Of a DNA stretch of 52,580 bases, positions 1 to 52,580 are shown one piece after another. Source of the stretch: Opitutales bacterium (GTDB taxonomy: Bacteria; Verrucomicrobiota; Verrucomicrobiia; Opitutales; UBA953); NCBI GenBank assembly GCA_009691685.1, contig SIAU01000005.1:1-52580 (forward strand), read 5' to 3'. The notes under the pieces were generated by a model. The model was not told the origin of the DNA and ran no database searches. It was given only the letters and a program-made list of their open reading frames with translations. Position 1 is the first letter of the stretch; each line of letters opens with the position of its first letter. The translations under genes were made by a program, and so were the position numbers.

Positions 1-3000
1 CATCCTATTGCCCAAGAGGGCGAAACTACCGGACCCACCTACTGGCGTAGTCTCGATGAACGTAACAAGTCGCCCGAGTTCCGGACGCGCGCTGAACGCG
101 AATTCTTGGACGACGCTGCGAACATCTCGAAAGTTGAACGTCGCGAATTTTTAATGTTGATGGGTGCATCCTTCGGCTTAGCTGGCTTGGGCCTCGCTGG
201 ATGTCGCGAACCACGTAACCACACTTTACCTTACAGCAAACAGCCTGAGAATACGATTCCTGGCGTCGCTACTTATTACGCGAGTTCTTTCCCTGGTGAA
301 TTAGCCAATCAGCCGCTCATCGTTGAAACCCATCAACACCGCCCCACCAAAGTTGAAGGAAATCCAACGCATCGTGCGAGCGGTTCAGCTTCATCGAAAT
401 TTGCGCAAGCGAGTGTGCTCGATCTCTATGATCCTGAGCGTGCGCAAGCTTCCATTGGCTCCAGTGGCTCAATTATTTCGGTTTCCGAAGTTCGTGATTT
501 AATCCGCCAACTCGCCGCTTCTGAAAAAGCGAATGGTGGTGCCGGTTTAGCATTCTTAGCTCGTCCATCTTCTTCGCCCACCCGTGCAGCCTTGTTTGCG
601 GCGATTAAAGAAGTTTTACCACAGTCTCGTTTTGTTGAGTACACTCCCGTTGCCCAAAACCGCGCTGAAGTCGCCCTCGGTGCGCGCATTTTACCCGACT
701 ACGCCCAAGCGCGTCGCATCTTAAGCCTCGATGCTGATTTCTTGAACACGGGTGACGGTGCTGTTGAAAATACTCGTGCCTACTCCATCGGTCGTCGTGC
801 GGATAATGCGGTCGAAGCCGATAAGATGACTCGTCTCTACGTGGTTGAGTCGACCTTTACTATTACGGGTGCCGCTGCTGATCACCGTCTTCGTGCGTCG
901 TCATCACATATTTCTGGGTTGGCGATTTTATTTGCCGCTGAAGTGCTCGCCCAAACCGGAAATAAATCGGACGCTGCTATTTTAACATCCAGAGTTTCGG
1001 GTATTTCTGTTCCCGAAGTTTGGATTAAGGAATGTGTAGTTGATTTGGTAGGTGCTAAGGAAAAAGCACTCATCGTGGCGGGTGAACATCTTTCGGTGGA
1101 TGCCCATCGTGCAGTTTATTTAGCGAACCAAGCACTCAATGCGGCGATTCGCGTTGTTGAGTCTAAGGCATCGGCCTCGAATTCGATCGCCGAATTGGTG
1201 GTCCAACCTGCCAATACTTTAATTATCTTGGGCGGTAATCCTGCTTACGATGCACCGGCGGATGTCGATTTTGCGAAAGCAGTGAAAGCCGCTAAAAATG
1301 TTGTTCGTCTCGGTTATCATGGCCCAGCCTTTGACGAAACTTCGGCCTTAGTGAAATCAGTCGGTGGCACCGTCATTGCTGCCTCACACTATTTAGAAAG
1401 TTGGTCCGATGGTCGCACGCTCGATGGTACTTATGTGCCCGTGCAGCCCATGATTGAGCCACTCTTTCCGACGCTCTCGGAGCTCGATGTCCTAGCTCCG
1501 TTTGCCGGAAAAAATCAAGAGCCCTACGCTTTAGTTCGCGAAACCTTTAATCGTCTCGCCAAAAATAATTCTGACACCGCCTTTGCTGCGTGGTTGGCGG
1601 AAGGTGTTCTCGCGGAAACTTCAAGTGCCACGAAGAAAATTAAATTAGATGTCGATAGCGTCGGAAAATTTACCGCTCCACCATTATCGTTCAGCTCACT
1701 CGAAGCACGTATTTTACCGAGCGTGCATACGGGTGACGGATTATACGCGAATAACGGTTGGTTAGCAGAAGCACCCGATCCCATGTCGAAGACTTCATGG
1801 GAAAACGTCATTCTCATCAGTCCTAAACTTGCGGCTAAGCTTGATATCGAACCCAGTATTGGCGTTATCCAAAAAATCGGTGCGCTCAATCGAAACATTA
1901 ATCAGATAATCGACGGTAAACTCATCGCACACTACGCTAAATTAACCCTCAGCGGTATCAGCATCAAAGGACCTCTCTTTATCATGCCTGGTATGGCTGA
2001 TTTCACTGTGGGTCTGCAGTTAGGTTTTGGTCGTACGGTTGCTGGCCGCGTCGCCACTCGGGTGGCTGAAAGATTACAAGGCAAAGTGGTGGGTAACGGT
2101 TTCAATGTTTACCCATTTGTTACTTCGCAATCCGCCGCTGTTCGCACGGGCGTAACTTTAGAACTCACCGGCGAAAGTCTTCCGGTTTGTAATACGCAAG
2201 ATCACTGGTCGATGGAAGGTCGCGACGTGGTGCGCGAAGGAAACGCCGAAGATTTACACCATAACGAGAACTTTGCGAAACTCGGAATCGATGGACACTC
2301 TCCTGCGGTCTACGGAAAAGACGAAAAACTTTCGGCGGCTGAAAAAGCGGTGCTCACGCCACGTGGAAATTCTGCGTATGAGCATCCTGATCACTCCGTG
2401 GCTCCCAACGTCGCCGTTTGGCAAGGTCACGAAAGTAAATTCCCAGTTCAACAACAGTGGGGAATGTCGATTGATTTAAATACCTGTACGGGTTGCAATG
2501 CTTGTGTGACTGCCTGTCAGGCGGAAAATAATATTCCAGTCGTGGGACGCGACCAAGTGTTGAAGGGTCGTAACATGCACTGGATTCGTCTCGATCGTTA
2601 CTTCTTTGACGGTCGTGATAAAGCAGGCACCGCGATTCCTGAAGATCCCCAAGTGACTTTCATGGGTGTCGCTTGTCAGCACTGTGAAACCGCTCCTTGC
2701 GAAACAGTTTGTCCGGCTAACGCCACGGTGCACGACGACCAAGGCCTCAACACGATGGCTTACAATCGTTGTATCGGTACTCGTTACTGCGCTAATAACT
2801 GTCCGTACAAAGTTCGTCGCTTTAATTTCCTCGATTATAATAAACGCGAAGCGGGTCACTATTACGAAGGACCTCTCGGACCTGCTAAATTACCGAAAGA
2901 CCCCGCTGACCTTCCGCAGATGCAAAAGAATCCTGACGTTTCTGTGCGGATGCGCGGCGTGATGGAAAAATGCACTTACTGCGTACAACGTATTCAAGAA

Positions 3001-3357
3001 GCGAAAATCCAAGCGAAAGTTCGGGCCAAAGATTCTGCCAATCACCGCGTTGCTGATGGTACGATTCAAGTCGCTTGCCAACAAGCCTGCCCAGCGGAGG
3101 CGATTGAGTTTGGTGATATCACTGATCCGAACTCACGTGTGGCTAAAGCGAAAGCTTCTACGCGTACCTACGGTGCTCTCACTTATTTAAATACTCGTCC
3201 ACGTACCACGTACCAAGCGAAGTTACGAAACATCAATGCACGCATGCCGGGTGCAAATCGTGTTCCGCTCTCGCGTAAGGAAATGGCTGGAAGAGAAGGG
3301 CAGAGTGGTCCGGAGCATGGTGCCCCGGTTCATAAATCCGAAAAACACTCCAACTAA
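1..3357 (+). CDS. actB: ActB, Fe-S subunit of alternative complex III (5' end cut by window edge)
   Basis: This is the peripheral iron-sulfur subunit of alternative complex III, a quinol:electron-acceptor oxidoreductase. The frame is open from base 1, and the first visible residues (HPIAQEG...YWRSLDE) match the usual ActB N-terminus, so the true start lies just left of the window. The TTG at 106 is internal. A Tat-like RREFL motif (visible residues 47-51) and a lipobox-like LAGC (Cys 68) follow. The middle is a molybdopterin-oxidoreductase-like fold that carries no Mo cofactor in this family. The C-terminal ferredoxin part (about 820-1040) shows CTGCNACVTAC, CQHCETAPCETVCP, CIGTRYCANNCPY, CTYC and CQQACP, the cysteine pattern of the family's four Fe-S clusters. 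About 1118 residues are visible. actC follows after 21 bases, and actA (pentaheme cytochrome) is expected just upstream. Confidence 0.95.
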   Translation, partial: HPIAQEGETTGPTYWRSLDERNKSPEFRTRAEREFLDDAANISKVERREFLMLMGASFGLAGLGLAGCREPRNHTLPYSKQPENTIPGVATYYASSFPGELANQPLIVETHQHRPTKVEGNPTHRASGSASSKFAQASVLDLYDPERAQASIGSSGSIISVSEVRDLIRQLAASEKANGGAGLAFLARPSSSPTRAALFAAIKEVLPQSRFVEYTPVAQNRAEVALGARILPDYAQARRILSLDADFLNTGDGAVENTRAYSIGRRADNAVEADKMTRLYVVESTFTITGAAADHRLRASSSHISGLAILFAAEVLAQTGNKSDAAILTSRVSGISVPEVWIKECVVDLVGAKEKALIVAGEHLSVDAHRAVYLANQALNAAIRVVESKASASNSIAELVVQPANTLIILGGNPAYDAPADVDFAKAVKAAKNVVRLGYHGPAFDETSALVKSVGGTVIAASHYLESWSDGRTLDGTYVPVQPMIEPLFPTLSELDVLAPFAGKNQEPYALVRETFNRLAKNNSDTAFAAWLAEGVLAETSSATKKIKLDVDSVGKFTAPPLSFSSLEARILPSVHTGDGLYANNGWLAEAPDPMSKTSWENVILISPKLAAKLDIEPSIGVIQKIGALNRNINQIIDGKLIAHYAKLTLSGISIKGPLFIMPGMADFTVGLQLGFGRTVAGRVATRVAERLQGKVVGNGFNVYPFVTSQSAAVRTGVTLELTGESLPVCNTQDHWSMEGRDVVREGNAEDLHHNENFAKLGIDGHSPAVYGKDEKLSAAEKAVLTPRGNSAYEHPDHSVAPNVAVWQGHESKFPVQQQWGMSIDLNTCTGCNACVTACQAENNIPVVGRDQVLKGRNMHWIRLDRYFFDGRDKAGTAIPEDPQVTFMGVACQHCETAPCETVCPANATVHDDQGLNTMAYNRCIGTRYCANNCPYKVRRFNFLDYNKREAGHYYEGPLGPAKLPKDPADLPQMQKNPDVSVRMRGVMEKCTYCVQRIQEAKIQAKVRAKDSANHRVADGTIQVACQQACPAEAIEFGDITDPNSRVAKAKASTRTYGALTYLNTRPRTTYQAKLRNINARMPGANRVPLSRKEMAGREGQSGPEHGAPVHKSEKHSN

Positions 3358-3378
3358 TTCTTCCCGAATTTTTAATCC

Positions 3379-4788
3379 ATGGCTTACGCCCCTGATCATT
3401 CTTCTGAACGTCCTGCAATACTCGATAAGGTAAATCCTGCCGAGTTGCCCCGTGCTAAACTCATTCTCAATGACCGTGGCTTTCATTGGATCACCGACAA
3501 AGTTTGTGGCATCGTCGAAGAGCCCACGCCTCTCTGGTGGAAAGTTCTTTTTACGGTAGCACTTTTCGTCGCATCTTTCACGGGTGTTGGATTATTTTAC
3601 CTCGTTTCAACGGGAACAGGTGTTTGGGGTTTACGTGCCCCGATTGGTTGGGGTTGGGCGATTGTTAACTTCGTTTTCTGGGTCGGTATCGGTCACGCGG
3701 GAACTTTGATTTCTGCGATTCTCTGTTTGCTCCGCCAAAAATGGCGTACCTCGATTAATCGTGCAGCTGAGGCGATGACCATTTTCGCCGTGATGTGTGC
3801 CGGTATTTTCCCGCTCTTCCACGTCGGCCGCGTTTGGTTTGCTTGGTGGCTCTTCCCCATACCTAATCAAAATGCAATTTGGCCTCAGTTCCGTTCTCCT
3901 TTAGAGTGGGACGTTTTCGCGGTTTCGACTTACTTCACGGTTTCCTCTTTATTCTGGTACATGGGCATGGTGCCTGACTTTGGTACGATTCGCGATCGCG
4001 CAACTACATGGTGGAGAAAAGCTTTTTACAGCGTCTTGGCGATGGGCTGGCGCGGCGGCAATCGTCAGTGGTCCAACATGGAAATGGCGTATCTTTTGCT
4101 CGCTGGTTTATCCACGCCGCTCGTTCTTTCCGTGCACACCATCGTTTCGTTCGACTTCGCAGTCTCGAACGTTCCCGGCTGGCACACGACCATCTTCCCA
4201 CCTTACTTCGTGGCGGGTGCCATCTTCTCGGGCTTCGCGATGGTGTTAACGTTGATGCTGCCACTGCGTGCGATTTATCGCCTGCATGATGTAATCAATC
4301 AGTACCACATCGATAACATGTGTAAGATTATTTTAGCGACTGGTACGATGGTTGGTTACGCTTATGCCACGGAGTTCTTTATCGCTGCTTATTCTGGTAA
4401 CGTTTACGAAAAGTTTGCCTTCGTGAATCGTGCCTTCGGTCAATACGCGTGGGCTTACTGGATCATGGTTTCTTGTAACGTGATTACGCCTCAACTTTTC
4501 TGGTTTAAGAAGATTCGCGAAAATCACTCTCTCGTTTGGATTATTTGCCTATTCGTGAACGTCGGTATGTGGTTCGAACGCTTCGTCATCACTGTGACTT
4601 CGCTGGCGAATGATTACCTGCCATCGAGCTGGGGTTATTACAGCCCGACCATCGTGGATATCTTCACTTTCTTCGGCACCTTTGGTTTCTTCTCGGTGCT
4701 CTTCCTGCTCTTCGTAAGATTCTTCCCGCTTCTGCCGATGGCCGAGCTGAAGATGGTCTCACCTCACTCCGATATTCATAAACATTAA
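3379..4788 (+). CDS. actC: ActC, NrfD/PsrC-like membrane subunit of alternative complex III
   Basis: This is a polytopic quinol-interacting membrane subunit of alternative complex III (469 aa). It has about ten hydrophobic segments with the NrfD/PsrC family layout and conserved stretches such as [13 protein letters not shown] near residues 112-124 and the FPLFHVGR segment. It follows actB and precedes actD, which is the standard act order. The start ATG is 21 bases after the actB stop and has no Shine-Dalgarno sequence upstream (TTTTTAATCC precedes it). In the known complex this subunit contacts ActB and is a likely site of quinol oxidation and proton translocation; that role comes from the family and is not visible here. 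Confidence 0.95.
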
Positions 4789-4804
4789 TTTGACGTCACG
4801 AACC

Positions 4805-5347
4805 ATGAATGAACGCAATGAAAGTATCCACGGTGTCGCTTGCACCTTCCGCAAGCCAGCTGACGTCTATCACGCTGCGGAAAAAGTACGTGATGCGGGT
4901 TGGAAATATTGGGATGTGCATTCGGCTTATCCGATTCACGGCTTGGATAAAGCGATGGGCCTGCCACGTTCCAAAATACCTCGTCTGACTTTATTAGGTG
5001 GGGTGACTGGTTTCATTGCTGGTTGTTTACTCACCTGGTATATGAATTCGTTTGATTACCCTCTCATTGTTGGTGGTAAACCACTTTGGAGTCCGATCTT
5101 CCCATTCCCCATCATGTACGAGTGCACGATTCTCTTCGCGGCCTTCGGTACATTCTTTGGTCAGTTCATTTTAAATCGTCTCCCGCAACACCATCACCCT
5201 TTATTTGATCTTCCGCAATTTGCGCGCACATCGGATGACTCGTTCATGATTGTTTTGGAAGCTCGTGATTCCCAATTCCATTTAGATGAATCCCGCAACT
5301 TCTTACTCTCTTTGGGGGGTCAAGAAATCACCGTTATTCGCGACTAA
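4805..5347 (+). CDS. actD: ActD (DUF3341) membrane subunit of alternative complex III
   Basis: This is a small subunit of alternative complex III (180 aa). It carries an N-terminal soluble domain with the ActD pattern (VACTFRKPADVYHAAEKVRDAG, then YPIHGLDKAMGLPRSKIP), two membrane helices at about 58-80 and 103-123, and a short soluble C-terminal domain. I chose ATG 4805 over the in-frame TTG at 4790, because the ATG lies 16 bases after the actC stop and gives the usual N-terminus. Its position between actC and actE matches the conserved operon order. Its exact role in the complex is structural as far as is known. Confidence 0.93.
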   Translation: MNERNESIHGVACTFRKPADVYHAAEKVRDAGWKYWDVHSAYPIHGLDKAMGLPRSKIPRLTLLGGVTGFIAGCLLTWYMNSFDYPLIVGGKPLWSPIFPFPIMYECTILFAAFGTFFGQFILNRLPQHHHPLFDLPQFARTSDDSFMIVLEARDSQFHLDESRNFLLSLGGQEITVIRD

Positions 5348-5353
5348 TCCACC

Positions 5354-6070
5354 ATGAGCCGCTACCTTACATTTCTCGCTATCGTTGTTGTTGCTGTGAT
5401 TGGCTTCCTGGGTTTCCAAGGAAAGACCTCGAAGCAAACTCCGATTTATGTTTTCGACGATATGGACTATCAGCCGAAGTACAAAGCTCAGGGCGAAAAC
5501 ACTTTCTTCGCCGACGGACGCGACGCTCGCCCGCCTGTGGCTGGATCCGTTGCTCGTGGTACCGGTCTTGAACCCACCAAAGTTTTTTCCGCTGAATACC
5601 GTCGCGCTGAATCACTCAATGCCGCTTTCGTTACCGGAAAAGATGAGAAGGGCAATTTCCTCTTAGATTTCCCAGCTAAGAGTCTTACCTTTTTATCGTC
5701 GGGCGAATTACAACCCTACACGATTGACAGTAAAGTTCTGGAATTGGGTCGGGCGAAATACCAAATTTATTGTGCCGTCTGCCACGGCGATGCGGCCGAT
5801 GGTAATGGTATTATGAAAGTGCGTTCTGCCATCGAGGGCGACATCGCGATCAACACGATTGCTAATTTACAAACGGCGATCTATCGCGCTTATCCTCAGG
5901 GCCAAATTTACGACGTCATTAATAACGGCAAAAATACGATGATGCCTTACGGCGATAAACTTTCACCGGAAGAACGCTGGGCCGTCGTCGCTTACTTACG
6001 CGCTCTGCAACTTTCTCAGTTCAGCCCACCAGAAATCACCCCCGCCTCCATCAAGGCCACCGCCAAATAA
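5354..6070 (+). CDS. actE: ActE, monoheme cytochrome c subunit of alternative complex III
   Basis: This is a membrane-anchored periplasmic cytochrome c (238 aa). An N-terminal hydrophobic segment (residues 5-21) is followed by a linker and one heme-binding motif, C140-A-V-C143-H144. The probable distal Met is in NTMMPYGD near residue 197, followed by a typical C-terminal helix (EERWAVVAYLRALQ). In ACIII this subunit passes electrons towards the soluble or oxidase-bound acceptor. It starts 6 bases after the actD stop and ends 6 bases before actF, so the genes are clearly co-transcribed. Confidence 0.94.
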   Translation: MSRYLTFLAIVVVAVIGFLGFQGKTSKQTPIYVFDDMDYQPKYKAQGENTFFADGRDARPPVAGSVARGTGLEPTKVFSAEYRRAESLNAAFVTGKDEKGNFLLDFPAKSLTFLSSGELQPYTIDSKVLELGRAKYQIYCAVCHGDAADGNGIMKVRSAIEGDIAINTIANLQTAIYRAYPQGQIYDVINNGKNTMMPYGDKLSPEERWAVVAYLRALQLSQFSPPEITPASIKATAK

Positions 6071-6076
6071 TTCGCC

Positions 6077-7345
6077 ATGAGCGCTTCTCCTTCTCGTTTA
6101 TCTTCACATTGGACAACCTTCGTTGCCGTTGGCTTCGTTGCCTTGGTTGCCGTGTGGTCATTTGCCTTCCTGGGTTTAGGCGAACATGATCATCGTCCCG
6201 CACTCTCTGTTTTAGTCGGTTCCTTGTTTTGGGTTTCTACGTTAATGGGTATGCTCATGTTGATTATGATTACGCGTGTGTTCGACGCGGGCTGGGCTCC
6301 GATTATTCGTCGCTCTTGGGAGTTTATGATCAGCGCTTTACCGGTAGTGCTTTTACTGGGGGTCGCTCCTTTAGCATTCATTCCTGAGTTTCGTCACATA
6401 CTCTGGGAGTGGACGGATGCCTCGCATATTTTACCAAGCGGACACGAAGTCGGCCACGACCCCATTCTTCGGGCCAAAAGTTGGTTCCTTAACGAAAACT
6501 TTTTCCTCATCCGTATCGCTGCTTACGTGTTATTTTTCGGAGTGATTACTTGGGCTCTGCGTCACTGGTCTTTTAAACAGGACAAAGAACGCACCGCACA
6601 ACATACCCATACCTTGCACGCGGTTTCTGCCGTGGGCATTCCTGCGAGTGCCGTTATGCTGACCTTGCTCGCGTTCGACTGTTTAATGGCCCTTTCTTAT
6701 CACTGGTTCTCGACGATGTATGGTGTGTGGTTTTTCTCCCTCTCGATTCGCTTGGCCTTAGCTGCTACCGTGATTTTCACCTATCGACTATCCAACGGCG
6801 GTTGGCTCGATGGACTTCTTAATCAAGCCCACCGCCACGTACTCGGCTGTCTGATGCTCGCCTTCACTGTTTTCTGGGCGTACATCAGCTTTTCGCAGTA
6901 CTTCATTATTTATAATGCCAATATCCCCGAAGAAACTTTCTGGTATAACATGCGTGAGTTTAATCCCGTCACGGGATTGAAAAGCGATTGGTGGGGTGTA
7001 TCGATGTACCTCATTTTCGGATTCTTTTTCCTGCCCTTTCTTTTACTTTTATTTTATCGCGCAAAAATTGTTGCCCGTCGATTACTCACCATCGCCTGGA
7101 TTATTTTTGTGGGTGGTATTATGGATCTCTGGTTCAACGCCGTGCCCCGTCAAATCGTCGATAAGACTGCGCCTGAAGGTTTTACGGTATCACCCTTCAT
7201 CAGTGGCTATCTCGCCCTAGACCTGCTCGCGATTGCTGGTTTCGGCTGCTTAGTCATCGGATTATTTTTACGTGCCTCCACCCAGGCAGAAACTATCCCC
7301 GTCCACGACCCTCGTATTCTCGAGTCTATCAATTACCATGAGTGA
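6077..7345 (+). CDS. actF: ActF, second NrfD-like membrane subunit of alternative complex III
   Basis: This is the second polytopic membrane subunit of alternative complex III (422 aa), distantly related to ActC. It has about ten hydrophobic segments and conserved charged or aromatic residues between them (for example FLNENFFLIR and SQYFIIYNANIPEE). The stop overlaps the start of the next cytochrome gene in ATGAGTGA (8-base overlap), which suggests translational coupling. This ties the downstream cytochrome/CcoN-like module to the act operon. Confidence 0.94.
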   Translation: MSASPSRLSSHWTTFVAVGFVALVAVWSFAFLGLGEHDHRPALSVLVGSLFWVSTLMGMLMLIMITRVFDAGWAPIIRRSWEFMISALPVVLLLGVAPLAFIPEFRHILWEWTDASHILPSGHEVGHDPILRAKSWFLNENFFLIRIAAYVLFFGVITWALRHWSFKQDKERTAQHTHTLHAVSAVGIPASAVMLTLLAFDCLMALSYHWFSTMYGVWFFSLSIRLALAATVIFTYRLSNGGWLDGLLNQAHRHVLGCLMLAFTVFWAYISFSQYFIIYNANIPEETFWYNMREFNPVTGLKSDWWGVSMYLIFGFFFLPFLLLLFYRAKIVARRLLTIAWIIFVGGIMDLWFNAVPRQIVDKTAPEGFTVSPFISGYLALDLLAIAGFGCLVIGLFLRASTQAETIPVHDPRILESINYHE

Positions 7346-8096
7346 TAATTCTTCTAATGGAGATCGCCCTTTAATTCCTGGCCAAGTTGCTTCTTGGTTA
7401 GGAATTTTAGCCTTCGTTTTCGTCGCCATCTTTGTCATCGCCTACGCGTATGTTGCCTTCAGTCCCAAAACCAATTCTGACGTCGAGCGCCGCATCGCCG
7501 AAAAAGCACTACGTGCTGATATTGAATCAAAAGCGAAGGGATTAATTTCTGCTACCGGTTTAAACGCCGACGGAACTTATCGTGTGCCGGTCGAAACAGC
7601 GATGTCGCTCATGGCGGCTGATCCTGACTTAGTAAATAAAATGCGCAATTACTCTGCGCCTGGTCCATCGGCACCTCAGCCCGTTTCACTAAATGCCGAC
7701 GCACCCAAAGTGGCCGATGAAGAAGTAATGAAGCGCGGATTAGCAGTCTACTCACGCACTTGTGTGGCCTGTCACCAGCCTACGGGTAAGGGGCTGCCTC
7801 CAGTTTTTCCTCCTTTAGCTGAGGCGCCGATTGTGAACGGTGATCCGACACTATCTATTAAGTTCATTCTTCATGGATTGATCGGACCAGTCACTGTTGC
7901 TGGCACAACTTACAACAGTATGATGCCTGCAGTCGCAGGGCTGAACGACCAAGATATTTCTGATGTTACCACTTACGTGCGTGCTAGTTTTGGCAACAAT
8001 TCAGGCCCGGTGACCGTTGAACAAGTCAAAGCCGTGCGCGATGCCAATGCTTCACGCAACACACCTTGGACCACCGCCGAATTAGGTCTTAAATAA
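7338..8096 (+). CDS. membrane-anchored monoheme cytochrome c (first of two paralogues flanking the CcoN/CcoO pair)
   Basis: This 252-aa protein has one N-terminal membrane helix (about 18-41), a charged helical linker (46-110) and a C-terminal class I cytochrome c domain with C142-V-A-C145-H146. The likely distal Met is in NSMMPAVAGL. The start ATG at 7338 overlaps the actF stop; an upstream in-frame start at 7272 would lie deep inside actF and is rejected. The heme domain resembles that encoded at 10053-10730 (shared HQ-TG-G-FPP, GL-G--V-G and YVR---GN--GPV pattern), so the two look like paralogues. Its position suggests an electron carrier between ACIII and the following CcoN/CcoO-like proteins; this is inference. 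Confidence 0.9.
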   Translation: MSDNSSNGDRPLIPGQVASWLGILAFVFVAIFVIAYAYVAFSPKTNSDVERRIAEKALRADIESKAKGLISATGLNADGTYRVPVETAMSLMAADPDLVNKMRNYSAPGPSAPQPVSLNADAPKVADEEVMKRGLAVYSRTCVACHQPTGKGLPPVFPPLAEAPIVNGDPTLSIKFILHGLIGPVTVAGTTYNSMMPAVAGLNDQDISDVTTYVRASFGNNSGPVTVEQVKAVRDANASRNTPWTTAELGLK

Positions 8097-8110
8097 TTTT
8101 ATAATCTTCG

Positions 8111-9484
8111 ATGAGCCAGGACTATTACCGCCAAGCACATTCTTCCCCAAGCGATAAAGGAAGCACCCTCCCTGTTCGTTTATTTTTTGCCTCTGCTTTG
8201 GGTTGGTTAATTATTTCATCCGTTCTCGGACTCATCGTAAGTTTAAAATTACAAACCCCTACTTTCATGGCAGGTTGTGAGTGGTTCACTTATGGTCGTT
8301 TAGAAATCCTTCAGCGAAATGCCTTTACCTATGGTTGGATTGCGAATGCGATTTTCGGAGTGAACTTATGGATCATGTCAGCACTAGCTCGCTTTGAATT
8401 TAAAGATAGCTGGTTGGCAGTGTGTGGTTGGTTGGGCTGGAATCTCGCTCTGACTTTTGGACTCGGGGCCATTTTCCTCGGTCATCTCAATGGCTACGTA
8501 CTTTTAGAAATGCCCAAGGAAGTGGCTCCAGCTTTATTTATCAGTTTCCTCTTTGCTGCGCTGTGGCCCTCCGTTGCCTTTGTTCGTCGTCCGACCGGAC
8601 ACGTCTTCGTATCACAGTGGTACATCATTGGTGCTTCTTTCGTCTTCCCCGTAGCCTTTGGTATCACGCAACTGTTAGTTCTTTGGTATCCGACATCCGG
8701 AGTGCTTCAGGCGCTCATCCATAGTTGGTTCATCCAAAATATCCAATTACTCTGGATTGGGGCTTCGGCGATTGCTGCGACTTATTATTTCATCTCCAAG
8801 GAGTCGGGTCGCACGATCTCGGCTTACTATTTGGCCACTGTCGGATTCTGGACCTACTTTCTTTTTGCGGGTTGGACGGCTCCTGCTTCATTACTCGGCG
8901 GTCCCATTCCTGTTTGGATTCAATCCGTCGGCGTGACTACTGCACTCATGATGTTAGTTCCGGTAATTATCCTGGGGATTAATTTCTTTGGGACACTTTC
9001 TTACAGTCGCGGATTTGCTTACGCTTGGAATAACACGACCCTCCGCTTCGTCTTAGTCGGCATGGTCAGCTTCGTGGTTTCTTCCGCATTAAATATTCTT
9101 TTCTCCACCCGCTCGCTGAATGCGGTTGTTCGTTTCACCGATTTCACCGTCGGACAGCAGCAGCTCGTCAATTACGGTTTCGTATCGATGGTCTTCTTTG
9201 GCGCCGCTTATTATATTCTGCCACGCGTCACGGGTTCATTCTGGCCGTCGGCAAAACTAGTTCACCTCCACTTCTGGTCCTGTGTTATCGGAGGTCTCGG
9301 ATTGGCTCTCCATCTTTTAATCTGTGGTTACCCCACGGTTAATAGCGGAGTCATTAGCTATTATTACATCCCCGTTATCTTCTTCGTGCTTTTACAATTG
9401 GTGGGACACCTCGCCTTCGCGATTAATTCACTCGTCATGCTCTTCGCTTCTGCGCGAAATACAAACGACAACCCTCACGCTTAA
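8111..9484 (+). CDS. CcoN-like (cbb3 oxidase subunit I fold) protein lacking all heme and copper ligands
   Basis: This 457-aa protein has about twelve membrane helices. It aligns along its length with cbb3-type oxidase subunit I: YGRLEILQRNAF matches the FGRLRPLHTNAV region, WFIQNIQLLW matches WYGHNAVGF, PASLL...PVWIQS matches PHHLH...PDWAQS, and FTVGQQQLVNYGF matches WTIGHSHVGALGW. Every catalytic ligand differs: Q68 replaces the low-spin heme b His, Q209 and A259/S260 replace the three CuB His, and Q349/Q351 replace the heme b3 and heme b His of helix X. The cross-linked Tyr position appears to be Ala253. The frame is intact with no stops, so this is a maintained gene rather than decay. It cannot bind heme and copper in the usual way and should not be called an oxidase. 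It may be a structural or quinone/ion-handling partner of ACIII (inference). Confidence 0.85.
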   Translation: MSQDYYRQAHSSPSDKGSTLPVRLFFASALGWLIISSVLGLIVSLKLQTPTFMAGCEWFTYGRLEILQRNAFTYGWIANAIFGVNLWIMSALARFEFKDSWLAVCGWLGWNLALTFGLGAIFLGHLNGYVLLEMPKEVAPALFISFLFAALWPSVAFVRRPTGHVFVSQWYIIGASFVFPVAFGITQLLVLWYPTSGVLQALIHSWFIQNIQLLWIGASAIAATYYFISKESGRTISAYYLATVGFWTYFLFAGWTAPASLLGGPIPVWIQSVGVTTALMMLVPVIILGINFFGTLSYSRGFAYAWNNTTLRFVLVGMVSFVVSSALNILFSTRSLNAVVRFTDFTVGQQQLVNYGFVSMVFFGAAYYILPRVTGSFWPSAKLVHLHFWSCVIGGLGLALHLLICGYPTVNSGVISYYYIPVIFFVLLQLVGHLAFAINSLVMLFASARNTNDNPHA

Positions 9485-9496
9485 ATTGCCCTGATC

Positions 9497-10048
9497 ATGA
9501 AGGACTTTAATCTCATTCTCTCCGGTATTTTCTTCACCTTAGCAGCTTCCTTCGGTGGTTTGCTGATTAGCAGTGAAGTCCAATTAGGATCCTTGGGCCG
9601 TGCACCCGCTGAAGAGGGTGGCCCGCTTTATCCTGCAATTGAAACAGGTTTAGCGATTCAAGGTCGCCAAGTTTATCTCGAATTAGGCTGCGTCACCTGC
9701 CACACGCAACAGGTACGTCCGGCCGGACAAGGAAACGATATTGCGAAGGGCTATGGTCCTCGCCCGACTGTCGCCCGCGACTACGTTCTCCAGACTGAAT
9801 TACTCTTAGGTAACCATCGTAACGGGCCCGACCTCGCGAACTACGGTGCTCGTGCTAAGTCCGATGACGAAATTCATGGCCACCTTCGCTCGCCCGCCGC
9901 AGGTAGCACGATGCCTGCCTACAATTTCTTATACACGGTCGACAAAAATGGTGTCACTCAACCCACCGAGCGCGCTCAAGCCTTGGTCGCGTACCTAAAA
10001 TCTCTCCGCATCGACTACAATTCGCCTGAAGCGAAATTGAAACAGTAA
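9497..10048 (+). CDS. CcoO-like membrane-anchored monoheme cytochrome c
   Basis: This 183-aa protein has one N-terminal membrane helix (about 6-25) and a cytochrome c domain of the CcoO type. It has GRQVYLELGC65VTC68H69 followed by QQVRP, GNHRNGPDLANYGAR, and the distal Met in STM139PAYNF. This pattern is characteristic of cbb3 oxidase subunit II, and the length is close to the usual 200 or so. Unlike its partner CcoN-like protein, it keeps its heme ligands. It starts 12 bases after the CcoN-like stop, and the next gene starts 4 bases after its own stop, so the module is tightly co-transcribed. Confidence 0.88.
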   Translation: MKDFNLILSGIFFTLAASFGGLLISSEVQLGSLGRAPAEEGGPLYPAIETGLAIQGRQVYLELGCVTCHTQQVRPAGQGNDIAKGYGPRPTVARDYVLQTELLLGNHRNGPDLANYGARAKSDDEIHGHLRSPAAGSTMPAYNFLYTVDKNGVTQPTERAQALVAYLKSLRIDYNSPEAKLKQ

Positions 10049-10052
10049 TCCC

Positions 10053-10730
10053 ATGTCACAACATTCTCAAAATAACGATAAGCCCAACCGCTCCTTTGGT
10101 GAGCAGGGTAATCTTTCCGATAGTCGCCTCGTCGAGATTCACTCGCACCTCGCCCGCGACAAAGAGGAACCTGCTGAGGGTTTTTCCATGCTGCCTATCG
10201 TGATTGTATTTATCTTTTGTGGATTTGGTTTCTGGGCCGGTGTTTATCTGACCCGTAATTCGGGTGAATTTTCAGCGAGCACATTCGATCTCGATGCACC
10301 TAAATTAGTCGCCAACATGGGTCCTATGGTTTTTGAGCCTGATCTCGTTAAGGGTGAAAAACTTTATATTCAAAACTGTGCCGCTTGTCACCAAGCCACC
10401 GGCTTAGGCGTCGCTGGTGCCTTTCCACCCATCGCTGGATCGGCTTGGCCAGTCGGCAACGAAGAGCGCGTTATCAAAATCGTCCTCGCGGGGTTAGCGG
10501 GAGAAATTGAAGTGAATGGCCAAAAGTATGTCGGCAATATGTCCAACATCGGCGCGGGTCTGAAAGACGCTCAAGTTGCCAATATCATCTCTTACGTTCG
10601 TTCAGCTTGGGGTAACCAAGGCGGACCAGTCATGGATACTAAGGTGGCTGAAGTGCGTAAAGCTATCGGCGCCCGTGGTCAGTACAGCGGTAAAGAAATT
10701 CTCGATCAGCACCCGTTAGAATCTAAATAA
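10053..10730 (+). CDS. membrane-anchored monoheme cytochrome c in CcoP position
   Basis: This 225-aa protein occupies the CcoP position but has one heme, not two. It has a hydrophilic N-terminus (1-44), one membrane helix (about 46-66), and a C-terminal cytochrome c domain with C109-A-A-C112-H113 and a probable distal Met in VGNMSNIG. The heme domain is paralogous to that of the gene at 7338-8096. The shape resembles CcoP (cytosolic N-terminus, one anchor, periplasmic heme) with a single heme domain. It is the last gene of the operon; a strong hairpin terminator follows within 55 bases. Confidence 0.87.
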   Translation: MSQHSQNNDKPNRSFGEQGNLSDSRLVEIHSHLARDKEEPAEGFSMLPIVIVFIFCGFGFWAGVYLTRNSGEFSASTFDLDAPKLVANMGPMVFEPDLVKGEKLYIQNCAACHQATGLGVAGAFPPIAGSAWPVGNEERVIKIVLAGLAGEIEVNGQKYVGNMSNIGAGLKDAQVANIISYVRSAWGNQGGPVMDTKVAEVRKAIGARGQYSGKEILDQHPLESK

Positions 10731-10751
10731 GAGATAATAAGATTTATAAAC

Positions 10752-10781
10752 AAAGAAGCCCGAGAAATCTCGGGCTTCTTT
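10752..10781. terminator. bidirectional rho-independent terminator between the respiratory operon and trxA
   Basis: A perfect 13-bp stem AAAGAAGCCCGAG / CTCGGGCTTCTTT is closed by the loop AAAT. It has T residues on the right side for the + strand, and its A-rich left side gives T residues for the - strand. It sits between two converging transcripts (the cytochrome gene ending at 10730 and trxA ending at 10801), so it can serve both. Confidence 0.85.
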
Positions 10782-10800
10782 ATGTTTACTTAAAACAGGC

Positions 10801-11130
10801 TTAGGAGTGCTTCTTGATGAAGGCAGCGATGTCGCTTTTCGGACGTGCCCCGACGATTTTATCAACCACTTGTCCGTTCTTAAAAAGGAACAGCGCAGGG
10901 ATGGAGGTGACGCCGAGTTGGGCCGCTAAAGGCTGGTTAGTGTCTACGTCTACTTTGCAGATTTTGACTGAGCCTGACATCTCAGTGGCCAGTTGGTCTA
11001 AGACGGGACCTAATTGCTTGCAGGGTCCACACCACGTGGCCCAGAAGTCTACCAGCACCGGTACGGTTGCTGATTTGATGGTAGACTCAAACGTGGTTGC
11101 GTCGAGGTTGTCGATGAGATCGGAAGCCAT
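10801..11130 (-). CDS. trxA: thioredoxin
   Basis: This is a cytoplasmic thiol-disulfide reductant of standard length (109 aa). It has the active site WC34GPC37K, the cis-Pro region VTSIPALFLFKNG and the usual thioredoxin fold pattern, with no signal peptide. It is transcribed towards the shared terminator at 10752-10781. The polyproline membrane protein gene ends 5 bases upstream of its start, so the two are probably one transcript. Confidence 0.96.
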   Translation of the reverse strand: MASDLIDNLDATTFESTIKSATVPVLVDFWATWCGPCKQLGPVLDQLATEMSGSVKICKVDVDTNQPLAAQLGVTSIPALFLFKNGQVVDKIVGARPKSDIAAFIKKHS

Positions 11131-11135
11131 AAAAA

Positions 11136-11474
11136 TTATCCCTTAGTTTTAACGAAGAGTTCTAATAATAAAAATGCAAAAGCCGCGATGGAAGCGACCA
11201 AGCCAAGAACGTCAAACGAAGCTTCTAAAGTTGAAACGCTGCCACTGGGTTCTGATGAAATGGTGGGGGCGATTCTTGGTGCGGAGGCTCCAACCATCGG
11301 TGGGCGAGGAATCGCAGCGGCAGGCGGGGGAGGAGGAATCGAACCAGCACTCGGAGGAGGGGGTGGAACAAACGCACCAGCAGGCTTATTGAGCTTCAAC
11401 TTAGGAGCCGAATTAGCATCACCCTCAGAAGATGGGGGCGGAGGAGGTGGTGGAGGAGGGGTCTCTAGGCTCAT
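11136..11474 (-). CDS. proline-rich protein with C-terminal membrane anchor, function unknown
   Basis: I do not recognise the family of this 112-aa protein. Residues 6-14 are nine consecutive prolines, and there are further PPPPP runs at about 37-41 and 47-51. The body is Pro/Ala/Ser rich and disordered-looking, and residues about 88-108 form one hydrophobic helix ending LELFVKTKG, so it is probably tail-anchored. The nine-proline run should stall ribosomes without elongation factor P. The opposite strand also has a long frame here, but it is glycine-biased because of the repeat and is a shadow. The gene lies 5 bases upstream of trxA on the same strand. Confidence 0.7.
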   Translation of the reverse strand: MSLETPPPPPPPPPSSEGDANSAPKLKLNKPAGAFVPPPPPSAGSIPPPPPAAAIPRPPMVGASAPRIAPTISSEPSGSVSTLEASFDVLGLVASIAAFAFLLLELFVKTKG

Positions 11475-11541
11475 CGTTGAAGTCAGTTATCAAGTGCTGG
11501 AATGGGGGTGAGTCAATCAGTCAGTAAGAGATTTTGTCGTC

Positions 11542-11787
11542 TTAATCGGCCCGTTCATGTTTACGCAAAAGGTCAGCGATTTCCTGGGGATCGGCGGTTG
11601 GAATTGTCCGACCCTTCCGTTGCAGGTCTTCGACGGTTTTAATCACCGTTTCGGTCATTCTCTCGTGGGTCTCATTGGATCCACCCACTAACGAGAAGCC
11701 TTCACCCTTGGTAATGCGCTTATGATTATCGGCATGATCCAACCCTAGGCCGAGTAGGTGATGCTGGTTCTTTTGTTTGCCCGCCAT
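11542..11787 (-). CDS. small conserved-looking hypothetical protein
   Basis: This 81-aa soluble, charged protein has no recognised domain. It has a His/Lys-rich start (MAGKQKNQHHLLGLGLDHADNHKRI), a central GEGFSLVGGSNETHERMTETVIKTVEDLQ segment, and a C-terminal helix with DPQEIADLLRKH. No membrane helix, signal peptide or Cys is present. It lies between scpA and the polyproline gene in the same orientation, with modest gaps (45 and 67 bases). The regular coding pattern and helix-like spacing support a real gene. Confidence 0.6.
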   Translation of the reverse strand: MAGKQKNQHHLLGLGLDHADNHKRITKGEGFSLVGGSNETHERMTETVIKTVEDLQRKGRTIPTADPQEIADLLRKHERAD

Positions 11788-11832
11788 AGAGAAAATACCT
11801 AAAGAGGAAAATGTAAAATTTCAAACCGTTAC

Positions 11833-12693
11833 CTAATTTGACTCTCCCGTGGGCTCATCAAATTCGGATGGTGTCGCCAAAGGCTGCGAAGAACTGTCGG
11901 CCGGGTTTTTTAAAGGCTTGGAGCAGAAAATGTCTTGGAAATTTATTTCCTGTTCCAATTCAAGGGAACCGAGCCGCGTGAGTTCTAGGCAGGCGAGAAA
12001 AGTAGCTACTAAATAAGTAATCGTGGGACGTTCGGGTAAGAGACTCGTAAAATTAAATTTCGATTCAGTATTTAATCGATTTAAAATATATTCCATACGA
12101 TCAGAGACGGTCACGATTTCAACAGCAAGATTACCCGGCTGAATTTTTTCAGCGAGGCGCCGAAGCACTAAATTAAAAGTATTCCAGAGTTCGATGCGGT
12201 CGGCGGGCGCGACCGGACGAATCACCGCATCTTCGCCTTGAGGCTGTAAAACATAGCGTGCGAGCAGGCCTTGGCGTTCATCGGCTAATTGGCGAATGAT
12301 CGCCGCGGTCTCTTTGACCCGTTTGTACTGAATCAGCTGTTGCACGAGGGCCCAACGCGGGTCGTTGCCTTGATCATGGGTTGTCTCTAATTCGTCGGGG
12401 CGACTTTCCACCGGGAGCAACATCCGGCTTTTAATATACATCAGTGTCGCCGCCATCACGAAGAACTCCCCAGCTAACTCGAGATTATCTTTTTCTTGAT
12501 TACGGAGAATGTGGAGGAACTGAAGGGTGACCTTCTCAATCGGTATATCGTAAATATCGATTTCGTTTTTTCTTATTAAGAAAAGCAGAAGATCGAGCGG
12601 GCCTTCAAAATTATCGAGACGAATGGCTAAATCGGCTGGTGGTAAAAGACCATCAGCAGGCAGGCTGGAGGAGGTTTCGGTAGGGTCCGACAC
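11833..12693 (-). CDS. scpA: ScpA, kleisin subunit of the SMC condensin complex
   Basis: This is the segregation and condensation protein A (286 aa), which bridges SMC heads and ScpB during chromosome condensation. The N-terminal signature is clear (DNFEGPLDLLLFLIRKNEIDIYDIPIEKVTLQFL at about 28-61), followed by ELAGEFFVMAATLMYIKSRMLLP. The C-terminal winged-helix end is TRLGSLELEQEINFQDIF. The start codon is GTG, two bases after the stop of the lptD homologue. No scpB is adjacent. Confidence 0.92.
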   Translation of the reverse strand: MSDPTETSSSLPADGLLPPADLAIRLDNFEGPLDLLLFLIRKNEIDIYDIPIEKVTLQFLHILRNQEKDNLELAGEFFVMAATLMYIKSRMLLPVESRPDELETTHDQGNDPRWALVQQLIQYKRVKETAAIIRQLADERQGLLARYVLQPQGEDAVIRPVAPADRIELWNTFNLVLRRLAEKIQPGNLAVEIVTVSDRMEYILNRLNTESKFNFTSLLPERPTITYLVATFLACLELTRLGSLELEQEINFQDIFCSKPLKNPADSSSQPLATPSEFDEPTGESN

Positions 12694-12695
12694 GT

Positions 12696-14861
12696 TTAGA
12701 ATTTGAAGAGGCGCACCCGTACTTGGGCGCCGAGTGAGCCATCATTAAAGGCCGAAACGCGCTTTTGGAAACCGTATTCAATTTGCCAGGAATTTCCAAT
12801 ACGCTGAATCAGTCCAATCGACTGATAAGTATAGGCTTTAGCGAGGGCGTCATAATTAAGGGTCATTATCGCGGAGAAGGTAGAATTTAATTTAACTTCA
12901 CCTATGATCCAGAGCTGTTTGGCGGGGTCGTTACTTTGTTTCAAATCGAACCAGCCGACGGAGGCTCTCCAGAAATCACCCGAATTAAAAGCGATGGTTT
13001 GTAATGACTCAACATTACCTCCGCCGTTTTTGGCGTAACGGGAATAGGAATCAATCGTGACCCAGTTGGCTGGGGTTAAGCGGATATGCGTTTGAACGTC
13101 TGAATCCGTTTGGCCGAGTGAGCCATCCGCATTGGACCAGTCTTTGGTAATATCGAAACGAGCTAATTCACGCGTCCCCATAGCGGTATCGCGCGTGGCT
13201 AAAGTATTTCTAAATCCAAACCGCCCCATTTGGGTAGCGGTGTTCGCTGCGGCGTCAGGGCGATCGGCGAGATCTAATTCGCGGAAGGCGGAAAAGGCTA
13301 CATCGCGTTCCGAAAGGGGAATTTTCCCAATCGCATGATCAGCACCGGGTAAATAGCGATATTGGATAAATGGACGAAACGCGTGACGCATTCCGTTGAT
13401 CGACCAATGGTCGGCTTTGAGATTCCAGGATCCAGTGGCCAGACCTTCAACATCGAAGCCTACTTGACCCACCGCTTTGGAGACCCCGCCCGTATTAGTT
13501 AAATTGGATGACCATGAAGTCGCCCGCGCGCCGACCACAGGTTTAAAGGTGAGATAATTGCGGACGGTTAAGGGATAAGTGATCCCGTAGTAGGCATCGT
13601 AACGCGCGGTCGACCAAGCTTCGGTGGCGCCTGTTTCGGTGGTGAAATTGGGTAAGGGTAGGGCCGCCGAGGGACGCTCGGTCAGATAAGCAGCCGAAAC
13701 AAATGCACGGTGATTGAAGGGTGTTCCCGTAATCGCTCTCTCCGTTAAATCATAACGCAGTTCGGGTAATTTTTGAGCAACGTCTTGATAGTTATCAGCT
13801 TTCGCAATCACCGTCGCTGAGAGATAGCCTTCTCCGAGTGGTTTGGTTACTTCGAAGCTAGCTTGCGGAAGACCAATCTCGACGATTTCTCGCGGACGGA
13901 AGGAGCGGACAAAATTAGGATCCGAGGTGAAATAAAACTGACCTGCAAAATCGAAATCATTCTTGGTGTGTCCGTTGATATTTCCGACAAGAAAACCACG
14001 ATTTGCATCAGGCGTGCGGCCATAAATATCGTTCTCCACGACATTGCCATCATTGATATATCCCGATTTTAAATCCCCCCGCCAAACTGTTCCATCTTGA
14101 GTCGTTTTGCTGTTATCGTAACGAAGGGCAGGACCCATCAGAAAGCCCGATTTGCTATAATAATCTAACAATGCACCGACCCAGAGGGACTTGCTTTGAC
14201 GGACTAAAGTAGTGGTACGGAGGTAACGTCCTTGAGGCTCCTGCGAGCCGGTATTGAGTTCAAGATCATAAGGAATATCGCGATAACCTTCTTGCCCGTA
14301 ATAGGGCAGGTAAAAAAATGGAATGCCAGCGAGATGGGGAACGACTCCTTTAAAGGTTAACCAATCCTCTTTATCAGAATAGTGAGCTTCATTGATTTTT
14401 AAATTCATGCCATAAGCGTGTGGCTCGTTATTCCACATGCGGACACCTTTCATCGTACGCTCACCGTTTTGAATACGAATTTCTTCCGCGGTGAAGTAAA
14501 CGGGGTTGCGACCGATTTTTACATTATAGGCTAACACTAAATCGATTTTGGGATTCATGGTTAATCGCTCGCCCATGATCCGTAGATTTTTTGTCGTATA
14601 AACGACATCGCCTTCCGCGTTGATAATCCCGGTTTCAGAATTGAAAGATATTTTTTTGGCAGCAAGGTGAGCGCCATTCGCTTCCACGCTGGCATCTACG
14701 GCGACGAGAACTTTTCCATTCTCTTCATAAGTAAAACTTTCTCCTTGGATGTTTGAGTTCGTGGCAATCTCAGGTGCGACTTTTGTGGTCGAGTCCGCCG
14801 CCATGACTGCGGTGCTGCAGAAGAGGAAGGCAAGGAGTGGGCTGAGAGTTCGACCAGGCAT
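12696..14861 (-). CDS. lptD: LptD-family outer-membrane LPS assembly protein
   Basis: This 721-aa protein has a signal peptide (MPGRTLSPLLAFLFCSTAVMA, cleaved near 21-22), then an LptA/OstA-like beta-jellyroll domain (about 45-170: GAHLAAKKISFNSETG, GDVVYTTKNLRIMGERL). A large beta-barrel follows with alternating hydrophobic residues, ending in a terminal Phe (RVRLFKF), as expected for a BAM substrate. Family knowledge: LptD inserts lipopolysaccharide in the outer leaflet. The size is a little below the proteobacterial form. The next gene on this strand is scpA, 2 bases downstream. Upstream is a 90-base divergent gap with glgB. Confidence 0.82.
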   Translation of the reverse strand: MPGRTLSPLLAFLFCSTAVMAADSTTKVAPEIATNSNIQGESFTYEENGKVLVAVDASVEANGAHLAAKKISFNSETGIINAEGDVVYTTKNLRIMGERLTMNPKIDLVLAYNVKIGRNPVYFTAEEIRIQNGERTMKGVRMWNNEPHAYGMNLKINEAHYSDKEDWLTFKGVVPHLAGIPFFYLPYYGQEGYRDIPYDLELNTGSQEPQGRYLRTTTLVRQSKSLWVGALLDYYSKSGFLMGPALRYDNSKTTQDGTVWRGDLKSGYINDGNVVENDIYGRTPDANRGFLVGNINGHTKNDFDFAGQFYFTSDPNFVRSFRPREIVEIGLPQASFEVTKPLGEGYLSATVIAKADNYQDVAQKLPELRYDLTERAITGTPFNHRAFVSAAYLTERPSAALPLPNFTTETGATEAWSTARYDAYYGITYPLTVRNYLTFKPVVGARATSWSSNLTNTGGVSKAVGQVGFDVEGLATGSWNLKADHWSINGMRHAFRPFIQYRYLPGADHAIGKIPLSERDVAFSAFRELDLADRPDAAANTATQMGRFGFRNTLATRDTAMGTRELARFDITKDWSNADGSLGQTDSDVQTHIRLTPANWVTIDSYSRYAKNGGGNVESLQTIAFNSGDFWRASVGWFDLKQSNDPAKQLWIIGEVKLNSTFSAIMTLNYDALAKAYTYQSIGLIQRIGNSWQIEYGFQKRVSAFNDGSLGAQVRVRLFKF

Positions 14862-14951
14862 TTGCTCCAGACTTGGCGATTAGGGCATTCTCTCAAGTAT
14901 TTTCGGGCAATGAGCGCTTGCGGGCATACGATTGTCGTAGATTATTGACCT

Positions 14952-17144
14952 ATGCACCTAAGCCAAGTTGAGCTAACTCGCCTCGTTGAGGGCAAGGAAA
15001 GCTCCCCCCACCGCTTTTTAGGGCTACATTTATTATCACAAGGGGGGTTCATGGTGAGGGCATTATTACCCGAAGCCATCAGTTGTGAACTGATGATGGA
15101 AGGTGAGAACAAGGGTATCCCCATGAAGAAAATTCATTCGTTAGGGATTTTTGAGGTAGAAATTAAATCGAAATCCGTTTTTCGGTATCAATTCAAAGCT
15201 ACTTATCGGGAAAAAATTACTCACCTCCTCGAAGACCCTTACCGTTTCTTACCGACCCTCTCCGAATCGGATTTATTTTTAATAGGTAAGGGTGATGATC
15301 ATAAAGTTTATCATAAGCTAGGTTCGCACCTGGCGACCCTTGATGGAGTCAAAGGAGTTCGCTTCGCCGTCTGGGCTCCCTCCGCTCGCCGCGTTTCCTT
15401 AGTAGGTAATCACAATTTTTGGAATGGTCGCACCCATCCCATGCGACTTTTGGGCGCTTCAGGGATTTGGGAAATTTTTATTCCAGGTCTCACCGCTGGT
15501 GCGTGTTATAAATATGAAATCCTCGGCCCGGCTGACGAAACTCCGTTCTTAAAAACTGATCCCTGCGCCTTAAGTTTTGAACCTCCGCCGCATCACGCCG
15601 CTGTGGTTTGTGATCTATCGACGTTTAATTGGCAGGACTCGGAGTGGATGAAAAAAAGATGCCTGCATCCTTCTCGCCCACAGCCCGTATCGATTTACGA
15701 AGTTCATTTGGGTTCATGGCGTCGTGTGCCCGAAGATAATAATCGCTCCTTAAATTATCAAGAATTGGGAACGCAGTTGGCCGAATACTGCAATCGACTA
15801 GGTTTCACCCATGTGGAATTGATGCCGCCCACGGAGCATCCTTTTGACGGCTCGTGGGGCTATCAAGTAACGGGATTTTACGCACCGACACATCGTTTTG
15901 GCTCACCGCTAGATTTCATGACGCTCGTCGATACCTTACACCGTGCCAATATCGGTGTGATTATGGACTGGGTTCCCGCGCACTTCCCTAAAGACACTTT
16001 CGCTCTCGCCCAATTTGATGGTACCTACTTGTACGAACACGCCGATCCGCGTCTGGGCGAACATCAAGACTGGGGTACCTTGATTTTTAATTACGGACGT
16101 CACGAAGTTCGCGGATTTCTGGTGGGCTCAGCGCTTTCATGGTTAGACCTCTTTCACATCGACGGCCTGCGCGTTGACGCTGTCGCCTCGATGTTGTACC
16201 TGGACTACTCAAGAAAACAGGGTGAGTGGCTTCCGAATGAACACGGTGGACGAGAAAATTTAGCGGCGATTGAGTTTTTAAAACAAACGAATGCCCTGGT
16301 GCATCTTTATCACCCTGGCGCGATTACCATCGCCGAAGAATCCACTTCATATCCGGGCGTGACTAAACCGATTGCCGAGGGAGGTTTAAATTTTGATTAC
16401 AAATGGAATATGGGCTGGATGCACGATAGCTTAAATTATTTTAAAGAAGATCCGCTTTACCGAAAATATCATCATAACAAACTCACGTTTGGGATGCTCT
16501 ACCATTGGTCGGAAGCGTTTATCCAATCTTTTTCACACGATGAAGTAGTCCACGGAAAAGGTTCACTGATGGGCAAAATGGGCGGGGGCGATTTTCATCA
16601 TAAAGCCGCCAATCTTCGCTGCTTATTAGCCTTACAGTGGGCTTGGCCTGGTAAGAAATCTTTATTCATGGGATGTGAGTTCGGGCAAGTAGCAGAGTGG
16701 AGTCACTCTTCTTCCCTTGATTGGCACCTCTTACAATATCCCCTGCACGAAGGGATTCAGAAGTTAGTCGCTGATTTAAATGCACTTTATAAAAAAGATA
16801 AGACTATCGCGGAGCGAGATTTTGACTCTCAAGGTTTTAACTGGGTGCATGCCGATGATGGCGACCAGAGTGTTCTTATTTTTGAACGTCATGGTTATGA
16901 TTGCTCCTGGGTGGTCGTGGGTAATTTCACACCCGTGGAACGCACTTATCGATTTGGGGTGCCTTGTCTGGGTAAATGGGAAGAAGCGATTAATACCGAC
17001 TCCAGTTATTATGCTGGCAAGGGTAGTGGAAATTTAGGCGGCGTGGTTTCAGAAAAAATCGCTGCCCATGGTCGCTCGCAATCGATTGAAGTTTGCCTGC
17101 CCGGACTTTCCGTTGTCATTTTTCGACAGAAAACAAAAGTCTAA
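14952..17144 (+). CDS. glgB: 1,4-alpha-glucan (glycogen) branching enzyme
   Basis: This GH13 enzyme (730 aa) makes alpha-1,6 branches in glycogen. It has an N-terminal carbohydrate-binding module (about 1-110), an early-set domain (HKLGSHLATLDGVKGVRFAVWAPSARRVSLVGNHNFW at about 120-156) and a catalytic barrel. The GH13 motifs are visible: DWVPAHFP, GLRVD409AVASM with the nucleophile Asp, AE462EST with the acid/base Glu, and FSHDEVVHG. The C-terminal all-beta domain is present. The length equals that of the E. coli enzyme. A TPR gene follows after 2 bases. No other glycogen genes are nearby. Confidence 0.96.
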   Translation: MHLSQVELTRLVEGKESSPHRFLGLHLLSQGGFMVRALLPEAISCELMMEGENKGIPMKKIHSLGIFEVEIKSKSVFRYQFKATYREKITHLLEDPYRFLPTLSESDLFLIGKGDDHKVYHKLGSHLATLDGVKGVRFAVWAPSARRVSLVGNHNFWNGRTHPMRLLGASGIWEIFIPGLTAGACYKYEILGPADETPFLKTDPCALSFEPPPHHAAVVCDLSTFNWQDSEWMKKRCLHPSRPQPVSIYEVHLGSWRRVPEDNNRSLNYQELGTQLAEYCNRLGFTHVELMPPTEHPFDGSWGYQVTGFYAPTHRFGSPLDFMTLVDTLHRANIGVIMDWVPAHFPKDTFALAQFDGTYLYEHADPRLGEHQDWGTLIFNYGRHEVRGFLVGSALSWLDLFHIDGLRVDAVASMLYLDYSRKQGEWLPNEHGGRENLAAIEFLKQTNALVHLYHPGAITIAEESTSYPGVTKPIAEGGLNFDYKWNMGWMHDSLNYFKEDPLYRKYHHNKLTFGMLYHWSEAFIQSFSHDEVVHGKGSLMGKMGGGDFHHKAANLRCLLALQWAWPGKKSLFMGCEFGQVAEWSHSSSLDWHLLQYPLHEGIQKLVADLNALYKKDKTIAERDFDSQGFNWVHADDGDQSVLIFERHGYDCSWVVVGNFTPVERTYRFGVPCLGKWEEAINTDSSYYAGKGSGNLGGVVSEKIAAHGRSQSIEVCLPGLSVVIFRQKTKV

Positions 17145-17146
17145 AC

Positions 17147-17455
17147 ATGATTCCCCGTTCTGAAGTATTTCGTGCTCGGGTGGAGTCTGACCCCACCAAT
17201 CCACTCTTCCGTTTTTCGCTAGGCCAAGCCCTCTTTCAGGAAAGTAATTTTCCAGCGGCCATAGAACATTTACATCAAGCGGCGGAGGGTAAGGCCGATT
17301 GGATGATGCCTCGTATTCTTCTGGGAAAAACTTATTTGTATTTAGCCCAAAAGAATTTAGCCAAAATTGCCTTTCAAGAAGCACTTCAGCTTGCCGTGGC
17401 GCAAGGCCACGAGGATCCCGAAGCCGAACTTCGCCAACTACTTTCTACCCTTTAA
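17147..17455 (+). CDS. small TPR-repeat protein
   Basis: This 102-aa protein consists of about two tetratricopeptide repeats (NPLFRFSLGQALFQESNFPAAIEHLHQAAE, then PRILLGKTYLYLAQKNLAKIAFQEALQLA). The start ATG lies 2 bases after the glgB stop; a longer in-frame start inside glgB is rejected. No signal peptide. TPRs mediate protein-protein contacts, and the partner is not evident. The next gene begins 5 bases downstream, so it is part of a glgB transcript. Confidence 0.8.
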   Translation: MIPRSEVFRARVESDPTNPLFRFSLGQALFQESNFPAAIEHLHQAAEGKADWMMPRILLGKTYLYLAQKNLAKIAFQEALQLAVAQGHEDPEAELRQLLSTL

Positions 17456-17460
17456 TACTG

Positions 17461-17874
17461 ATGCAAATCTCTCTACTTTTTAAACTCCTTCCCTCGATTG
17501 ATTTAGCCATGGCGGCGGTCGCGTGGTTAATTTATTTTTGTACGTATCCCGATTTCGCACGCTGGCGTAGTGAGAACTTTCGCGAGCATCACCAAAGCTA
17601 TACCAGTCGCGTGGGCTGGGTGGTTGGTCCATTACTCTTGTTACAAATCGTCGGACATTTTCTGTTATGGCGAAATGGCGCCGCGGTGACGGGCTTTGTC
17701 TTGGTCGTTCTGACCTGGGTTTTTACGGCGATTTGTTCGATTCCCGCCCACCGTCGATTACAACAAGAAGGCTATAACTTAGAGGTGATTAATCACCTAA
17801 CGCGGACACATATTGTCCGAACACTCCTCTGGTCGGGCTTAGCGATTTACTCCTTAAGAAATACTGTAGGTTGA
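17461..17874 (+). CDS. small integral membrane protein, unknown function
   Basis: This 137-aa protein has four hydrophobic segments (about 12-28, 52-70, 76-96 and 118-134). Conserved-looking polar residues lie between the helices: YPDFARWRSENFREHHQSYTSRVGW, and IPAHRRLQQEGYNLEVINHLTRTHIVRT. The many His and Arg residues in these loops could bind a ligand or metal, but no family is recognised with certainty. The chosen ATG at 17461 lies 5 bases after the TPR gene; the longer frame from 17299 overlaps that gene and is rejected. Confidence 0.75.
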   Translation: MQISLLFKLLPSIDLAMAAVAWLIYFCTYPDFARWRSENFREHHQSYTSRVGWVVGPLLLLQIVGHFLLWRNGAAVTGFVLVVLTWVFTAICSIPAHRRLQQEGYNLEVINHLTRTHIVRTLLWSGLAIYSLRNTVG

Positions 17875-17905
17875 CACTGGGTAGCGAATAAAAGATTTTT
17901 CATTC

Positions 17906-19183
17906 GTGACCCTTCCGTCCGACCCAGTAAACAAATCAGCTTCGCGCATGACGGCACTGCGTCGCTTTTTCGGCTTCGTCGGTCCAGGATTTTTAGTCGC
18001 GGTAGGTTATATGGATCCTGGTAATTGGGCGACTGACTTAGCAGGTGGTTCGGAATTCGGCTACGCTTTGCTGTGGGTAATTTTATTAGCTAACTTAATG
18101 GCGATATTATTCCAGCATCTCTGTGTGCGCTTACAGGTCGCCACCGGACAAGACCTCGCGCAGGCCTGTCGGGCGCGCTATTCGCCTGTAGTATCTACTT
18201 TCCTTTGGATCTCCGCGCAGATTGGAATTATTGCGATGGACTTAGCCGAGCTGCTCGGATCGGCCATCGCCTTGCAGTTACTTTTTGGAATTCCCCTTTT
18301 TATCGGGTCTCTCATTACCGCCTTAGATGTCTTACTGCTCTTGGCTTTGATGCGTCTAGGCTATCGTTGGTTAGAATCGATTGTTGCTGTCTTAGTATTG
18401 ACTATTGCCCTGTGTATTGGGGCTGAACTGCTGATTGCGCAGCCAGCGATTCACTCCGTGTTACAAGGGTTTATTCCCACCGGAGAAGTTTTTAAAAATC
18501 CCGGGATGCTTTTCATCGCCTTGGGAATTCTCGGTGCGACAGTCATGCCACATAATCTTTATCTGCACTCTTCATTAGTCGGCTCACGCGATTTAGGAAA
18601 AACGGTGGAAGAGCGTAAACAAGCGATTCGCTTTGCCACCTATGACTCCAGCTTAGCGCTCGTCTTTGCTTTCTTTGTAAACGCAGGATTATTAATCTTA
18701 AGTGCAGCGGCCTTCCATCACGCCGGACAGCCTCCCGTCACCGATATTCGAGAGGCCTATCAATTACTCAACGGCGCCTTAGGGTCTACCATTGCAGCGA
18801 CACTTTTCGCCGTAGCACTTTTGGCCTCAGGTCAGAATGCCACCATCACGGGAACACTGGCCGGACAAATTGTGCTCGAAGGTTTTTTAAAAATTAAAGG
18901 TAAGGCTTGGATGGTACGAACATTCACCCGCCTCGCCGCACTCGTTCCCGCACTATTCGTGATCGCCTATGCAGGAGAAGGGAAGGCCGTTGAACTTTTA
19001 CTGTGGAGCCAAGTAATCCTCAGCCTCCAACTTGGCTTCGCTTGCTGGCCACTGGTGCGCATCACCACTGATAAAAAGCTGATGGGCATATACGTTGCAC
19101 CTGGGTGGGTAAAATATTTAGGTATTATGGGGACAATTATCGTTGTTTCTGCGAGTATTTGGTTCGTTTTTTCGGTAATTTGA
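17906..19183 (+). CDS. mntH: Nramp-family divalent metal transporter
   Basis: This proton-coupled Mn/Fe transporter (425 aa) has eleven or so membrane helices. The metal-site motifs are intact: GYMDPGNWATDLAGG in helix 1 and GATVMPHNLYLHSS in helix 6, the MPH motif that favours transition metals over Mg. The GQNATITGTLAGQ segment of helix 10 is also typical. The listed start is GTG 17906; ATG 17948 (MTALRRFFGFVGPG) is an equally plausible start and would shorten the cytosolic N-terminus by 14 residues. No metal-regulator box is recognised upstream. Confidence 0.92.
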   Translation: MTLPSDPVNKSASRMTALRRFFGFVGPGFLVAVGYMDPGNWATDLAGGSEFGYALLWVILLANLMAILFQHLCVRLQVATGQDLAQACRARYSPVVSTFLWISAQIGIIAMDLAELLGSAIALQLLFGIPLFIGSLITALDVLLLLALMRLGYRWLESIVAVLVLTIALCIGAELLIAQPAIHSVLQGFIPTGEVFKNPGMLFIALGILGATVMPHNLYLHSSLVGSRDLGKTVEERKQAIRFATYDSSLALVFAFFVNAGLLILSAAAFHHAGQPPVTDIREAYQLLNGALGSTIAATLFAVALLASGQNATITGTLAGQIVLEGFLKIKGKAWMVRTFTRLAALVPALFVIAYAGEGKAVELLLWSQVILSLQLGFACWPLVRITTDKKLMGIYVAPGWVKYLGIMGTIIVVSASIWFVFSVI

Positions 19184-19225
19184 AGTTTATAAATAATTGA
19201 TAGTTATGATAATATGAAAAATGAC

Positions 19226-19254
19226 TTATTAGATTGTATTCTAATCATTATAAT
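19226..19254 (+). promoter_or_regulatory. probable promoter of the ABC transporter operon with an embedded inverted repeat
   Basis: The 100-base gap after the Nramp gene is very AT-rich. It holds a perfect -10 box TATAAT (19249-19254) with a weak -35 TTATTA 17 bases upstream. Between them lies an inverted repeat ATTAGA-N6-TCTAAT (19228-19245), placed where a repressor would block polymerase. The start codon at 19285 is 30 bases downstream of the -10 box. No named regulator motif fits. Confidence 0.4.
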
Positions 19255-19284
19255 ATAACTAAAGAAGTAATCTTAAATAACTTT

Positions 19285-20298
19285 ATGCGTCATCTCGCCG
19301 CCATAGCCTTACTTTTTGTTGCCTCGATTGGGAGTGCGGCCGAGCAGCCCATAACTGTACGGGTGGGTTTCTTCCCCAACCTAACGCATTCGCCAGCGAT
19401 TGCTGCGCGTCAACTCGAGCGTGAAGGTGCCGACTGGCACTTGGCTCACCTACCACCAGGTTCCAAAATCGAATGGCGTTCCTATAACGCCGGTCCCTCA
19501 GCCATGGAAGCACTGCTCGCTGGTGCGATTGATCTCACCTACGTGGGGCCATCACCTGTAATCAATGCTCACGTCCGCACCAAAGGACAACAGATTCGTA
19601 TTTTAGCTCCCGTAGCCCATGCGGGTAATGCTCTCGTGGTGCGTAAGGGTTTGAATTTAAAAACTCCAAAAGATTTTATTGGTCGTCGTGTAGCAACACC
19701 TCAGCTCGGCAACACGCAGGATATTGAAGCGCGTGTTTGGCTTAAGCAGGGTGGGCTAAAAATCGCTCTCAATGGTGGTGATGCCCAAATCATTCCGGCG
19801 GCTAATGCGGAACTTGTTTTACTCTTCTCACGCGGCGATGTCGATGCAGCCTGGACCGTTGAACCTTGGGTCACACGTCTCACGACAGAATTCGGCGGAG
19901 AAATTTTAGTCGAAAACAAAGAATCGATTATCACTGTTCTCGCTTCATCCAAAACCGCGCTCTCCAAAAATAAACGTGGGATCGAAGCCTTCGTTCAATC
20001 GCACTACTTACTGCGCGATAAACTTTTAGCCGACCAAGCTTGGCATGAAAAGTTAATATGTAATGGTATCGGCGGTGAAACAAGATCCGCTGCACCCCAA
20101 GCTAAATTAATTTCCACTGCTTTGAGTCGAGTCGTCTTTGATGCACGTGAAGACGATGCTACTCGCAAAGCACGTCTAACCAGTGCTTTGACTCAGGCGC
20201 TTAAGGATTCACAAGCCTCAGGTTTACTTAATGGCGATGCCCCCATTGAGCCTTTGTTAGAATCGCTCATCGCGGATCCAGCTCCGGCGCAAAAGTAA
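19285..20298 (+). CDS. SsuA/TauA-type ABC transporter substrate-binding protein
   Basis: This periplasmic binding protein (337 aa) belongs to the sulfonate/taurine/nitrate (NMT1-like) family. It has a signal peptide MRHLAAIALLFVASIGSA and the family pattern VRVGFFPNLTHSPAI, GPSAMEALLAGAIDLTYVGPSPVINA and RRVATPQLGNTQDIEARVWL. The start ATG 19285 places the signal peptide correctly; the upstream in-frame ATG at 19234 would add an AT-rich leader and is rejected. The ATPase and permease genes follow. Aliphatic sulfonates are the most usual ligands, but substrate cannot be read from sequence, and no desulfonation gene is nearby. Confidence 0.9.
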   Translation: MRHLAAIALLFVASIGSAAEQPITVRVGFFPNLTHSPAIAARQLEREGADWHLAHLPPGSKIEWRSYNAGPSAMEALLAGAIDLTYVGPSPVINAHVRTKGQQIRILAPVAHAGNALVVRKGLNLKTPKDFIGRRVATPQLGNTQDIEARVWLKQGGLKIALNGGDAQIIPAANAELVLLFSRGDVDAAWTVEPWVTRLTTEFGGEILVENKESIITVLASSKTALSKNKRGIEAFVQSHYLLRDKLLADQAWHEKLICNGIGGETRSAAPQAKLISTALSRVVFDAREDDATRKARLTSALTQALKDSQASGLLNGDAPIEPLLESLIADPAPAQK

Positions 20299-20360
20299 TA
20301 GTATCCTCTTATCTTGCCAACTGAGCCGTATAACTCGCATTCTTAATCACCCCTAGTTCA

Positions 20361-21152
20361 ATGATTAACGATAAAGTCATCACCCCTGCGTTGACGCTTC
20401 GTAACGTTACCAAACGTTTCGTAGGTGCCGCCGGTCGCGTGACCGCCGTTGAGGATATCTCACTCGATGTGCGTGAAGGTGAATTCTTGGTAATCGTGGG
20501 CCCCTCAGGCTGCGGTAAATCAACCCTGCTCAGTCTGCTCGCAGGATTAGAACAAACTAACGAAGGTTCTATTTTACTCGGTGAAGATCCCGTGCGTTTG
20601 CCCGGACGTGATCGCCTCGTCATGTTCCAACAAGATGCGTTGTTCCCTTGGTTAAACGTTTTAGAAAATGTTCTCTTCGGTCTGCGCTTAAAGCCCGGTC
20701 TAACCGAGGAAGAAAGATTAGAATCTGCCCGCTATTATTTATCCTTAGTCGGTCTGGCCGATAAAGAAAAAGCCCGCCCGCATGAATTATCTGGCGGTAT
20801 GCGTCAACGCGTCGCCTTAGCTCGCTCCCTCGCTCCTAATCCTCGCGTGCTCTTGATGGATGAGCCTTTCTCAGCGCTCGACGCCTTAACGCGCGATCAG
20901 CTCTATGGTGATATCCAGCAAATTTTTACGAAGAGAAAGAAAACCATTATTCTCGTCACTCACAATATTCGTGAAGCGGTCTGTTTAGGTGACCGCGTCG
21001 TCTTACTTTCTCCGCACCCTGGACGTATCCGTGAGGTATTTGATATCAATTTACCACGCCCACGTCGCATCAATGACCCTGAATTAGCTTCGCTCGCCGC
21101 AAAAGTTACCGCCGCCTTATCTTCACACATCAATGAAGGGGTAAATTCATAA
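20361..21152 (+). CDS. SsuB/TauB-type ABC transporter ATPase
   Basis: This is the nucleotide-binding subunit of the importer (263 aa). Walker A is GPSGCGKST, the Q-loop is in VMFQQDALFPWLN, the signature is LSGGMRQRVALARSL, Walker B is VLLMDEPFSALD, and the switch His is in VTHNIREAV. These are the patterns of the nitrate/sulfonate/taurine ATPases. It begins 62 bases after the binding-protein gene, and the permease starts 1 base after its stop, so the three form one importer. Confidence 0.94.
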   Translation: MINDKVITPALTLRNVTKRFVGAAGRVTAVEDISLDVREGEFLVIVGPSGCGKSTLLSLLAGLEQTNEGSILLGEDPVRLPGRDRLVMFQQDALFPWLNVLENVLFGLRLKPGLTEEERLESARYYLSLVGLADKEKARPHELSGGMRQRVALARSLAPNPRVLLMDEPFSALDALTRDQLYGDIQQIFTKRKKTIILVTHNIREAVCLGDRVVLLSPHPGRIREVFDINLPRPRRINDPELASLAAKVTAALSSHINEGVNS

Positions 21153-21153
21153 A

Positions 21154-21924
21154 ATGAAACTTCCACGTCCAGTTATCCCCACACTTCTTGCTATTACTTT
21201 TCTCGGCGTCTGGGAATGGTATGTTCGTACGGGTCATGTTAATGAGGTTTTAGTTCCATCGCCTTCCCATATATTTAAATGGTTTTATGAATCTTTAATT
21301 AACGGCGAATTATTATCGGCCACCTGGGTGACGATACGTCGCTTGATGATTGGTTTTGCGATTGGTGCCGCACTAGGAGTTCCACTAGGTGCACTGTGCG
21401 CCCGGGTGCGTTGGATTCGTGATACGCTCGGAGTTCTCGCTTTAGGTTTACAAACTTTACCCTCCGTTTGTTGGGTGCCACTGGCTTTACTTTGGTTTGG
21501 CCAAGAAGAATCCGCTGTGCTTTTCGTGGTCGTGATGGGCACCATTTGGGCCGTGGTGATTGCCGTTCAAGAATCAGTACTTTCAGTCCAACCTCTTTAT
21601 TTAAGAGCAGGTATGACCATGGGTTCACAAGGTTGGCATTTATGGTCACGCGTTATTTTCCCAGCGGCCTTACCTGGAATTGTCAGCGGTATGAAACAGG
21701 GTTGGGCCTTTGCTTGGCGCTCCTTGATGGCCGCCGAAATTTTCGTCGTGATTCTCACCGGTTTTGGACTGGGCTCATTATTACACGCCGGACGTGAGTT
21801 GCTGCGAATGGATCAAGTCATGGGAGTCATGACCGTGGTCGTTGGGGTAGGACTTCTGGCTGATATTATTTTCTTCGCCCCTTTAGAGCGTTGGCTGCGT
21901 TGTTCTCGTGGTTTAGAGCGCTAA
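21154..21924 (+). CDS. SsuC/TauC-type ABC transporter permease
   Basis: This is the membrane subunit of the importer (256 aa), with about six helices and the BPD_transp_1 EAA-like loop (YLRAGMTMGSQGWHLWSRVIFPAALPGIVSGMKQGWAFAWRSLMAAE). The spacing of one base to the ATPase gene indicates translational coupling. obgE follows 51 bases later and may have its own promoter. Confidence 0.94.
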   Translation: MKLPRPVIPTLLAITFLGVWEWYVRTGHVNEVLVPSPSHIFKWFYESLINGELLSATWVTIRRLMIGFAIGAALGVPLGALCARVRWIRDTLGVLALGLQTLPSVCWVPLALLWFGQEESAVLFVVVMGTIWAVVIAVQESVLSVQPLYLRAGMTMGSQGWHLWSRVIFPAALPGIVSGMKQGWAFAWRSLMAAEIFVVILTGFGLGSLLHAGRELLRMDQVMGVMTVVVGVGLLADIIFFAPLERWLRCSRGLER

Positions 21925-21975
21925 AAATATTTTCCCCTCGCTCTCGGGCGTTCGCCTCGCCTAATTGTTAGTCAC

Positions 21976-23124
21976 ATGTTTATCGACGAAGCTAAAGTTA
22001 TTATGAAGTCCGGCGCAGGCGGTCATGGCTGCGTGAGTTTTCGTCGTGAGAAATTTATTCCGAAGGGCGGACCCGATGGCGGTAATGGTGGCAAGGGCGG
22101 CGATATTGTTTTGCTCTGCGATCGTAATGAAGGCGATTTACAAGCCTATCGCTGGCAACCACACCGCTCCGCCAAAAATGGCATTCCCGGAATGGGTCGT
22201 CAGTGCGCTGGCCCTGATGGTGCTGATTTAATTTTACCTGTGCCCCCAGGCACTCAAGTCGTCGATGAAATCTCGGGTCGCTTAGTCGCTGAGCTCACCG
22301 AACACGGCGAACGCGTTATTTTATTAGCAGGCGGCAAGGGTGGAATGGGTAATATGAATTTTAAGAGTTCCGTGAACCAAGCCCCCCGTCGTACCACTCC
22401 CGGCTATCCTGGCGAATCGGGTAATTTTCGCTTAGTACTCAAGACCATCGCCGATATCGGATTGGTCGGATACCCTAACGCCGGAAAATCGACGCTCACT
22501 AATTTGCTCACGGCTGCCCGTCCGAAAATGGCGCCGTATCCATTTACTACCTTACACGTCAACGTCGGTGTCATTGAATACCCAGCTATCCACGGCCGTA
22601 TTTTCATGGCCGACATTCCTGGGTTGATTGAAGGTGCTCACGAAAATCGCGGTCTCGGTCACCAGTTCCTTCGCCACATCGAACGCTGTGCACTCCTTGT
22701 CTTTATTATCGATATGGCGGGTAGCGAAAATCGTAAGCCCTGGGATGATCATCGTATTTTAGAACGCGAACTCCGCCTGTACTCGAAAATTCTCGCCGGT
22801 AAACCGCGCGTGATTGTGGCTAATAAGATGGATTTACCCAAAGCCGCCGAAAATCTAAAACTGTTTAAGAGTAAGGTGAAGGATCCGGTAATTCCGATTT
22901 CTTGTTATACCCAAGATGGTTTGGAAGACTTGAAAGAAAAACTTTGGAAAGCGGTGAAGGTTTCACCTGTAAAAGCGAAGAAACTCGTCTCGAAGAAGCC
23001 TGTAGCGAAAAAAGCTAAAGTGAAAAAAGCTAAAGCAAAAATTTTGAAACCGAAAACCAAGAAAAAGGTTTTAAAGGCGAAGAAAAAAGTCTCTAAAAAA
23101 GTTTCTAAAAAATCTAAGCGCTAA
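21976..23124 (+). CDS. obgE: ObgE/CgtA ribosome-associated GTPase with lysine-rich C-terminal tail
   Basis: This GTPase (382 aa) acts in late 50S subunit assembly and stress control. The glycine-rich Obg fold occupies about 1-158. The G domain shows G1 GYPNAGKST, a switch I Thr in PYPFTT, G3 DIPGLIEGAHENRGLG and G4 NKMD. The usual OCT domain is absent. After about residue 328 the protein becomes a tail of some 55 residues made almost wholly of Lys, Ala, Val and Ser (KKAKVKKAKAKIL and similar), resembling histone H1-like tails and likely to bind rRNA or DNA. It is convergent with msrB, with 3 bases between stops. Confidence 0.95.
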   Translation: MFIDEAKVIMKSGAGGHGCVSFRREKFIPKGGPDGGNGGKGGDIVLLCDRNEGDLQAYRWQPHRSAKNGIPGMGRQCAGPDGADLILPVPPGTQVVDEISGRLVAELTEHGERVILLAGGKGGMGNMNFKSSVNQAPRRTTPGYPGESGNFRLVLKTIADIGLVGYPNAGKSTLTNLLTAARPKMAPYPFTTLHVNVGVIEYPAIHGRIFMADIPGLIEGAHENRGLGHQFLRHIERCALLVFIIDMAGSENRKPWDDHRILERELRLYSKILAGKPRVIVANKMDLPKAAENLKLFKSKVKDPVIPISCYTQDGLEDLKEKLWKAVKVSPVKAKKLVSKKPVAKKAKVKKAKAKILKPKTKKKVLKAKKKVSKKVSKKSKR

Positions 23125-23127
23125 GCT

Positions 23128-23709
23128 TTATTTATTCGGAGTCTCGCGAAAGTTCAGCGATTCAGAATTGAGACAGAAACGCAGTCCAGTCGGCTTAGGT
23201 CCGTCTTCGAAGACGTGACCCAGGTGGGAGTCGCAACGGGCACACACGATTTCAACCCGTTCCATCCCGTGACTGCTATCAACGATATTCAAAACGTTTT
23301 CTTTCGCAATCGGCTGAAAGAAGCTCGGCCAGCCGGTACCAGAATTGAACTTTGAGTGAGAGGCGAAGAGCGGTAAATCGCAGCAAACACAGGTGTAAAC
23401 TCCAGTTTTCTTATTATCGAGGAGGTTCCCACAGAAGGGTCTTTCCGTGCCCTTGGATCGACAGACATGGTACTGACTCGGAGTGAGTTGCTTCGCCCAT
23501 TCTTCGTCAGATTTGACCACCCGTTTAACTTTTTGTGGCTCACCTAATTCCCCAGGTGAAATTTCTAGACGAACAGTGACAGTTTCAGATGAAGACATGG
23601 GTGAAAGGGTGGGCGTTGGGTTAGGTGCGCATGCGGTGAGAGCGAGAGAAATTCCTCCAAAGAGAAGAGCTCTCAGTACCACGTTAGCTAAATGATTTTC
23701 CGCAGCCAC
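23128..23709 (-). CDS. msrB: peptide-methionine (R)-S-oxide reductase MsrB, predicted lipoprotein
   Basis: This enzyme reduces methionine-R-sulfoxide in oxidised proteins. It has the catalytic RFCLNSESLNF motif, zinc CxxC pairs (CVCC and CARC) and the family pattern GTGWPSFFQPI and GHVFEDGPKPTGLRFCLNS. Unlike the common cytosolic form it has a lipoprotein signal ending LALTAC, so it is probably anchored in the periplasm. Start choice is uncertain: GTG 23709 overlaps the preceding Fe-S carrier gene by 26 bases, while GTG 23682 would begin one base after that gene and give a compact 184-aa lipoprotein precursor. Confidence 0.92.
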   Translation of the reverse strand: MAAENHLANVVLRALLFGGISLALTACAPNPTPTLSPMSSSETVTVRLEISPGELGEPQKVKRVVKSDEEWAKQLTPSQYHVCRSKGTERPFCGNLLDNKKTGVYTCVCCDLPLFASHSKFNSGTGWPSFFQPIAKENVLNIVDSSHGMERVEIVCARCDSHLGHVFEDGPKPTGLRFCLNSESLNFRETPNK

Positions 23710-24001
23710 AGGTCGATGTGGCGTTAGGATTTTTTACTTCAAAACCTTTTCCGTGTAGACCATCATCAAAATGTATCGTCGAATTTTCCAGGTAAGCGTG
23801 ACTGGCTGGATCAATCAGAATTTTAAGATTTTGGCTGACGAATTCTAAGTCATTATCTTTTTTAACATCAAAAGACATTCCATACTCGAAGCCCGAACAT
23901 CCACCGGTTTCAATCAAGACACGCAAAGAGGATTCAGGGTTGGCCTGTTGTGCATGAAGTTTGCGAACTTGAACCGCGGCAGCTTCGGTGAGATTGATCA
24001 T
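23684..24001 (-). CDS. A-type Fe-S cluster carrier (IscA/ErpA family)
   Basis: This 105-aa HesB/IscA-type protein delivers Fe-S clusters to apo-proteins. The three ligand cysteines are seen in GGCSGFEYGM and in the C-terminal CGCGKSF. The N-terminal pattern INLTEAAAVQVRKLHAQQ is typical. It lies downstream of dus and upstream of msrB in one - strand operon. ErpA, IscA and SufA cannot be told apart from sequence alone; no isc or suf genes are adjacent. Confidence 0.93.
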   Translation of the reverse strand: MINLTEAAAVQVRKLHAQQANPESSLRVLIETGGCSGFEYGMSFDVKKDNDLEFVSQNLKILIDPASHAYLENSTIHFDDGLHGKGFEVKNPNATSTCGCGKSFS

Positions 24002-24052
24002 AGGGTTAAAGTTAGGGGTTTGGGCAGGGGGGTCAAACGACCCATTTTCGGC

Positions 24053-25111
24053 TTATAATTCACAGGTTTGCTGGGTTTCTCGGGTGGGTCGAGCAATGAG
24101 GCCGCGGTGTGGCTCGTCTGGATAAATCTCATTCGCACGTGTTCCCATCAGGTGCACATCACAGCATTTTAACAAGTCACCTAAGTTTTCCGTACGACGC
24201 ATGTCGTATAAAAACTTCCCTTCGGTATCGATCGCGAGTCCGATGAAGTTTAAGAATTTCTTCAGTCGCCCCGCTTGTCGCTCCGAATGCATCGATTGAT
24301 CACAACACTCATCCGCTAACTCTTGAATATAAGTTCGAACGTCAGAAAGTTTAGGCTGATAGAGAGGCTGACCTTGTTGCAGTTCGCGCCACTGACGAAA
24401 GATCCATGGATTTCTTATCGCATGTCGTCCCATCATCATCCCATAGGCACCCGTTTCACGGATGAGCTGCGTGGCCTTAGTCGCTTGGGTGACATCACCA
24501 TTGGCAATGACTGGACACGCTACTTTTTTAACCGCTTGGGTGATCGCTGGGTAGTTTACTTCTGCCCAGTAAAGTCCTTTGACGGTGCGACCATGCACCG
24601 TGAGTAAATCGACCTTATGTTTATTTATTAAATCTAATATCGCTTCATAATTTTCCATACCATCGAAACCGATTCGCATTTTTACGGTAAAGGTTCCGGC
24701 AATCTCGGCGCGCATCACATTTAAGATTTCATCGATTTTTGCTGGGTCTCTGAGCAATCCACCGCCCACGTTCTTGCGATAAACCTTGGGAGCTGGGCAG
24801 CCCATATTCAGGTCAATCCCTGCGATAGGGTAGGCCTGAAGGAGTTTAATCGTACGAATAATATGAGGAATATCCTCCCCGATGAGTTGAGCGAAGACCG
24901 GTCGACCCGTGCCGTGGTTTTGAATGGAATCCAGAATATGTTTTTCCGGGGTCGACGTTTCATGAACTCGAAAATATTCCGTCACAAACCAATCGGGTAC
25001 TCCGCGACGTCCGATGACTCTCATGAATCCCGTCGTCGTAACGTCTTGCATCGGTGCTAAGACCGAGGGACGTGTGCCACTGACTAACGGTTGGGGGAGG
25101 GCAGAGTTCAC
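24053..25111 (-). CDS. dus: tRNA-dihydrouridine synthase (Dus family)
   Basis: This FMN enzyme (352 aa) reduces uridine to dihydrouridine in tRNA D-loops. The TIM-barrel motifs are present: APMQDVTTTGFMRVI at the N-terminus, DLNMGCPAPKV with the catalytic Cys, KMRIGF, TVHGRT, VIANGDV and GRHAIRNPWIF. The start is GTG 25111, overlapping the stop of the upstream BFN gene by 4 bases (GTGA), so the pair is translationally coupled. The subfamily is not certain, though it is closest in pattern to DusB-like enzymes. Confidence 0.94.
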   Translation of the reverse strand: MNSALPQPLVSGTRPSVLAPMQDVTTTGFMRVIGRRGVPDWFVTEYFRVHETSTPEKHILDSIQNHGTGRPVFAQLIGEDIPHIIRTIKLLQAYPIAGIDLNMGCPAPKVYRKNVGGGLLRDPAKIDEILNVMRAEIAGTFTVKMRIGFDGMENYEAILDLINKHKVDLLTVHGRTVKGLYWAEVNYPAITQAVKKVACPVIANGDVTQATKATQLIRETGAYGMMMGRHAIRNPWIFRQWRELQQGQPLYQPKLSDVRTYIQELADECCDQSMHSERQAGRLKKFLNFIGLAIDTEGKFLYDMRRTENLGDLLKCCDVHLMGTRANEIYPDEPHRGLIARPTRETQQTCEL

Positions 25112-25551
25112 GATTGTTTTCGGAGTCGGGCCAGAGTCTCAGTCATATCCTCGCAGGCATCTAGGACGACAGGCATAATGAATACCGGACGTTTGGCTTT
25201 AACCGCTAAGACGAGTGCATCGCTGGGACGGGCATCGACTTCCGCGACTTTGCGGGCCACGGGTCCAACTTGATTGATCACAATGCGGGCAAAGAAAACG
25301 CCTTCTTTCATTTCCACCACGGTCACATGGGAAATGTCGGCATCCAGACCCAGCAGCAAGTGAAGCATGAGATCGTGAGTTTGCGGGCGTTCAGCGACTT
25401 TATTAGCAAGGGCCGCCAGAAGGTATTCACCCACTAAAGTATCGACCTGGATAACGATTGTTTTGTTTTCGGTAACAAGAAACACCGCGGTTCCGCCCTT
25501 GGTCGGAATCACCTCGATGCTCGTGACGGGAATCGCCTCTTTCTTGTTCAT
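25108..25551 (-). CDS. bifunctional nuclease (BFN/DUF151) domain protein
   Basis: This 147-aa protein has the BFN pattern (LLLGLDADISHVTVVEMKEGVFFARIVI, then EVDARPSDALVLAVKAKRPVFI). Plant and bacterial members have been reported to show DNase/RNase activity or regulatory roles; its substrate here is unknown. It is the first gene of the BFN-dus-carrier-msrB operon. Upstream is a 121-base gap shared with the divergent oligopeptidase gene, in which I see no clear promoter elements. Confidence 0.9.
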   Translation of the reverse strand: MNKKEAIPVTSIEVIPTKGGTAVFLVTENKTIVIQVDTLVGEYLLAALANKVAERPQTHDLMLHLLLGLDADISHVTVVEMKEGVFFARIVINQVGPVARKVAEVDARPSDALVLAVKAKRPVFIMPVVLDACEDMTETLARLRKQS

Positions 25552-25672
25552 CCCTAATACATTTGGGCTCAGGGCTCGTGGCGCAAGCCTGTGTCGTCGA
25601 TACTTGAAGAAGTTTGCCTGAGAATTGCAGGAGTCCCCTTGAAATTTATCGTACCATCGTCTTAATGGTCAG

Positions 25673-27775
25673 GTGCACCCATTTCTCAAAGACGACTTCC
25701 TCTTCGATTGGAGTCAGTTGCAATCCAGCGCCATCGAGCCCGATATTCGCCTAGCTTTGAAACAGACCCAAGAACGGATCGAGGCATTCAAAAAACTTTC
25801 TGGTCCGCAACTGTCCTACGCTCATGTTCTTCTCGGTTTTGAAAGTGCGACCAAGGATTTATCACGTGCCTGGGGATTGGTGGGTCACCTCGATTCAGTA
25901 CTTAATTCGCCCGACCTTCGTAAAACCTACAATGCACTTTTGCCTGAAGTTACTGCGTTTTATACTTCACTCACGCTCGACCCCGATATCTGGCAGGTTT
26001 TTAAAAATTACGCAAACACCGCCGAAGCAAAATCTCTGCAAGGGATTAAGCGGAGATTTCTAGAGGAAACGATTGCCGACTTTGAAGAGAATGGTGCCGG
26101 CCTGCCTCCTGAAGAAAAGAAGCGATTGGCCGAGGTAAATGCCGCGCTCGCCGAAAAAACTCAAAAATATTCCGAGAACGTTTTAGATTCTACCAATGAC
26201 TGGGAAATTTTTATTGATGACGAAAATCAGTTGAAGGGCTTACCCCCCAGTGCGCTTGGATTAGCCAAGCAGTCAGCGACAGCCAAAAGCCGTCCAGATT
26301 CTTGGAGAATCACTTTACAACAACCGTCCGTTTTTCCTGTTTTGCAATATGGAGAAGATGCCGCCCTTCGCCAAAAATGCTGGGAGGCATTGAGCCAAGT
26401 GGGTTATAAGGCAAAGTGGGATAACACTCAGCTGGTTTCCGAAATCCTTTCCCTGCGTGATGAAAAGGCCCGTTTATTGGGCAAAAAGCATTTTGCGGAT
26501 TTTACGACGGCCCGCCGCATGGCCCAAACGGGCGATCAAGCTCTCAAATTTATCGAAGACATGGCGGTGCGCATTCGTCCTAAATTCGAACAAGAAGTGG
26601 TAGAGTTAGAACAGTATCGCGCCAAAATTGAAAAAGATGCGGTGCGTATTTTGCATCCGTGGGAGTTTGGTTTCTATTCCGAAAAAATGCGTCGCGAATA
26701 TCACGGCTTTGATGACGAAGCGCTGCGCCCGTGGTTCCCTGTCGAAGGCGTGATTGCCGGAATGTTTAAACTCTTTGGAAATCTTTTTGGAATTCAGGTC
26801 GTAGCACGTGATACGGTTTATGTTGATGCAACGGGGAAGGCCGAAGTCTTTAAAGCCGCTGCTCCGCGCGTGGAGAATTCACCGGTCAGCGTTTGGCATC
26901 CCGAAGTTCGATTTTACGAAGTGCATGATGGCTCGCGCCATCTTGGTTCATTTTATACCGATTGGTTTCCACGTGAGTCGAAGCGCGGTGGTGCTTGGAT
27001 GAATTTTTTCCGGACGGGTGGGCCGCGTTCCGATGGCTCATTTGCGCCACATTTAGGCCTCATGTGTGGTAATTTCACCCCTCCCGTCAATGGTCAGCAA
27101 GCGTTGCTGACGCACGACGAAGTCACGACGGTCTTCCATGAGTTCGGACATTTGCTTCACCATTTATTATCCGAGGTTGAAGTAGAATCTCTATCCGGCG
27201 TGCGCGTGGCTTGGGATTTCGTAGAGCTCCCTTCGCAACTTTTAGAAAACTGGTGTTGGGAAGAAGAGTCACTCGCGCTGTTTGCTCGTCATCATCTGAC
27301 CGGCGAAAAATTACCTTCTGATCTTTTAAAGAAATTAGACGCCTCTTCGAATTTCCGTGCTGCTTCCCAATGTATGCGCCAACTTTGTTTCTCTAAACTG
27401 GATTTAGATTTACACATTCGCGCGAACGAACTCAAAAATACGGATCTCGATAAACATTGGAACGATGCGATGGCCTCTTGGCAGACTCGCACTTCGCAGC
27501 GCGTTCCCTCCATGGCTCGTCGTTTCAGTCACCTCTTCTCCGATGCTACCGGCTATGCTGCCGGATATTATTCATATAAATGGGCCGAGGCTTTGGAGGC
27601 CGATGCGTTTACCCGTTTCCTTAAAGAGGGGGTCTTAAATTCTCAAGTGGGCAGGGAACTCAGGGAAAAGGTTCTTGCGAAGGGTAATTCTGAGCCCGCC
27701 GATCAGATTTTCCGCGATTTTATGGGTCGAAACCTCGATTCTGAAGCCGTTTTAGTGCGCGACGGATTGGCTTAA
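25673..27775 (+). CDS. prlC: M3-family oligopeptidase (oligopeptidase A-like)
   Basis: This cytoplasmic zinc metallopeptidase (700 aa) degrades short peptides. The zinc motif is H489-E-F-G-H493, and the third ligand region follows in ENWCWEEESL. The C-terminal FSHLFSDATGYAAGYYSYKWAEALEADAF is the family hallmark, and the length matches oligopeptidase A. The start is GTG 25673; the nearby ATG at 25665 is out of frame. It is the lone gene between the divergent BFN operon and typA. Confidence 0.95.
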   Translation: MHPFLKDDFLFDWSQLQSSAIEPDIRLALKQTQERIEAFKKLSGPQLSYAHVLLGFESATKDLSRAWGLVGHLDSVLNSPDLRKTYNALLPEVTAFYTSLTLDPDIWQVFKNYANTAEAKSLQGIKRRFLEETIADFEENGAGLPPEEKKRLAEVNAALAEKTQKYSENVLDSTNDWEIFIDDENQLKGLPPSALGLAKQSATAKSRPDSWRITLQQPSVFPVLQYGEDAALRQKCWEALSQVGYKAKWDNTQLVSEILSLRDEKARLLGKKHFADFTTARRMAQTGDQALKFIEDMAVRIRPKFEQEVVELEQYRAKIEKDAVRILHPWEFGFYSEKMRREYHGFDDEALRPWFPVEGVIAGMFKLFGNLFGIQVVARDTVYVDATGKAEVFKAAAPRVENSPVSVWHPEVRFYEVHDGSRHLGSFYTDWFPRESKRGGAWMNFFRTGGPRSDGSFAPHLGLMCGNFTPPVNGQQALLTHDEVTTVFHEFGHLLHHLLSEVEVESLSGVRVAWDFVELPSQLLENWCWEEESLALFARHHLTGEKLPSDLLKKLDASSNFRAASQCMRQLCFSKLDLDLHIRANELKNTDLDKHWNDAMASWQTRTSQRVPSMARRFSHLFSDATGYAAGYYSYKWAEALEADAFTRFLKEGVLNSQVGRELREKVLAKGNSEPADQIFRDFMGRNLDSEAVLVRDGLA

Positions 27776-27873
27776 TTAAGTCCAAAATCGGGTTTTAGCC
27801 GTCACCAATTTGCCACAATTGTTTTATCCCCTTGCAGGGGAGCGATTTTTCCTATGCGTAGGGCTTTTAACAG

Positions 27874-29781
27874 ATGAAATTACGTAACATTGCAGTCATT
27901 GCGCACGTCGACCATGGAAAAACAACCCTGACCGATCGCCTCCTTTACCAGTCCGGTATGTTCCGCGCCGAAGACCTCGACAAGCTCGCGGGTGGTCAGC
28001 ACGGCCTAATCATGGACTCGGGCGACCTCGAGCGCGAACGCGGTATCACCATCACCGCCAAAAATTGTTCCATTCGCTGGACCGATCCACGCAATAAAGA
28101 TGAGTATAAAATTAATTTAATCGATACCCCTGGTCACGCAGACTTCGGTGGCGAAGTTGAACGCGTATTAAATATGGCCGACGGTTGTTTACTGGTGGTC
28201 GACTCCTTTGAAGGTCCGATGCCCCAAACCCGTTTCGTCTTATCGAAAGCTTTGGCCTTAGGTCTTAAGCCTATCGTTGTCGTCAATAAAATCGATAAAC
28301 CTTCGGCTCGTCCTGACGCCGTCGTGGATGAAATTTTCGACTTACTCGTGGCGCTCGACGCTCCAGAGTCGGCTCTCGATTTCCCCGTAGTCTACGCTTC
28401 TGGTCGCGATGGTTGGGCCACTGTGGATCGCGCGAAAACTGAAGAGGGTAAACGTCCAAAAGATTTATTAGAACTTTTCTACGCCATCGTTGACCATATT
28501 CCTGAGCCTTATGCTGAAGGTTCTTCCCGTGGTGCAGCTGCTGGTTTTAAGAGTCGCGAAGAAGCGCTCGCTAACCCTCTGCAAATCATGGTTACCGCGA
28601 TTTTGTATAGTGATTACGTGGGTCGTATCGCAGTCGGCCGGGTCACCGCTGGACGCATTAAACCTTCCATGCCGGTCATGCTCATCAACCGAGCTGGCGA
28701 ACAATTTAAGCAACGCACTTTAGAAGTGGAAGTCTTTGAAGCTCTTGGTCGCGTGAAAGCCGAAGAAGTCACCGCGGGTGACATCTGTGCAGTCATCGGA
28801 TTAGATCACGTTGAAATCGGTGCAACGATTACGGATATCGAAACTCCTAAGCCCATGCCTCCTGTTAAAGTAGATGAACCTACTGTGACGATGGCATTCC
28901 GTGTGAACGATTCACCTTTTGCAGGTCGCGATGGAAAATTCGTCACAGGCCGTCAGGTCGGTGAACGTCTTACTAAAGAACTTGAAAAGAATGTGGCGCT
29001 TCGCGTCGAACGTGAAGCCGGTGCCGATGCGTTCCAAGTTTCCGGTCGTGGTTTGATGCACTTAGGCGTGTTAATCGAAACCATGCGTCGCGAAGGTTAT
29101 GAACTTTCAGTCGGTAAGCCTCAGGTTATCATGAAGCAGATCGACGGCAAAGAATGCGAGCCTGTGGAAACTTTGGCGGTCGATTGCCCAGTAGCTTCGC
29201 AGAGCGATGTGATGGCGCTGGTTCTCAGTCGCCGTGGCGAATTACGCTCGATGGATGCCAAGGCTGGTACCAGCGGTTGGATTCACATGGAGTTCAAAAT
29301 CCCTTCTCGTTCCTTGTTCGGCTTACGTACGATGATGCTGACCACTACCCGTGGTGACGCGGTCATGTACCACAATTTATTGGGTTATGAGCCAGTGAAG
29401 GGCGATGCCCCTCGCCGTGCTGCGGGTGTGATGATCGGTGGTGAGGGAGGTCAAGTAACCTCTTACTCACTCGACCGTCTTTATGACCGTGGTGACTTCT
29501 TCGTGAAGCCCACCGACGAAATTTACATGGGTCAAGTGGTCGGTGAACACTGTAAGGACAATGACCTCGAAATTAACTTGGTCATCAATAAGAAGCTCTC
29601 CAACGTTCGTGCTTCCGGTTCGGACGACATGGCGAAGATTAAGCCGATGCGCCAAATGTCTCTCGAAAATTGCTTAGAGTATATTGAGTCCGACGAATTG
29701 GTTGAAGTGACACCTAACTTCATCCGCATGCGCAAACGTTACCTCACGGAAAACGAGCGTAAGCGTTTTGGTAAGCAGTAA
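27874..29781 (+). CDS. typA: TypA/BipA translational GTPase
   Basis: This ribosome-binding GTPase (635 aa) is needed for 50S assembly and stress growth. G1 is AHVDHGKTT (10-18), switch regions include ERERGITI, G3 is DTPGHADFGGEVERV and G4 is NKID. The elongation factor G-like domains III and V and the TypA-specific C-terminal domain (PIRQMSLE-like KPMRQMSLENCLEYI, MRKRYL) follow. It is slightly longer than the usual 605-615 residues. Its transcript probably ends at the hairpin at 29811-29838 inside the convergent tsaE gene. Confidence 0.97.
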   Translation: MKLRNIAVIAHVDHGKTTLTDRLLYQSGMFRAEDLDKLAGGQHGLIMDSGDLERERGITITAKNCSIRWTDPRNKDEYKINLIDTPGHADFGGEVERVLNMADGCLLVVDSFEGPMPQTRFVLSKALALGLKPIVVVNKIDKPSARPDAVVDEIFDLLVALDAPESALDFPVVYASGRDGWATVDRAKTEEGKRPKDLLELFYAIVDHIPEPYAEGSSRGAAAGFKSREEALANPLQIMVTAILYSDYVGRIAVGRVTAGRIKPSMPVMLINRAGEQFKQRTLEVEVFEALGRVKAEEVTAGDICAVIGLDHVEIGATITDIETPKPMPPVKVDEPTVTMAFRVNDSPFAGRDGKFVTGRQVGERLTKELEKNVALRVEREAGADAFQVSGRGLMHLGVLIETMRREGYELSVGKPQVIMKQIDGKECEPVETLAVDCPVASQSDVMALVLSRRGELRSMDAKAGTSGWIHMEFKIPSRSLFGLRTMMLTTTRGDAVMYHNLLGYEPVKGDAPRRAAGVMIGGEGGQVTSYSLDRLYDRGDFFVKPTDEIYMGQVVGEHCKDNDLEINLVINKKLSNVRASGSDDMAKIKPMRQMSLENCLEYIESDELVEVTPNFIRMRKRYLTENERKRFGKQ

Positions 29782-29783
29782 GT

Positions 29784-30230
29784 TTAATTTATACTGAGGG
29801 TAAACTGATGGCCACCGTCCGCAAGGATGGTGGCTTTTAGTTTCCACAGAGAACGAGGGAGTCGTGAGGCAACTTTCTCGGGCCATTCGACAATCACATT
29901 CCAAGGGCTGACCGCTGAATCCCAAATCATTAAATCATCGAAGCTCGATGCTTGGGTGAGGCGATACGCATCCACGTGGAAAATCATCCGTTCACCCTTG
30001 TAAACATTGAGTAAAGAGAAGGAGGGACTGGTGATGTCTTCCGTGATTCCAAAGCCTTTCACGAGTCCGCGTACAAAGGTGGTTTTACCGACTCCGAGAT
30101 TACCTTCTAATGCAAGGGTAGTGTCAGCTGGAAGTAGTTGAGCAAATGCTTGGGCTGCTTGTTCAGTGGCTTCACCTGAATGGGTGATGACGCCTTGAGT
30201 CCAGTCACTCAGTGTCTTCGGTGATTTCAT
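29784..30230 (-). CDS. tsaE: TsaE, ATPase for tRNA threonylcarbamoyladenosine synthesis
   Basis: This 148-aa P-loop protein, partner of TsaB/TsaD, is required for t6A37 formation in tRNA. Walker A is EGNLGVGKTTFVRGL, followed by ITSPSFSLLNVYKGE, HVDAYRL and VIVEWPEK, all typical of the YjeE family. Its start overlaps the stop of the CPBP gene by 4 bases (ATGA). Confidence 0.95.
   Translation of the reverse strand: MKSPKTLSDWTQGVITHSGEATEQAAQAFAQLLPADTTLALEGNLGVGKTTFVRGLVKGFGITEDITSPSFSLLNVYKGERMIFHVDAYRLTQASSFDDLMIWDSAVSPWNVIVEWPEKVASRLPRSLWKLKATILADGGHQFTLSIN
29811..29838 (+). terminator. typA terminator lying within the 3' coding end of tsaE
   Basis: The stem GCCACCGTCC / GGATGGTGGC (10 pairs, one G-T on the + strand) is closed by the loop GCAA, a GNRA tetraloop, and is followed by TTTT. 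It begins 30 bases after the typA stop. The same bases encode tsaE residues near its C-terminus on the other strand, because the two genes' stops are only 2 bases apart. Confidence 0.65.
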
Positions 30231-30808
30231 GAATTGAAATCAACAAAACCTTGGGCCCATTTAACTCCGAAGACGGCAAGGTTGCGCACGACGTGTCCAA
30301 TTAAACAGGGTAGGATGGATCGCTCGGGATTGAGAGGATTGTAACGTCCGAGGTATAACCAAACTGAAATGAAGAAAGTGGCGATGAGACTAATTCTTCC
30401 TTGGACGGTGCTAAAATCAAATCCGTGAATCGCACTAAAAATGAGCGAGCCGATGATAATGAGCCCGAGCAATTTGATGCCTCTTAACTGACTCGGTGCG
30501 GCGAAGCCACGAAAGACCATTTCTTCAACGATGGCAGCGCCCAGGGTTGCTCCGAGAATATGTAAATTACTAATCGACTGACTAGCAGTGACCTGAAAGT
30601 GAATCTCGGCGCAGGTTTCCGCGACGGTCAACAGAAGGATGCCTGAAACAGTGATGAGGATGCCTGAAATAGGGGCCCGCGTCGTACCTGGCCAAAAGAG
30701 TTCAGGCCCGGGATTGCTTTGGCGTTTCCGGTACTCGGTGAACCAAGCATACACGACTCCCAGTCCAATGAGTAGATAGACGATATCTGTAATTAAATGG
30801 GAGGTCAT
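30227..30808 (-). CDS. CPBP-family intramembrane glutamic protease
   Basis: This 193-aa membrane protein has about six hydrophobic segments and the CPBP/Abi motif EEMVFRGF (the EExxxR pattern). A second motif, FSAIHGF, carries the catalytic-type His. Family members cleave CAAX-type or bacteriocin-related substrates within the membrane; the bacterial target here is unknown. It sits between a LOG protein gene (6 bases upstream) and tsaE (4-base overlap). Confidence 0.88.
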   Translation of the reverse strand: MTSHLITDIVYLLIGLGVVYAWFTEYRKRQSNPGPELFWPGTTRAPISGILITVSGILLLTVAETCAEIHFQVTASQSISNLHILGATLGAAIVEEMVFRGFAAPSQLRGIKLLGLIIIGSLIFSAIHGFDFSTVQGRISLIATFFISVWLYLGRYNPLNPERSILPCLIGHVVRNLAVFGVKWAQGFVDFNS

Positions 30809-30814
30809 CGAAGC

Positions 30815-31669
30815 TTACAATAAGCCGTCTTCTTTGAGGTACTTATCGGTGATGATTTGAATTAAGTGATCGCGAGCTTCTTTAACGGAGTCGACGTAAA
30901 GATAGAGTCCACGGTCTTCCGGTGAGACCATGCCCCATTCGTGGAAGACTTCGAAGTCAGTCACACGTTTCCAGAAATCGGAACCGTAAAGTAAGATGGG
31001 AAAATTCTTTTTAGTTTTGCCCGTTTGAATCAGCGTCAACATTTCGAACAGTTCATCGAAAGTGCCGAAGCCACCGGGAAATGCGACGAGTGCTTTCGCT
31101 AAGTAAAGGAACCAATATTTACGGACGAAGAAGTAGTGGAATTCTAAATCGAGTTCAGGGGTAACGTAAGGATTGTGCTCTTGTTCAAAGGGTAAAGCGA
31201 TGCCTAGGCCAACGGAGCGACCATGGGCTTCTTTCGCTCCACGATTCGCGGCTTCCATGATTCCGGGTCCGCCCCCTGAGCAAATAAAGAATCTCTGCCA
31301 ATCGGGAAGACTCATCGACCACTGGGTCATCTCTTTGGATAATTCGCGACAGGCTTCGTAATAGGGTGCGCTCTTAAAATTAATTTCAGCGAGGCGTAAT
31401 CGCGCCTTCGCTTCGGAGGGACTAATTTCTCCCTTAGTGATCGCTATCTTCACATCTTCGAGTTCTTTTTGTGCGCGATCAATCGGGAGGGTACGTGCAG
31501 AGCCGAACATCACGACCGTATTGCGCACGCCGTATTTTTTGAAGCGGTGGTAGGGCTCAGTGAGCTCCGCCATGACTCGCAGAGTCCGGGCCTGGGGGCT
31601 CAATAAAAATTCTTCATTTTGATAGGCCTTAACGGGGGTTGGTCGTAAGGGGGCTTTTTCTGGACTCAT
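30815..31669 (-). CDS. LOG-family protein (TIGR00730-type nucleotide/cytokinin riboside phosphohydrolase-like)
   Basis: This 284-aa protein has the lysine-decarboxylase-like Rossmann fold: VMFGSARTL near 51-59, the signature SGGGPGIMEAANRGA, and PGGFGTFDELFE. Members hydrolyse nucleoside monophosphates to ribose phosphate and free base. The N-terminal extension of about 45 residues suggests the longer class. It is the first gene of the LOG-CPBP-tsaE operon and diverges from rpmH, with a 97-base gap. Confidence 0.92.
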   Translation of the reverse strand: MSPEKAPLRPTPVKAYQNEEFLLSPQARTLRVMAELTEPYHRFKKYGVRNTVVMFGSARTLPIDRAQKELEDVKIAITKGEISPSEAKARLRLAEINFKSAPYYEACRELSKEMTQWSMSLPDWQRFFICSGGGPGIMEAANRGAKEAHGRSVGLGIALPFEQEHNPYVTPELDLEFHYFFVRKYWFLYLAKALVAFPGGFGTFDELFEMLTLIQTGKTKKNFPILLYGSDFWKRVTDFEVFHEWGMVSPEDRGLYLYVDSVKEARDHLIQIITDKYLKEDGLL

Positions 31670-31766
31670 ATTGCGGTATATTCAGTAATTTTAGCTATCT
31701 GCCAAGAAGGGAAGTGTGGGGCTTGACACTATTGGTGGGGTCTATTTGGGTAATGCATCTAAATTT

Positions 31767-31904
31767 ATGCATCCCACCTACCGTCCATCCAAGATTTCCC
31801 GTGCCCGTAAGTGCGGTTTCCGTGCTCGTTCTAAGACCCCTGGTGGTCGTAAAGTTCTCGCCAATCGTCGCAAGATTGGTCGTAAGCGCCTCGGCGCATC
31901 TTAA
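31767..31904 (+). CDS. rpmH: 50S ribosomal protein L34
   Basis: This 45-aa basic ribosomal protein has the L34 pattern ([29 protein letters not shown] and GRKRL). The start ATG 31767 is chosen because it gives the standard L34 N-terminus; the longer frame from 31716 is upstream sequence. A perfect TTGACA lies at 31723-31728, but no convincing -10 box follows at normal spacing. The rnpA frame stays open through the entire rpmH gene in another phase. Confidence 0.95.
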
Positions 31905-31908
31905 TCGG

Positions 31909-32253
31909 ATGCGTCTCCCGCGGGAGCGTCGAATTCGTGCTTCAGCCGATTTCTCGCGTCTCCGCCAAAATGGCTCGCGGCTCGACTGCGGGCCTTTTCT
32001 TTTGAATCTTGGGCCAGGTCAATCTCCGCAAGTTAAAGCCCGCTTTGCGGTCGTGGTGGCCAAGAAGAGTATTCCTTTAGCCGTGAACCGAAATCGTGCG
32101 AAACGATTAGCCCGTGAGCTTTTTCGCAGTGATGCCGATCTCTTACCCGTTGGGTGGGAATGTGTTTTAATTGCTCGCCCCAGCATCCTCAGAAAATCTT
32201 TTGCGAACCTAAAGAAAATTTACGAGACCGCGATAAAATCGACCGTGAAATAA
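31909..32253 (+). CDS. rnpA: ribonuclease P protein component
   Basis: This protein subunit of RNase P (114 aa) matures tRNA 5' ends. The RNR signature is clear ([14 protein letters not shown]), with [15 protein letters not shown] before it and the N-terminal [19 protein letters not shown] 31909, 4 bases after rpmH, gives a normal-size protein. The frame extends upstream without stops over all of rpmH, with an ATG at 31753, so a longer Thermus-like form (166 aa) cannot be excluded. Confidence 0.94.
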
Positions 32254-32254
32254 A

Positions 32255-32509
32255 ATGATGAATCGACTTCGTAACTGCGTGGTTTGGTTGGCCTTGCAAC
32301 CGATTTATTTTTATCAACGATTCATTTCAAGACCGTTACATTGGTTAGTTCCAGGATCAGGCTGTCGATTTCATCCAAGCTGCTCCGCCTACGCAGTAAT
32401 TGCCCTGAAAAGACACGGTATTTTCAAGGGTGCATGGCTCTCGATCAAGCGCATTGGGCGGTGTAATCCGGCGGGTGGTTCAGGTGTCGACGATGTTCCT
32501 CCTGCCTAA
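32255..32509 (+). CDS. yidD: YidD membrane-insertion efficiency factor
   Basis: This 84-aa protein has the YidD pattern ([52 protein letters not shown]), including the conserved Cys residues. It begins directly after the rnpA stop, the usual rpmH-rnpA-yidD order. The expected yidC does not follow; an LtaS-like gene takes its place. Confidence 0.95.
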
Positions 32510-32559
32510 ATAAAACTTATATCCCTCGCTCTTTGCGGATGCCCCCCGTAGCTTTGACT

Positions 32560-34575
32560 ATGCAAAACTTTCTGCTCAAAAAAATACGCTCACGGCAGGG
32601 AGGAGCTTGGTTATTAGCCTTAACGTATATTATTTTGGGTTCGGTTTTACGTCTCGGGTTTCTCGCGGTCTCGGCTACGGAAGTCACTTGGTCATGGACG
32701 ACTGCGGTGGCACTCTTGATTGGATTTATTTACGACATCGCGATGGCTGCCTTTTTTGCCGTCCCCTTTGCTTTCATCAGCAGCTTTTGTAAGTCTGAAC
32801 GTTTTCGCCTATTTTTAATTCCTCTGTGGTGTTTCGGAGTCTTTCTTTTCACTTTCTGGAAGATTTCCGAAATCCTTTTTTGGGAGGAGTTCGCCGTTCG
32901 CTTTAACTTCATCGCAGTGGATTACTTAGTCTATACGAGCGAAGTGCTTAAAAATATTCGCGAGTCATATAATATGCCACTCATTTTCGCTGCGGTATTT
33001 TCTTTGGCAGCTGGGTTTTATTTCCTCTGGCGTAAATGTGGCTATACCAAGCTTTGGTCGGAAGGGGTGGTTGAGGACTCCACGCCCCGTTGGTGGACGC
33101 CGCTGGTTTTGACTCTTTCTGTCCTAATTATCCCTAGTTATAGCTATTTCGTCGGAGAGCATGATCTGAAGGTGACTTCTACTGCTCATTCCAGTTTTGG
33201 TGAATGCGTTGTGGCCGGATTACGTCACATGGGTGATATTCAACCTCACTTCGCCAATAGTTATGAAACTGAAATTGCGAAGAATGGTGAGTATTCATTC
33301 TTGGCCGCCTTTTGGGCCAATCAATTGGACTGGCGCCGCTTTTATCCTTCACGCGAAAATGCTCCCGCTGCTTTGCGCGAAATTTTAACGTCCGAAGGTA
33401 ATGAAAGTAAGAAAGCAGACATCACACGCGAAATCAAAGCGTCAGGTTCAGCCCAAAAATATAATGTGATTCAAATCACGATGGAAAGCTACAGTGCTGA
33501 ATTTTTAAGTTGTTACGGGATTGATCCCTATGCTTCACAAAAATTAACCCCTAACTTGGATCGCATTTCTCGGGAGTCGTTATGGTTCCGACATTGCTAC
33601 GCCGGTGGAACGCGCACGGTGCGTGGTATGGAGGCTTTAACCTTATCGATTCCACCTATTCCCGGTCAGTCCGTTCTGCGCCGTCGGGGCTGCGAAAACT
33701 TAACCACGCTGGGGTCAGTTCTTAACCATCAGGGCTATGATTCGGCCTTTATTTACGGGGGTGATGGTTTCTTCGATAACATGAACTACTTCTTCGCCAC
33801 TAATGGCTATCGCGTGGTAGATTTGCCTCTTCAATTGGCTGCCGGAAAGAAAACCACTTTTGAAAACGCTTGGGGTGCTTGTGATGAAGACGCTCTTAAT
33901 TGGTCGCTCGATGAAGCCGACAAATCCTTCGCCGCCGGTAAACCTTTTCACCATTTCATTATGACGACTTCAAACCACCGGCCCTATACTTGGCCAAGTG
34001 GGAAGATTGATCCTAAGTTAAAAAACCGTGAGGGTGGGGTGGCGTACACTGATTTTGCGATTGGTGCTTTTCTAAAAGCCGCTGAATCTAAACCGTGGTT
34101 TAAAAATACTATCTTTGTAATTGTCGCCGACCATTGTGCGTCGGTCGCTGGTAAGCAAGAATTGGAAATCAGAAAATATGAAATTCCTCTTTTCATTTGG
34201 GCTCCGGGATTAATTAAACCGCAGGTGTTTGAGCCGATGATGAGTCAAATTGATACTGTGCCTACCTTATTAGGCTTAATGAATATTTCTTACACCTCGC
34301 GCTTTGTCGGTGCCGATGTGATGAAGCCCGATTATCAACCACGTGCCTTCATCAGTAATTACCAAAAGGTGGCCGTGCTTCGTCCGAATGGCCTCTTGAC
34401 GGTGCTCAAGCCAGTGCGCCAAGTTAAACAATACTGGGCTGATTTAGGTACAGGTAGTTTGAAGGTTATCGAAAAAGATAAAATGAATTCGGAGGCCACC
34501 GATGAAGCCTTGCGCTATTATCAGGGTACCGATGAACTCTTTAATCATGGCGGATTACTCAACCCAGCCCACTAA
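32560..34575 (+). CDS. LtaS/OpgB-like membrane phosphoglycerol transferase (sulfatase fold)
   Basis: This 671-aa protein has about five N-terminal membrane helices (to about residue 200) and then an extracytoplasmic sulfatase-type domain. Catalytic-type residues are visible: Glu in TMESYSAEFL, the nucleophile Thr in GTRTVRG, and the Asp-His pair in VVADHC. In this family the enzyme transfers phosphoglycerol, or phosphoethanolamine, to a glycan or lipid acceptor; in a Gram-negative cell an OpgB-like role is likelier than lipoteichoic acid. ATG 32560 and ATG 32539 are both possible starts. The PAP2 gene overlaps its 3' end. Confidence 0.88.
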   Translation: MQNFLLKKIRSRQGGAWLLALTYIILGSVLRLGFLAVSATEVTWSWTTAVALLIGFIYDIAMAAFFAVPFAFISSFCKSERFRLFLIPLWCFGVFLFTFWKISEILFWEEFAVRFNFIAVDYLVYTSEVLKNIRESYNMPLIFAAVFSLAAGFYFLWRKCGYTKLWSEGVVEDSTPRWWTPLVLTLSVLIIPSYSYFVGEHDLKVTSTAHSSFGECVVAGLRHMGDIQPHFANSYETEIAKNGEYSFLAAFWANQLDWRRFYPSRENAPAALREILTSEGNESKKADITREIKASGSAQKYNVIQITMESYSAEFLSCYGIDPYASQKLTPNLDRISRESLWFRHCYAGGTRTVRGMEALTLSIPPIPGQSVLRRRGCENLTTLGSVLNHQGYDSAFIYGGDGFFDNMNYFFATNGYRVVDLPLQLAAGKKTTFENAWGACDEDALNWSLDEADKSFAAGKPFHHFIMTTSNHRPYTWPSGKIDPKLKNREGGVAYTDFAIGAFLKAAESKPWFKNTIFVIVADHCASVAGKQELEIRKYEIPLFIWAPGLIKPQVFEPMMSQIDTVPTLLGLMNISYTSRFVGADVMKPDYQPRAFISNYQKVAVLRPNGLLTVLKPVRQVKQYWADLGTGSLKVIEKDKMNSEATDEALRYYQGTDELFNHGGLLNPAH

Positions 34576-35242
34576 TCTTAAGCGACTCATCGCTCCGGTA
34601 TTATTTTTAGCCGGTGTAGTTGTCTTTTTTGGTTTCCCTTTCGCCCCAGGAGAAAAAGTCGATTTCTGGTTTCAGTCTTTTTTCTGGAACGGCAAAGCTT
34701 GGCTCATCCCTCACGGTAATCCCTTAGGCAAAATCATTGCCTATGATGGACCTAAGGCGCTGCTCATTTTATTCGCAGTGTATTTATTAGTAATTATTTT
34801 ATTACCGAAGTGTGCACCGCGTTGGATGAATCGCCGCCAAGCCATTTATGTTTTTGTATCGATTGCGCTGATTTCAGTTACCTCCACCCAGATTCGCGCG
34901 GTAACAAACATGGCTACGCCCTTGGAACTCACCCGCTATGGTGGAACTTTTCCGCACTTATTATTATTTCAGCTCAAGCCAGTAGGGTATCCCTGCCATG
35001 CATTTCCTGCGGGGCACGCCAGTGGAGGCCTGGCCTTGATCAGTCTATACTGGGCTTGGTCTAATCAGCCTTATCGGAAGCTCGGACTTTGGATCGGCTT
35101 AGGTCTCGGCGGTTTCATGGGCCTGTATCAAATCGCCCGCGGTGAGCATTTCCTTTCACACACGTTGGCGACATTGGGCCTGGCTTGGTTGCTTTCGGTG
35201 CTGCTCGCCTTGGCAATTAAGCCGACGCAAACGGCGGCTTAA
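34547..35242 (+). CDS. PAP2-superfamily membrane phosphatase
   Basis: This 231-aa protein has about six membrane helices and phosphatidate-phosphatase type 2 motifs: PCHAFPAGHASGG (PSGH-like) and ARGEHFLSHTLAT (second His region). ATG 34547 is chosen (overlap of 29 bases with the preceding gene); ATG 34532 is an alternative. Coupling to the LtaS-like transferase suggests it recycles the lipid phosphate product, for example diacylglycerol phosphate or undecaprenyl diphosphate; this is inference. Its stop shares a TTAA with the convergent prepilin-like gene. Confidence 0.88.
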   Translation: MADYSTQPTNLKRLIAPVLFLAGVVVFFGFPFAPGEKVDFWFQSFFWNGKAWLIPHGNPLGKIIAYDGPKALLILFAVYLLVIILLPKCAPRWMNRRQAIYVFVSIALISVTSTQIRAVTNMATPLELTRYGGTFPHLLLFQLKPVGYPCHAFPAGHASGGLALISLYWAWSNQPYRKLGLWIGLGLGGFMGLYQIARGEHFLSHTLATLGLAWLLSVLLALAIKPTQTAA

Positions 35243-35244
35243 TT
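35215..35244. repeat. inverted repeat spanning two overlapping convergent stop codons
   Basis: Perfect 10-bp arms AATTAAGCCG (35215-35224) and CGGCTTAATT (35235-35244) are separated by 10 bases. The right arm contains the TTAA in which the PAP2 stop and the prepilin-like gene's stop overlap. It may form a bidirectional terminator for the two converging genes, although no long T run follows. Confidence 0.4.
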
Positions 35245-36012
35245 ATTCGTCCAGTTAACAATATTGTCTGCTCGCTGGAATGAGGGAGGGCTGTTCGTGT
35301 CGTCGTTGAAGTAAGTGGTCGTGATGGTACCTGACTTAGGCATGTCTGTTCCGTCCCAGTATTCTACATCAACGGGTGTGCCTTCAGTCGTTGGTTCAAC
35401 GTAATTGGCTCCGCATGAAACAATGAGAAAGCCAGGATATTTCCAGGCTCCATAAGTATTGTTATAGGCGCCGGTGGTTAAATTTTGAATCGGAGTACTG
35501 TCTCCAGGCAGAACACGATAACGATAGTCGTACGCATTACCCCAAGGATCGCGGAACTCATAAGCTTTCGTCCAATCATCCAACCCGAGCGATTTATCGT
35601 CGTTCGATGTGACCACGCCGTTGCTTAAAAAAGGTTTCATTTTGCGATTACTTCCACCCGGCAATTTGGTGTCGGTATAATTGAGTAATTGAACGGCATT
35701 TCCACCAGAGGATAGATTTACGCTATAAATTCTCTTCCGCCCCGCCATTTGGTCGAAGAAATCTTTACGGAATTGTGCACCGTTGGTATTAGCTGAGGTT
35801 GAGCCACAGGGATAATCGCCATAAGTTTTACGATACACTTCGCAGGCCATATTAAGCCCCTGGATTTCGCCGCGGGCCTTCGCTTTATTATTACCATTTC
35901 TAGCCGCCTTGAAGAGGCTAAACATGAGCGTGCTGAGAATGCCGATGACGGCAATCACCAGCAAAATTTCGATGAGGGTAAAACCGTGACGGACAACAGA
36001 GCGAGGGGACAT
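35239..36012 (-). CDS. type II secretion/type IV pilin-like pseudopilin (GspG-like)
   Basis: This 257-aa protein has a class III prepilin signal (RHG | FTLIEILLVIAVIGIL, with the conserved Glu at +5), a long amphipathic helix, then a globular part with a GspG-like YRKTYGDYPCGS segment. It is longer than typical GspG (about 145 residues), like the many secreted prepilin-domain proteins of Verrucomicrobiota and Planctomycetota. No other secretion genes are adjacent. The start ATG has no Shine-Dalgarno sequence. Confidence 0.85.
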   Translation of the reverse strand: MSPRSVVRHGFTLIEILLVIAVIGILSTLMFSLFKAARNGNNKAKARGEIQGLNMACEVYRKTYGDYPCGSTSANTNGAQFRKDFFDQMAGRKRIYSVNLSSGGNAVQLLNYTDTKLPGGSNRKMKPFLSNGVVTSNDDKSLGLDDWTKAYEFRDPWGNAYDYRYRVLPGDSTPIQNLTTGAYNNTYGAWKYPGFLIVSCGANYVEPTTEGTPVDVEYWDGTDMPKSGTITTTYFNDDTNSPPSFQRADNIVNWTNN

Positions 36013-36028
36013 GGGGTAGGTTATTAAA

Positions 36029-36403
36029 TTAAATATGACGTGAATCGTTTTCGTCTTTTTTGACGTAGCCGGAATCTTGGCGCTGATGATTCACTGCATT
36101 CTTTTTTAAGTAAGCCTGGTAAACATCTTCGGCGGACATTCCTAAGACTTGAGCAATCGAAATGAGAAAGTGAAACAGATCGATGACTTCGACGCGGGCG
36201 TTTTGTTCATCAAACTTCTGATACTTCGCCCACCACTTCCAAGGCACCGAGTCCGTTAACTCAGCCATCTCTTGCTGCATGGCGCGGAGGTAGTTGAGCG
36301 TCCATTTGATTTTCTCTTCCTCGGTCATGCCTTCCGTGATGACCCCAATGCGCTTATTAAGGTCGGATTGCATTTTGAAGATTTCCTCGAATTTATCAGC
36401 CAT
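36029..36403 (-). CDS. all-alpha dUTPase-like (dUTPase_2/MazG superfamily) protein
   Basis: This 124-aa protein has the all-alpha dimeric dUTPase pattern: MQSDLNKRIG near the start, then TLNYLRAMQQEMAELTDSVPWKWWAK with an ExxE metal motif, and ARVEVIDLFHFLISIAQVLGM with the second acidic motif. It probably hydrolyses dUTP to dUMP. ATG 36403 is chosen; an upstream continuation of the frame to 36685 lies antisense to the U32 gene and has no coding character. The prepilin-like gene follows 16 bases downstream. Confidence 0.85.
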   Translation of the reverse strand: MADKFEEIFKMQSDLNKRIGVITEGMTEEEKIKWTLNYLRAMQQEMAELTDSVPWKWWAKYQKFDEQNARVEVIDLFHFLISIAQVLGMSAEDVYQAYLKKNAVNHQRQDSGYVKKDENDSRHI

Positions 36404-36503
36404 AAGCCCATCAAATGGTCTTAGGGGTTGGGGGCAACCCTGTATCCGTGGCACCTTGCTAATTCGTCTTTGCAGATTCGCTAGAGTATGCCTTGCTCGG
36501 GGT

Positions 36504-39032
36504 GTGCTGTCCGTCCCGACTATAAAACAATTAAGAAAACCCGAGGTTCTTGCCCCGGCGGGGGAGTGGGATTGTGCAAAAGCTGCCGTGGAGAATGGAG
36601 CCGACGCTATATTTTTCGGTGTAGGTCGATTCAACGCCCGCGTTCGTGCCCATAATTTTGAAGAGGCCGACTTGCCCTCGCTCATGACCTACCTGCATGG
36701 TCGTGGCGTGAAAGGGTATGTTACTTTTAATACCCTTATTTTTCCCGAAGAACTCGCCGAAGCCTCCCGCATGCTTCGTACGATTATTGCTTCAGGGGTA
36801 GATGCCGCGATTGTGCAGGACGCCGGTATTTGTCGTCTGATCAGAAAAATATCACCCGACTTTCCTATCCACGCTTCGACTCAGATGACGGTGACGAGTG
36901 CGGAAGGTGCGCAATACGCTAAAGACTTAGGTGCATCCCTCGCCGTTTTGGGTCGTGAGGTTTCGATTCCTGAAATGCAAAAAATGCAGACGGGATTATC
37001 GGTCAAAAATACGTCGCTCGATTTAGAAGTCTTTGTGCATGGTGCACTTTGCGTAGCGTATTCTGGCCAATGTCTTACGAGTGAATCGCTCGGCGGGCGT
37101 TCGGCAAATCGTGGTGAATGTGCGCAAGCTTGTCGTATGCCCTACGAATTAGTCGTCGACGGCGTAGTCAAAGACTTGGGCGACCGTGCTTATTTGCTAT
37201 CACCTCAGGATCTTGCCGGAATCGAAGTAGTGCCTGATTTAATTCGTGCGGGAATAAAATCTTTAAAAATTGAAGGACGTCTCAAATCACCCGAATACGT
37301 CGCAGCGATTACTCGTGCCTACCGTCGCGCGGTCGACGCCGCGTGGGCAGCCCTACAAACGGGACAAAATGCTGACCAAGCTGCTCATCGCATTAATACC
37401 GAAGAAGAGTATGCGATGCAGATGACTTTCTCGCGCGGACTTTATAGCGGCTGGCTTCGCGGAATCGATAATCAGAATTTAGTCCACGCACGATTTGGAA
37501 AAAAGCGGGGAGCGTATTTGGGACAAGTAGTTGATGTGTCGACGAATGGAGTCACTTTAAAATTACAAGGTCCGCTCAAACCGGGTGATGGTGTGGTTTT
37601 CGACCAAGGTAAACCAGCCGAACGCGAACAGGGTGGTTTTGTTCATGGTCTCGAACCTGCACGCGGTGACTTAACTTTTGTGAGATTCGGACGCGAAGAT
37701 GTGGACTGGTCACAAGTCGCCCCAGGTGCACTGCTGTGGAAAACTAAAGATCAAGAATTAGACAAACGACTGCACGATTCCTGGGATCGTGAACGTCCTA
37801 ACTTTCGTCGACCCATTTCTGCCAAAGTGATTGGTCGATTGAATCACCCCTTGCGCATTGAGCTTAATGATGGCGAAGGTCACGTGGTTTCGGCGGATTC
37901 GTCGATGCCCTGCGTCGCCGCAGAGAAGCGTCCATTAGCTCAGGAATTATTGCAGGAGCAACTGGGTCGATTAGGTGAGACCGGTTTAGAACTTACGGAA
38001 TTAAAATTAGACTTAGAGGGCTCGTTGATTGTACCGATGAGTGAAATCAATCGACTTCGCCGCGATTTAATTGAGCGCTTAACAGAACTCCGCGAACAAC
38101 CACCTAAGTGGAAGTTAAATACCTTTAGTGATGAGGCCTATACCGTAGAAAAAACTTCTGAGAAATCTAGTGCTCGTGCCGAGCTTATCACCGTCATTCG
38201 TGAGCCCGAGCAACTGGAGCCAGCTTTGCAATGGGGTGCACGTGTTATTTACGCTGAGTTTGAAGACCCTAAAAAATTCCGTGCTGCGGTCGCCCGTGTG
38301 CGCGAGTTTGAAAAAGAAACGGGAAAGAAATGCGAGTTCTGGGCGATGGGTCCACGTATCCATAAAGAGGGTGAGGAACGCCTCACTGAAATTGTTTTAT
38401 CATCCAATGCTGACGGCTACTTGGTCCGTAATCACGATAATTTAAAAGCCTTTGCCGGCCATCGTCGCCGCGGAGATTTTTCCCTAAATATCGCCAATGG
38501 ACTGACCGCTGAATGGTTGGTGAGTCACCATGGACTTGAAGGAGTCACCGCCTCGTACGACTTAGATATAAATCAGTTAACGGCCCTCATTAAATCGGCT
38601 CCGGCTGAGTGGTTTGAAGTTACCTTACACCAACACATGCCGATGTTCCATATGGAGCACTGTGTCTTTTGCGCTTTTATGTCGAAAGGTAAAGACTACC
38701 GCGACTGTGGTCGTCCCTGCGATAAGCATCGAGTGAAGTTGCGCGATCGCGTGGGCGCCGAACATATTTTGAAAGCCGACGCTGGCTGCCGTAACACGCT
38801 ATATAACTCGAGAGCACAAACGGGGGCTGAATACATGGGCGATTTATTAGCTCTCGGGGTGAAACGATTCCGTATCGAATTTGTTGATGAAAATGCTACC
38901 ACCGTCACGCAGACGCTTGAAAAATATCAGTCATTGCTCGACGGAAAGATTACTGGCACCGAACTGTGGAATGATTTAAAAGTTTTAAATCAGTTGGGTG
39001 TAACGCGCGGAACTTTGCGGGCGAAAATTTAA
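36504..39032 (+). CDS. large U32-family protein (RlhA-like, with DUF3656-type C-terminus)
   Basis: The core 'peptidase U32' fold starts at KPEVLAPAGEWDCAKAAVENGADAIFFG and includes IHASTQMTVTSAEGAQYAKDLGASLAVLGREVS, the Cys-rich GALCVAYSGQCLTS and NRGECAQAC, and LKIEGRLKSPEYVA. A collagenase-like middle domain and a Cys-rich end (HCVFCAF, DCGRPCDKH) follow. Relatives such as RlhA and UbiU/V use these Cys to bind an Fe-S cluster for RNA or ubiquinone hydroxylation, so hydroxylase is likelier than peptidase. The best start is GTG 36504 (842 aa), since no in-frame ATG lies near the conserved N-terminus. The stop overlaps that of recD2. Confidence 0.9.
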   Translation: MLSVPTIKQLRKPEVLAPAGEWDCAKAAVENGADAIFFGVGRFNARVRAHNFEEADLPSLMTYLHGRGVKGYVTFNTLIFPEELAEASRMLRTIIASGVDAAIVQDAGICRLIRKISPDFPIHASTQMTVTSAEGAQYAKDLGASLAVLGREVSIPEMQKMQTGLSVKNTSLDLEVFVHGALCVAYSGQCLTSESLGGRSANRGECAQACRMPYELVVDGVVKDLGDRAYLLSPQDLAGIEVVPDLIRAGIKSLKIEGRLKSPEYVAAITRAYRRAVDAAWAALQTGQNADQAAHRINTEEEYAMQMTFSRGLYSGWLRGIDNQNLVHARFGKKRGAYLGQVVDVSTNGVTLKLQGPLKPGDGVVFDQGKPAEREQGGFVHGLEPARGDLTFVRFGREDVDWSQVAPGALLWKTKDQELDKRLHDSWDRERPNFRRPISAKVIGRLNHPLRIELNDGEGHVVSADSSMPCVAAEKRPLAQELLQEQLGRLGETGLELTELKLDLEGSLIVPMSEINRLRRDLIERLTELREQPPKWKLNTFSDEAYTVEKTSEKSSARAELITVIREPEQLEPALQWGARVIYAEFEDPKKFRAAVARVREFEKETGKKCEFWAMGPRIHKEGEERLTEIVLSSNADGYLVRNHDNLKAFAGHRRRGDFSLNIANGLTAEWLVSHHGLEGVTASYDLDINQLTALIKSAPAEWFEVTLHQHMPMFHMEHCVFCAFMSKGKDYRDCGRPCDKHRVKLRDRVGAEHILKADAGCRNTLYNSRAQTGAEYMGDLLALGVKRFRIEFVDENATTVTQTLEKYQSLLDGKITGTELWNDLKVLNQLGVTRGTLRAKI

Positions 39033-41218
39033 ATTTCTTCTTTGAGTCGCGGAAGTAGTCCAGTGATTCGACCCGAGTCTGAAATATTTCTCACCGCCAT
39101 CGCATAGGCTGTCGGATCGCCTACTAATATAACTTGTTTACGACCGCGCGTGATGGCGGTATAAATTAAATTACGGGCCAACATGATACTGTGTTGACGG
39201 AGTAAGGGGATGACAACGGCGGGGAATTCAGATCCTTGCGATTTATGGATACTCACCGCGTAGGCCAATTGCAGGTCGGATTGTTCACTGCGTTCGAACT
39301 CCACGCGGGTGCCATCAAAATCAATCAACATATTCCCAGTTTCGGGCTGAATCTCGAGCACGACGCCAAAGTCGCCGTTAAAAATTAACTTATCATAATT
39401 ATTACGCGTCTGAATGACTTTATCGCCTGTAGTGATTCGACCGGCTTGGGCGTGGGGACCGCGTAATTTTTCTTGGAGGGCTTGATTGAATGCTTGAATA
39501 CCACCCGTGCCTTTATGCATCGGAGCGAGCACTTGGATATCGCGCAGTGGATCTAGTCTTAATTTATTCGGTAAGATTTCGCAGCAGAGCTGGGTGACCT
39601 TTTGTACACATTTTTCCGGATCATCGACGCGTAGGAAGTGGATGTCTTGGGTGAAATCTAATTTATCAAATTCTTCAACCGGGTGGGGCGGATGTGCATC
39701 AGAATGTAAAATGCCGTGCGCAATCGTAACAATGCCCGAGCGTGCGCCTTGCCGAAACACGCTATCCAGTCGAGTTACGGCAGCGACATTGGATTGGATG
39801 ATATCACTCAAAACATTGCCTGCACCGACCGAGGGTAATTGATTAACATCACCGACTAAAAGTAGGTGAGCGGTTCCAGGAATCGCCCGTAGTAAGGCCG
39901 CCGCGAGTTTCGTGTCCAACATACTCGATTCATCGATGATGATAAAATCTACGCTGAGTGGATTATCTGTATTGGCGGTAAACCCTCCGGCGCTGGGATC
40001 AAATTTTAATAAGCGGTGAATGGTGGAAGCGGCAACGCGTGTCGCCTCATGCATTCGTTTAGCCGCTCGACCTGTCGGTGCTCCTAATAAAATCTTAACT
40101 CGTTTCGCTACCAAAATATCGCACAGGGCTTTGAGAATCGTTGTTTTACCGGTACCCGGTCCACCGGTGAGAATGCTGACTTTATTTTTTAAGGCCATCA
40201 TCACGGCTTGGCCCTGCGCTTCCGAAAAAGTAAAGCCCGCGCGTTCTTGCGCCCATGCGACAGCTTTATCGGCAATGATGGGTGGGAGATTACTTGGAGT
40301 ATTGGTTAATCGACGAAGAGAGGCAGTGATGGAGCGCTCTGCATTTTCTTGGGCGCGAAGTTGGATGAGTCGAACGCCATTCGTCTCTAGTAAGCAGACT
40401 GAATTTTCTTTAATCAGAACTTTTAATCGATCTTGCACGATAGAGTAATCGACTTCGAGTAGTGCAGTGGCTTTTTCTAAAAGACCAACTTCGGGGAAGG
40501 CGCTATGACCTTCGCCCTCCAGTTCTTCTAACGTGTGCATAATACCAGCATCTACACGCTGGGGTCCGGCGGTGGGCAGTCCAAGATTTCGGGCAATTTT
40601 ATCGGCGGTTTTAAATCCGACGCCTTCGACTTCACGACAAACCCTATAAGGCTCATTCATTAATATCTTTTTCGCATCGTTACCGTAAGCCTTAACAATA
40701 CGTAGGCAGAGTGCGTTGGTCACGCCGTAGGTTTGGAGAAACACCATGACTTCACGAAGAGCCTTTTGTTCTTCCCAGGCTGCTTTGATGGATTTCGCGC
40801 GACCGGGTCCGATGCCTTCAACTTCGCGAAGTCGCGCTGACTGATTCGAAATAATATCGAAAGTGCGTACGCCAAATTTCGCGACAATTTTTTCGGCGTA
40901 AGTTTTGCCGACACCTTTGACTAAACCACTGCCTAAATATTTACGGATGCCATGAACGGAGGAGGGGAGGCGTGAAGTAAAAGATTTTACACGAAGTTGG
41001 GCGCCGTGTTGGTGGTGGCGCTCCCAGAATCCGACCAATTCAACCGTCTCGCCACATTGCACTCCGGAAAGATTTCCAAGGATGGTAATTTTATCACCCG
41101 TTTCTGGACTTAATTCCGCAATCGTAAAAAAGGTATCTTCATCTAACCACAAGATACGTTCGACCACACCGGAAAGCGTGATTTCAGGTCCGCGAGATTC
41201 TTGGCGCGGGGGCGACAT
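39029..41218 (-). CDS. recD2: RecD2-type ATP-dependent 5'-3' DNA helicase
   Basis: This 729-aa SF1B helicase is not associated with RecBC. It has an N-terminal OB-like domain (about 1-80), helix-hairpin-helix repeats (VEGIGPGRAKSIKAAW, VEGVGFKTADKIARNLGLP), Walker A GGPGTGKTTILKAL, Walker B DESSMLD, QLPSVGAG, and the late motif AVSIHKSQGSEFPAVVIPL. The size matches RecD2 of Deinococcus and Bacillus. Its stop shares TTAA with the convergent U32 gene inside a 12-bp AAATTTAAATTT palindrome (39025-39036). Confidence 0.96.
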   Translation of the reverse strand: MSPPRQESRGPEITLSGVVERILWLDEDTFFTIAELSPETGDKITILGNLSGVQCGETVELVGFWERHHQHGAQLRVKSFTSRLPSSVHGIRKYLGSGLVKGVGKTYAEKIVAKFGVRTFDIISNQSARLREVEGIGPGRAKSIKAAWEEQKALREVMVFLQTYGVTNALCLRIVKAYGNDAKKILMNEPYRVCREVEGVGFKTADKIARNLGLPTAGPQRVDAGIMHTLEELEGEGHSAFPEVGLLEKATALLEVDYSIVQDRLKVLIKENSVCLLETNGVRLIQLRAQENAERSITASLRRLTNTPSNLPPIIADKAVAWAQERAGFTFSEAQGQAVMMALKNKVSILTGGPGTGKTTILKALCDILVAKRVKILLGAPTGRAAKRMHEATRVAASTIHRLLKFDPSAGGFTANTDNPLSVDFIIIDESSMLDTKLAAALLRAIPGTAHLLLVGDVNQLPSVGAGNVLSDIIQSNVAAVTRLDSVFRQGARSGIVTIAHGILHSDAHPPHPVEEFDKLDFTQDIHFLRVDDPEKCVQKVTQLCCEILPNKLRLDPLRDIQVLAPMHKGTGGIQAFNQALQEKLRGPHAQAGRITTGDKVIQTRNNYDKLIFNGDFGVVLEIQPETGNMLIDFDGTRVEFERSEQSDLQLAYAVSIHKSQGSEFPAVVIPLLRQHSIMLARNLIYTAITRGRKQVILVGDPTAYAMAVRNISDSGRITGLLPRLKEEI

Positions 41219-41262
41219 GGTTTAAGCCAATCATTCCTTAGTCTAATGAGCGAAACAAAACC

Positions 41263-41919
41263 TTAAAATCCAAAGAGTGTTTTTTGCAGCGTGGGCAGGT
41301 CGATATGCACCGTGTCGGGACCGTACGGTAATAACTCCTCGACCGTATGACTACCCGTTGCCACGCAATGGATGGCGGCCAGTTTACCGTTTCGTGCGGT
41401 TTCGATATCGAAAGGCGAGTCGCCAATCATGATCGTTCTTTCGGGTTTAGCTCCGAGCGTGCTCGTGACGAAATGGGTGAACTCTGGCTGCGGTTTGCGC
41501 CAGGGGTGGACATTGGTGCCGAAGACACCGTCAACGAGATGATCGATTTTTAGATAACTGATTATTTTTTTAGAGTTAGTGTCATCCTTATTGGTATAAA
41601 CGGCCGTACGCACGCCGCGGGCTTTGAGGCCTGTAAGAATCTCTTCACATCCCTCATAAGTTTTAAGCCCTTGGAGCATGACTGATGGAAAATGTTCGCG
41701 GAACAGTCTGGTGGCGGTGGCGGCATTCTCCTCGCCCGCTAATTTTTGCACAGTGACGTTGACGGATCCACCCACCGCGCGACGAATCTGTTCGTAGCTG
41801 ACACTCGGTAAGCCCATCAGTTTCATTACATCATTATAACACTGATGGATGCCCTCAAAGTTATCCACGAGGGTGCCATCGAGGTCAAATAATACGGTTT
41901 CGGGAAGTTGGGCTGACAT
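41263..41919 (-). CDS. HAD-family phosphatase (phosphoglycolate phosphatase-like)
   Basis: This 218-aa protein carries the HAD motifs: FDLDGTLVDNFEGI (nucleophile Asp and second Asp), Thr in VYTNKD, Lys in PWRKPQPE, and MIGDSPFDIETARNG. The cap domain is alpha-helical (class I). The substrate is likely phosphoglycolate or another small phosphate ester. It lies 44 bases downstream of recD2 on the same strand. Confidence 0.92.
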   Translation of the reverse strand: MSAQLPETVLFDLDGTLVDNFEGIHQCYNDVMKLMGLPSVSYEQIRRAVGGSVNVTVQKLAGEENAATATRLFREHFPSVMLQGLKTYEGCEEILTGLKARGVRTAVYTNKDDTNSKKIISYLKIDHLVDGVFGTNVHPWRKPQPEFTHFVTSTLGAKPERTIMIGDSPFDIETARNGKLAAIHCVATGSHTVEELLPYGPDTVHIDLPTLQKTLFGF

Positions 41920-42006
41920 GCTAAGAATAACTGAGACGTTAATGGGCGTCTTTCCAAGTTTGGAATTGAAGAAAAGCGTTTTACCCCTACTTCTTGCGAT
42001 ATTCCC

Positions 42007-42612
42007 ATGACCTTCTCGCTCGATTTAACTAAACCCCTAAGCCGTGTTGGGCTGATTCTTAACCTTGTTTTTCTGACCGTCGTATTTTCCGCAATTTCTT
42101 GGTTAAGTTTTGGTTTTATGACCAATACCTTGCCGACTTCTGGGGCTCACGAAGCGGAGCAAGCGATTGCTCAAAAAGTTCAGGATGAAACATTTTCAAA
42201 ATTAAAATCGGCAGCTAAAGGAAAAGTTTTCGACGAAAAAGCAGCGATTGAAGAAGCCCGAACAAAGGGTCTCGAAGCAGCTACTAAAGAAGCTAAAAAG
42301 GTCCACCACGAAGCCGTTGAACTTTGGGCACCGTTTGCGATTTTCCTCCTCCTTTTATCGGCGATCTTCTTCGCTGGTTTTCTGTCCATTGCTTTATTAC
42401 GTCGCGTGAACGATGCCGCTGCCTCAGCACTTTTAGGGTTCATCGCTATCGCAGGTGCATTCGCCTACGCTACCTTTGTTGCCTTTGAGCCATTCTTAAC
42501 GCATCACGACCTCACCAAGACATGGGCGCCTGCTGGAATCATCGGTTTAGTTTTGTTTTTACCCCTATTTTTCAAGGGTGAAAATCAAGGTCACACCGAC
42601 GACGCTCACTGA
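42007..42612 (+). CDS. unrecognised membrane protein with charged helical loop
   Basis: This 201-aa protein belongs to no family I recognise. It has an N-terminal membrane helix (about 14-38), then a charged Ala/Lys/Glu-rich helical stretch (about 46-103) without hydrophobic breaks, and three further helices (about 108-130, 138-160, 178-194). The end is GENQGHTDDAH, hydrophilic with two His. It stands alone between the divergent HAD gene and the convergent surE, so context gives no functional hint. Confidence 0.75.
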   Translation: MTFSLDLTKPLSRVGLILNLVFLTVVFSAISWLSFGFMTNTLPTSGAHEAEQAIAQKVQDETFSKLKSAAKGKVFDEKAAIEEARTKGLEAATKEAKKVHHEAVELWAPFAIFLLLLSAIFFAGFLSIALLRRVNDAAASALLGFIAIAGAFAYATFVAFEPFLTHHDLTKTWAPAGIIGLVLFLPLFFKGENQGHTDDAH

Positions 42613-42652
42613 TTTTTAGAGTCGGCTGACTTGGCCGAAATCAAAAACAGTG
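42607..42652. repeat. imperfect inverted repeat across the stops of the unknown membrane gene and surE
   Basis: Nested complementary blocks CACTG / CAGTG, TTTTT / AAAAA and TCGGC / GCCGA flank a TGACTTG loop, with small mismatched bulges between blocks. The structure covers both stop codons of the convergent pair. It could act as a transcript-end hairpin but lacks a T run at its outer edge. Confidence 0.35.
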
Positions 42653-43389
42653 TGACTGATAAGGCCTTCTTCAATGGCTGCTAAATCGGTGTCTTTTCCT
42701 GCGCTAATGACTTCGCCGTCGCTCCAGGCAAAACTGTAGCCGAAGGCTGAAGGTTTAAAGAGTGAGTTATGTCGAACAATTGCTGGAATAGTTTTCTTAA
42801 CTTTCGTTTCCGCAGTTACCTTGCTCGGATAATTTAAACTATGAACGTGCAATCCAGTGACGGGTTTGCCCACTAAGCTTTTAGCAAACGCGGCGGCGTG
42901 ATCGCAGGCCGCATCGAGATGAGGCTGTATGCTGCTGGGGCAAACGCTCGGGTTGCGATGAACGATTTCGAAGACACTTTTCTCTAAGTCGAATGAACAA
43001 GCTACGGCGGGGAGGCCCCAAGCGCTTCCTTCGGTCGCCCCAGCCAGTGTGCCCGAGCTTAGACACAAGGGCATCGTGGCGTTGAACCCAATATTCATAC
43101 CGGAAAGTACGACGTCGGGTTTCTTTTTTAAGAGATTCCCCAGGGCGATATTCACGCAATCGGAAGGGGTGCCATCAATCGACCATGCCTCGTGTCCGCA
43201 ATTAGGGTAGGATGAAACGGTGACTTCGCGATGGCGACTAAACGCACGTCCAATCCAGCTTCTTTCGCCGGAGGGTGCCGCCACCCAAACATGAAAGCCT
43301 TGTTTAATGCAGGAGCGGACTAAGTTTTGAAAAAAAGCAGCTCCGATGCCGTCATCATTGGTAACCAGAACCGTGGGAGCTGAAATCAT
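42616..43389 (-). CDS. surE: 5'-nucleotidase SurE
   Basis: This metal-dependent nucleotide phosphatase (257 aa) has the SurE pattern: LVTNDDGIGA with the metal Asp pair (D12-D13), VAAPSGERSWIGRAFS, SIDGTPSDCVNIAL, LSGMNIGFN and SSGTLAGATEGSAWGLPAVACS. The length is standard. SurE acts in nucleotide and stationary-phase metabolism. The pcm gene often next to it elsewhere is absent. Confidence 0.94.
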   Translation of the reverse strand: MISAPTVLVTNDDGIGAAFFQNLVRSCIKQGFHVWVAAPSGERSWIGRAFSRHREVTVSSYPNCGHEAWSIDGTPSDCVNIALGNLLKKKPDVVLSGMNIGFNATMPLCLSSGTLAGATEGSAWGLPAVACSFDLEKSVFEIVHRNPSVCPSSIQPHLDAACDHAAAFAKSLVGKPVTGLHVHSLNYPSKVTAETKVKKTIPAIVRHNSLFKPSAFGYSFAWSDGEVISAGKDTDLAAIEEGLISHTVFDFGQVSRL

Positions 43390-43439
43390 AAGCCGAAGAG
43401 TGCTAATACTTGGCTTACGGGCAATGCGGAAGGCAAAGA

Positions 43440-43928
43440 TTATTTCGCTGAAACCTGAGTATCTAATTGAGCAATCTGATCTCTCAAGGCCGCGGCCGTT
43501 TCAAAATCTTCATTTTTTATCGCCTCTGCGAGTTCGGTTTTCGCTTTTTGCAGGCGATTTTTTAAATCGGTTTCTGAGGGTTGCGGACGGCGACCCGAAT
43601 GCGAGATACCTGGCTGAATTCGGGAGAGAGTAGGCAGAAGTTCCTGCGTGTGGGCCTCGTAGCATTGAGGGCAGCCGATACGGTGGGTGCGCTCGAAATC
43701 CGCCCAACGGAAGCCACAGGACGGGCAGGATCCCTCGATTTTGGGCATCGGTACCTCGAGCTTTATGCCTAAGATTTGAGAGGGTAGGCTACCCGCCAAG
43801 GGGGAGGTCATGGCACTGGGGCAGTGAGCACAACAGGTGTAAGTCATCGCCTTTCCGCCCGCCACTAGAGTAATGAAAAGTGTGGAGGGTTTTTTGCATT
43901 GGGTGCAAAGTGGAGAGACTGCTTCCAT
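43440..43928 (-). CDS. McsA-like zinc-finger/UVR-motif protein
   Basis: This 162-aa protein has four Cys pairs in its N-terminal two-thirds (C8TQC, CCAHC, CPSC and CPQC), probably two zinc-binding units, and a C-terminal UVR motif (LAEAIKNEDFETAAALRDQIAQLD). This layout is that of McsA, the activator of arginine kinase McsB in the ClpCP stress system. No mcsB or clpC is adjacent in this window, so the partner cannot be confirmed. Confidence 0.85.
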   Translation of the reverse strand: MEAVSPLCTQCKKPSTLFITLVAGGKAMTYTCCAHCPSAMTSPLAGSLPSQILGIKLEVPMPKIEGSCPSCGFRWADFERTHRIGCPQCYEAHTQELLPTLSRIQPGISHSGRRPQPSETDLKNRLQKAKTELAEAIKNEDFETAAALRDQIAQLDTQVSAK

Positions 43929-44019
43929 GGTTAAAACTATAGAACTATTTGATTCTAATACAAGCCAGAGGCTTTCTTTTCGGTTGAAGCCGAGCCAAGT
44001 CCGTATTGCCTAGACTACG

Positions 44020-44877
44020 ATGTATTTAACCTTTCTTCCTGCGATACTCGCCGACACTGAAAAAGGCGCGATCTGGTATTTCAAACAAATGGATAGCGCT
44101 GGCCTCGCGGTGGCAGGCGTTCTCGTAATCTGTTCTTTTATTGGTTGGGGTGCGATGATTCAAAAATGGTCCGATGTGCGAGAGCTTCGCCGTCGTAATC
44201 ATGGTTTTGATCGTCGCCTACGTGACCAAAATTCCGTCGTCGCTCTGAATTTTCCCGGAGGCACGAATCTTTCACCTTATGAATATTTAGTAGCCGAGGC
44301 CATTTCTGCCGTACAAAGACATAAAGGTCGTTTGGTAAAACAATCCGATGTTCGCCTGTGTATGGGTCACGTGGAAAATGCACTGCAACGTGCCGTGTCG
44401 CGTACGATGGTAAAGTACGAAGACAAAATGGTTCTACTGAGTTCGCTCGTTTCCGGTGGTCCATTCTTAGGTCTGCTCGGAACCGTTTGGGGTGTGATGG
44501 TGACGTTCGGCGCGCTTACCGAAAAAGCGAGTATTTCACAATTAGCACCGGGTGTTTGTGGAGCGCTCGTTACAACGACGCTCGGTCTATTGGTCGCTAT
44601 CCCCGCAACATTTGGATATAATTATTTGTTAACGCAGGTGAAAATCATGTCCACCGAGTTAGAAAACTTTGCGAGTACTTTGGCGGATCGTATTGAGCTA
44701 GAACTCGAAGGTGAAGCGCGTGTTAACTTCGAACAACTACAAGAACGCGAAGCCTTGCGCCGCGCTGCTCAGGCAGGACAGGGCCCAGCAGTGAGCACGC
44801 CTCTACCTACACCCGTTATCCCTGTCGACTCACCGAGCCAGTCAACGGCACTTCCCGGTTGGGAGGATGCGCAATAG
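44020..44877 (+). CDS. exbB: MotA/TolQ/ExbB proton channel family protein
   Basis: This 285-aa membrane protein has three helices (about 28-45, 140-165, 180-205) and the family core LVSGGPFLGLLGTVWGVMVTFGAL followed by LAPGVCGALVTTTLGLLVAIPATFGYN. With ExbD it forms a proton-driven motor. The C-terminal tail (about 250-285) is Pro/Ser rich. The exbD gene starts 3 bases downstream. Without tolB and pal nearby, ExbB and TolQ cannot be strictly separated. Confidence 0.93.
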   Translation: MYLTFLPAILADTEKGAIWYFKQMDSAGLAVAGVLVICSFIGWGAMIQKWSDVRELRRRNHGFDRRLRDQNSVVALNFPGGTNLSPYEYLVAEAISAVQRHKGRLVKQSDVRLCMGHVENALQRAVSRTMVKYEDKMVLLSSLVSGGPFLGLLGTVWGVMVTFGALTEKASISQLAPGVCGALVTTTLGLLVAIPATFGYNYLLTQVKIMSTELENFASTLADRIELELEGEARVNFEQLQEREALRRAAQAGQGPAVSTPLPTPVIPVDSPSQSTALPGWEDAQ

Positions 44878-44880
44878 TTC

Positions 44881-45306
44881 ATGGCCCGTTCTTTTTCCAA
44901 GCTCCGTCCGTTGCATGTGATGAACGAGTTAAACGTCACACCGATGCTGGATTTGTGTTTCTGTTTGCTGATTATTTTTATGATTTCGACGCCGGTATTG
45001 GAGCAAACGACGGCCGTTAATTTACCCAAAGCAGAAAAAGGTTCCGGTAAACCAGCGGAATCAAAACAGCAGTATCGTTTCGTATCTATTGGCCGTGATG
45101 GATTATATACGATGGGCGGAAAATCTTTAACCAAGTCACAATTGGAGAGTGAATTTGCTTTGATTGCTGGGATGGCGGACTCCACGCAGCCCATCGTTCG
45201 TATTCGTGGCGATGCTACTTTGCCTTACCAAAAAATTATTGATGTCATGTCGCTGGCGAAGGCCAAAGGTCTAACCAAAGTAGGTTTAGACACAGAAATT
45301 CGCTAA
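44881..45306 (+). CDS. exbD: ExbD/TolR family biopolymer transport protein
   Basis: This 141-aa protein has one membrane helix carrying the proton-path Asp24 (NVTPMLDLCFCLLIIFMIS) and a periplasmic domain. The helix is unusually rich in Cys (two). It is the stator partner of the upstream ExbB-like protein and is followed after 2 bases by the TonB-like gene, so the three genes encode one motor and its output arm. Confidence 0.93.
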   Translation: MARSFSKLRPLHVMNELNVTPMLDLCFCLLIIFMISTPVLEQTTAVNLPKAEKGSGKPAESKQQYRFVSIGRDGLYTMGGKSLTKSQLESEFALIAGMADSTQPIVRIRGDATLPYQKIIDVMSLAKAKGLTKVGLDTEIR

Positions 45307-45308
45307 CC

Positions 45309-46073
45309 ATGGCAAGTGAGAGCAAAGGAGTCATTGGTTCACTCGCCGTTCACATGGGTATTATCGCGGTTCTGGTGGGTGCGTCGTGGTACGCCGCCCG
45401 ACAATCAGGAAAGTCGCTCGAACCCGTGGATCCTCTCTTGGTTGATTTAAATGGCATTCCTGGACGTCGCCCAGGCGAGGTTGGCAAAGCCGATGGCGTA
45501 GCTCAAGGACAAGAAACGGGAACGAGAAAAGGCGTCTCGATGGTAAAAATGAAAAAATTTGATTTTGAAAAAAACACGCAAGAGCCCGCCGCCCAAAGTG
45601 AATCGAGTCGTTCTCAGACTTCGAAAAAAGCCACCAGTAAAAGTCCTTCGAAAACAACTTTGAGTGAGTTTAATAATGCCAAAGGCGGAAAAGGCACCTC
45701 CACCAAGGTAGCGGGAATTAGTGGAGTGTCGGTTAAAGCCGGACGGAACTACGGTAAAGGCGATAACGGAGGCGAGGGCGGTAGTGCGAGTGAACTCCAA
45801 ATTTATGCAGGCGAAGTTAAGGCCCGCTTTCAATCAGCCCTGACCAGTCTCGCTTCTGCTGAGGTCGATTTAGGTTCTGGTAATTGCGGCGTTGTTTTGA
45901 AAGTCGACGCAGGCGGGAATGTAAATTTCTCAAGTTGGATTAATAAGCCGAAAAATTCACAAATCGCTACGCTGGTTAAACAAGCAGTTGCGCAAATCGG
46001 CAATTGTGGAAGTCCTCCGGGGAAGAAGTCTTTCCAGATCGATTTAACCAGCATTACGCTGAGCGATTTTTAA
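45309..46073 (+). CDS. TonB/TolA-like energy transducer
   Basis: This 254-aa protein has an N-terminal anchor (about 10-28), a long Lys/Ser/Gly-rich low-complexity linker (about 60-155) and a C-terminal domain (about 160-254) with the TolA/TonB-C style ELQIYAGEVKARFQSAL...LKVDAGGNVNFSSWINKPKNSQIATLVKQAV. Two Cys in that domain (GNCGVV and GNCGSP) could form a disulfide. Its place after exbB-exbD supports an energy transduction role. Which outer-membrane partner it drives is not shown. Confidence 0.82.
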   Translation: MASESKGVIGSLAVHMGIIAVLVGASWYAARQSGKSLEPVDPLLVDLNGIPGRRPGEVGKADGVAQGQETGTRKGVSMVKMKKFDFEKNTQEPAAQSESSRSQTSKKATSKSPSKTTLSEFNNAKGGKGTSTKVAGISGVSVKAGRNYGKGDNGGEGGSASELQIYAGEVKARFQSALTSLASAEVDLGSGNCGVVLKVDAGGNVNFSSWINKPKNSQIATLVKQAVAQIGNCGSPPGKKSFQIDLTSITLSDF

Positions 46074-46074
46074 T

Positions 46075-46533
46075 TTAGCGAACTTCTAAAACAATCTGTA
46101 CTTCCACGGCCGCACCGAGAGGCAGGCCGTTCACAGAAACCGCAGCGCGCGCGTGTTTGCCGGCGTCGCCAAATACTTTTAATAAGAACTCCGAGGCACC
46201 GTTGAGCACTTTGGGGCTGTCGCTAAAGCCGTCGATGCCATTGACGAAGCCATTAACCATGACCACGCGGACAACCGCATCGAGCGATCCGAGGGCAGCT
46301 TTGGCATTGGCGAGGGCATTGAGGGTGCAAAGTTGGGCCGCTTCCGCCGCTTGCACTAAATTGATTTCTTGGCCGACTTTACCACCGTACACAATTTTTC
46401 CATCACGCATCGGCAACGTTCCCGCTAAGTAAAGCAGGTTACCCGTCCGGACGGCGGGAACATAAGCACCCGCAGCGGCAGGTGGCTGGGGTAGGGTGAG
46501 TCCGAGTTCTTGAATGTTTTTTTCAGGATTCAT
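46075..46533 (-). CDS. RidA/YjgF-family protein
   Basis: This 152-aa protein has the RidA pattern: TGNLLYLAGTLPM, QEINLVQAAEAAQLCTLNALANAKAALGSLDAVVRVVMVNGFVN, and HARAAVSVNGLPLGAAVEVQIVLEV with the substrate-binding Arg. Family members hydrolyse reactive enamines/imines, though this 150-residue subgroup is less well studied. ATG 46533 is chosen; the longer frame to 46566 overlaps the HPP gene. It is convergent with the TonB-like gene, with one base between stops. Confidence 0.9.
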   Translation of the reverse strand: MNPEKNIQELGLTLPQPPAAAGAYVPAVRTGNLLYLAGTLPMRDGKIVYGGKVGQEINLVQAAEAAQLCTLNALANAKAALGSLDAVVRVVMVNGFVNGIDGFSDSPKVLNGASEFLLKVFGDAGKHARAAVSVNGLPLGAAVEVQIVLEVR

Positions 46534-46537
46534 AAAT

Positions 46538-47044
46538 TTACCAATAACTAGGCCAATTACTTTCACGAGACATATTGTGATAAAATAAAGCTAAAATTAG
46601 TATGATGAGCGCACCTGCAGTCGTGGGGCAGATGAGAAAAAACCAGGTAGGGTTGGTGAGGAATACGACGATGGGATTGGAGGTAGCAGGTGGATGGACA
46701 ACTCGAAGGAGTTTCATCAGGGCCACAGTTAATCCGACGGCGATGCCCAGGCTCCACCACTGCGGTCCAATAAACTTTAAACATAATAACCCCATGCTCG
46801 CTCCAATGATATGAGCACCCAGGACATTGCGAGGTTGGGCAAAAGGGGAATCGGGATAAGCGAAAACAATAAAAGTAGTGGCACCAAAAGTTCCCAGCAG
46901 AACTAAGGTTCCAATTTCTCGATCAACATAAGTTAAGCCAGCGATTATGAGTCCGACCGCCAGAGCGCTCATAAATATTTTTTTAAGGTCCGACCGGGCG
47001 GGAGGCTTTTCTTGTCCCCCGATAAACTTTCTAATCAATTTCAT
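46538..47044 (-). CDS. HPP-family membrane protein
   Basis: This 168-aa protein has four or five membrane helices and the HPP signature RVVHPPATSNPIVVF. Members in cyanobacteria and chloroplasts have been linked to nitrite transport; the role elsewhere is poorly known. The start overlaps the stop of the upstream peptide-binding protein gene by 4 bases (ATGA), and ridA follows 4 bases downstream, so the three are one operon. Confidence 0.87.
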   Translation of the reverse strand: MKLIRKFIGGQEKPPARSDLKKIFMSALAVGLIIAGLTYVDREIGTLVLLGTFGATTFIVFAYPDSPFAQPRNVLGAHIIGASMGLLCLKFIGPQWWSLGIAVGLTVALMKLLRVVHPPATSNPIVVFLTNPTWFFLICPTTAGALIILILALFYHNMSRESNWPSYW

Positions 47045-48693
47045 TTTTCAAGAGGGACTAGTTTGACCCATTTCAGGGGGTGTTCGCCGAGTAAAGTCGG
47101 ATACCAGCCTTGAACTTCGGGACGAATCAAAAACTTATTTTTATTAAAAACGACGGGAATAATCGGGGCGCACTCGATTAAGCGAGCCTCTGCTTTGCCG
47201 AATAATTCAAGACGTTTCGCCGGATTTTGTTCCACCGCTGCCGACTTAATGAAGTCATCGTAGAGGGAATCACTCCACCCAGTCTGATTTAATTCATTAC
47301 CACTAATAAACATTTCGAGGAAAGTATTGGGGTCATTGTAATCGCCACTCCAAGCGGACCGGGCGAGCTGATAATCACCCGAGTGCAGTGAGCTGAGATA
47401 AACTTTCCAATCCAGATTTTTTAATTCCACCTCGATACCAAGACTTTGACGCCACATTTCTTGGTAGGCTTGCGCGGCGAGCAGGGAAGTTTCTGATGTG
47501 TTAAATAGATATTCTAATTTCGGAAAATTTTTGCCATCGGGATAGCCTGCTTCTGCCATCAGTTTTTTGGCTTCGGCAAGGTCTTCTTTCCATTGGGCAG
47601 GCGAAGTAAATCCGCCGGTTCCGGTGGGGGTGTAGTAGAAGGCGGGTGATTCGCCCGATCTTAAAACCCGATCGGCTATTTGCTGACGATTAATAACCAT
47701 GCCCAAGGCGCGTCGCACTCTGGTATCTGAAAGTGCTTTTTGCACAGCCTCATTATTTTTTACCACCGTGTTGATGCGGATGAATGAAACCGACAGAAAG
47801 GCATCGAGACGTAAATGCGGTGCTTTGTCGGCGACGAGTTGTACAATTTTGTAAGGAGGAACTGAGCCCGTGATATGCAATTCGCCGCCTTGATACGCAC
47901 GTTCTTCCGCGAATAGATCCGAGATTGCTTTGAACTCAACGGCATTAAGCGAGACTTGGGCTGCGTCCCAGTAATACGGGTTTTTCTTAACCACGATTTG
48001 GCGAGCGACTTCCCAGCTATCTAATTTGAATGCGCCGTTGCCAACGAGGTTACTGGGTCGCGTCCACGGTGTGTGCATCTCGTCAATTTTTCCGAATTTT
48101 AAAATCGTGGGAGGGTGAACCGGTAACCAGCTATTGTGACAAACCAGTTGGAGGAAGTAGGGCACAGGATTTTCTAATTCAATAATGAGCGTATGCGGAT
48201 CGGGTGATTTAAATCCAACTTCTTTGAAGTCCTTGATTTTTCCTGTGTTGAAATCTTTCGCACCTTTGACGCAGTGCAACATCGATGCGTATTCGGCTCC
48301 GAAGGTGGGCATCAGAATTCGTTGAAAACTAAAAAGGAAATCAGCCGCTACTACCGGGTCGCCGTTGGACCAGCGGGCATTGTTTCTTAATTTGAATGTC
48401 CAAACCTTGCCATCGGCCGAGCTGGACCAGCTTTCAGCTACGCCTGGAATAGTGGTTGAGTCTTGAGGGTCAAAATTCACCAACCCTTCAAAAAGTGAGT
48501 AGGCGATACGCGATTCCAGCATACCTGTGATTTCCTGTGGATCGAGTGAGGAGGGCTCGGCGGAATTGTTTATCACTAAAATTCCTTCGCGCGCTTTTTT
48601 AGCGACGGTTGTTTCCTTTTCACCACATCCCACCAGGCCGATACAGAGAGCGACCAAGAGGAGAATGCGCTGCTCAAATGCAGGGGTGGACAT
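47041..48693 (-). CDS. oligopeptide ABC transporter substrate-binding lipoprotein (OppA-like)
   Basis: This 550-aa family 5 solute-binding protein has a lipoprotein signal ending LVGCGEKE. The OppA pattern follows: EPSSLDPQEITGMLESRIAYSLFEGLVNFDP, WTFKLRNNARWSNGDPVVAADFLFSFQRIL and FIRINTV...VRRALGMVINRQQIADRVL. It likely binds oligopeptides or related ligands outside the inner membrane. No permease or ATPase genes accompany it here, so it must share components encoded elsewhere. Confidence 0.92.
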   Translation of the reverse strand: MSTPAFEQRILLLVALCIGLVGCGEKETTVAKKAREGILVINNSAEPSSLDPQEITGMLESRIAYSLFEGLVNFDPQDSTTIPGVAESWSSSADGKVWTFKLRNNARWSNGDPVVAADFLFSFQRILMPTFGAEYASMLHCVKGAKDFNTGKIKDFKEVGFKSPDPHTLIIELENPVPYFLQLVCHNSWLPVHPPTILKFGKIDEMHTPWTRPSNLVGNGAFKLDSWEVARQIVVKKNPYYWDAAQVSLNAVEFKAISDLFAEERAYQGGELHITGSVPPYKIVQLVADKAPHLRLDAFLSVSFIRINTVVKNNEAVQKALSDTRVRRALGMVINRQQIADRVLRSGESPAFYYTPTGTGGFTSPAQWKEDLAEAKKLMAEAGYPDGKNFPKLEYLFNTSETSLLAAQAYQEMWRQSLGIEVELKNLDWKVYLSSLHSGDYQLARSAWSGDYNDPNTFLEMFISGNELNQTGWSDSLYDDFIKSAAVEQNPAKRLELFGKAEARLIECAPIIPVVFNKNKFLIRPEVQGWYPTLLGEHPLKWVKLVPLEK

Positions 48694-48762
48694 GAAATCT
48701 ATTTAGTCCGGGACGGTGTGTCAGTGCAAGGCATAGCTCGTAGCGATTTCATGCAGAAACAA

Positions 48763-48788
48763 AAAAGGGCGACCGAAGTCGCCCTTTT
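48763..48788 (-). terminator. glnB rho-independent terminator with UUCG loop
   Basis: Read on the - strand, the 11-bp stem AAAAGGGCGAC / GTCGCCCTTTT encloses TTCG, giving the very stable C(UUCG)G tetraloop, with two further T residues after it. It lies 20 bases after the glnB stop. Confidence 0.88.
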
Positions 48789-48808
48789 GGAGGTAATGTC
48801 GCAGTCGA

Positions 48809-49165
<357 letters not shown>

Positions 49166-49198
49166 TTAAGTTTGGTTTTCGGTTGAGCAAGTCCACTT

Positions 49199-49216
49199 AT
49201 GCACACCCTGTGCCAA
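49199..49216 (-). promoter_or_regulatory. probable sigma-54 (RpoN) promoter of glnB
   Basis: The - strand reads TTGGCACAGGGTGTGCAT. The invariant GG (-24) and GC (-12) are separated by exactly 10 bases, and TTGGCAC matches the consensus; the only departure in the -12 element is GTGC for TTGC. The predicted transcription start is about 40 bases upstream of the glnB start codon. The position in the short gap after trpF and the PII function fit nitrogen control. Confidence 0.6.
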
Positions 49217-49239
49217 GTCGGGCACTGTGGAATTCGGGA

Positions 49240-49890
49240 CTACGATTGCTTATTATTAAGCAAGAGGGAACAAATTTCCGCTAATTTTTCAGCAGATTTT
49301 AACCCAGGACTGATTTCAACCCCACTATTAAGGTCCAAAATGTCAGCATTTGACCCCAATGCCTCGAGAATATTTTTCGGCCCCAGTCCGCCTGCCAATA
49401 TCCAGATCTTATTTTGGTGTAAGTTTTTAAGTTTTTTAAAGCGTTCCCAGTCGCCTTGTTTTCCCGTGCCACCAAACGCATCCGCAGCGTGAGCATCATG
49501 TAAAAAAGTTTTTGCTAAAGAAATAATTTCTTCAGGCCAATCCATTCCATTCGGAACTTTTGGTGCTAACCAAATATTTTCGGCGCCTATTTTTTGGGAG
49601 ATAGCTTGCACGTCACACGCTTTAGTACTCGGATCGAAATGGATTTGCACCGCGGCGAAACCTTCATCGATGAGTTGCTGCGTTTCGCTGAGGGTGGGAT
49701 TGACCGTAACCGCGATGCGTTGTTCGGATTTTATTTCGCGCAAAAGATTTTTACGCAAAGCTGGATGAACAAAGCGCGGTGACCCCGCCCAACAATTGAC
49801 GCCAATATAGTCTGCCCCAAAATGATTCACGGTAGCGACATCTGCAGCATGCATGATGCCACACACTTTTATTTTAGTGGAACCTATCAT
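49240..49890 (-). CDS. trpF: phosphoribosylanthranilate isomerase
   Basis: This tryptophan-pathway enzyme (216 aa) isomerises PRA to CdRP. It has the catalytic Cys10 in KIKVCGI, the catalytic-type Asp in FLHDAHAADAFGGTGK, and phosphate-binding loops LAGGLGPKNI and DLNSGVEISPGLKS. It is unusual in following hemC-hemD, with a 4-base overlap of its start with the hemD stop, rather than lying among trp genes. Confidence 0.94.
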   Translation of the reverse strand: MIGSTKIKVCGIMHAADVATVNHFGADYIGVNCWAGSPRFVHPALRKNLLREIKSEQRIAVTVNPTLSETQQLIDEGFAAVQIHFDPSTKACDVQAISQKIGAENIWLAPKVPNGMDWPEEIISLAKTFLHDAHAADAFGGTGKQGDWERFKKLKNLHQNKIWILAGGLGPKNILEALGSNADILDLNSGVEISPGLKSAEKLAEICSLLLNNKQS

Positions 49891-50675
49891 TCTCGAAGTG
49901 CGGAAATGACCGCATCGCGAATCGCTTCGGCGGTAGGTGCACTCGCCACCGCGGCCAGAGGAATGCCCGAACGCTTCATCGCATCGGCTGTGGTGGGCCC
50001 GATGGCAACTGCTTTGGGTTGTTTAGCTCCTGACTCTGGACGCAATGAGGCTGCCTGGTGAATAAAGGACTCTACGGCTGAAGGGCTGGCGAAAACAATG
50101 ATGTCGGCACCGCGACGGCGAAACTCTGCGGCTTCAGGCGACTCGGTAACCGGTCTTTCTTCCGTCGCATACACTTTGAGTACATCGACAATCGCCATCG
50201 CCTGATCGAGGAGGAGCGAAGCGAGTTCGGGTGAACTCAGATTCCCCGTCGCCATTAAAATTTTCTGATTTTCCATATCATACGAATCCATCATCTTTTT
50301 GCCTAAAGAAAGTCCATCGGCCTGTGTTGAGGTGATGTCGGGTTCTAAATGCAAAGCTCTCACCGCTTTTTCTGTAGCGGGTCCGACGCAGGCAATTTTT
50401 ACTCCTCCGATGGAGCGGATGTCAGCGAAGCGTTCGAAGAAGCGATTGAAGAAGCCGCGGACGCCATTTGGACTGGTAAAAACAAGCCAATCATATTCAC
50501 CCATACCATCTAAGACTTCCGTTAAAACCATGGCATCGGGTTCGAAGGAAATTTCAATCAAAGGAAGTTCGGCCACAGAGGCACCCGATTCCATTAATAA
50601 TTCTTTCCAGTCAGCACCGCGTCCTTCGGGGCGTGTTAGGACGATGTGACGATCTCTTAAAGGGAGTTTAGACAT
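49887..50675 (-). CDS. hemD: uroporphyrinogen-III synthase
   Basis: This 262-aa protein has two similar alpha/beta halves. It cyclises hydroxymethylbilane to uroporphyrinogen III. Seen are VLTRPEGRGADWKELL at the start, YDWLVFTSPNGVRGFFNRF, IACVGPATEKAV, and in the second half DIIVFASPSAVESFI and AVAIGPTTADAMKRSGI. Sequence conservation is generally low in this family, but these patterns and the place 2 bases after hemC make the call firm. Confidence 0.92.
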   Translation of the reverse strand: MSKLPLRDRHIVLTRPEGRGADWKELLMESGASVAELPLIEISFEPDAMVLTEVLDGMGEYDWLVFTSPNGVRGFFNRFFERFADIRSIGGVKIACVGPATEKAVRALHLEPDITSTQADGLSLGKKMMDSYDMENQKILMATGNLSSPELASLLLDQAMAIVDVLKVYATEERPVTESPEAAEFRRRGADIIVFASPSAVESFIHQAASLRPESGAKQPKAVAIGPTTADAMKRSGIPLAAVASAPTAEAIRDAVISALRE

Positions 50676-50677
50676 GA

Positions 50678-51532
50678 TTAACGGTTCAGTAATTGAGCTA
50701 AGATTAAATCTGCTTGTGTTGATGCCATCGTCAAATCCGATGCAATGAAAGGATAGGCGCGATATCCGAAATCGTTCCTAAAGAGGTAGATTTTATTGGC
50801 ATGATGATAACAAGCAAAGGCGGTGTGACAGCCTTCTCCGAGTTTACTGAGAAAGAGTCGCTCAATCGCTACAGAGAAACTCGTGGATGCGCAGCCCACG
50901 GTTTGGTAGCGAGCAACATCGGTGGTGCGACATTGAATCGCCACTGCACCTTGTCCGGCTGCGGGTACCATTTTAGCAATCTCTACAGGTTCGAAAACTA
51001 AACCATCCCATTTTTCTATACCTAAGCGACTGAGTCCGGCGGCAGCTAAGTAAGTAGCTTCAGCTTCCCCTTGAACGATTTTCTTAAGTCGGGTGTCCAC
51101 ATTGCCACGTAGTTCTGTCCAAGTGGCATGGGGGAAAATATGAGCACCTTGGGCGCGACGTCGCGGGCTGCCCGTTGCGATTTTGTGCGGTGATTGAATT
51201 TGTGTTTGGCGAACGAGCACATCGCGTGGATCGCGACGAGGTAAGCAGGATGCAATCGTCAGACCCGCCGGCATTTCAGTAGGCAGATCTTTCGCACTAT
51301 GAATCGCCACGTCGGCTTCACCCTTTTGTAGGGCCTGTTCTAATTCAGCGGTAAAGAGTCCTTTGCCGCCTTGTTTTTCTAATGACCAGGCCGCTTGTTG
51401 ATCGCCCGTCGTGGTTAAGATTTTAATTTCCGTTTTTACCTGTAAAGATTTTTCTAAATGTTGTGCCGCATCCCTAGCTTGTTGAAGGGCTAGTGGACTA
51501 CCTCGAGTGACAATGATAAGAGGCGAGGGCAT
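50678..51532 (-). CDS. hemC: porphobilinogen deaminase (hydroxymethylbilane synthase)
   Basis: This heme-pathway enzyme (284 aa) polymerises four porphobilinogens. Motifs are TRGSPLALQQAR, HSAKDLPTEMPAGLTI, IATGSPRRRAQ and LRGNVDTRLKKI, with the dipyrromethane-cofactor Cys235 in GEGCHTAFA. Only about 49 residues follow that Cys, fewer than the usual 65-75, so domain 3 is shortened. It heads the hemC-hemD-trpF run, itself 6 bases after a small membrane-protein gene. Confidence 0.94.
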   Translation of the reverse strand: MPSPLIIVTRGSPLALQQARDAAQHLEKSLQVKTEIKILTTTGDQQAAWSLEKQGGKGLFTAELEQALQKGEADVAIHSAKDLPTEMPAGLTIASCLPRRDPRDVLVRQTQIQSPHKIATGSPRRRAQGAHIFPHATWTELRGNVDTRLKKIVQGEAEATYLAAAGLSRLGIEKWDGLVFEPVEIAKMVPAAGQGAVAIQCRTTDVARYQTVGCASTSFSVAIERLFLSKLGEGCHTAFACYHHANKIYLFRNDFGYRAYPFIASDLTMASTQADLILAQLLNR

Positions 51533-51538
51533 TGTTGA

Positions 51539-51871
51539 TTAAGCAGTTTTAATTAATAACATGACAACCCAACTCAAGGGCACGAGTAAATTGGAGGCTA
51601 GCAGAACGATGCTCGTTACTCGGAAAAAATCCCAACCGCGTCCGTAAAGTGCCATGTAGGCACAGATGGCGCCCGCGAGTGCGGTAGGAATACCAATCAG
51701 GGTACCGACGATTAAATCACGACCAAAGGGATCGCTTCCGATTCCCAGATAAACGCGACCACCTTTATAGGTCATCATGATGGAAGAGACCAAAGCGACC
51801 ACAGCCATGAAGATTGCCAATGACTGGATCAGGCGATGGCCAGGAATTTCTTCGTCGGTTTGTTTGTCCAC
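51539..51871 (-). CDS. small membrane protein downstream of the sodium:solute symporter gene
   Basis: This 110-aa protein has a short charged N-terminus (DKQTDEEIPGHR) and three hydrophobic segments (about 16-32, 50-72, 84-106). I chose GTG 51871; TTG 51913 would add 14 residues and is possible. It is located 91 bases after the symporter gene and 6 bases before hemC. No family is recognised; it may be a companion of the transporter or simply linked to the hem operon. Confidence 0.65.
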   Translation of the reverse strand: MDKQTDEEIPGHRLIQSLAIFMAVVALVSSIMMTYKGGRVYLGIGSDPFGRDLIVGTLIGIPTALAGAICAYMALYGRGWDFFRVTSIVLLASNLLVPLSWVVMLLIKTA

Positions 51872-51962
51872 ACAACTATCCAAGCCCCTCCGGTTGAGAC
51901 TTCCAAGTTTCAAGTTCAGTTGCCGACGATTTTAAGGGGCTTAAACGTCTTTACTTCTCTAA

Positions 51963-52580
51963 TTAATGGCCCAGGCCTTCTTGTTCCTTAATGTATTCTT
52001 GCTTCAGTCCCAGTGCTTCGGGGGCATGTAGAACCAGCATTTTCATACGAATGTCGCCGGGAATCTGACGTGCCGTTAATTTCGAAACTACAATCATGAG
52101 TGTAATCGAAAGAGGCACGGCCCAGATAGCGGGTTGTTCGCAAAGAATACGAGCGAGGGGATGGGCGACCCAATAATCGGCAATCGATTTAGAAATTAAA
52201 TGATCGGCCCAATACCCGGCACGTTCTGCTTCGGGTAATTTCTTGGCGGCGGCGTTGGCGACATCCGAAATCGAAGTGAGGGAAATTGCAACGAGAGCGG
52301 AGAGTCCGCCGACTAACATTCCAGTGGCTGCGCCTTTCATCGTCATACCGCGCCACCACACACTCATGAATAAAAGTGGGAAGTAACTGGCTGCCGCAAT
52401 GGCGAAAGCTTGTCCGACCATGAAATTAATTTCGAGCGCTTCGACTTGTGTGCCGAGTCCGATGGCCACGGCACCAATAATCACAGCAGCCCACTTGAAA
52501 GCAGTGAGGCGTTGCTCGGGTGTGGAATTGGGTTTCAGCATTCGACCATAAACATCGTGCGCGAGTGCACTGGTCATCGA
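51963..52580 (-). CDS. sodium:solute symporter, ActP-like (5' part beyond window edge)
   Basis: This is the C-terminal portion of an SSS-family symporter (about 205 residues visible; the frame is open to the window edge). It shows SALAHDVYGRML, like the ActP family's SGAxAHDLY segment, then several membrane helices with NFMVGQAFAIAAASYFPLLFMSVWWRGMTMKGAATGMLVGG, typical of acetate/monocarboxylate permeases. An ActP-like role in acetate or other short-acid uptake is likely but not proven, and the substrate site lies partly outside the window. Confidence 0.88.
   Translation of the reverse strand, partial: SMTSALAHDVYGRMLKPNSTPEQRLTAFKWAAVIIGAVAIGLGTQVEALEINFMVGQAFAIAAASYFPLLFMSVWWRGMTMKGAATGMLVGGLSALVAISLTSISDVANAAAKKLPEAERAGYWADHLISKSIADYWVAHPLARILCEQPAIWAVPLSITLMIVVSKLTARQIPGDIRMKMLVLHAPEALGLKQEYIKEQEGLGH

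Follow-up and report, generated by a model that had tools for sequence, protein, structure and literature searches.

A CcoN-like protein lacking all heme and copper ligands, encoded in the alternative complex III operon of an Opitutales bacterium, is probably kept as a cofactor-free structural subunit

What an oxidase subunit may be kept for once every residue that would bind its cofactors has gone is the question raised by a locus of an Opitutales bacterium (GenBank assembly GCA_009691685.1, contig SIAU01000005.1), of which 52,580 nucleotides, hereafter the window, were analyzed. The window carries an operon for alternative complex III (ACIII), in which one frame, here called N, resembles CcoN, the subunit I of cbb3-type oxidases (Table 1). 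From sequence comparisons across the phylum, we consider it likely that N is a pseudo-oxidase, namely a cbb3-type subunit I without heme b, heme b3 and CuB sites that would serve as a fixed, cofactor-free subunit of ACIII; its membership in the complex, the absence of bound heme and the path of the electrons are what we infer from these data.

Table 1. Features of the ACIII operon in the window, with positions counted from the first nucleotide of the window.
Feature	Position	Strand	Evidence
ActB, Fe-S subunit of ACIII, 5' end cut by contig edge	1..3357	+	Fer4_7 4.4e-13; synteny
ActC, NrfD-like membrane subunit	3379..4788	+	PF03916 7.7e-23
ActD	4790..5347	+	PF11821 1.4e-59
ActE, monoheme cytochrome c (CAVCH)	5354..6070	+	PF13442 1.1e-14; motif
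ActF	6077..7345	+	named by place and homologs
cyc1, membrane-anchored monoheme cytochrome c (CVACH)	7272..8096	+	PF00034 3.4e-11
Pseudo-CcoN (N), CcoN fold without heme and copper ligands	8111..9484	+	PF00115, cbb3 PDB matches, alignment, model
CcoO-like monoheme cytochrome (CVTCH), Met in axial column	9497..10048	+	PF02433 FixO 5.1e-17
cyc2, CcoP-like membrane-anchored monoheme cytochrome (CAACH)	10053..10730	+	PF00034 1.4e-14

The gene order is actB, actC, actD, actE, actF, cyc1, N, the CcoO-like gene and cyc2, hence the operon unites the Fe-S protein, the NrfD-like protein, ActD and the ActE cytochrome that characterize ACIII with the CcoO-like monoheme partner of cbb3 oxidases, which lies beside N. 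The location of N inside an ACIII operon, claimed in an initial annotation made from the letters of the window, is thus confirmed by domain matches and synteny. A TTG start of actB is listed at position 106, yet the frame is open to base 1, and ActA would have its place past the contig edge; all six relatives looked at have an upstream frame with five CxxCH motifs. ActF had no family match in the domain search, and cyc1 more likely starts with the in-frame ATG at 7338. Loci of other genomes that extend far enough show the same ActF-N-O order; several of the compared loci stop before ActB, and no cyc2 match was found in two of them (L085 and L103). The operon seems to be split in the genus of two further loci (L068 of genome G187 and L121 of G190), where only ActE and ActF precede N, O and cyc2 and ActD is found on another contig. 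Locus L144 has no separate ActD, and ActC and ActD look fused in methanotroph-like genomes (L144:10993-13029, 679 aa; L178:8787-10958, 724 aa). Three cyc1 homologs (L035:2519-2962, L036:9545-9988 and L037:2-427) keep their place in the operon, end before the cytochrome domain and carry no CxxCH motif.

N is an intact frame with an ATG start that encodes 457 amino acids and matches PF00115 (COX1 family) at 2.7e-33, as befits the subunit I fold of heme-copper oxidases. The cbb3 CcoN chains of the PDB match it at 1.3e-27 (phmmer) and 6.6e-36 (profile), and the seven best PDB matches of its AlphaFold2 model, which is of middling quality (pLDDT 69, pTM 0.79), are all cbb3 CcoN chains (Foldseek; TM 0.76-0.82 against 8smr_E and the 3mk7 chains). 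On TIGR00780, the curated ccoN model, N scores 105 bits, below the cut-off of 583, and an intact relative in locus L167 likewise stays below it with 254 bits. Alignment to the PDB chains places Q68, Q209, A259, S260, Q349 and Q351 in the six His ligand columns of cbb3 oxidases, so that none of the six ligands of heme b, heme b3 and CuB is kept, and A253 stands in the helix VII column of the cross-linked Tyr; the columns come from the alignments, while the ligand identities are those that we take to hold for CcoN of P. stutzeri. The initial annotation had described an intact CcoN-like frame of this length that keeps the fold and has lost the ligands, and it was right in each replaced residue: no His was found at any ligand column.

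The residue set of N, QQAASQQ in the order of the protein, is also present in the two named relatives that are closest to it (97 and 93% identity), and relatives that are 53-97% identical carry the same set. A recent strain-level variant is thereby rejected; homologs with normal ligands do exist in sister genomes, yet N is no recent pseudogene-like derivative of them. Compared with the two closest relatives, the dN/dS of N is 0.061 and 0.065, which in the nearer pair is like that of the cytochrome neighbors and above that of ActC to ActE, and N is under strong purifying constraint. Misalignment or a pseudogene is disfavored by the motif alignment and by dN/dS. That N is a decaying relic without function would agree with the loss of its catalytic residues and with a protein that changes faster than ActC to ActF, but the frames that were read are open over their full length, a dN/dS near 0.06 was measured and N has been retained after many ligand losses, which makes decay highly improbable.

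How far the loss extends was assessed in an alignment of 117 proteins, consisting of 107 ACIII-linked members and 10 references, the latter being C-type and other full-ligand proteins, mostly on short stretches in which ACIII genes were not sought. Excluded before the count were L052 and L054, which are cut by contig ends, and 34 refetched loci (L001, L004-L032, L056, L058, L059 and L062). The full set HHYHHHH is present in all 10 references and in 28 of the 107 ACIII-linked members, while the other 79 keep at most three of the seven residues (none in 31, one in 42, two in 5 and three in 1). The Tyr is lost in 79/79 and both heme b His survive in only two. Some of the ligand-less members may still hold heme, since 42 keep one residue and 6 keep two or three. 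As the window protein was the query that retrieved 20 of the 79, this sample is biased; the evenly drawn genomes of the window's class, together with the window's own, comprise 60 ligand-less and 28 intact cases (88 of 94 matching genomes; G078, G169, G199, G277, G307 and G372 stand outside this count and G072 is within the 60). The loss is concentrated in the cofactor sites: among 142 columns that are at least 95% conserved in the 28 intact relatives, the retained fraction is 0.054 in the seven ligand columns vs. 0.593 in the others for eight rows of the window's clade (permutation p 4e-4); across the 79 ligand-less rows together, the values are 0.099 and 0.600 (p 1e-5, the lowest value that the test can return).

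According to the initial annotation, a distinct clade marked by the Gln set and always adjoining ACIII and a CcoO-like gene would support its reading. The neighborhood with ACIII and the CcoO-like gene is constant, but the Gln set is no hallmark of the family: it marks the clade of the window and some others, and the residues vary by lineage (QQAASQQ in the window's group, QQGRHQQ, AHSSRRW, HSAQKFI, FEAADVQ, SESSHFV and others). Since other lineages carry other residue sets, and since all ligands are present in some identically ordered operons, the pattern suggests an ACIII-linked cbb3 oxidase that lost its cofactor sites repeatedly, and not one clade with a new Gln site.

Another reading, in line with the quinone-binding or ion-translocating role offered in the initial annotation, is that N has a chemistry or transport of its own, binding quinone or heme by other residues or moving ions. 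In favor of this, K230, E133, H387, Y225/Y226 and W247 are conserved in many ligand-less members, and H204 and H433 are invariant in the window's clade. Except for H204, however, these residues are equally conserved in the intact relatives and hence predate the loss of the ligands, while the column of H204 is Asn in 28/28 intact members and variable in other ligand-less groups. Of 31 columns that are at least 90% conserved in the 79 ligand-less rows, all but that of Y74 (97% in ligand-less vs. 64% in intact rows) are also at least 89% conserved in the intact ones, thus no clear new shared site emerges. Together with the absence of CcoS described below, which argues against cofactor insertion, this renders a chemistry of its own distinctly unlikely.

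The number of losses was estimated on a tree of ActB, ActC and ActF from 92 loci, where the ligand state needs nine changes, eight of which are forced by starred branches and constitute the count relied on; under midpoint rooting, 11 ligand-less groups result. A single ligand-less clade is rejected on this tree (p 2e-45, LG+G4; 68 of the 92 rows, with 24 near copies and long branches dropped). Loss is taken as the derived state because the outgroup in the tree of N is intact. That tree, which contains long branches, needs only three changes and unites 76/79 ligand-less rows in one clade with an SH-aLRT of 98, as would be expected if an ancient ligand-less paralog had arisen once and recombination had then put it in the place of the intact gene in several operons. 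When the groups were placed singly, 8/15 remained basal or unsupported, which would also suit a paralog, but 7/15 (L090, L119, L077, HNSQ, the methanotrophs, AHSSRRW and the window's clade; support 100 down to 40) fell beside their operon kin. As the operon tree rejects one clade and the residue sets differ between groups, replacement by a single old paralog appears rather unlikely, and repeated loss is the better reading of the sequences.

The absence of the cofactor sites goes along with the absence of the maturation peptide CcoS (FixS). According to the available part of PMC8267372 (citing Koch 2000 and Kulajta 2006), CcoS of R. capsulatus was reported to be needed for heme b, heme b3 and CuB in CcoN, and the CcoNOQP complex still forms without it, therefore an empty CcoN can be assembled. 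In 24 genomes picked by match counts to have no other C-type oxidase, the Pfam FixS family was found in 6/9 intact and 0/15 ligand-less genomes, each time just upstream of N (one of the six hits is below the cut-off, and one further sub-cut-off match lies elsewhere in G085); the genome of the window, which is 88% complete, gave no match. A model built from the six peptides and run over whole loci detected a same-strand CcoS in the actF-N interval of 27/27 intact loci, or of 21/21 without the six seeds, and in none of 77 ligand-less loci including the window's L003, not even at an E-value of 10; L034, L037 and L125, which are without actF, were excluded from this count. For five of the CcoS peptides examined with Pfam, FixS was above the cut-off in three and weak in two. 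On the operon tree, CcoS and ligand state change together in eight independent pairs, all in the same direction. That lineages without the cofactor sites are also without the gene for filling them fits the reports on CcoS. The maturation protein CcoG (TIGR02745) was matched in 0/24 genomes, which is uninformative because the intact genomes also have no match.

In this sample, ligand-less N occurs only where another oxidase-family protein exists. Besides N, the genome of the window contains a single PF00115 protein, which by score is an A-type COX1 and has an adjoining CxxCH-containing frame that is taken for COX2 by its place; no bd oxidase was found in this genome (88% complete), and two genomes of the same genus (99% complete) agree with it. 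Another PF00115 protein was present in 60/60 ligand-less genomes searched, in 59 of which the best other match is 3.1e-125 or better and is taken for A-type, the remaining one (G384) having fragments that match the COX1 of the window's genome. A-type COX1 had no match in 4/28 intact vs. 0/60 ligand-less genomes (Fisher p 0.009), while an intact N as the sole oxidase (2/28 vs. 0/60) is not significantly different (p 0.099). The two genomes concerned, G001 (L167) and G146 (L168), of 1.3-1.7 Mb, have the intact N as their only PF00115 match and no bd oxidase, for which reason it is probably a working oxidase there, perhaps in a minimal aerobic chain. Within 7 kb downstream, a same-strand aa3-type coxA is present in 22/68 evaluable ligand-less loci, which are clustered in a few families, vs. 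1/26 evaluable intact loci. L073 (G257), where one stretch holds both an aa3-type coxA and an intact N that retains every ligand, perhaps represents a stage before ligand loss.

The coupling of N to ACIII was examined in 387 genomes drawn from the phylum, of which 124 matched N, more weakly outside the class of the window (best E 7e-35). Within this class, 94 genomes match N, 94 have a strong ActD (2.1e-41 or better) and 92 are in both sets. Of the two with ActD only, G369 has a contig that ends inside ActE, the position of N lying beyond, and G008 (locus L175) carries actBCDEF without any CcoN-like gene, the sole clear exception in the sample; the two with N only are G313, in which N is at a contig end, and G078, in which the match is weak (1.7e-7). 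Thirteen genomes of one genus (g37 of family f10) lack N and have a weak ActD; beside the second ACIII copies in loci L178 and L180, too, N was not found. ACIII can thus do without N, as G008 and these second copies indicate. An alternative role for N would be that of an assembly or stability factor for the CcoO- and CcoP-like cytochromes or for the aa3 oxidase, and not of a permanent ACIII subunit. This role is compatible with the same sequence data, aa3 genes follow in part of the loci, and a structural role of this sort has been proposed for a ligand-less COX1-like protein of Acetobacter (available part of PMC10715153). Against it, the coupling is to ACIII (92/94 genomes), and in 46/68 evaluable ligand-less loci the 7 kb downstream yielded no aa3 gene, hence we regard an assembly factor as quite unlikely.

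The data suggest instead that N is a dead enzyme reused as a structural part of ACIII, and of the roles offered in the initial annotation, that of a structural partner is the best reading of the sequence facts. N would descend from an ACIII-linked cbb3 oxidase, of which sister lineages still have the complete form. Its CcoN fold would dock on ACIII and hold the CcoO-like and CcoP-like monoheme cytochromes in place; electrons from menaquinol would exit ACIII via the hemes of ActA and ActE and run along these cytochromes, the relay thus being provided by the c-type neighbors and not by N, to end at a separate aa3/caa3-type oxidase instead of entering CcoN. We lean, by a modest degree, toward the wider proposal of an ACIII subtype in which a cbb3 oxidase joined the complex, at least 8-11 lineages stripped it of its cofactor sites and CcoS, and the remaining body became a scaffold that routes electrons to aa3.

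Several known systems share part of these features. N resembles CcoN of cbb3 oxidases in fold, length, PF00115 membership, its companion CcoO-like gene and its best PDB matches, but differs in being without the ligand His, the cross-link Tyr and an operon CcoS, and in its TIGR00780 score. A deranged COX1-like protein of Acetobacter, for which the available part of PMC10715153 proposes a structural role, is a precedent, as it has been retained without any of the conserved cofactor-binding residues; in contrast to N, it is linked to CtaB, and that part mentions no link to ACIII, repeated loss or CcoS. ACIII of Flavobacterium johnsoniae and R. marinus was isolated with an aa3/caa3 oxidase and passes electrons via c hemes, but the accessible text of PMC8552683 names no CcoN-like subunit. 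The putative NO dismutase is likewise a superfamily member with an altered ligand set, although the portion of PMC3413370 at hand describes one His replaced by Asn and cofactors thought to be kept, whereas all ligands of N are gone. ACIII and cbb3-like genes are found together, as here, in the ACIII-linked C-type oxidase operon of Opitutaceae and verrucomicrobial methanotrophs, which the available part of PMC8498564 (citing Refojo et al., 2010) describes as a cbb3 oxidase, while 79/107 members are ligand-less in our set. Among the literature listings and passages covered, with Refojo et al. (2010) represented by its citation, none described a ligand-less CcoN from an ACIII operon.

Published statements on verrucomicrobial methanotrophs are affected by these observations. 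The sections available to us describe a cbb3 oxidase next to ACIII (PMC8498564 and PMC6688271), link it to high O2 affinity (PMC6688271) and count cbb3 among the oxidases of these organisms (PMC10205796). The five genomes of family f11 are taken for verrucomicrobial methanotrophs, as pmoA-family genes are present in 5/5, and their ACIII-linked N has the residues SESSHFV in four and ADAAHQT in one. Aa3-type genes follow N in the four f11 loci measured (by Pfam for one), and among the PF00115 matches listed for the f11 genomes none is in the score range of canonical C-type frames. A true cbb3 oxidase elsewhere in methanotroph-like genomes was not among eight further PF00115 frames read in G152, G042 and G265, which are A-type, B-type or NOR-like by motif, one being confirmed as NorB (4.6e-89); the motifs assigned to the B-type are those that we presume to define it, and for G054 and G072 the oxidase type comes from scores alone. 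NCBIfam gave no match for L157 and L160 and weak oxidase matches below the cut-off for L158 and L162. From these sequences, the published cbb3 oxidase beside ACIII appears to be of the ligand-less kind; if so, O2 would not be reduced by the enzyme that was once invoked to explain high O2 affinity, and the cbb3 statements in the parts seen of PMC6688271, PMC8498564, PMC10205796 and PMC8170126 need checking. With 60/88 class genomes ligand-less and 28/88 intact, a CcoN match beside ACIII is often no oxidase in this class, which calls for a correction of such annotations. The family also seems to offer a natural experiment, repeated many times, in which a catalytic respiratory subunit turns into a scaffold, with the loss of the maturation factor as an internal control, and it brings the architecture of ACIII supercomplexes within reach of tests in another phylum.

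The CcoO-like cytochrome keeps its CxxCH motif in 79/79 ligand-less loci but has changed too, since its axial Met is present in 28/28 intact loci and in only 52/79 ligand-less ones. In the latter, the axial column holds Cys in 13/79, His in 3 and Arg in 3, substitutions that may change the potential of the heme.
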